Virus record (IMG/VR): IMGVR_UViG_3300006737_000172
Coordinates: 1-25,812 of that record
Strand: one strand, 5' to 3'
DNA: 25,812 bases
Source: a virus
In this document: piece by piece, positions 1 to 25,812 of the stretch
Layout of the letters: the number at the start of each line of letters is the position of its first letter
How positions within the stretch are numbered: position 1 is the first letter of the stretch
Translations under genes and position numbers: made by a program
The notes under the pieces: model-generated
Told to the model about the DNA's origin: nothing
What the model saw: the letters and a program-made list of their open reading frames with translations, nothing else
The model's database searches: none

Positions 1-32
1 AAACCATTAATCTCCGTGGTATTTACATTCAT
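1..32 (-). CDS. 5' end of an unidentified gene running off the left edge
   Basis: An ATG at 32-30 opens a frame that stays open to the window edge and encodes MNVNTTEING. It begins 3 bases after the stop of the SSB-like gene, so it is probably the next gene of the recombination/replication operon. Ten codons are too few to assign a family. Confidence 0.5.
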   Translation of the reverse strand, partial: MNVNTTEING

Positions 33-35
33 CTA

Positions 36-347
36 TTAAAACGGTAGATCGTTGTCAGCAACTGGAGGTTGAGCTTGAGTTTGCATAGGTTGATCATCAC
101 GTGGTGGAGGATCAGGCATCGTGCCATTACTCCATACAACTTTGATATTACCTAAATAAGTCTTTGCAGACTTAGCTTCTCTCTCCTCTTTACTCTGACT
201 AACAACAATTGGACCTTGATTACCAAATTGATCAGGATCATCGTTGATAGATATTGATATTGGCAAATACTTACCTTTCTTACCATCGATAATCTTATCT
301 TTTGGTATATTACTAAGGTTTATACTGCCGGTTATTATTCCTGCCAT
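36..347 (-). CDS. Putative single-stranded DNA-binding protein
   Basis: The 103-aa product has a compact N-terminal part (about residues 1-75) that could be an OB-like fold. A Pro/Gln/Asp-rich flexible linker follows, and the protein ends in DNDLPF. This acidic tail with a terminal Phe is the hallmark by which bacterial and phage SSBs recruit partner proteins. No clear canonical SSB domain signature is visible, so the call rests on the tail and the neighbours. It lies 2 bases downstream of a RecE-like exonuclease and an ERF annealing protein, as expected in a phage recombination module. It would coat ssDNA in the cytoplasm during replication and recombination. It is likely transcribed from the promoter element at 1675-1706. 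Confidence 0.65.
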   Translation of the reverse strand: MAGIITGSINLSNIPKDKIIDGKKGKYLPISISINDDPDQFGNQGPIVVSQSKEEREAKSAKTYLGNIKVVWSNGTMPDPPPRDDQPMQTQAQPPVADNDLPF

Positions 348-349
348 AA

Positions 350-1081
350 TTAAAGGGTTTTAGTTATAAAAAATTGATTTGGGTCAAAGTCTTCTGAGTC
401 AAAAAATAACTCATAGGCTTCAACCGCTCTTTGAACTTTGTCTTGCCCACGACTATAAAATTCATCGGAACAATCAAAGATACCTATTTGATGTGTGTTC
501 TTATCTATAGCTATAAATAAAAACTCCATATCAAAAATTGTCTTATATATAAATGCTTGACTGTCATAGTTATACTTATTAGCCGAGTATTTAAAACTGT
601 TTATATCGTTTGTGGTCTTTAAATCTATTATTACATTATCAGACTGATTAACAACATCAGCCTTACCCTTCCACATACGACCTTCAATTTCAGCGATACC
701 TGGTTCTTCATATATACAATCTTGTCTGTTTATTAGATCTCTACAAACATCATTAGTTATAAACTTATCTGTCATCTTCTCTATCATGTCAACTTCATGT
801 TGAAGTAAACACAACTCTCCACCAGACATCTCTCTATAAACCTTAGTATTTCTAGTTGTTGCATTTATTATTTTATACTTCTTAAGCTTATCAGGCTCAA
901 GTATTGCAGTATGAAAATAACCTCCAACTAAAAAAGCAGGGTTAGGTTGAGATGCTTGGCCTAAAGCTAAGGGATTGCCGAGCAGTGTAGCTATATCAGA
1001 GTTACTTAGGTACTTTTTACCAAAGTCACCATAGTAGTGCTCGTCTTTCCTTAGCTTCATTAATATTTCACTTTTTGTCAT
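350..1081 (-). CDS. RecE-like PD-(D/E)XK exonuclease
   Basis: The 243-aa protein has the layout of the phage RecE/Cas4-like nuclease superfamily. An N-terminal LSNSDIATLLGNP segment is followed by GGYFHTAILEP (His57), KGKADVV (Asp142), IIDLKTT (Asp153, Lys155) and the QAFIY motif (Gln175, Tyr179). These are the expected metal-binding and catalytic positions. The enzyme should resect double-stranded DNA ends to leave 3' single strands for the adjacent ERF annealing protein. Its ATG overlaps the ERF stop by 4 bases (ATGA), indicating translational coupling. At about 240 residues it is close to other phage members of this type and lacks the long N-terminal extension of E. coli RecE. Family assignment is strong; the polarity of digestion is inferred. 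Confidence 0.85.
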   Translation of the reverse strand: MTKSEILMKLRKDEHYYGDFGKKYLSNSDIATLLGNPLALGQASQPNPAFLVGGYFHTAILEPDKLKKYKIINATTRNTKVYREMSGGELCLLQHEVDMIEKMTDKFITNDVCRDLINRQDCIYEEPGIAEIEGRMWKGKADVVNQSDNVIIDLKTTNDINSFKYSANKYNYDSQAFIYKTIFDMEFLFIAIDKNTHQIGIFDCSDEFYSRGQDKVQRAVEAYELFFDSEDFDPNQFFITKTL

Positions 1082-1650
1082 GCTAATAATGCTGATTCAA
1101 CGTCTTTAGACATTTTATACTTTGATTTAATAGTTTCAATTGTACCTCCAGACTTTATATAATCCTTAGCTTTCTTAAAATTATCTGATGACTTAGTTAA
1201 GGACTTACGTTCTTTAACTACAGGATTAGATTTACCGTGATCATTTACAGCATCACTGTCCTGAGTATCATCAATAAGTAAAAGATTACCTAGTGCATAT
1301 TTCTTAGCGTATGAAGAAGCACTACCGAACTGTTGTGGAGTTTGCATACCTTTTTGATTAAGATCAACGCCAACAATAGCGCATGCATGTATAGCATTTT
1401 TACCATCACTGATACGAGCATCAGACTCAATCATTGGTATATTTATGCCACTTGTATGTTCATTATTAATTAAGTTTTCATTAATAGTTACAGTGACACC
1501 TAGTTCTAAAAGGAAAGGCTTTATAGCCTCTAAGATATCTTCAGCACTTCTAAAGTGGTATTTGCCGAAGTTGTTAAATCTACTTTTTTTAGATTTAAAT
1601 TTGGTTTGCATTTCTGCTAGTTTTAGGTTTAACTCGTTAAATTTGTCCAT
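1078..1650 (-). CDS. ERF-family single-strand annealing protein
   Basis: The 190-aa product shows the ERF-superfamily pattern. FRSAEDILEAIKPFLLELGV (about 33-52) is followed near residue 105 by the conserved block QQFGSASSYAKKYALGNLL and then IDDTQDSDA. P22 Erf and relatives anneal complementary single strands and promote phage recombination and genome circularisation. The C-terminal 50 residues are Lys/Ser-rich and probably a flexible DNA-binding or partner-binding tail. The gene is first in a unit with the RecE-like exonuclease and SSB-like gene. A promoter element at 1675-1706 begins 25 bases upstream of the ATG, and the leader is A/T-rich without a Shine-Dalgarno motif. Confidence 0.88.
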   Translation of the reverse strand: MDKFNELNLKLAEMQTKFKSKKSRFNNFGKYHFRSAEDILEAIKPFLLELGVTVTINENLINNEHTSGINIPMIESDARISDGKNAIHACAIVGVDLNQKGMQTPQQFGSASSYAKKYALGNLLLIDDTQDSDAVNDHGKSNPVVKERKSLTKSSDNFKKAKDYIKSGGTIETIKSKYKMSKDVESALLA

Positions 1651-1674
1651 AAAATATAATTTAATTGTTTAACA

Positions 1675-1706
1675 TATTATCGTTTGGTATTCGTATTTAA
1701 TTTGTG
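1675..1706 (-). promoter_or_regulatory. Left-arm promoter element, copy A
   Basis: On the minus strand this reads CACAAATTAAATACG, 10 variable bases, then GATAATA. It is an exact match to the shared core and points at the ERF-exonuclease-SSB unit. It lies between the sigma-factor stop (1709) and the ERF start. Confidence 0.75.
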
Positions 1707-1708
1707 AA

Positions 1709-2464
1709 CTACATATAATCTAATACTTGTTCAGGGTCTACATTGTTTATTAACTTGTCAACTGCTTGTCTTTTAAGTTGAGATACTCTAACAAATGCAC
1801 TAGAACCCTTTAGTCCTAATATATCTGCTATTGATTGCGCAGAATGTTTCTCACAATCCAACCCATAACTTAATCTAAGCACTTGATATTCTTTACTATT
1901 TAAATATCTTCTTAATAAAGATGATAGATAAGCATTTAACAAATCCATATTATATGGCTCTGACTTATCTTCTACTTCATATACTGCACTACCTTCACCC
2001 ATTGTATCATCTGTAGATAAAAATATAGAGTTGAAGAACATAGCAACCATCTTCTCGTCTTTACCAAAGTTCTTACGTATATCATTTAACTTATGTTCAG
2101 GTATACGCATATCACCTCGATACATATCTATTGATCTACGTATTGTACCTCTAATCCTTTTTGATAAGAAAGACTTCATAGTCTTCTCTTTATCTTCTGA
2201 TAAGTTAAATACGTTCCAGTCTATTCTATCTACAGCTTTAACTAGACCAACACTACCTTCTTGTATTATATCTAGTATATCTAACGTACCAGATGCTTGT
2301 GCTGCAGTTGAAAACTTTTTAGCTATATTTTCTACAAGAGGCATAAACTTGGTTATTAATTGGTTTCTAGTTAATTGCTCGTAATCCACGTCAGGTAAAG
2401 ATGCTGCACTTTGTCTAACATCTTCTTTATATAACCTGTATGTATTTATATTATATTTCTTCAT
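1709..2464 (-). CDS. Phage RNA polymerase sigma-70-family factor
   Basis: The 251-aa protein contains sigma region 2 (about 35-117). LITKFMPLVENIAKKF is followed by LDILDIIQEGSVGLVKAVDR, the core-polymerase-binding 2.1/2.2 helices, and then FLSKRIRGTIRRSID at the 2.3/2.4 position that contacts the -10 element. C-terminal region 4 (about 185-238) carries a helix-turn-helix, YQVLRLSYGL then AQSIADILGLKGSSAFVRVS. An acidic linker replaces most of region 3. It should redirect host core RNA polymerase to phage promoters; the repeated bipartite elements in this arm are the obvious candidate targets (inference). Its start overlaps the end of the upstream HTH gene by 14 bases, so the two are co-translated. 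Confidence 0.9.
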   Translation of the reverse strand: MKKYNINTYRLYKEDVRQSAASLPDVDYEQLTRNQLITKFMPLVENIAKKFSTAAQASGTLDILDIIQEGSVGLVKAVDRIDWNVFNLSEDKEKTMKSFLSKRIRGTIRRSIDMYRGDMRIPEHKLNDIRKNFGKDEKMVAMFFNSIFLSTDDTMGEGSAVYEVEDKSEPYNMDLLNAYLSSLLRRYLNSKEYQVLRLSYGLDCEKHSAQSIADILGLKGSSAFVRVSQLKRQAVDKLINNVDPEQVLDYM

Positions 2465-3077
2465 TTTGAATATTAAGTATATCCTTTTCGTTTTTTAATT
2501 CTTTATCCATATTTCTATGTATAGTTCTTGAGGAACAACCTAATATCTTAGCTAACTTAGCTATTGTAATTCTTGCGTTTGAGTTATTAATTTCTAACAT
2601 ACACTCATATATGTCATTATTATTAACTGATCTAGCTTTACCTATTAACTCACCAACTATCCTTAATTTCTGTTTTGCAGATAAACCAGTAGAGTCTTTA
2701 AATATAACTTTTCTTAATTTATTCTTCGGTGGTTCATTCAAATCAGAATTAAGAACATCAGATAACATATTATCTTTAACGTTGTCCTTAACCGTAAATG
2801 TAATGAATCCATTGTCTTTGTTACATATGTAGTCTATTATTTTTTTCATTCTAATATCTGGTACATGCGGATTTATATAAAATAAAACATACATATGCCA
2901 TTTAAGGGATTTATAAGATGTAATCTTAGCTTTACTACGAAACAGATCATAGCATTGATATGTACCATTTTCAAAATAATAACCCCAAAATAAAGTCTTT
3001 GTAGGTTTATCTGATGTAGGAAACATCCTATATGCTATTCTGTTTCGATGTAAATATTCAAGATTTCTATGTGACAT
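2451..3077 (-). CDS. Helix-turn-helix DNA-binding protein, probable regulator
   Basis: The 208-aa protein is not assignable to a named family. Residues 168-190 (ARITIAKLAKILGCSSRTIHR) form a convincing helix-turn-helix. The N-terminal 70 residues are aromatic-rich, and the middle is Asn/Asp/Lys-rich. The gene sits directly before the sigma factor with a 14-base overlap. Its ATG lies inside the inverted-repeat arm of element R1 (3070-3116). A binding site over its own start codon would suit autoregulation, but this is inferred. No copy of the standard left-arm promoter stands in front of it, so it may use R1 or read-through from 3606-3637. Confidence 0.78.
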   Translation of the reverse strand: MSHRNLEYLHRNRIAYRMFPTSDKPTKTLFWGYYFENGTYQCYDLFRSKAKITSYKSLKWHMYVLFYINPHVPDIRMKKIIDYICNKDNGFITFTVKDNVKDNMLSDVLNSDLNEPPKNKLRKVIFKDSTGLSAKQKLRIVGELIGKARSVNNNDIYECMLEINNSNARITIAKLAKILGCSSRTIHRNMDKELKNEKDILNIQNEEI

Positions 3078-3116
3078 TAGCCCCTTACCCTATTATATTA
3101 ATACCCTATTGTCACA
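3070..3116. repeat. Inverted-end element R1 (copy 1 of 3)
   Basis: This 47-bp element begins TGTGACATTAG and ends CTATTGTCACA, an 11-bp imperfect inverted repeat. The interior on the plus strand (tagccccttaccctat) matches the minus-strand interior of the copy at 10598-10645, so R1 is in opposite orientation to R2 and R3. It contains both the start codon of the HTH gene and the stop codon of the gene at 3112-3600. It could be an operator/promoter, an RNA hairpin or a replication site. Confidence 0.7.
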
Positions 3117-3600
3117 CATACTGTTTAGGTATATCAGTCTTAACAGTTTCATTACTGTTTGCCACATTTTTTTTGTCTCCGACATAATATTTCCAATATG
3201 CTTTAACAGTACATTCATCTTTATACTCATCAGGCATACATTGCGGTGGATCCTCAAAACCTGTATGTAATATACCTCCAGGTAAATAGCTTAATACTTT
3301 TTCACAATCTTTGATTGTCTTATGTATTTTACCATACCTAATTGTATACTGTTTACCTAGCTCTATCATATGACTGTATAACCAAGCATAATTCTCTGCT
3401 GATCTTCTGGCCCACATACTTGAAGGATGATTAACGTGTGCTTTTTTATAGGGTATATGATGGCATTCGTAATCCAACATATGCATCCTGTGAGCCGTAC
3501 ACAGCATCTGGGCTGATTCTAAGATCATCTTAACAACATGTTTATTATATTGATGTCTTGCGGCTTTTATTGGGTCTCGGTCTAAATAAAATATATTCAT
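3112..3600 (-). CDS. Conserved marine-phage protein with H/N/W-rich motifs, function unknown
   Basis: The 162-aa protein starts MNIFYLDRDP. It carries HVVKMILESAQMLCTAHR (His21, Glu28, Gln31, His37), AHVNHPSSMWARRSAENYAW (His55, His58, Trp63, Asn70) and RYGKIHK. I recognise this arrangement from proteins common in marine phages and bacteria, but I know of no established activity. The clustered His, Glu and Asn residues suggest a metal- or nucleic-acid-processing enzyme. A promoter element (3606-3637) ends 6 bases before the ATG, and the stop codon lies within element R1. It is probably transcribed alone or with the HTH-sigma pair. Confidence 0.8.
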   Translation of the reverse strand: MNIFYLDRDPIKAARHQYNKHVVKMILESAQMLCTAHRMHMLDYECHHIPYKKAHVNHPSSMWARRSAENYAWLYSHMIELGKQYTIRYGKIHKTIKDCEKVLSYLPGGILHTGFEDPPQCMPDEYKDECTVKAYWKYYVGDKKNVANSNETVKTDIPKQYV

Positions 3601-3605
3601 AATAA

Positions 3606-3637
3606 TATTATCCTGTAGTGTTCGTATTTAATTTGTG
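3606..3637 (-). promoter_or_regulatory. Left-arm promoter element, copy B
   Basis: Exact CACAAATTAAATACG box, 10-base spacer and GATAATA box, reading leftward into the gene at 3112-3600. It directly abuts the stop codon of the 3D-domain gene (3638). The very short distance to the ATG implies a near-leaderless transcript. Confidence 0.75.
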
Positions 3638-3979
3638 TTAGCTTATTAGTTTAATCTTTACGTTTTTCCACTTACCTAATTTTCTAGTATCTTCTACAAG
3701 AAAATCTATTGAGTCTGTATATCTCTTGTTCATTACGTCTTGTATTTCCCAAGTGCCATCTAAATCTCCTGCACCTGATACCTCGATACACATACCAAAC
3801 TTATAACCTCGTTTTAACATGTCCTGTGACACTGCAACCCATCGGTGTTGTTCAGGACATCTTTCATCAATTCGTGCGCCTGAGGCTGTTATAAGGGGCG
3901 TAGAATCAGTTTGTTCGGGCACAGCATTATATACTGTAGCTGTGACCATTAATATTCCTAATATTTTAGATATTACCAT
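3638..3979 (-). CDS. Secreted or membrane-anchored 3D-domain (double-psi beta-barrel) protein
   Basis: I chose the start MVISKILGILMV at 3979 because it gives an N-terminal hydrophobic signal/anchor segment (residues 1-20) and only a 14-base overlap with the upstream gene. An upstream ATG at 4018 would bury that signal and overlap by 53 bases. The 113-aa product has YNAVPEQTDSTPLITASG, RWVAVSQDML, then GDLDGTWEIQDVMNKRYTDSIDFL. The aspartates near 72/74, 81 and 92 fit the three-aspartate pattern of 3D domains, which are found in peptidoglycan-active proteins. It likely acts in the periplasm on or near the cell wall, perhaps in lysis or superinfection control. Confidence 0.78.
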   Translation of the reverse strand: MVISKILGILMVTATVYNAVPEQTDSTPLITASGARIDERCPEQHRWVAVSQDMLKRGYKFGMCIEVSGAGDLDGTWEIQDVMNKRYTDSIDFLVEDTRKLGKWKNVKIKLIS

Positions 3980-4265
3980 TGTTTCGTTTTTCGTCTTCAA
4001 TTTGATCAAGTTTATCATTGATCTTGTCTACCTTGTTTTTAATTATAGCAGCCTTCTCATATTCTTCTTTGTCTTCGTATAAATTCATCAGCGTCATTAG
4101 CCTTGCTAACTCACCAACCAGAATCTCTTCCTGAGACAACTGCGTGTTTAGTAAAGTAAATAGTACATCATTTATATTAAATAAATCTTTATCCATTTTT
4201 TGCTTAGCTTCAAGCATTTTTTTGATAACAATATCTGCTATCTCTTGTTTTTCTTTATCTGTCAT
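3966..4265 (-). CDS. Small coiled-coil protein with UVR-like motif
   Basis: The 99-aa protein is almost entirely helical and charged. Residues about 70-90 (EEYEKAAIIKNKVDKINDKL) resemble the UVR helical-hairpin motif through which UvrB, UvrC and related proteins pair. The similarity is short and could be generic coiled coil. It lies 1 base after the 4267-4638 gene and overlaps the 3D-domain gene by 14 bases. Function unknown. Confidence 0.72.
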   Translation of the reverse strand: MTDKEKQEIADIVIKKMLEAKQKMDKDLFNINDVLFTLLNTQLSQEEILVGELARLMTLMNLYEDKEEYEKAAIIKNKVDKINDKLDQIEDEKRNNGNI

Positions 4266-4266
4266 A

Positions 4267-4638
4267 TTATTCTTCTATTGGATATTTATCTAAGAACTCT
4301 TTATCATTGTCTTGTAGATAATAAAATTCATCTTGAAGTACATCATCAAAATGACATTTATCATATATATCATCCTCAATATACATTTCAAAACCTTCTT
4401 TACGTATCTCTTGTATAAGTATTTGACATAAGTCATGGTCATACATACAAACATGCTCAGATAAATATAATGCGCCATTGTCTGGTTCGCCATTAAATTT
4501 AGCTACATATAAATCGTAACCATCTCTAGTTATATCTGAATACATTGTGTATTCTACATTGCCAATATCATTATAATCGTGTGTGATTGTTGTTCCGTAA
4601 TGATTGAGCACGGCTGCTACTTTTTCTTCGGTTTCCAT
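4267..4638 (-). CDS. Acidic phage protein of unknown function
   Basis: The 123-aa product is strongly acidic and rich in Tyr, Asp and Glu, especially after residue 60 (YDHDLCQ, YIEDDIYDKCHFDDV). No known domain is recognised. It is the first gene of the unit led by the promoter at 4670-4701. Small acidic early proteins in phages are often host-enzyme inhibitors or DNA mimics, but nothing here proves this. Confidence 0.72.
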   Translation of the reverse strand: METEEKVAAVLNHYGTTITHDYNDIGNVEYTMYSDITRDGYDLYVAKFNGEPDNGALYLSEHVCMYDHDLCQILIQEIRKEGFEMYIEDDIYDKCHFDDVLQDEFYYLQDNDKEFLDKYPIEE

Positions 4639-4669
4639 TGGTTTAAATTTGAATTGGTTTATATAAATA

Positions 4670-4701
4670 TATTATCTTATAGTAATCGTATTTAATTTGT
4701 G
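4670..4701 (-). promoter_or_regulatory. Left-arm promoter element, copy C
   Basis: Exact CACAAATTAAATACG box, 10-base spacer and GATAATA box, oriented into 4638-3638. The upstream box overlaps the last codons and stop of the small membrane-protein gene ending at 4692. Confidence 0.75.
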
Positions 4702-4865
4702 AATTGAGCTATGAAAGCTATTATGGTAATAATATCTATCACAGCAAAAATAAAAAAGTCAATAAAATGTTGCTTTTTATTTACCCAGTCTTGATAGCAA
4801 CTTAGTGCTAACATACTGAATACCATTATGATAAGTAGTCCATAAATAAATAAAAAAGTTTTCAT
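4692..4865 (-). CDS. 57-aa two-segment membrane protein
   Basis: Starting MKTFLFIYGLLIIMVF, it has a hydrophobic segment at about 4-22, a polar loop CYQDWVNKKQH (23-33) and a second hydrophobic segment at about 34-54. This is the profile of a small two-pass inner-membrane protein. It begins one base after the stop of the zinc-ribbon gene (TGATATG). Its end is embedded in promoter copy C. The function is unknown; superinfection-exclusion or holin-like roles are possible but unsupported. Confidence 0.65.
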   Translation of the reverse strand: MKTFLFIYGLLIIMVFSMLALSCYQDWVNKKQHFIDFFIFAVIDIITIIAFIAQFTN

Positions 4866-4866
4866 A

Positions 4867-4974
4867 TCAAAATATTATTTTTACTTTTTTGTCTTTTGTA
4901 CACTTACCACATTTAACTCTGTCTGTAGCATTAAATGCATTACAGTGGGCGCATTGCCAAGCTAGTACTCTCAT
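4867..4974 (-). CDS. 35-aa zinc-ribbon-like microprotein
   Basis: The product contains two CxxC knuckles, CAHC at 8-11 and CGKC at 22-25, 10 residues apart, followed by a Lys-rich tail. That is enough for one four-cysteine zinc ribbon. It ends immediately before the two-pass membrane protein start and lies just downstream of the tRNA. Such ribbons in phages often bind nucleic acid or host polymerase; the role is not established. Confidence 0.62.
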   Translation of the reverse strand: MRVLAWQCAHCNAFNATDRVKCGKCTKDKKVKIIF

Positions 4975-4989
4975 AATTATTAAAATTAG

Positions 4990-5075
4990 CTGTAAGGGGA
5001 GGATTCGAACCTCCAACGTAACATAGTTACACCATCGAGATAGGATGGCGCGTCTGCCAATTTCGCCACCTTACA
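4990..5075 (-). tRNA. Class II (Leu-type body) tRNA with unusual anticodon loop
   Basis: On the minus strand a perfect 7-bp acceptor stem (TGTAAGG/CCTTACA) encloses a Leu-like D arm (GGCGAAATTGGCAGACGC). The anticodon stem is CCATC/GATGG, the long variable arm is GTAAC-TAT-GTTAC, and the T arm is canonical (GGAGG-TTCGAAT-CCTCC). The anticodon loop is CTATCTC, which would place ATC at positions 34-36 and pyrimidines at 37 and 38. ATC would read Asp codons, which conflicts with a Leu-type body, and the discriminator base is G rather than the usual A for Leu. CCA is not encoded. Fold confidence is high; amino-acid identity is left open. Confidence 0.8.
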
Positions 5076-5078
5076 GTA

Positions 5079-5106
5079 TGTAGGTCTTTTTTAAAGTGAA
5101 CCTACA
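5079..5106. other. 7-bp hairpin just upstream of the tRNA
   Basis: TGTAGGT and ACCTACA form a perfect inverted repeat around a 14-base loop, ending 3 bases before the tRNA 5' end. No U-tract follows on the minus strand, so a processing signal or protein site is as likely as a terminator. The stretch up to 5161 holds nothing else that I can identify. Confidence 0.4.
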
Positions 5107-5161
5107 AACACTTTTCAACTAAACTAACTAGATAAATAAACATTACTACTACTAAATAGTG

Positions 5162-5554
5162 TCATAAAAATCTTTTACTATGATCATTATCATAATCTGT
5201 TTCAAGAAACTCTATTTTCTTCAATATTTTTTTACACAAATCATTATCTAAACCAAATAATTGGTCTTTAGCTTCCTCTCTTGGTAACATCCTAGTGTCT
5301 ATGTGTAGGTTAAAAGGGAAGTATGTTATGCACAAATCTACAACTCTTTGATCAAAAAGTTCTTTATCTATGAATAAATTCTCATGTACAGAGAAACTGT
5401 TTGCGGACTTTAGTGTATAGCATTTATCTTGACACGCAGTCAGACCATATATAATTTCATATGGTATATGATATTTATTTAATTGCTCTTGAGTTAAATC
5501 TTTATATATGATAAGCTCAAGCTTTGCTGATACTTGTTGCTGTAGACTATTCAT
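5162..5554 (-). CDS. Hypothetical phage protein
   Basis: The 130-aa soluble protein has an N-terminal helical region (MNSLQQQVSAKLELI), a central Cys-containing segment (LTACQDKCYTL) and a charged C-terminal helix. No family is recognised. Its ATG overlaps the stop of the 5547-5759 gene by 8 bases. It is the last protein gene before the tRNA in the long unit driven from 7386-7417. Confidence 0.7.
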   Translation of the reverse strand: MNSLQQQVSAKLELIIYKDLTQEQLNKYHIPYEIIYGLTACQDKCYTLKSANSFSVHENLFIDKELFDQRVVDLCITYFPFNLHIDTRMLPREEAKDQLFGLDNDLCKKILKKIEFLETDYDNDHSKRFL

Positions 5555-5759
5555 ATTCTCTGATAACTTTAAGTCCTAATTGACTAGCTGCATAGTTAAT
5601 ATGTTTGCTAGTAGTTTGTGAATACCACTTAGGTACAATCATCTTACCATCAGATATTGTTGCAACCTTAGTATTGTAACTCCATATAGCACCATCGTGC
5701 ATTCTTAAATTCTCTCTATATCTATTAAATCCTCTCATAACTTCTGTTTTTATATACAT
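5547..5759 (-). CDS. Small conserved phage protein (YSQTTSKHIN type)
   Basis: The 70-aa basic protein contains MHDGAIWSYNTKVATI followed by VPKWYSQTTSKHINYAASQLG. I recognise similar small proteins from many phages, where the WYSxTTSKHIN block is the conserved core, but I know of no assigned function. It overlaps the upstream gene by 35 bases. An internal Met at position 9 (MRGFNRY) would shorten the overlap and is a possible alternative start. Confidence 0.75.
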   Translation of the reverse strand: MYIKTEVMRGFNRYRENLRMHDGAIWSYNTKVATISDGKMIVPKWYSQTTSKHINYAASQLGLKVIREYE

Positions 5760-5928
5760 CCTTTAATCGTTCAAAATCTTTCTTAACTTGATCTATGGTC
5801 ATTTCTTTATACATATCCTTAACATTATCTACATTACCTGGTGACAGGTGGTTAGAGCTAAGAGACATTGTTATTATAGCATTAACCATAAAATTTTTAC
5901 TTACTTTTATATCAATTTCATCATTCAT
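5725..5928 (-). CDS. Hypothetical 67-aa protein
   Basis: The C-terminal half is helical and charged (MYKEMTIDQVKKDFERLKDVYKN), and the N-terminal half contains a short hydrophobic stretch (FMVNAIITMSL). No known domain is recognised. The start lies 4 bases after the stop of the FSNKL microprotein at 5933. Confidence 0.65.
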   Translation of the reverse strand: MNDEIDIKVSKNFMVNAIITMSLSSNHLSPGNVDNVKDMYKEMTIDQVKKDFERLKDVYKNRSYERI

Positions 5929-5932
5929 AATA

Positions 5933-6100
5933 TTACTGTTTATCTTCTTTCATCTTAAATTTACTTTTGTTGTTAGCTATTCTTGCACTACTATAAATCC
6001 AATCTCTAAGTTTATTAGAAAATACAAAATTATATTTACATATTCTGTACTCATTTTCATTATGATATAATGCTTCTATTTGTTTAGGTATCTTCTGCAT
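5933..6100 (-). CDS. 55-aa FSNKL-motif protein, partial paralogue of its neighbour
   Basis: The reading frame from ATG 6100 encodes a small basic protein. Its core, YNFVFSNKLRDWIYSSAR, matches YGFIFSNKLEDWLGSANR near the C-terminus of the adjacent 6084-6425 product. It overlaps that gene by 17 bases in another frame. It lacks the neighbour's N-terminal cysteine motif, so it may be a duplicated C-terminal module working as a stand-alone binding domain. Function unknown. Confidence 0.68.
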   Translation of the reverse strand: MQKIPKQIEALYHNENEYRICKYNFVFSNKLRDWIYSSARIANNKSKFKMKEDKQ

Positions 6101-6425
6101 CACTTTCAATTTTTTTAGCTTTTCTTTTTTCTTCGTATCTCATTCTTTTAGTTCTATTTGCACTACCTAACCAGTCTTCTAATTTATTTGAGAATATAAA
6201 ACCATAAGAATTATCTTGTATAGGTGCATTATTACTACCTCTTATTATTGCATTTATATTTGAAGTTGAAAAGCTAGGGTTATCAACACCCATTTCTTTA
6301 CGTGTTTTAACTGCGCCATACTTTGATCCACAATATGGTGAACAAAATTTAACTCTTGTGTGTAATTTACCACACTCAAGACACGGCTTTATTTCAGGAT
6401 CCCAATGTTTTTCCATTTTCTTCAA
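6084..6425 (-). CDS. Zinc-finger protein with C-terminal FSNKL motif
   Basis: The 113-aa protein has a four-cysteine N-terminal motif (CLEC at 15-18, then CSPYC at 28-32) typical of a treble-clef or zinc-ribbon knuckle. A basic segment with KTRKEMGVDNPS follows, then FIFSNKLEDWLGSANRTKR and a Lys/Glu-rich tail. CxxC plus CSxxC suggests nucleic-acid binding, as in endonuclease-associated zinc fingers, but no catalytic HNH residues are seen. It overlaps its upstream neighbour by 32 bases; starting at the internal Met (MEKHWDP) would reduce this to 23. Confidence 0.72.
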   Translation of the reverse strand: MKKMEKHWDPEIKPCLECGKLHTRVKFCSPYCGSKYGAVKTRKEMGVDNPSFSTSNINAIIRGSNNAPIQDNSYGFIFSNKLEDWLGSANRTKRMRYEEKRKAKKIESDAEDT

Positions 6426-6762
6426 TTAATTTACAGTTCTTTCGTTCATATTCTCTCAAGTATTTTTCCATTTCCCATATATCTTCAAACAATATCCTAG
6501 CATAAGTATAATTACCATTTGGTGATGTTACTTTTTTTACAGGATTTATCTGATGCAATGTTAGGTTTTTAGTAGACATAACTTTATCTCTGTAATATAG
6601 AGATCCATGTCTTTTCTTATACCAATCTTGCCAGTCAGGATCATTAATCCAACTAGGACTAACTCTAATATAACCAGTTTTAGGATATATTACACCTATA
6701 CGGTTATCTTTTAACCGATAGTACATAGCTTGAGTTTTATCTATAATTTTAATTAGTTTCAT
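6394..6762 (-). CDS. Hypothetical basic phage protein
   Basis: The 122-aa product starts MKLIKIIDKTQAMYYRLKD and is rich in Tyr, Lys and Trp (SWINDPDWQDWYKKRHGSLY). No domain is recognised. The basic, aromatic composition suits a nucleic-acid-binding protein. It is preceded by a 10-base gap and overlaps the zinc-finger gene at its end. Confidence 0.68.
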   Translation of the reverse strand: MKLIKIIDKTQAMYYRLKDNRIGVIYPKTGYIRVSPSWINDPDWQDWYKKRHGSLYYRDKVMSTKNLTLHQINPVKKVTSPNGNYTYARILFEDIWEMEKYLREYERKNCKLIEENGKTLGS

Positions 6763-6772
6763 AGTTTAGTGT

Positions 6773-7021
6773 TTAGAATCTTTGAGGGTAATCGTCACTT
6801 GTTACAAGTTTTTGTAGTCTTTCAGACAGATCATCACCTAATAAATCACGTACTGTATTTATATCTTGTAAGTATATAGGTTTGTTAGCTAACAGTTTTT
6901 TAAGTGTTTTATCTACAACTGTTAAATCTTCGCGAAGTATACTCAACCTACCTTGTATGTCAGAGTATATTCTTATTAATCTTTTATCACGTTCCATAAA
7001 GTGCCATTCAGGTTTAATCAT
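6773..7021 (-). CDS. Hypothetical helical protein
   Basis: The 82-aa product is predicted to be largely helical, with heptad-like Leu spacing (LSILREDLTVVDKTLKKLLANK). It starts MIKPEWHFMERD and ends PQRF. Its ATG is nested in the stop of the upstream single-pass membrane microprotein (AATGATTAA), a sign of translational coupling. Function unknown. Confidence 0.68.
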   Translation of the reverse strand: MIKPEWHFMERDKRLIRIYSDIQGRLSILREDLTVVDKTLKKLLANKPIYLQDINTVRDLLGDDLSERLQKLVTSDDYPQRF

Positions 7022-7133
7022 TTATTAAAAATTTATATAAAGGGAAAAATGCAAGTGCAAATGCAGAAATAATCATTAACATTACTATCCAAGAAAATAC
7101 AAGTAGTAATATGTTTTTTAGTTTATATTTCAT
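7014..7133 (-). CDS. 39-aa single-pass membrane microprotein
   Basis: The product is a short basic N-terminus (MKYKLKN) followed by an uninterrupted hydrophobic helix (about 8-33) and a short tail. The gene exactly fills the gap between neighbours. ATG 7133 overlaps the TGA of the upstream gene (ATGA), and its TAA overlaps the next ATG by 8 bases. This coupling is strong evidence that it is real despite its size. Confidence 0.68.
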   Translation of the reverse strand: MKYKLKNILLLVFSWIVMLMIISAFALAFFPLYKFLIND

Positions 7134-7360
7134 ATAGTTTCGTCGTGTATAGCATTTGCTTCATTGATTTTATCAAATAAATGTTTAGGCATATACTTGT
7201 AATACAATTGTTTTACATCATCGGTATTACCGAGTTCATCCATAGCGTCGTAGATAGCTCGCTGTGACTGTACGCCATTGATCCATTTGCTGTGATCGTC
7301 ACTGTAGTGGTAGTACCAATCATGTGACTTAAGTAGGTTAATTAAAGTAGTGGTGTCCAT
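7130..7360 (-). CDS. Hypothetical 76-aa protein, first gene of the 7.4-4.7 kb unit
   Basis: The product is rich in Tyr, His and Asp (SHDWYYHYSDDHSKW near the N-terminus) and otherwise helical. No family is recognised. It is the first gene downstream of promoter copy D, with an A-rich leader ending AAACCTATGG. Roughly eleven small genes and the tRNA follow without another copy of the promoter element. Confidence 0.7.
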   Translation of the reverse strand: MDTTTLINLLKSHDWYYHYSDDHSKWINGVQSQRAIYDAMDELGNTDDVKQLYYKYMPKHLFDKINEANAIHDETI

Positions 7361-7385
7361 AGGTTTATTTATTTGTTTATATATA

Positions 7386-7417
7386 TATTATCTGTTAGTG
7401 ATCGTATTTAATTTGTG
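7386..7417 (-). promoter_or_regulatory. Left-arm promoter element, copy D
   Basis: Exact CACAAATTAAATACG box, 10-base spacer and GATAATA box. The upstream box overlaps the end of the gene that stops at 7408. It points into the longest left-arm cluster (7360 down to 4692). Confidence 0.78.
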
Positions 7418-7782
7418 TTCTCTGTTTGGTCAGGTACAACTGTATAAAATCTTGTTTGAAGATATGTTTTAATATCTTCAGTAGCATCATAGTCTAAGCA
7501 TATGTTAGATATTGAAACTTCATTATTATACCCTATTTCAAAATCAGTGTCGTAGTCACCTATATTTTGACTCATGTCATCAAATATATCTGATACCATC
7601 TGAGCTATATCTTGAACCATTATTTCAAGATCACTTTCTAATATTTTAGGTTTTTCTATTATCATAATATCTTCGTTTAGTGAATCTATTTGTTGTTGCA
7701 TTCTACCATTAGCGTTCTTGTTATATTCTATTTGCCTAATAAGATCTTTGATCTTTTCATCTATTTCTTGTTTTTTATTCAT
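7408..7782 (-). CDS. Coiled-coil acidic protein, function unknown
   Basis: I prefer the start MNKKQEIDEKIKDL at 7782, giving 124 aa and an 8-base overlap with the nuclease gene. The ATG at 7836 would add a poor hydrophobic leader inside the nuclease frame. The N-terminal 45 residues form a coiled coil, and the rest is acidic (DIFDDMSQNIGDYDTDFEIG). The gene is third in the unit from promoter copy E. Its last codons carry part of promoter copy D. Confidence 0.7.
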   Translation of the reverse strand: MNKKQEIDEKIKDLIRQIEYNKNANGRMQQQIDSLNEDIMIIEKPKILESDLEIMVQDIAQMVSDIFDDMSQNIGDYDTDFEIGYNNEVSISNICLDYDATEDIKTYLQTRFYTVVPDQTENTN

Positions 7783-8173
7783 AGCTATTATATTGTTTGA
7801 ATTTATTAAAATAAAAGTAATTATATTGCTTTGCATAACCTTGTTTAAGCATTAGTAGATTAACATCTCTGCCATTTAAATAAACATAGCGCAGTAGTCT
7901 ACCATACTTGTCTTTGTTATGTAAGTTATTATCTTTTTGTAGTGTAATAGTTTTACCTTTTATTAAGTCATATAAATACATTTTAGATCTTATGCCTTGT
8001 AGTGAAGGTAGCTCAGGCGCATCTATACCTATCATACGTACTTTGTCACCTTTGTTAGTTACGAATGTATCACCATCAATAACTCTGTATACTGTAGTAC
8101 TTCTGTTTAAGTATATCATATATGATACCAGTAAAAACAAGATTAGTGCTAGCATGTATTTATTATGTTTCAT
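7775..8173 (-). CDS. Thermonuclease-like (SNase-fold) nuclease with N-terminal membrane segment
   Basis: The 132-aa protein has a hydrophobic N-terminus (about 6-22, LALILFLLVSYMIYL) that may be a signal or anchor, followed by a compact staphylococcal-nuclease domain. VIDGDT (31-36), VRMIGIDAPE (45-54) and DKYGRLLRYVYLNGRDVN (88-105) supply the expected Asp33, Arg46, Asp51, Glu54 and Arg92, matching the catalytic Arg-Asp-Glu-Arg set. It would hydrolyse DNA or RNA in a calcium-dependent way, probably outside the cytoplasm given the N-terminus. At about 110 residues the domain is minimal. It overlaps both neighbours by 8-11 bases. Confidence 0.88.
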   Translation of the reverse strand: MKHNKYMLALILFLLVSYMIYLNRSTTVYRVIDGDTFVTNKGDKVRMIGIDAPELPSLQGIRSKMYLYDLIKGKTITLQKDNNLHNKDKYGRLLRYVYLNGRDVNLLMLKQGYAKQYNYFYFNKFKQYNSYE

Positions 8174-8354
8174 AATCTAATTTAAGTTTACGTAGTATTT
8201 CATCTCGCTCTTGTAGGTAAAATTTAGGACCTATTAGTAGATTTTTATCTGGGTACTGCTCGTGATACTCTAGTGTATCATCATGCAACTTAGTTAAATG
8301 ACTATGTATACATTCAGCTAACATAGTCTTTTGGAAATGTGTTAATTTATTCAT
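8163..8354 (-). CDS. Hypothetical 63-aa protein
   Basis: The product is helical and His/Leu-rich at the N-terminus (MNKLTHFQKTMLAECIHSHL), with YLQERDEILRKLKLDYET at the end. It is the first gene after promoter copy E, whose downstream box ends 5 bases before the ATG. It overlaps the nuclease start by 11 bases. Function unknown. Confidence 0.68.
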   Translation of the reverse strand: MNKLTHFQKTMLAECIHSHLTKLHDDTLEYHEQYPDKNLLIGPKFYLQERDEILRKLKLDYET

Positions 8355-8359
8355 ATATA

Positions 8360-8391
8360 TATTATCTAAAGCGATTCGTATTTAATTTGTG
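8360..8391 (-). promoter_or_regulatory. Left-arm promoter element, copy E
   Basis: Exact CACAAATTAAATACG box, 10-base spacer and GATAATA box, immediately before the gene at 8163-8354. It overlaps the stop codon of the gene ending at 8362. Confidence 0.75.
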
Positions 8392-8580
8392 AGAGATATC
8401 TTTTGGATCATAAGTTTTACCTTCTGAGCCATAATCTGTCAATGCATAGAAATCAATTCTATTTTTCTTAGAAAAAGCAATTGCTTCTTTAAGGTCGTCA
8501 AACTCATAATCTTCTTCGTGATAATCACCATCATCTGTGTGAGGTCGCAGTTCTACATTATATCTTTTCATCTTCTTCAA
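8362..8580 (-). CDS. Hypothetical acidic 72-aa protein
   Basis: After a basic start (MKKMKRYNVELRPHTD) the protein carries an acidic patch (DGDYHEEDYEFDDL) and a helix (KEAIAFSKKNR). The pattern of a beta strand, DLKEAIAFSKKN and a final strand resembles small alpha-beta phage proteins, but no family is certain. An internal Met (MKRYNVE) is an alternative start. Its 3' end runs into promoter copy E. Confidence 0.68.
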   Translation of the reverse strand: MKKMKRYNVELRPHTDDGDYHEEDYEFDDLKEAIAFSKKNRIDFYALTDYGSEGKTYDPKDISHKLNTNRFR

Positions 8581-8743
8581 ATTCTAGTTTAATATTATAT
8601 TCATTTGCCACTCGTTTCATTAATATTGTAACGTAGTGTTTTTTATCTCTTGTCATCTCACATAAAAAACCTGACAGGTATTCTAGTGCGTCGATGCAGT
8701 CTTTACTGTTTACTTTGTTTATCATATTATTTAGTCGATCCAT
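8558..8743 (-). CDS. Hypothetical 61-aa protein
   Basis: It is helical, with MDRLNNMINKVNSKDCIDALEYLSGFLCEM and an acidic C-terminus. No family is recognised. It overlaps the 3' end of the 8731-8892 gene by 13 bases and the next gene by 23, as expected in a tightly coupled phage operon. Confidence 0.66.
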   Translation of the reverse strand: MDRLNNMINKVNSKDCIDALEYLSGFLCEMTRDKKHYVTILMKRVANEYNIKLEFEEDEKI

Positions 8744-8892
8744 TTATTTTGATATTTAAATTTAATTTCTGCATTGTGCTTGTCTTGAGATTTAGCATGT
8801 ACACCTACTATTCTATAATAGTATCCATCGCTTAGTAAATGTGTAAGCATACCAAAATCAGTTACAATAACATTTGATTTTTCATTTTTCAT
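8731..8892 (-). CDS. 53-aa protein, first gene after promoter F
   Basis: The frame from ATG 8892 encodes a mixed polar protein with MLTHLLSDGYYYRIVGVHAK in the middle. Strand-rich spacing suggests a small beta protein. A second ATG at 8885 is out of frame. Promoter copy F starts 6 bases upstream, and the gene overlaps the next one by 13 bases; both facts support it being real. Function unknown. Confidence 0.65.
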   Translation of the reverse strand: MKNEKSNVIVTDFGMLTHLLSDGYYYRIVGVHAKSQDKHNAEIKFKYQNKWID

Positions 8893-8897
8893 ATATA

Positions 8898-8929
8898 TAT
8901 TATCCATAGTAATTCGTATTTAAATTATG
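8898..8929 (-). promoter_or_regulatory. Left-arm promoter element, copy F (upstream box diverged)
   Basis: The GATAATA box, the 10-base spacer and the TACG end of the upstream box are conserved; the distal part is CATAATTTAAATACG. It is oriented into 8892-8362 and lies 6 bases past the 3' end of the tRNA-like RNA. Confidence 0.68.
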
Positions 8930-8934
8930 TATAG

Positions 8935-9069
8935 TGGACGTGGCAGGACTTGAACCTGCTCTAACCTCTGATTTCAAAGGGTAATAACTATTGAGTGTTT
9001 TTAGTACTACCGCACTTGCATTATCACTCGCATTACTACTCGATACTTTGAACTAACCATTTCACGTCC
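8935..9069 (-). ncRNA. 135-nt tRNA-like RNA with an extended central arm
   Basis: The minus strand folds with a perfect 7-bp acceptor stem (GGACGTG/CACGTCC) and discriminator A. The T arm is canonical (GCAGG-TTCAAGT-CCTGC), and a D-loop-like ATGGTTAG carries the GG pair. Instead of a normal anticodon arm there is a long arm closed by TTCAAAG/CTTTGAA. Inside it nest GTAAT/ATTAC, GAGTG/CACTC and AGTGC/GTACT. The linker before the T arm is 13 nt. It is too short for tmRNA and shows no tag frame; no plausible intron removal gives a standard tRNA that I could find. CCA is not encoded. Confidence 0.6.
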
Positions 9070-9079
9070 ATAGTTAATA

Positions 9080-9280
9080 TTATTTAAATTGTGCAGGTAC
9101 ATCTACTTTGTACTCTGTTTTACTTTTGTACATCTTTCTTTTTATTGTTTCTATCATTAGTGCTTGATCTTGCCACACTGCAGTGTCTTGTTCACCTGCA
9201 TGCCAAAGTGTATAGCACTCTTCTTTGTATTGGATTAGTGCTTCTTCTAATACCTCTTTTTCTTTTTTAGTTAGTTTCAT
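9080..9280 (-). CDS. MKLTKKEK-type small helical protein (paralogue 1)
   Basis: The 66-aa charged helical protein begins MKLTKKEKEVLEEALIQYKE. The next gene upstream encodes a product beginning MKLTEKEKDTFSMALHALDR, so the two look like tandem paralogues. The stop/start overlap is ATGA. No function is recognised; the helix-rich, highly charged make-up suggests a protein- or DNA-binding adaptor. Confidence 0.68.
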   Translation of the reverse strand: MKLTKKEKEVLEEALIQYKEECYTLWHAGEQDTAVWQDQALMIETIKRKMYKSKTEYKVDVPAQFK

Positions 9281-9435
9281 AGTACAATTTTGTTATTTAG
9301 TGATTTCATTACTTCTATAACTTGCATAAAATACTTTTTATCTATAAGTCCTTTTTTAAATAGTTTACTTTGTTCTCTATCAAGTGCATGTAATGCCATT
9401 GAGAATGTGTCTTTTTCTTTTTCAGTTAGTTTCAT
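9277..9435 (-). CDS. MKLTEKEK-type small helical protein (paralogue 2)
   Basis: A 52-aa frame from ATG 9435 begins MKLTEKEKDTFSMALHALDR and ends MKSLNNKIVL. It shares the MKLTxKEK opening and spacing with the product of 9080-9280, and its TGA overlaps that gene's ATG by 4 bases. The gene fills the gap between its neighbours exactly. Confidence 0.65.
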   Translation of the reverse strand: MKLTEKEKDTFSMALHALDREQSKLFKKGLIDKKYFMQVIEVMKSLNNKIVL

Positions 9436-9437
9436 AA

Positions 9438-9566
9438 TTAATATTCTTTTAATGTACCTTTATCTTTAGAGTTCATAAACTCTTTACCAAACATAAGTTC
9501 CATATAGTCTTTTTTTGACATCTCTACTTTTGTAACTGGGTGATAGTATTTGTTTCCTTTTTTCAT
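9438..9566 (-). CDS. Hypothetical 42-aa basic protein
   Basis: A frame from ATG 9566 encodes MKKGNKYYHPVTKVEMSKKD and ends GTLKEY. It is basic and soluble with no recognisable domain. Its ATG overlaps the TGA of the upstream gene (ATGA), and its stop lies 2 bases before the next start. This arrangement is the main evidence for it. Confidence 0.6.
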   Translation of the reverse strand: MKKGNKYYHPVTKVEMSKKDYMELMFGKEFMNSKDKGTLKEY

Positions 9567-9835
9567 AGTTGTTTTACTTGTTTAATTAGTTTATCAAAAT
9601 TCTCAATATATATTTCTGCTAGTCGAGGATCTATAGTATTATTATCTATATCATTTCTCATCCACTCTGACATATCTTCGAGTGTTATTATTATCTCTGA
9701 CTTAATGAAGTTCTTATTACTTATTTCATTTGTCATGTGACTTATCATTTCTAAAGAGGTCATATATGCTTCATTTGAAACTGAATCCACCTCTGGTGTG
9801 TATAGCATTGCTGCTAATGCTAGTGTTTTAATCAT
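9563..9835 (-). CDS. Hypothetical 90-aa protein, possibly exported
   Basis: The N-terminus MIKTLALAAMLYTPEVDSVS looks like a short signal peptide with a possible cleavage near residues 12-18. The rest is an acidic helical domain (IIITLEDMSEWMRNDIDNN, then LAEIYIENFDKLIKQVKQL). No known family is recognised. The gene contains one copy of the GTGTATAGCA word (9798-9807). It follows a hairpin-terminator at 9850-9873 and so may be expressed by attenuated read-through. Confidence 0.7.
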   Translation of the reverse strand: MIKTLALAAMLYTPEVDSVSNEAYMTSLEMISHMTNEISNKNFIKSEIIITLEDMSEWMRNDIDNNTIDPRLAEIYIENFDKLIKQVKQL

Positions 9836-9849
9836 AGTTCTGTTAGTTT

Positions 9850-9873
9850 AAAAAACTATGCTATGGCATAGTT
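9850..9873 (-). terminator. Intrinsic terminator or attenuator overlapping a stop codon
   Basis: On the minus strand AACTATGC-CATA-GCATAGTT is a perfect 8-bp hairpin running straight into a T-tract. It includes the last codons and stop of the gene at 9856-9987. It stands before a cluster lacking its own promoter copy, so it may act as an attenuator. Confidence 0.65.
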
Positions 9874-9987
9874 GTTGTTTTTATAAGTTATATATTTTCT
9901 ATATTCTAAAGTTGAATTAATTTTAATATAAGGTATATTATTAATTAATATTTTTTTAGAAGTTAAAACTTTGATAGTGTTAGGCAT
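9856..9987 (-). CDS. Hypothetical 43-aa protein
   Basis: The frame from ATG 9987 encodes a basic, Ile/Asn/Tyr-rich peptide starting MPNTIKVLTSKKILINNIPY. It follows promoter copy G at normal distance, and its stop is contained in a terminator hairpin. That makes a neat small transcription unit. No function is recognised. Confidence 0.6.
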   Translation of the reverse strand: MPNTIKVLTSKKILINNIPYIKINSTLEYRKYITYKNNNYAIA

Positions 9988-10025
9988 AGTAGTATATGTT
10001 TATATGTTTAAAATTTATTTAATTA

Positions 10026-10057
10026 TATTATCTGTAGTGAAACGTATTATGTTTGTA
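10026..10057 (-). promoter_or_regulatory. Left-arm promoter element, copy G (variant)
   Basis: TACAAACATAATACG box, 10-base spacer and GATAATA box, directed at the small gene 9856-9987. It ends 2 bases before the stop codon of the gene at 10059. Confidence 0.66.
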
Positions 10058-10058
10058 A

Positions 10059-10166
10059 TTAGTCATAACCTAAGTGCATGTTAATCTCTTCTGCACTCAT
10101 TTCCATTATTTCTTCATAAGTGTAATCTGTGTTAGCAATCATTAGTTCTATTAGTAAGTTAGCCAT
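10059..10166 (-). CDS. Hypothetical 35-aa acidic peptide
   Basis: The frame from ATG 10166 encodes MANLLIELMIANTDYTYEEI followed by MEMSAEEINMHLGYD. It is predicted to be helical and acidic, and the leader is A-rich (ACCAATACCACTATGG). It is isolated between a terminator (10202-10240) and promoter copy G, and no promoter element of the shared type precedes it. It is therefore weaker than the coupled microgenes. Confidence 0.5.
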   Translation of the reverse strand: MANLLIELMIANTDYTYEEIMEMSAEEINMHLGYD

Positions 10167-10201
10167 AGTGGTATTGGTTTAAAGTGGATATATTATTTAA
10201 T

Positions 10202-10240
10202 AAAAAAATAGCAGAGAGCAGCCATAAGGCACACTCTCTG
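10202..10240 (-). terminator. Rho-independent terminator after the 10251-10499 gene
   Basis: Minus strand: CAGAGAG and CTCTCTG form a 7-bp stem with an inner GCC-TTAT-GGC helix. The stem is followed by CTATTTTTTT. It begins 11 bases after the stop codon. Confidence 0.75.
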
Positions 10241-10250
10241 ACTACTAAAC

Positions 10251-10499
10251 TTATATAAATTCTATATTTCTAACAAACTTTGGTAGATTATTGGAATTAG
10301 TATAGCTTTTATACTTCTCGAAACAAGGCATTGCTTCAAATCTATCTTTTAAAGTATTATATACTTTATCATGATTATAAGTACAGTCATCACCTTTATT
10401 ATTTTTGAAAGTGATAATAGTATTTTTACCTATAAGTGACTTAGCTATGATGAAGCGATTAGTTGTTTTATTATTAGTTTTATTTTTAGTAGTAGTCAT
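10251..10499 (-). CDS. Small basic protein, paralogue of the 11063-11299 product
   Basis: The 82-aa product has a Thr/Asn/Lys-rich N-terminal tail followed by FIIAKSLIGKNTIITFKNNK, YNHDKVYNTLKDRFEAMPCF and KYKSYTNSNNLPKFVRN. These blocks align throughout with the protein encoded at 11063-11299. Function unknown; basic and compact, it could bind nucleic acid. It is a monocistronic unit with promoter copy H upstream and a strong terminator behind, suggesting high, tightly bounded expression. Confidence 0.78.
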   Translation of the reverse strand: MTTTKNKTNNKTTNRFIIAKSLIGKNTIITFKNNKGDDCTYNHDKVYNTLKDRFEAMPCFEKYKSYTNSNNLPKFVRNIEFI

Positions 10500-10537
10500 A
10501 ATTAAATTATTTAAATGTTTAAAATTAAATTCAATAT

Positions 10538-10569
10538 TATTATCAATATGAAGTCGTAATCTGTCTGTG
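10538..10569 (-). promoter_or_regulatory. Left-arm promoter element, copy H (variant, with upstream GTGTATAGCA)
   Basis: CACAGACAGATTACG box, 10-base spacer and GATAATA box, 38 bases before the ATG at 10499. The word GTGTATAGCA (minus strand, 10582-10573) sits 3 bases upstream of the box, where an activator could bind. Confidence 0.62.
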
Positions 10570-10597
10570 AAGTGCTATACACACTAGTAAAGAAAAG

Positions 10598-10645
10598 TGT
10601 GACATTAGGCTATTAATAAGGATAGAGTAAGGGGCTATTGTCACA
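10598..10645. repeat. Inverted-end element R2 (copy 2 of 3)
   Basis: This 48-bp element begins TGTGACATTAG and ends CTATTGTCACA. Its interior matches R1 in inverted orientation and R3 in the same orientation. It lies upstream of promoter copy H, with the 10-mer GTGTATAGCA between them. The 90 bases from here to 10735 hold no gene that I can support. Confidence 0.7.
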
Positions 10646-10729
10646 GTATTGTTTGTTAAGTTGCTCATTAAAACTAAGCCCACCTCTGGATTGCTCGAAT
10701 AGCGGCGTTAGTTACTAAAACTGTATGTT

Positions 10730-10754
10730 AGCTACTACTTACAGAATAGTAGCT
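10730..10754 (-). terminator. Stop-codon-straddling hairpin
   Basis: AGCTACTA and TAGTAGCT form a perfect 8-bp stem with a 9-base loop that carries the last codons and the stop of the 10735-10986 gene. No U-tract follows, so it may stabilise the 3' end of the mRNA rather than terminate transcription. Confidence 0.45.
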
Positions 10755-10986
10755 GAGTTTCATACAATTGGGATTGAGCATCCCACATTTCACTGACCTC
10801 GTCAGCACCATCGAGCATATCCTCAAAATCATTATCCTTATACAAATCAAAGTTATGTTTTATTATACAGTAGATTTGATCTTCATCTTCTTCAATCCAT
10901 GAACAGTGATCGAATGCTCTATTTTTAATCATTAATTCCAAATTATTACCTAGTAATTCTTTCATTTTATTATTATAATTTATCAT
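10735..10986 (-). CDS. Acidic phage protein of unknown function
   Basis: The 83-aa product is strongly acidic in its central part (CSWIEEDEDQIYC, then DNDFEDMLDGADEVSEMWDAQ), with a basic N-terminal helix. No family is recognised. The spread of carboxylates resembles small phage inhibitors or DNA mimics, without proof. It stands alone between promoter copy I and the hairpin at its stop codon. Confidence 0.7.
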   Translation of the reverse strand: MINYNNKMKELLGNNLELMIKNRAFDHCSWIEEDEDQIYCIIKHNFDLYKDNDFEDMLDGADEVSEMWDAQSQLYETQLLFCK

Positions 10987-11019
10987 AGTAGTTTATTTAT
11001 TTATTAATTTATTTATATT

Positions 11020-11051
11020 TATTATCAATTTAATTTAGTTATTTGTTTGTG
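11020..11051 (-). promoter_or_regulatory. Left-arm promoter element, copy I (diverged)
   Basis: CACAAACAAATAACT box, 10-base spacer and GATAATA box, before the gene at 10735-10986. The leader between the element and the ATG is a run of AAAT-type repeats (10987-11019). Confidence 0.58.
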
Positions 11052-11054
11052 AGT

Positions 11055-11078
11055 GAAGAAACTCAAACGAGTTCCTTC
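11055..11078 (-). terminator. Stop-codon-straddling 10-bp hairpin
   Basis: On the minus strand GAAGGAACTC-GTTT-GAGTTTCTTC forms 10 pairs with one G-U. It spans the last codons and the stop of the 11063-11299 gene, directly before promoter copy I. No U-tract follows. Confidence 0.45.
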
Positions 11079-11299
11079 ATATTTCTTACAAACACAGGTA
11101 AGTTATTAGTATTTGTATAAGATTTATACTTAGCAAAACATGGCATACTCTCAAATCTTTTCTTGTGAGCGTTATATACCTTATCATGATCATATGTAAC
11201 CTTCTTACCTTTATTAGTAGTGAATGTTATTATTGTATTTGTATTGATAAGAGTTTTTCTTATTACAAATCTTTTGGTATTAATTTTATTAGTAGTCAT
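11063..11299 (-). CDS. Small basic protein, paralogue of the 10251-10499 product
   Basis: The 78-aa product contains KTLINTNTIITFTTNKG, YDHDKVYNAHKKRFESMPCF and KYKSYTNTNNLPVFVRN. It aligns from end to end with the product of 10251-10499, so one arose by duplication. It is the first protein gene of the left arm beyond the divergent junction and is preceded by two promoter-like copies (J and K). First-in-arm position suggests very early expression. Function unknown. Confidence 0.78.
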   Translation of the reverse strand: MTTNKINTKRFVIRKTLINTNTIITFTTNKGKKVTYDHDKVYNAHKKRFESMPCFAKYKSYTNTNNLPVFVRNMKELV

Positions 11300-11336
11300 A
11301 ATTATATTTATTTAATTTAAAATTTATTTATATTAT

Positions 11337-11368
11337 TATTATCAATTATATATAGTAATTTATTTGTG
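11337..11368 (-). promoter_or_regulatory. Left-arm promoter element, copy J (diverged)
   Basis: CACAAATAAATTACT box, 10-base spacer and GATAATA box, 38 bases before the ATG at 11299. The spacing to the gene matches that of copy H before the paralogue. Confidence 0.58.
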
Positions 11369-11415
11369 AGTGATTTATTTTAATTTAATTTATTTATTTA
11401 TTTATTTTATATATA

Positions 11416-11447
11416 TATTATCTTTAATAACTCGTAGTTAGTTTGTG
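11416..11447 (-). promoter_or_regulatory. Left-arm promoter element, copy K (tandem with J)
   Basis: CACAAACTAACTACG box, 10-base spacer and GATAATA box. GTGTATAGCA lies 2 bases upstream (11459-11450, minus strand), as at copy H. No gene separates K from J; the interval is an A/T tetranucleotide-like leader. K and J would be tandem promoters for 11063-11299. Confidence 0.6.
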
Positions 11448-11459
11448 TATGCTATACAC

Positions 11460-11640
11460 CAGCCCCCTATAAAATCCCTGAAATGTTTCACAAAAAATAA
11501 ATGAAAAGGTGAAATGTTTTGAATAAAATGTATCAAAAGAGTGGGCCCCGGGGTGAATATTTTGATTTTTCTTTATCGTAAAGAGTTTGTATGATATAGT
11601 ATAACACAAAATATCCATACATCTAACAAAAATTAATAAC
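11460..11640. other. Non-coding divergent junction with a GC-only palindrome
   Basis: This stretch between the two arms has no convincing gene. It contains ATCAAAA (11532-11538) and TTTTGAT (11560-11566) as an inverted repeat around GGGCCCCGGGG (11543-11553), a GC-only palindromic block in very AT-rich DNA. It also has a repeated GAAATGTTT word (11480s and 11510s). It could be a replication origin, packaging site or control region. The minus-strand frame across it (11648-11424) looks like chance. Confidence 0.45.
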
Positions 11641-11686
11641 TGTGACATTAGCTAGTTATAGTATAGAGTAACAGGCTATTGTCATA
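11641..11686. repeat. Inverted-end element R3 (copy 3 of 3)
   Basis: This 46-bp element begins TGTGACATTAG and ends CTATTGTCATA, with the same interior as R2. It lies exactly between the leftward and rightward arms, about 60 bases before the first right-arm start codon. This fits a control or origin element. Confidence 0.68.
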
Positions 11687-11747
11687 CTGTTTTAATAACA
11701 GATATTTCCATGTGATAGTATCTTATAGACAAAAATGTAAAAACATT

Positions 11748-12032
11748 ATGGCAAAACCCAGGAAAGTAGGTGGCCCTATACAAAAACTAAGTGCGTTTGC
11801 GGCTAAGAAAAAGGCGGAACGTGATAAGAAGAGGGCGATGAGAAAAGACAGGAAGGCAAAAAAGGCTGATTCACAGAAAAAGCATCGAGATAATCCATCT
11901 ATGAAGGGTAAGGATTACGATCATAAAGATAAAAAGTTTAAAAGTGAGAAAAATAACCGTGGAAACGACGGAGAAGGCACTATTAAAGAAGGTAAAAGAA
12001 AGTATAGAATAAAAACAAAGAAAAGAAAATGA
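11748..12032 (+). CDS. Lysine/arginine-rich small protein, first gene of right arm
   Basis: I chose ATG 11748 (MAKPRKVGGPIQKLSAFAAK); the upstream ATG at 11679 falls inside element R3 and adds an atypical segment. The 94-aa protein is extremely basic (KKKAERDKKRAMRKDRKAKK and similar) with no hydrophobic core, so it is probably disordered and binds nucleic acid. It could be a virion-internal or DNA-condensing protein, or a scaffold-like component. Its TGA overlaps the next ATG by 4 bases. Confidence 0.7.
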   Translation: MAKPRKVGGPIQKLSAFAAKKKAERDKKRAMRKDRKAKKADSQKKHRDNPSMKGKDYDHKDKKFKSEKNNRGNDGEGTIKEGKRKYRIKTKKRK

Positions 12033-12139
12033 CAGCTTTAATGGATATGGATGATTTTATAGCTATGGTAGCGGTATTAATCATATTATTAGCCGGAGTA
12101 ACCACTTTGTGGTTAATGATTAACGATAAAAAAAAGTAA
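12029..12139 (+). CDS. 36-aa single-pass membrane microprotein
   Basis: The frame MTALMDMDDFIAMVAVLIIL continues hydrophobic to about residue 31 and ends INDKKK. It has an acidic N-terminus, one transmembrane helix and a basic tail, suggesting N-out/C-in topology. It overlaps the preceding stop (ATGA), and the first fibre gene starts directly after its TAA. A lysis or virion-membrane role is possible. Confidence 0.65.
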   Translation: MTALMDMDDFIAMVAVLIILLAGVTTLWLMINDKKK

Positions 12140-15100
12140 ATGGCAAGAATTAGTAGTTTTCCTTTAGATGATAATATAGGATTAAATGATATTTTATTTG
12201 GATCTGAAAATAATGGTATTGGAGCTAACGGACAACCCATATATGTAACTAAAAACTACAGAATAGGTGATTTATCTAATTTTTTCGGGTTAAGTGGTGA
12301 TAATGTAACGTTAAATACAACTAAATTAACGAGTTTAGCTACTTTTAATGCTGATGGTAGTGTAGCTTCATTGCAAAATGCCACTGTAAGTTTAATAAAC
12401 ACAGCGACTACAGCTGCTGGCTTTGCTACTTCTAGCTCTGTAACAGCGGTAAACTCTAGAGTAGACATAATATTGGGTTCAGGTGGTTCTAGTGTGTCAC
12501 AGGCATTTGCTAACCAGGTATTCACTACTACTACAAACTCAGATTTTGCTGCAGCAACTGATGTTACTGAAATAAAGAGTCAGTTTACGTATAGTGGAAG
12601 TGATATAAATGGATTAGCTAGTGGTACGACAATATCAACAGCAATAGCAACTGCGGAGACAAGTGCGGTATCAACAGCTAATGCAGCTAGAGCAGCAGCT
12701 GAAACAGCTTTAGTGGCAACTATATCTAAGGTGTTTAGGCAAACAAGTGCACCTGCAGTCACAGAACCTGTTAACTCTATATGGTACGACACAGATGACA
12801 ACAATAAACCTTATGTATTAGTTACTGGTACACCTAGAGTTTGGACAGCAGTTAATGATCCTACACTAGCAACATCGGCAAGTGTAACAACGGTGAGTGA
12901 TGCTGTAGCATTGGTAAACGGTAAGTTGTCAGCTAGGTATGGTATTAAAGTAGCTACTGGCAATGTTTTTGCTGGTATGGAACTAATGTCTAATAGTGAT
13001 GCCACAGGTGCAGTTAGTGACATAATATTTACAGCAACTAACTTTAAGATAAAAACAATAGATGGTAGTGGCAATGTTTCACCTGTTGCACCTTTTACTG
13101 TTAGTGGTGCTAATGGATCAAACGTTGTAAGTATAGATGGATCACTTAAAATAGGTAACACAAGCTTAACTGATGTTACTACTAAAGCTAACAGTGCAAC
13201 TCAATCTAGCGATCATGCTAGTATTCAAGCAGGAACAACCGCAGCTAATGTAGGACTTGCTAATGTTGTTAATAGTAACTTTGATTCAAATGGTAATGTA
13301 ATAGGTGGTGCTGTTGGTGGAACTACTATAAATTCAACAAAAATATTTCAAGGTACAGGTACTTTTGGTAACGCTAATACTGGTTTCTACTTAGATAATG
13401 GAGGTAATTTTTCATTAAGAGATAAATTAGTTTTTAATGGAAGTACTGGTGATTTAAGTATTGCTGGAGCTATAAGCGCAACATCAGGAACTATAGCTAA
13501 TGGTGTTACTATAGGTGGAACAGCAGCTAGTACAGTTGCTAGTGGTGCTGCATCTGGTGCCACTGCAAATCAAACATCTACTGCTGACATAAGAGCTGTT
13601 GGAGCAGCCACGTCAGGAACTATAGCCGGTATTAGTATATCAGGATCAGAACTATATCAAGGCGCAGGAAATTTTAATAATGCCGATACTGGTTTTTATT
13701 TAGGATCAAATGGAACATTTTCACTAAAAGATAAACTATCTTGGAATGGTACAACATTAACAATAAATGGTAATGGTACTTTTTCAGGAGCTTTATCCGC
13801 AGCTAGTGGTTCGTTTGCAGGAGATATATCATCAGCTTCTGGTACATTTACAGGAAATTTATCAGTAGGTAGTAGTAATACTATATTTAAAGCAACCACA
13901 GATGGTATACAATTAGGGCATGCTACTTTTGGTAGTGCACCCTTTAGAGTTACTGCAGCAGGAGTTTTAACAGCCACAAGTGGTTCTTTTGCTGGAAGTA
14001 TAACTGGTGCAACTGGTACTTTTGCCGGTGTTACAATAAACTCTAATGGAATATCAGGAACTGGTTTTACTTTAAATTCTAGTGGATTAACAGCTACAAG
14101 TGGTTCTTTTACAGGAGTAGTAAACGCTACTAGCGGATCTTTTGCTGGTAATATATCATCTGCTACAGGTACATTTACTGGTGGTATATCTGGAACTGGA
14201 TATACTTTAAATAATAGTGGTTTACAATTAGACAATGCTAGTTCCGTTATAAACCTTGGTAACTCAGTAGTTCTTAGTTCTAATGGATTAACAGGTCAAG
14301 GTTTTGAATTAACGTCAACTGGAATAGAAGCAAGTAGTGGTTTGATTGGAGGATGGTCTATAGGTAGTAACTTGTCATCTTCAGATGGTGAAATGACTAT
14401 GAATCCAGCTACAAACTCTATTCAGATATTTGAAGGTTCAGATGTTAGGGTTGATATAAACTCTAATGAAAACGTATCTGATCCAGAACAAACAGGTAGT
14501 GTTACAAGTGTTAATTCATTAACAGCAACAACAACAACGCCTTCAACTCAAAGCGGAAATATATCTTATAGTTCTGGAAAAAATGTTTATATATATTCTA
14601 GTGATACTGGATCTTGGACAGGTAGCACTTTACCTAACAAAACAGTTCAATATAGTATAGCTATGTCTGCTGATGGTTACACGATACAAGTTACTGATGG
14701 TAGTGGTGATTTTGTAGGTAGCATGAGTTGTGTTGCTGGGCTAGCATTCAGTACATCAACTAACACTAGTGATATATTTCACTACACTAGTAGTGCCACT
14801 GCTTCTAGATCTGATGGTGGATCTGCAAGTATATCAAACACCACTGTTACTGGAACATTTGTATGGCCAAATCAAAATACAGTATATATATTTGGATGGA
14901 ATAAAAATGTTAATATTTCTGGTACAAACTACAGTGGAGAACCACCATCTGGACCCCAGACTTCCGCAATAACCTTTAAAACACCTGTAGCAACACCAGC
15001 TACTGGTAATATAACATTAACTATATCAAAATGCGAGTTAGTACCTGGTGGTTTGTTAATAGCTAAAGATACTAGTAATTTTCTAAGAGTAAACAGAAAA

Positions 15101-15775
15101 GTAAGTAGCAGTGCTGCATGGAGTAGTAATTTTATACATAGTAAAATGTATGCATGGAGACATGAAGGTAGATTAGCTGTCGTTGATGAATTTAATGGTT
15201 CTGGAGTTGGTATCAGCGGAGATCTTTTAATAGGTCAGACATCTCCAACTTCATCAAGTAATGGAAGTATTAGAATTTTTACTTCTAGTGGAGTTCCTTA
15301 TATAGATTATACAGGCGGTACTTTACAATGGAGAAATACTAGTTCTGGAGGAGGTGTTAAAATAAACTTTGAATCTAATGGAAATATACTAAACAGTAAT
15401 GGTAGTTATGGAACAATAAGTTCAGATGAAAGATTAAAGAAAAACATAACAGATGCTACAGGTAAACTAGAAGATTTACTTTTATTAAAAGTTATAAATT
15501 ATGAATTTATTAGTGATGAAAATCCTGGTAAAAAAATAGGTTTTAAAGCTCAAGAGTTTGAAAAAGTATTTCCTTCTTTAGTGTTTGACACAGATACTAG
15601 AGAGTACGATGAAGACAACAATGTAATCTCAGGATATGAAGATCAAAAAGGATTATATGTTGGCATGGAGTTTGCAATACTTACTAAAGCAATACAAGAG
15701 CAGCAAGCAATAATACAATCACAAAAAACATTAATAGAAGACTTAACTGCAAGAGTAACTGCTCTTGAAAGTTAA
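12140..15775 (+). CDS. Tail fibre protein with C-terminal S74 intramolecular chaperone
   Basis: This is a 1211-aa, Ser/Thr/Gly/Asn-rich fibre. The N-terminus (MARISSFPLDDN, then NYRIGDLSNFFG) resembles the second fibre at 20664 and is probably the virion-attachment part. An Ala-rich coiled segment lies near 165-195, and a domain reminiscent of tail-tip host-specificity proteins near 263-325. A duplicated module follows (YQGAGNFNNADTGFYL and its partner, near 400 and 503), then short SGSFAG/SGTFTG beta-solenoid-like repeats (about 550-700). The C-terminal 120 residues are an S74 peptidase/chaperone domain. Ser1095 precedes DERLKKNI, and FKAQE and a coiled coil follow. S74 domains trimerise the fibre and then cleave themselves off. 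Confidence 0.9.
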   Translation: MARISSFPLDDNIGLNDILFGSENNGIGANGQPIYVTKNYRIGDLSNFFGLSGDNVTLNTTKLTSLATFNADGSVASLQNATVSLINTATTAAGFATSSSVTAVNSRVDIILGSGGSSVSQAFANQVFTTTTNSDFAAATDVTEIKSQFTYSGSDINGLASGTTISTAIATAETSAVSTANAARAAAETALVATISKVFRQTSAPAVTEPVNSIWYDTDDNNKPYVLVTGTPRVWTAVNDPTLATSASVTTVSDAVALVNGKLSARYGIKVATGNVFAGMELMSNSDATGAVSDIIFTATNFKIKTIDGSGNVSPVAPFTVSGANGSNVVSIDGSLKIGNTSLTDVTTKANSATQSSDHASIQAGTTAANVGLANVVNSNFDSNGNVIGGAVGGTTINSTKIFQGTGTFGNANTGFYLDNGGNFSLRDKLVFNGSTGDLSIAGAISATSGTIANGVTIGGTAASTVASGAASGATANQTSTADIRAVGAATSGTIAGISISGSELYQGAGNFNNADTGFYLGSNGTFSLKDKLSWNGTTLTINGNGTFSGALSAASGSFAGDISSASGTFTGNLSVGSSNTIFKATTDGIQLGHATFGSAPFRVTAAGVLTATSGSFAGSITGATGTFAGVTINSNGISGTGFTLNSSGLTATSGSFTGVVNATSGSFAGNISSATGTFTGGISGTGYTLNNSGLQLDNASSVINLGNSVVLSSNGLTGQGFELTSTGIEASSGLIGGWSIGSNLSSSDGEMTMNPATNSIQIFEGSDVRVDINSNENVSDPEQTGSVTSVNSLTATTTTPSTQSGNISYSSGKNVYIYSSDTGSWTGSTLPNKTVQYSIAMSADGYTIQVTDGSGDFVGSMSCVAGLAFSTSTNTSDIFHYTSSATASRSDGGSASISNTTVTGTFVWPNQNTVYIFGWNKNVNISGTNYSGEPPSGPQTSAITFKTPVATPATGNITLTISKCELVPGGLLIAKDTSNFLRVNRKVSSSAAWSSNFIHSKMYAWRHEGRLAVVDEFNGSGVGISGDLLIGQTSPTSSSNGSIRIFTSSGVPYIDYTGGTLQWRNTSSGGGVKINFESNGNILNSNGSYGTISSDERLKKNITDATGKLEDLLLLKVINYEFISDENPGKKIGFKAQEFEKVFPSLVFDTDTREYDEDNNVISGYEDQKGLYVGMEFAILTKAIQEQQAIIQSQKTLIEDLTARVTALES

Positions 15776-15811
15776 AAAACTAAATGAGTGTGTAACTATA
15801 CTCTAAGAAAC

Positions 15812-15827
15812 CCCGCGATGTTGCGGG
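15812..15827. other. GC-rich hairpin between fibre gene and next gene
   Basis: CCCGC-GATGTT-GCGGG is a perfect 5-bp hairpin in AT-rich DNA, 37 bases after the fibre stop. Its T-rich flank lies on the minus-strand side (GGTTTCTT), so it is better shaped to stop leftward than rightward transcription. It may also protect mRNA ends. Confidence 0.5.
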
Positions 15828-15849
15828 AATAACCAAAACCAATAAAACA

Positions 15850-16152
15850 ATGACATACGCAATACACTATAGCTCTAATACATGGAGCAACAACCGACAA
15901 ACACAAATGACCGATGAAACTGTTAAAGAGCAGTTGGAATATATTTCAGATAAGAAAAACTGGAGGATAGTTCAACTACCAAACGGATTTTATCAAACCG
16001 AGTACAAAGACATGCAGAACGATAAGTTTTGGCATGATGTAACAAGAAGGGAAACACTAGAGAGTGCAGAGGCTGCTATTGATGGTAGCATAGAGCATTA
16101 TAAGAAAAAACTTTCTTTTTTAGAAGGTCCTAGAGTAGTTAAAACTTTTTGA
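15850..16152 (+). CDS. Hypothetical 100-aa protein
   Basis: The product (MTYAIHYSSNTWSNN at the start, AIDGSIEHYKKKLSFLEGP near the end) is soluble with a C-terminal helix. No family is assigned. It has an A-rich leader typical of hosts without Shine-Dalgarno use (AACCAATAAAACAATGAC). It lies between the fibre and groEL, so late expression is likely. Confidence 0.72.
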   Translation: MTYAIHYSSNTWSNNRQTQMTDETVKEQLEYISDKKNWRIVQLPNGFYQTEYKDMQNDKFWHDVTRRETLESAEAAIDGSIEHYKKKLSFLEGPRVVKTF

Positions 16153-16187
16153 TAAAAAACAATATATAATCAATTTAATTTAATTTA

Positions 16188-17750
16188 ATGGAATACAATC
16201 AACCTAGTGAGATCGTCAAAGATTTAAACTTTGGTGACTCAGCTAAACAAAGAATATCAGCAGGTGTGGATAAACTAGCTAAAGCAGTTAAATCTACACT
16301 TGGCGCATCTGGTAAATGTGTTATTTACGAAGATGCAAGAGGAAATCCAGTGATTACAAAAGACGGAGTAACCGTAGCTGAATCGGTTGTCTTGTTTGAT
16401 CCAGTGGAAAACATAGGAGCAACTCTTATTAAAGAGGCTTCTAGGAATACAGTGAAGGAAGCAGGGGATGGCACAACAACTGCCATCGTCCTTGCTGAAT
16501 CACTGTTAAATAGTGTCAATAATGCTGATAGTAATGTATCTATAAGAGATATAAAAAATGGTATGAATACGGGTTTATCTAAGATAAATGAGTATTTAAA
16601 TAATAAATCTATAAAGGTAAAAGATTCAATGCTTAATAGTGTTGCATCTATATCTTGCAACAACGACCCTGAGTTAGGTGACATAATATCTGAAGCATAT
16701 AATAAAGTTGGTGCAGATGGTGTTGTACTTATGGAAGGATCTGAGACAGATCAAACTTACGTGGAAGTTGTAGATGGAGTGCAATTTGATAGTGGTTTAA
16801 CATCACCGCACTTCATAACAGATAAAGACAAACATAGAGCTGTTTTAGACAACCCTATGGTGTTAATTGTCTCATCAGAGATAAGTAACATAAGAAAGAT
16901 ACAAAACGTCTTAGAGTTTATTATAAAGGGTAATAAAAGCTTATTAATAGTAGCACAAGTAGAACAACAAGTAAAATCAGCTTTGTTAATGAATAAAGTT
17001 AAAGGTAATATTAATGTTAATATCGTTGATTTACCAGGCTTCGGACCTACTAAGCAAGATACTATTGATGATTTAGCTTTTTTGACTGGTGCTCAAGTTA
17101 TAAATGAAGAGCTTGGCGATGATATGGATTTTATAAATCCTAGTGTGTTAGGTAGAGTTACCAAGTCAGTGACAGATGACAAATCAACCGTTATAACTAC
17201 TTTAGAAGATTTAGATGTAAAAGAAAGGCTTAAGAATATAAAATCATTAATTAAAAAAGAAAAAGATGGTTTTATAAAAAAGAAGTTAAATCAAAGATTA
17301 GCTATGCTATCAGGCTCTGTAGGAGTTATAAAAGTAGGTGCTGATTCTAAGGTTGAATTAAAAGAAAAGAAAGATAGAGTTGAAGATGCAATATATGCTG
17401 TTAAAGCAGCCTTAAAAGAAGGCATTGTGCCTGGTGGAGGAATAGCATTACTTAATGCATCTCAAAACATAGAACCAAAAAACGAAGGTGAGAGAGTTAT
17501 ATTAAAAGCAATTAAAGCACCTCACTACACAATACTTGATAATGCTGGTATTGCTGACTCAGTAGTACCAATTAAAAAAGGTTTTGGTATTGATGTTGTT
17601 TCAGGTGGCGCAGTTGATATGATAAAAGCTGGTATTATCGATCCAGTTCTTGTCACTAAAACTGCTTTAAAAAACGCGGTAAGTGTTGTATCCACCATTG
17701 TATCTGCTGATTGTGTTGTATCTAATATGAGAACAAATGAAAGCAATTAA
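16188..17750 (+). CDS. groEL: Phage-encoded GroEL-type chaperonin (Hsp60)
   Basis: This is a 520-aa group I chaperonin. The ATP site is complete: KSTLGASGK (about 35-43), ITKDGVTVAE with Asp59, GDGTTTA (93-99), the catalytic Asp near 400 in EDAIYAVKAAL, and VPGGGIALL (about 414-422). Apical-domain sequence is present (about 190-370). It is shorter than bacterial GroEL and lacks the Gly-Gly-Met-rich C-terminal tail, ending NMRTNESN. It should assemble into a folding cage, probably for virion proteins such as the large fibres. The neighbouring gene encodes the co-chaperonin, overlapping by 14 bases and in reverse order to the bacterial groES-groEL operon. Codon use resembles its phage neighbours, so acquisition is not recent. 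Confidence 0.95.
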   Translation: MEYNQPSEIVKDLNFGDSAKQRISAGVDKLAKAVKSTLGASGKCVIYEDARGNPVITKDGVTVAESVVLFDPVENIGATLIKEASRNTVKEAGDGTTTAIVLAESLLNSVNNADSNVSIRDIKNGMNTGLSKINEYLNNKSIKVKDSMLNSVASISCNNDPELGDIISEAYNKVGADGVVLMEGSETDQTYVEVVDGVQFDSGLTSPHFITDKDKHRAVLDNPMVLIVSSEISNIRKIQNVLEFIIKGNKSLLIVAQVEQQVKSALLMNKVKGNINVNIVDLPGFGPTKQDTIDDLAFLTGAQVINEELGDDMDFINPSVLGRVTKSVTDDKSTVITTLEDLDVKERLKNIKSLIKKEKDGFIKKKLNQRLAMLSGSVGVIKVGADSKVELKEKKDRVEDAIYAVKAALKEGIVPGGGIALLNASQNIEPKNEGERVILKAIKAPHYTILDNAGIADSVVPIKKGFGIDVVSGGAVDMIKAGIIDPVLVTKTALKNAVSVVSTIVSADCVVSNMRTNESN

Positions 17751-17994
17751 TCATTATCTTATAGTAGATGACATAAAAGAAGAGCAAAAGAAAATTGCTG
17801 GTCTTATATTTACAGAAAAAACAGATGTAGATAATAGATACGTTAAAGCCAAAATAATAAGTAAAGGTGAACTTGCGGAAGGAGTTAAAAAGAACGATAT
17901 AGTTTACTATGATAAACACGCTGGACATGGAATTGCTTATGGAGATAATTTTTATAAAGTAATTAAAGTAAGCGATGTCATTTTAGTTGAATAA
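17737..17994 (+). CDS. groES: GroES-like co-chaperonin
   Basis: The 85-aa protein starts MKAINHYLIVDDIKEEQKKI. AGLIF near 21-25 matches the hydrophobic tip of the mobile loop that docks on GroEL (compare GIVL in GroES). YVKAKIISKGEL then KKNDIVYYDKHAGHGI and a final strand VSDVILVE follow the GroES beta-barrel order. It is shorter than E. coli GroES (97 aa), as phage co-chaperonins often differ in the roof loop. It begins within the last codons of groEL, so the two are translationally coupled and presumably form a matched pair. Confidence 0.88.
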   Translation: MKAINHYLIVDDIKEEQKKIAGLIFTEKTDVDNRYVKAKIISKGELAEGVKKNDIVYYDKHAGHGIAYGDNFYKVIKVSDVILVE

Positions 17995-18037
17995 AATCTT
18001 TATTAAAACAATTTTTTAAATTTAAAAACAAACAAAC

Positions 18038-18364
18038 ATGAATAACCCATTATTAATTTTTATAGATGCTGCAGATGATGCGGCAGCTTATCCATTGTCA
18101 TCTCTTTTAAGCATGACTGTTGCTGCAGATGCTACAATACTGATGAAGTTTAAAAGTTCACTTGGAGGTGGGACTACAAATGAAACTGACTTAGTTACTG
18201 TAACTTGTACTTCTAATACTGAATTAACTGTATTTAAAGCTATTGCTTCTGCTATAGCTAGTCCAGCTGGTGTCCATGAAGGATATGTAGTTGTGGCTGA
18301 CGGTGTTAATAGCGTATTTGTTGATTCAAATATTACTGCTACTGCAATTACTATTGATACTTAA
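18038..18364 (+). CDS. Small Ala/Thr-rich protein, possibly structural
   Basis: The 108-aa protein is rich in Ala, Thr, Val and Ser. Alternating polarity (DLVTVTCTSNTELTVFKAIA, then GYVVVADGVNSVFVD) suggests a beta-rich fold with no transmembrane segment. Its leader is strongly A-rich, indicating high expression. A minor capsid, decoration or cement protein is plausible because of the late position, but no family is recognised. Confidence 0.7.
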   Translation: MNNPLLIFIDAADDAAAYPLSSLLSMTVAADATILMKFKSSLGGGTTNETDLVTVTCTSNTELTVFKAIASAIASPAGVHEGYVVVADGVNSVFVDSNITATAITIDT

Positions 18365-18367
18365 TAA

Positions 18368-18808
18368 TTGAGACTAACAGCGCATGATTTGCGTGATTTA
18401 AATATCCTTAAGTATTACAGGCTCACACGTAAGTGGGCTTGTAAAACTTATGGTTTTAATGATGCTGATCTAGAATTACTAATATATTTAGATTGTAAAA
18501 AAAGATTTACACGTAATGATTTTATAAATGGTGTTTATACTTATACATGGGATAAGCATAGATGGGAAAGATTAAAGCGTGAGGGTTGGATAGAGGTTTG
18601 GAGACAAAGAAATAGGACTACTATAAAATATAGTATATTTAAAACTTCATTTAAATGTAGTCAATTAATAAGTAGAATATATAGAATACTACTAGGTGAA
18701 GAGGATTTACCTTTTTCAGACAGAAGTGTTTTTCATAAAAACAAATCATATACAGATAAGGTTATGAATAAAGCCATAGATGATATGATAAAAGATAATG
18801 AACGATAA
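18368..18808 (+). CDS. Winged-helix-like DNA-binding protein with TTG start
   Basis: The 146-aa basic protein has a helical N-terminal half (LNILKYYRLTRKWACKTYGF, then ADLELLIYLDCKK) and RERL-type wing sequences (WERLKREGWIEVWRQRNRTT), which look like a MarR/winged-helix domain. No ATG occurs before residue 132, and two in-frame stops (TAATAA) directly precede TTG 18368, so TTG is the best start. Marine phages often carry a similar small wHTH protein among late genes. It might regulate late transcription or bind DNA at the packaging or head stage. Confidence 0.78.
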   Translation: MRLTAHDLRDLNILKYYRLTRKWACKTYGFNDADLELLIYLDCKKRFTRNDFINGVYTYTWDKHRWERLKREGWIEVWRQRNRTTIKYSIFKTSFKCSQLISRIYRILLGEEDLPFSDRSVFHKNKSYTDKVMNKAIDDMIKDNER

Positions 18809-18829
18809 TTTAAACTAAAAAACAAAAAA

Positions 18830-19864
18830 ATGCCTAAATTCATAAAACAGGTTAGGAAATTCCTAAACAATCCACCGTTTAAACTTAATGGTGCTGCAGC
18901 TAAACCTTCAGTATTAAAGATGTATAAGAATCCTCCTTTGAAAGGAATGCAAGATCCTGGAGGACAAAAAAAAGAAGAAGTAAAGAAAAACAGGACTAAC
19001 ACAACGTATAACCAGGCCTGGAATAAAATGAGTGAAGAAAAGCGAAAGACTTTTGGAAATAAGGAAGGTTTTGTTAAAAAAGCTGAAGATTGGTGGGCAA
19101 AGCAAGATGCAACAAAAGCAGCAACAAAACCAATAGTTTTAGATCCAGTAACAGTAACAGCTGATAGAATACAGAATAGAAAACCAATGCCTGAATTAAT
19201 GACATCTGACATAAAAAAACCTGGTGATAAAACAATTAAAAAAATAACAAAAGAGGAATCAGCAGCTAACGCTAAAAGAACTAAAAATAAAATGATAGCG
19301 GATAAAGCCAAAGCCGCAATGGATAAGAAAAAAGCAGCAGCGGCTACTCAAGAGCAAAGAATGAAAGATAAGATTAAGCTTAAACAAGAGATAAAGGATC
19401 TTAAAGAAACTGGTACAAGAAAAAAAAGAAAGGAAAATTTAAATACAACAAGAAGCACAAAGCAAGAAGCAGGTCAATCATTAACAGATCAAGATTTGAT
19501 AAAAAAGAAAAGAGAAGAAAAAAGAAATAAACGTAGAGCAATTAGAAAATACAAAAGAGATCCTAATGCTTTAGAGGTTGCTAAAGTTAAAAAAGATAAA
19601 AATTCTCCAGCTAAAAAGTATACATCTAATGCTCAAAGAAAAGCAGTTCATGCTTCTAAAGCAGAAAAGAATAGTGCGATGAAAATGTATAAAAGTACAA
19701 AATCACCAAACAAATTTAATGCTGGATTAAAGAAAGCTGCCGCTGCAGGTAAATTAGATAAAAATCCTAAGTTTAAAGCCGCAGTTGAAAAATCACCAAC
19801 CAAAATGAAAAATAAAAATTCACCAGCTAAGAATTATAAAAAAGGATATTACGGAATAAAATAA
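18830..19864 (+). CDS. Lysine-rich repetitive protein with SPxK motifs
   Basis: The 344-aa protein is extremely rich in Lys and Ala and probably disordered or helical. The N-terminus has Pro/Leu-rich repeats (NNPPFKLNGAAAK, then YKNPPLKGM), and the middle is a long charged helix (about 140-240). The C-terminal 90 residues contain SPAK (259), SPNK (292), SPTK (322) and SPAK (331). S/TPxK motifs are used by histone H1 and related proteins to bind AT-rich minor grooves. A virion-internal or DNA-condensing role is my inference. It ends one base into the next gene (TAATG). Confidence 0.72.
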   Translation: MPKFIKQVRKFLNNPPFKLNGAAAKPSVLKMYKNPPLKGMQDPGGQKKEEVKKNRTNTTYNQAWNKMSEEKRKTFGNKEGFVKKAEDWWAKQDATKAATKPIVLDPVTVTADRIQNRKPMPELMTSDIKKPGDKTIKKITKEESAANAKRTKNKMIADKAKAAMDKKKAAAATQEQRMKDKIKLKQEIKDLKETGTRKKRKENLNTTRSTKQEAGQSLTDQDLIKKKREEKRNKRRAIRKYKRDPNALEVAKVKKDKNSPAKKYTSNAQRKAVHASKAEKNSAMKMYKSTKSPNKFNAGLKKAAAAGKLDKNPKFKAAVEKSPTKMKNKNSPAKNYKKGYYGIK

Positions 19865-20214
19865 TGGGATTTAAAATGAAAGGTTTACCAGGGTTTCATA
19901 GCTCTGGTACACCTATTTTTAAAAAAGATTTAGGTAAAAATATAGTTGCTGAAGCTAACCGTGATGGTACTATATTTGTAGATAAATCAACGTCATTAAG
20001 TAGTGCTAAAGGTATTGAAGCAGTTAAGCATGAAAAAGTTCACTTAGATCAAATGAGAAGAGGTGACCTTGATTATGATGATGAAAATGTTTATTGGAAA
20101 GATAAAAAGTATTCTAGAAGTAAAATGAAAGAAGGTGCTCATAACTTACCTTGGGAAGAAGAGGCTTATTTTAAGACAAGTAAAAAGAAAAAAAATAGAA
20201 GAAAGAGAAGATGA
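19864..20214 (+). CDS. Minimal HExxH metallopeptidase-like protein
   Basis: The 116-aa protein carries AVKHEKVHLDQMRRGDLDYD (His56, Glu57, His60), the zincin zinc-binding and catalytic helix. A downstream HNLPWEEEAY (Glu98-Glu100) can supply the third metal ligand. The short spacing and RGDLDYD/YWKDKKY strands resemble tiny phage zincins rather than full peptidases. The basic C-terminus (KTSKKKKNRRKRR) suggests nucleic-acid or virion binding. It overlaps the SPxK gene by 1 base and the holin by 4. A head-maturation or lysis-related protease is possible; the substrate is unknown. Confidence 0.8.
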   Translation: MGFKMKGLPGFHSSGTPIFKKDLGKNIVAEANRDGTIFVDKSTSLSSAKGIEAVKHEKVHLDQMRRGDLDYDDENVYWKDKKYSRSKMKEGAHNLPWEEEAYFKTSKKKKNRRKRR

Positions 20215-20657
20215 GTGAAAAAAAGAAATTTAAAGACACTAAGCTAGGTGGTTTACTTAAGAGCTTAGCACCTAAGATATTAAATGTTGCAGGTGATCTA
20301 TTACCAGACGCTGGAGTTCTTAGCATGGTAGGTAAAATGATTGATGATGATCCCAAAATATCACCTGAAGATAAGAAAATATTGCATAAACAACATGCTG
20401 AAATGTATAAACTAGAAGTAGCTGAGAGAGACTCTGCTAGAAATAGAGAGATTGAAGTTGCTAAAACTGGTAAGAAAGACTTTATGATGACATTAACCGG
20501 AGTAGTTGGGTTGATGTCATTTGCTTTTATAATATATGCAGTGGTATATGTACCATCTGTAACTGATAATGATTTATTTGTACACTTAATGGGTATGGTT
20601 GAAGGTGTTGTTATAAGTAACATATTTGCATACTACTACGGAACAAGCGCTAAATAA
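20211..20657 (+). CDS. 3TM-type phage holin
   Basis: The 148-aa protein has an amphipathic N-terminal region (14-43), a charged helix with ERDSARNREIEVAK (about 72-85), and two strong transmembrane segments at about 91-113 and 121-144 ending AYYYGTSAK. The RDSARxREIEVAK block before the membrane segments is typical of the GTA/marine-phage 3TM holin group. It should form inner-membrane lesions that release endolysin; no obvious endolysin lies nearby in this window. The start overlaps the metallopeptidase stop (ATGA). Confidence 0.84.
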   Translation: MSEKKKFKDTKLGGLLKSLAPKILNVAGDLLPDAGVLSMVGKMIDDDPKISPEDKKILHKQHAEMYKLEVAERDSARNREIEVAKTGKKDFMMTLTGVVGLMSFAFIIYAVVYVPSVTDNDLFVHLMGMVEGVVISNIFAYYYGTSAK

Positions 20658-20663
20658 AACTAA

Positions 20664-23600
20664 ATGGCTAGAATATCCACTTATGTATCAGACACCACAG
20701 TTGAATCAACGGATAAGTTCTTAGGATCTAATGCTGGAGGTACTACAAAAAACTTTCAAGTTAGTGATATAAGTAAACACTTACGTGCCACTAATTCAGG
20801 TGGAGTTGGAGGACAACTAGTTTATATTTATCATGATAGTTCTTTTAACGGAACAGGTATAAGACAACCAGGTACTATAACTTTTGATTCTGGCGGTGGT
20901 TCTACTGTAGCATTTTCAGGCATAACAACTATAAAAATAAGTAAGTTTCCAAATACTGCAGATAATTCTGTTGTAAACTTAATAAACACTTTTTTAAATA
21001 AAAATATAATAATAGCCGACACTGAAGATCAAGATCAATTTGGTGTGTATGAAGTTACGGCTATAGCTCAAGATTCTGATGAAAATAATTTTTATGATTT
21101 ATCAGTAACATTGATAGGTTCTCTATCTAATGGAAATCTCAATAACTTAAAATCTTATTCCATAAGTGCTACTACGGTTGGTCTTTCAGGTGATATAACA
21201 TCTGTAACTGCAGGTGCAGGATTAACCGGTGGTGGTACAACTCAAGCAGTAACTTTAAATATAGGTGCAGGTAATCTTATAGATGTACAAGCAGATCAAG
21301 TGGATGTTGATTTATCTGAATTAACAGACATGACTCAATCATGGGTTACTGGTGAAGATGAGTTTGTTGTATTAGATAATGGTTCACAAAAAAGAAAACT
21401 TTCATCTGAGATATTTGGATCAAATGCATTTACGTCTACAACGATTGGTACAAACACTAATGCATTAACAGTTGATGATTCATCAATACAATTGAATAGC
21501 GGTACAACTTTTGATGGTTCTGCTGCTAGAACAATTAGTGTTAAAGCTAGTGGTATTACAAATGCAATGCTAGCTGGTTCTATTGCTAATGATAAATTAG
21601 CAGGATCAATATCAAATGATAAACTTGCAGGTTCTATTGCTAATGATAAACTAGCTAATAGCTCTGTATCTTATGGTGGTATAACATTATCGTTAGGTAG
21701 TGTAGACGATACACCTGCTTTTAACTTACAAGATGCAACAGGTTATCCAACCTCAAGTCTAACTGGTACAATTACAAACAGTCAATTAACAGGTCAAATT
21801 GCTAATAGTAAATTAGTTAATAGTTCTATAACTATTAATGGTTCAGCTATTTCATTAGGTGGTTCAGTAACCACACCAGATACTAACACCTTTAGAACAG
21901 TTAAAGTTGATACAAATAATGATGGTTCAGCTAATGAAACAATTGGGTCTAGTGAAGAACTACAGTTAATAGGTGGTACGAATATAACACTAACTGAATC
22001 TGCCGGTGTAGTAACTATTAATGCTGGTGCGTCAACCACTGTTGGTAAAACGAATTCAACTCAAAGAGCAGGTACAATAGAACTTATAGCTGGTTCCAAT
22101 GTAACAATTACTGAAGATGGTACAACTGGTCACTTTACATTTGCTTCCACAGCTCAATTAAGTACTGAAGAGATACAAGATATTGCTGGCCCATTAGTTG
22201 CTAGTGGTGGCACTAAAACTGGTGTAACAATTACATATCAAGATTCAACAAATGATATTGATTTTGTTGTTTCTGACACAACAGTAGCTGGTGATTCAGG
22301 TTCTACTGGTATAACACCAGGTGATACACTTACGATTGCAGGTGGAACTAACGTTACCACAGCTATGTCAGGCGATACTTTAACTATTTCTTCATCTCAA
22401 ACATTAAGTACTGAAGAAGTACAAGATATAGTTGGTGCAATGTTTACTGGAAATACTGAAACACGTATTGCTGCGACATATGAAGACGGTGATGGTACTA
22501 TAGATTTAGTTGTTGACGATATGACAGCTAATAATGACGTATCAAATGCTAACTTATTAACTAGATTAGCTGCACTAGAATCTTCAGGTGGATCAGGTGA
22601 TGAAAACATCGTAATTGGTACTGATAGTGGCGATACAATAGTCATAACAGGTAATCTACAAGTATCTGGTACAACCACAACTGTAAATTCTACAACAGTA
22701 AGTCTCAATGATCATAACATAGTTTTAGACAGTGGTAATAGTACATCAGCTGTAGTTAATGGCGCTGGTATTACACTTGAAGGTGGTAGTGGCGATGATG
22801 CTACTTTTACATATAATACAACAGGTCCTAAGTTTGAATTAAAGCTTGGATCAAACCATGAAGATTTACAAGTAGACCAACTAATAGCTGGTTCTATTAG
22901 TGTTTCAGGTGGTTTTAAAGATTCTAGTGGTGATTTAGGTACTAACGGTCAATTGTTGTCATCTACTGGTTCAGGTACTAATTGGGTTAGTGGTGATAGT
23001 GCTAATTCAGTTATTAAACTAAAAAACTTTACTGGTAATGGCAGTACAACTGCATTTACTCTAGATCACACCCCAACACACGAAAACACTACACAGGTTT
23101 ATATAAACGGTGTTTATCAATTAAAATCCACATATTCTACAAGTGGTACAACATTAACATTCTCAGAAGCTCCCCCTAATTTATCCAATGTTGAAGTTAT
23201 TTCTTTCACAGTATTAAACAATAGTGGTGGTGCAATATCAGCAAGTTCACTTGATATATCAGGTGATGTTGATATAGATGGCACACTTGAAACTGATGCT
23301 TTATCAATAAATGGTACAGCAATTACAGCAAGTGCTGCAGATATTAACCTTATTGATGGAATAACAAACGGAACAGTAATAGCTAGTAAAGCTATTATAA
23401 CAGATTCAAATAAAGACATTACTGGTGGTAGAAATATAACCATTAGTGGTGAACTTGATGCAGCTACTTTAGATATAAGTGGTGATGCTGATATTGATGG
23501 TACTTTAGAAGCAGATGCAATTACAGTAAATGGTACAGCTTTAAATACAGTTATAGCTGGTGTTACTGTGACAAATGCTACAAATTCTTCTCATGTCTTA

Positions 23601-25790
23601 GTTACTGATAATGAAAGTACAAGTGAAAATAACTTAATTACTTTTGTTGAAGGAGCAACATCCTCTACAGGTAATGTGGGTCTTGAGATGGATGGTAATC
23701 TTACTTATAACCCATCAACAGGAACAGTAACAGCTACGGCATTTTCTGGTAATTTAACAGGCAATGTCACGGGTAATACGTCTGGAACAGCGGCTACAGT
23801 AACTGGTGCAGCACAAAGTAATATTACTTCACTAGGTACATTAACAACATTAACAGTAGACAATGTAATTATAAATGGTACCACTATTGGTCATACTAGT
23901 GCAACTAATGCAATGACAATAGCAAGTGGTGGAGAAGTAGAATTTACAGGAGCTAATCATATTTCAGGTGCATCTTCACTTAGAGCACAAGCAAAATCAG
24001 GTAATTTATATTTAGATACCTCAGCATCTGCTTTAATAAGAACAAATGGAACTACAACAGCATTAACTTTAGACGCTAGTCAAAATGCAACTTTCGCAGG
24101 TTCAATTAATACTAGTGGCAACCTTGAAATAAGTAATGGTTCTCCAGATATATTTTTCCATACTACAGGAAATCATTATAACTGGATGATTGGTGTACAA
24201 GAAAACGTTTCAACGGCTTTTGAGATAAGTGTTGATGGAGCAACTGGAACAGGATCTGATACAACCGCAGGTAATTATACACCTGTAATTACAGCATTAG
24301 CTAATGGTAAAGTAGGTATTGGAACTACTTCGCCTGGCTCTTATGACGGTGAATCCGATGATTTAGTTGTTGCTAGTGGAGTTGATGGTTCTGTACCAAC
24401 ACCGGGTATAACAATAGCGTGTCTTGGGGATACTAAAGCAACAGGTAGAGGAGCATTAAGATTTTCAGATGGTACTAGCAGTACCCAAATGTATATGGGA
24501 GGTGTTGAATATAATCACAATGGTGATGCTATGTCTTTTAGAACTGCTGGTGTTCAGCGTGTTACCATCGCATCAACAGGTGAAACTACAATAACTGCAT
24601 CAGATGTAACAGGACTTAAAATTGCCCAAACAGGTCAAAGTTATTATCATGTAATACGGAATCAAGGAGATGGTTTATTCATAGGAGTAGATGATGATGA
24701 TAGTGGGGGTGCTGGTGCTGATTTAAGAATTAATGTTTCTGGTTCTGAAAAAATGAGACTCTCTAATGGTGGTAATTTAGGTATAGGTGATTCTGCATTT
24801 AATTATTATGCTAATAGATTAGTTGTTAAAGCGCCTGATGAAGATGGTGTAACATTTTTAAGTGGTTCGGGTGAAAAATTTTGGCTTTGTTTTGCAGATG
24901 GAACCAGCGGTCATGCTCAAGAACTTGCTGGTCATATATCGTTTGATCATGGAGATAATACCATGAAACTTGGTGGAAATGCAGGATATGACTGGATAAC
25001 TCTTGGTAGTAGTGGTGATATAACATTTGCAAATACAAGTGGCAATAGATTTGTAAGTTATAGTGATAATCAAACATATCTAAGTAATCAATCTGCTTGG
25101 AACTCTGGAAATGCTAACAAATTAATTTTTGAAGGAAGATACAGATCAACTGCTAATGATACAACTTCACTTGGAGAAATACATGTAGGAAGAGATGAAA
25201 CTAGCACTGATGGTCATTACGGAGGTAATATGTCGTTTTGGACAAGACTTCATGGAGGTGCTATAACAGAGCGCATGCGTATAAACGATGACGGTATTTT
25301 GACAATTGCAAGAAGCGCCATCGCAGTTGGTTCAGCTGGGTATAGATTTGATACTAATGGAGAAATGTATACTTCAATTGCTAATAATCTTGCTAGTTAC
25401 TATCTCTATGATACTACAAATGGTGCATGGAGATTTTATGTAACTGGAGCTGGACAAATAGTTGCTCAATCAACTTCTATTAATAGCCTTAGTGATATTT
25501 CTTTAAAAGAAAATATTAAACCATTAGAAACAGGATTAGATGAAGTAATAAAACTACAACCAAGAAGGTTTGACTGGAAGAATGACGATGGAAAAAATAT
25601 AGCGGGTTTTGTTGCTCAAGAAGTTGAAGAGATTTTGCCTGATTTAGTTAGTGAGCAAAAATATAATGAAACAGAAAATAAAAAATTCCTTAAAATGGGT
25701 GATATGATACCAACACTCGTTAAAGCAATCCAAGAACAACAAACCATTATAGAAGACCTTAAATCAAGAATTCAAACACTAGAAGGATAA
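20664..25790 (+). CDS. Second giant tail fibre with C-terminal S74 chaperone
   Basis: This is a 1708-aa fibre, one of the largest genes visible. The N-terminus (MARISTYVSDTT, then NFQVSDISKHLR) parallels the first fibre, pointing to a shared attachment domain. Residues about 303-332 are tandem AGSIANDKL repeats, and near 790-850 is a TGNGSTTAFTL...VYINGVYQ domain common in marine phage fibres. Two LDISGDxDIDGTLE modules lie near 862 and 935, and KVGIGTTSPG near 1215. The last 104 residues are the S74 domain: Ser1610 before DISLKENI, then FVAQEVEEILPDLV and a coiled-coil tail. Residues about 1300-1600, just before S74, probably form the receptor-binding tip. It starts 6 bases after the holin stop. 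Confidence 0.9.
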   Translation: MARISTYVSDTTVESTDKFLGSNAGGTTKNFQVSDISKHLRATNSGGVGGQLVYIYHDSSFNGTGIRQPGTITFDSGGGSTVAFSGITTIKISKFPNTADNSVVNLINTFLNKNIIIADTEDQDQFGVYEVTAIAQDSDENNFYDLSVTLIGSLSNGNLNNLKSYSISATTVGLSGDITSVTAGAGLTGGGTTQAVTLNIGAGNLIDVQADQVDVDLSELTDMTQSWVTGEDEFVVLDNGSQKRKLSSEIFGSNAFTSTTIGTNTNALTVDDSSIQLNSGTTFDGSAARTISVKASGITNAMLAGSIANDKLAGSISNDKLAGSIANDKLANSSVSYGGITLSLGSVDDTPAFNLQDATGYPTSSLTGTITNSQLTGQIANSKLVNSSITINGSAISLGGSVTTPDTNTFRTVKVDTNNDGSANETIGSSEELQLIGGTNITLTESAGVVTINAGASTTVGKTNSTQRAGTIELIAGSNVTITEDGTTGHFTFASTAQLSTEEIQDIAGPLVASGGTKTGVTITYQDSTNDIDFVVSDTTVAGDSGSTGITPGDTLTIAGGTNVTTAMSGDTLTISSSQTLSTEEVQDIVGAMFTGNTETRIAATYEDGDGTIDLVVDDMTANNDVSNANLLTRLAALESSGGSGDENIVIGTDSGDTIVITGNLQVSGTTTTVNSTTVSLNDHNIVLDSGNSTSAVVNGAGITLEGGSGDDATFTYNTTGPKFELKLGSNHEDLQVDQLIAGSISVSGGFKDSSGDLGTNGQLLSSTGSGTNWVSGDSANSVIKLKNFTGNGSTTAFTLDHTPTHENTTQVYINGVYQLKSTYSTSGTTLTFSEAPPNLSNVEVISFTVLNNSGGAISASSLDISGDVDIDGTLETDALSINGTAITASAADINLIDGITNGTVIASKAIITDSNKDITGGRNITISGELDAATLDISGDADIDGTLEADAITVNGTALNTVIAGVTVTNATNSSHVLVTDNESTSENNLITFVEGATSSTGNVGLEMDGNLTYNPSTGTVTATAFSGNLTGNVTGNTSGTAATVTGAAQSNITSLGTLTTLTVDNVIINGTTIGHTSATNAMTIASGGEVEFTGANHISGASSLRAQAKSGNLYLDTSASALIRTNGTTTALTLDASQNATFAGSINTSGNLEISNGSPDIFFHTTGNHYNWMIGVQENVSTAFEISVDGATGTGSDTTAGNYTPVITALANGKVGIGTTSPGSYDGESDDLVVASGVDGSVPTPGITIACLGDTKATGRGALRFSDGTSSTQMYMGGVEYNHNGDAMSFRTAGVQRVTIASTGETTITASDVTGLKIAQTGQSYYHVIRNQGDGLFIGVDDDDSGGAGADLRINVSGSEKMRLSNGGNLGIGDSAFNYYANRLVVKAPDEDGVTFLSGSGEKFWLCFADGTSGHAQELAGHISFDHGDNTMKLGGNAGYDWITLGSSGDITFANTSGNRFVSYSDNQTYLSNQSAWNSGNANKLIFEGRYRSTANDTTSLGEIHVGRDETSTDGHYGGNMSFWTRLHGGAITERMRINDDGILTIARSAIAVGSAGYRFDTNGEMYTSIANNLASYYLYDTTNGAWRFYVTGAGQIVAQSTSINSLSDISLKENIKPLETGLDEVIKLQPRRFDWKNDDGKNIAGFVAQEVEEILPDLVSEQKYNETENKKFLKMGDMIPTLVKAIQEQQTIIEDLKSRIQTLEG

Positions 25791-25812
25791 TGGCATTAAC
25801 GTTAGTAACAAG
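25790..25812 (+). CDS. 5' end of the next right-arm gene
   Basis: The ATG overlaps the last base of the fibre stop (TAATG) and encodes MALTLVT before the window ends. Many marine phage structural or fibre-associated proteins open with this type of sequence, but seven codons prove nothing. Confidence 0.5.

What the first reader, a model, noticed from the sequence alone, without database searches (positions are those of the whole stretch)
1675..11447. Eleven copies of one bipartite promoter-like element organise the whole left arm
On the minus strand each copy is CACAAATTAAATACG or a variant, exactly 10 bases, then GATAATA. Five copies (A-E) are exact and six (F-K) diverge in the upstream box. 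The spacing is invariant and every copy points at the start of a gene cluster. Several overlap the previous stop codon. GATAATA looks like a -10 box. The upstream box is neither a standard -35 nor the Bacteroidota -33 TTTG, although TTAAATAC faintly recalls T4 late promoters. None was noticed in the right arm. This suggests a phage-specific early/middle regulon, possibly read by the sigma factor encoded here.
Basis: partly seen in the sequence, partly recalled or inferred. Interest (0 to 1): 0.7.

Follow-up and report, generated by a model that had tools for sequence, protein, structure and literature searches.

The report
Phage promoter array with leaderless genes
A widespread but undescribed group of aquatic phages, probably infecting Bacteroidota, carries arrays of near-identical, rigidly built transcription-start signals across its early gene arm, always alongside a phage-encoded sigma factor, and about one in six appears to start the message exactly on the first codon.

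Summary
Eleven copies of YACAAAYTAAATACGA-N9-GATAATA lie on the minus strand of the left arm and none in the right arm. The exact pattern recurs in 37 stretches of other viral contigs of one phage group. Sites taken by the upstream box alone are followed by GATAATA at one fixed distance in 72/72 and 671/691 cases. Across 202 unique sites the base 12 nt after the G is a purine in 98%, so GATAAT reads as a -10 element. In 32 sites an ORF begins exactly at +1, as at three window copies: predicted leaderless mRNAs. Arrays accompany a phage sigma factor: 142/170 sigma-anchored loci have one on the sigma strand, 0/170 on the other. Five terminase relatives lack both. T7-type polymerase, MotA and AsiA are absent, with positive controls. 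The upstream box drifts in concert within lineages without covarying with sigma region 4, so its reader is unidentified. Best reading: a phage-sigma promoter class driving the early/middle arm. No transcription data exist; everything is in silico.

The parts
1675..1706 (-). element copy A; predicted +1 at 1669; 19-nt leader to the Erf-like gene (start 1650)
3606..3637 (-). element copy B; predicted +1 at 3600 = A of the ATG (leaderless); heads the operon that ends with the sigma gene
4670..4701 (-). element copy C; +1 at 4664; 26-nt leader; overlaps previous stop codon
7386..7417 (-). element copy D; +1 at 7380; 20-nt leader; overlaps previous stop codon
8360..8391 (-). element copy E; +1 at 8354 = A of ATG (leaderless); overlaps previous stop codon
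8898..8929 (-). element copy F (2 mismatches); +1 at 8892 = A of ATG (leaderless)
10026..10057 (-). element copy G (divergent box); +1 at 10020; 33-nt leader
10538..10569 (-). element copy H (divergent box); +1 at 10532; 33-nt leader
11020..11051 (-). element copy I (divergent box); +1 at 11014; 28-nt leader
11337..11368 (-). element copy J (3 mismatches); +1 at 11331; 32-nt leader
11416..11447 (-). element copy K (2 mismatches); tandem partner of J, +1 at 11410, same gene
1709..2464 (-). phage sigma70-family factor (251 aa; regions 2 and 4), candidate reader of GATAATA
   Evidence: Pfam Sigma70_r2, PHROG 351, NCBIfam sigma70 superfamily above cut-off, AF2 model with sigma matches in PDB; 544 relatives in viral contigs
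2451..3077 (-). 208-aa helix-turn-helix protein overlapping the sigma gene; possible partner
   Evidence: HTH_11 in 21 of 34 members; AF2 pLDDT 90 with no significant PDB fold match; lost in one clade
3112..3600 (-). first gene of the sigma operon (PHROG 624, DNA binding protein), predicted leaderless from copy B

Best explanation
The element is a promoter class specific to this phage group. GATAAT is a -10 element (-12..-7), transcription starts 7 nt further on at a purine, and the 16-bp box at -37..-22 replaces a normal -35. It is most likely read by host core RNA polymerase carrying the phage-encoded sigma factor: region 2 reads GATAATA, and the box is read either by an unidentified partner (favoured) or by sigma region 4. 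It drives the replication/recombination (early-middle) arm, including the sigma operon itself (copy B), which gives a self-reinforcing switch. At about one site in six the start codon is the first base of the transcript. Shown in silico: copies, rigid spacing, conserved +1, strand and arm bias, co-occurrence with sigma. Inferred: that it is transcribed, that sigma reads it, the timing, and the leaderless mRNAs.
For: Invariant -10 and fixed spacing measured without using the -10: 72/72 and 671/691. The base at +1 is a purine in 98% of 202 unique sites, T 67% at -1, and all 11 window copies have a purine there. A leader of exactly 0 nt occurs at 32 sites, against 0-4 at each flanking length from -6 to +6. 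Sigma-anchored sampling: 142/170 loci with a co-oriented array, 0/170 on the opposite strand. Sigma region 2 is found in 8/8 family genomes and 0/5 sister phages, and those sister phages also lack the element. Sigma region 2.4 carries FliA-like residues (G and R where SigA has Q and T), and the FliA -10 is GCCGATAA (PMC2859248), so GATAA is shared. Flavobacterial sigmaA instead reads TAnnTTTG at -12..-5 (PMC9723704), and host-type TTTG-N18-22-TAnnTTTG sites are not enriched.
Against: No transcript or binding data. The box changes between phages whose sigma is 84-91% identical (L353/L362, L207/L202, L326/L263), and its variation does not correlate with sigma region 4 (r about -0.02, permutation p 0.56). 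Co-occurrence of sigma and element is largely one clade, so it is confounded by shared descent. The sigma gene sits inside the regulon, so another way to make the first sigma molecules is needed and none was found. The sigma could instead serve the late arm, where a different motif exists.
Confidence: 0.62

Rival explanations
1. Activator-type promoter in the manner of T4 middle promoters: a phage (or host) DNA-binding protein reads the box centred near -30 and recruits polymerase with the host or the phage sigma. This overlaps with the best explanation in its favoured form.
For: The box is centred at about -30 with a strict -10, as in T4 middle promoters (PMC6755090). Box variation is independent of sigma region 4. 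An HTH protein is co-encoded with sigma, and the one clade that lost it has the CGAAA box in 6 of 7 phages.
Against: MotA and AsiA are absent with T4 as positive control. The HTH helix does not track the box and the element persists in phages without the HTH gene. No other gene family correlates clearly.
Confidence: 0.35
2. Immediate-early promoter read by host polymerase with a host sigma factor; the phage sigma is for the late arm.
For: The element drives the arm that must be read first, and no recognisable sigmaA promoter is enriched elsewhere. The late arm has its own motif TGTAACTATAWTATAGTAA.
Against: GATAATA is unlike the flavobacterial TAnnTTTG box. Related phages of flavobacteria without the sigma gene have no such element.
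Confidence: 0.2
3. T7-type promoter for a single-subunit phage RNA polymerase: AAATACG, ten bases, then G as +1, as in TAATACG-N10-G of T7.
For: The upstream sequence and spacing look alike by eye.
Against: PF00940 is absent from the family genomes searched and rings in T7 at 1e-109; phmmer with T7 RNAP finds nothing. The -9..-1 bases are not conserved, and the conserved purine lies 12 nt after the G.
Confidence: 0.03
4. Not a promoter: repeated protein-binding sites such as replication iterons or operators.
For: Copy number and near-identity.
Against: Fixed orientation and position before gene starts, conserved +1 purine, sharp peak of ATG at +1, spread over 5-10 kb.
Confidence: 0.04

Closest known systems
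Promoters of phage-encoded sigma factors of phiEco32 (gp36) and Salmonella phage 7-11 (gp47)
   Same: Phage sigma70-family factor, phage-specific promoter consensus, start 6-9 bp from the proximal element (PMC8948821).
   Different: Consensus sequences tAATGTAtA and GTAAtg-(16)-aCTA are unrelated; those promoters serve middle/late genes of enterobacterial phages; here a 16-bp box at rigid spacing on the early/replication arm.
T4 middle promoters (MotA box plus -10)
   Same: Upstream box centred near -30 replacing the -35 and a strict -10 (PMC6755090).
   Different: No MotA or AsiA homologue; box sequence and length differ; the phage encodes its own sigma.
FliA (sigma28) promoters
   Same: -10 contains GATAA; phage sigma region 2.4 aligns to FliA with shared RI[KR]G.
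   Different: The -35 is not TAAAGTTT; spacing and upstream box differ; the sigma is not FliA (below the NCBIfam FliA cut-off).
Bacteroidota sigmaA promoters
   Same: Host group is probably Bacteroidota: terminase relatives infect Flavobacterium, Cellulophaga, Tenacibaculum, Maribacter; MAG contigs with the sigma include Flavobacteriaceae, Lewinella and Sphingobacteriales bins.
   Different: -7 box TAnnTTTG is absent from the element; leaderless mRNAs are 5.5% in F. psychrophilum against about 16% predicted here.

Membership tests
Phage sigma-dependent promoters | Phage encodes a sigma70-family protein | tested here: met
   Pfam Sigma70_r2 above cut-off in the window; 8/8 family genomes match it at E <= 0.001, 7 over the cut-off
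Phage sigma-dependent promoters | Conserved promoter-proximal element with start about 7 nt downstream | tested here: met
   GATAAT at -12..-7, purine at +1 in 98%; start inferred, not mapped
Phage sigma-dependent promoters | Transcription by core polymerase plus the phage sigma | not testable with these tools
   needs in vitro transcription
Phage sigma-dependent promoters (sigma as sole reader of both elements) | Upstream element covaries with sigma region 4 | tested here: not met
T4 middle promoters | Box centred near -30 with consensus -10 | tested here: met
   box -37..-22, GATAAT -10
T4 middle promoters | MotA and AsiA encoded | tested here: not met
   PF09158 and PF09010 absent, both ring in T4
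T7-type promoters | Single-subunit RNA polymerase encoded | tested here: not met
   PF00940 absent, rings in T7; phmmer with T7 RNAP
Bacteroidota sigmaA promoters | TAnnTTTG at -12..-5 | tested here: not met
   GATAATA at -12..-6; host-type sites not enriched
FliA promoters | TAAAGTTT-n11-GCCGATAA | tested here: not met
   only GATAA shared

The most novel reading that the evidence does not exclude
A two-key promoter system: a phage sigma with a FliA-like region 2.4 reads GATAATA, while a separate, fast-evolving specificity protein (phage- or host-encoded) reads a 16-bp box at rigid spacing, with a substantial fraction of the regulon made as leaderless mRNAs in a phylum that lacks Shine-Dalgarno signals.
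Probability: 0.35. Interest if true: 0.72.

Novelty: new variant of a known kind. Interest (0 to 1): 0.55.

Why it matters
It gives a readable transcription map for a very common group of uncultured phages (at least 544 viral contig stretches encode the sigma). It predicts transcription starts to the base and leaderless genes. It also supplies natural variants of box and sigma with which promoter recognition in Bacteroidota phages can be dissected, where I found no described phage-sigma promoter system in the papers searched.

Tried and rejected
T7-type promoter. Virion RNA polymerase in the giant late proteins: catalytic motif scan, Pfam, PHROGs and PDB sequence search gave nothing but a weak crAss muzzle hit. 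Covariation of the box with sigma residues, HTH residues and 37 neighbouring gene families: no clear reader. The SSB-like protein (fam5, r 0.27 with the middle of the box) was the strongest single signal but is implausible as a promoter reader and not corrected for many tests. Host-type promoters: not enriched. Rfam: no family. Papers: no report of this motif found in the searched library, which omits most subscription journals.

Full report
Observation. The window is a 25.8-kb fragment of a virus record. Its left arm is read leftwards and carries Erf, a PDDEXK exonuclease, SNase, sigma and an HTH protein. Its right arm is read rightwards and carries GroEL/ES and two large tail-type proteins. 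The element occurs 11 times, all on the minus strand in the left arm: 1675-1706, 3606-3637, 4670-4701, 7386-7417, 8360-8391, 8898-8929, 10026-10057, 10538-10569, 11020-11051, 11337-11368 and 11416-11447. Shuffles give none, and a profile finds no other copy on either strand.

Relatives. The exact 22 specified bases occur in 37 stretches of other viral contigs. These belong to one phage group: they share the sigma, HTH, Erf, exonuclease, GroEL/ES and small early genes with the window. Near-complete members are 60-71 kb, with a portal, terminase and capsid arm (and a crAss-like muzzle-type protein) divergent from the element-bearing arm. In each contig the copies lie almost entirely on one strand, with 0-2 matches for the reversed pattern. 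Terminase and portal relatives among named phages are Flavobacterium elemo phages, Cellulophaga phi38:1 and phi13:2, Tenacibaculum Gundel and an uncultured complete genome, MW202828. The five examined lack the element and any sigma region 2; the sigma profile finds only one weak hit.

Anatomy. 190 aligned sites give YACAAAYTAAATACGA, 9 free bases, GATAATA, then TAAAT. Because selecting sites by GATAATA would bias this, I searched with the box alone. All 72 exact boxes, and 671 of 691 lineage-specific boxes, are followed by GATAATA, and 673 of 674 at the same spacing. Such rigidity is unusual for ordinary sigma70 spacers, which vary by a base or two (general knowledge). Taking GATAAT as -12..-7, position +1 is A 65% and G 33%, and -1 is T 67%. 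The length from +1 to the first ORF of at least 40 codons is exactly 0 in 32 of 202 sites, against 0-4 at each neighbouring length. In the window copies B, E and F have this geometry. The start site and the leaderless mRNAs are therefore predictions with good internal support, not measurements.

Link to the sigma factor. An independent sample taken by sigma homology, not by the motif, gave 220 loci. Of 170 with at least 3 kb upstream, 142 carry three or more similar boxes on the sigma strand and none on the opposite strand. The sigma has regions 2 and 4, and an AlphaFold model matches sigma chains in the PDB (global TM is low, as expected if the domains are arranged differently). Where SigA has WWIRQAITR the phage has KRIRGTIRR. 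FliA has a similar LRIKGAI, and its -10 is GCCGATAA. This makes reading of GATAATA by region 2 plausible; that is inference.

The open part. The box drifts in concert within each phage but differs between phages: CGAAA, CACGG, ARTCTAAACACGA, GGTTnACACGA and other types, with GATAATA and the spacing unchanged. Concerted change suggests a trans-acting reader. Sigma region 4 is nearly constant across these types, and pairs with 84-91% identical sigma have different boxes. Correlation of box distance with region 4 distance is nil. The HTH protein encoded upstream of sigma has two weak signs in its favour: correlation of its C-terminal domain with the -26..-22 part, p 0.005 uncorrected, and CGAAA boxes in 6 of the 7 phages that lost it. 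But the element persists without it.

Other promoters. Host-type TTTG-N18-22-TAnnTTTG sites are not above shuffles. The late arm of several relatives has another conserved intergenic motif, TGTAACTATAWTATAGTAA: 15 sites with up to 2 mismatches, all on the late strand and none on the early strand. They fall mainly at two recurrent contexts, so shared descent may inflate the count. The sigma could serve that motif instead.

Alternatives. The by-eye likeness to T7 promoters fails: no single-subunit RNA polymerase with a working positive control, and the wrong conservation pattern. T4 middle promoters are the nearest architecture, but MotA and AsiA are absent. Phage 7-11 and phiEco32 are the nearest mechanism, with different sequences.

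Limits. No expression data, no cultured member, host inferred from relatives and a few MAG bins (the Aliivibrio, Ilumatobacteraceae and Clostridium bins disagree and may be misbinned or, for Clostridium at 26% identity, unrelated). Many sites are related by descent. The literature library is open-access only.

Noticed in passing
3072, 10600, 11643 (each about 43 bp): Three copies of an inverted repeat TGACAWTAG...CTAWTGTCA; also in several other contigs of the group, not in most. Possible terminator, operator or mobile element.
   Followed up: partly
15791-15809 (+) and late arms of relatives: Second conserved intergenic motif TGTAACTATAWTATAGTAA, late strand only; the window copy is a 3-mismatch variant. 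Candidate late promoter.
   Followed up: partly
4989-5075 (-): tRNA gene with a long variable arm but anticodon ATC, called tRNA-Asp; an odd combination.
   Followed up: no
8931-9069 (-): tRNA-like sequence (GGTTCAAGTCCTGCC and matching acceptor ends) directly before copy F, not called by ARAGORN even allowing introns.
   Followed up: partly
2451-3077 (-): 208-aa HTH protein nearly always next to sigma, confident model without a significant PDB fold match; lost in one clade.
   Followed up: yes
L353, L360, L325, L329, L328, L226, L362: Phages without the HTH gene; six of seven have CGAAA instead of ACAAA in the upstream box.
   Followed up: partly
G007, G026, G029, G033 inside the HTH gene: A weaker copy of the element inside the HTH coding sequence, several hundred bases before the sigma gene: possible internal sigma promoter.
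   Followed up: no
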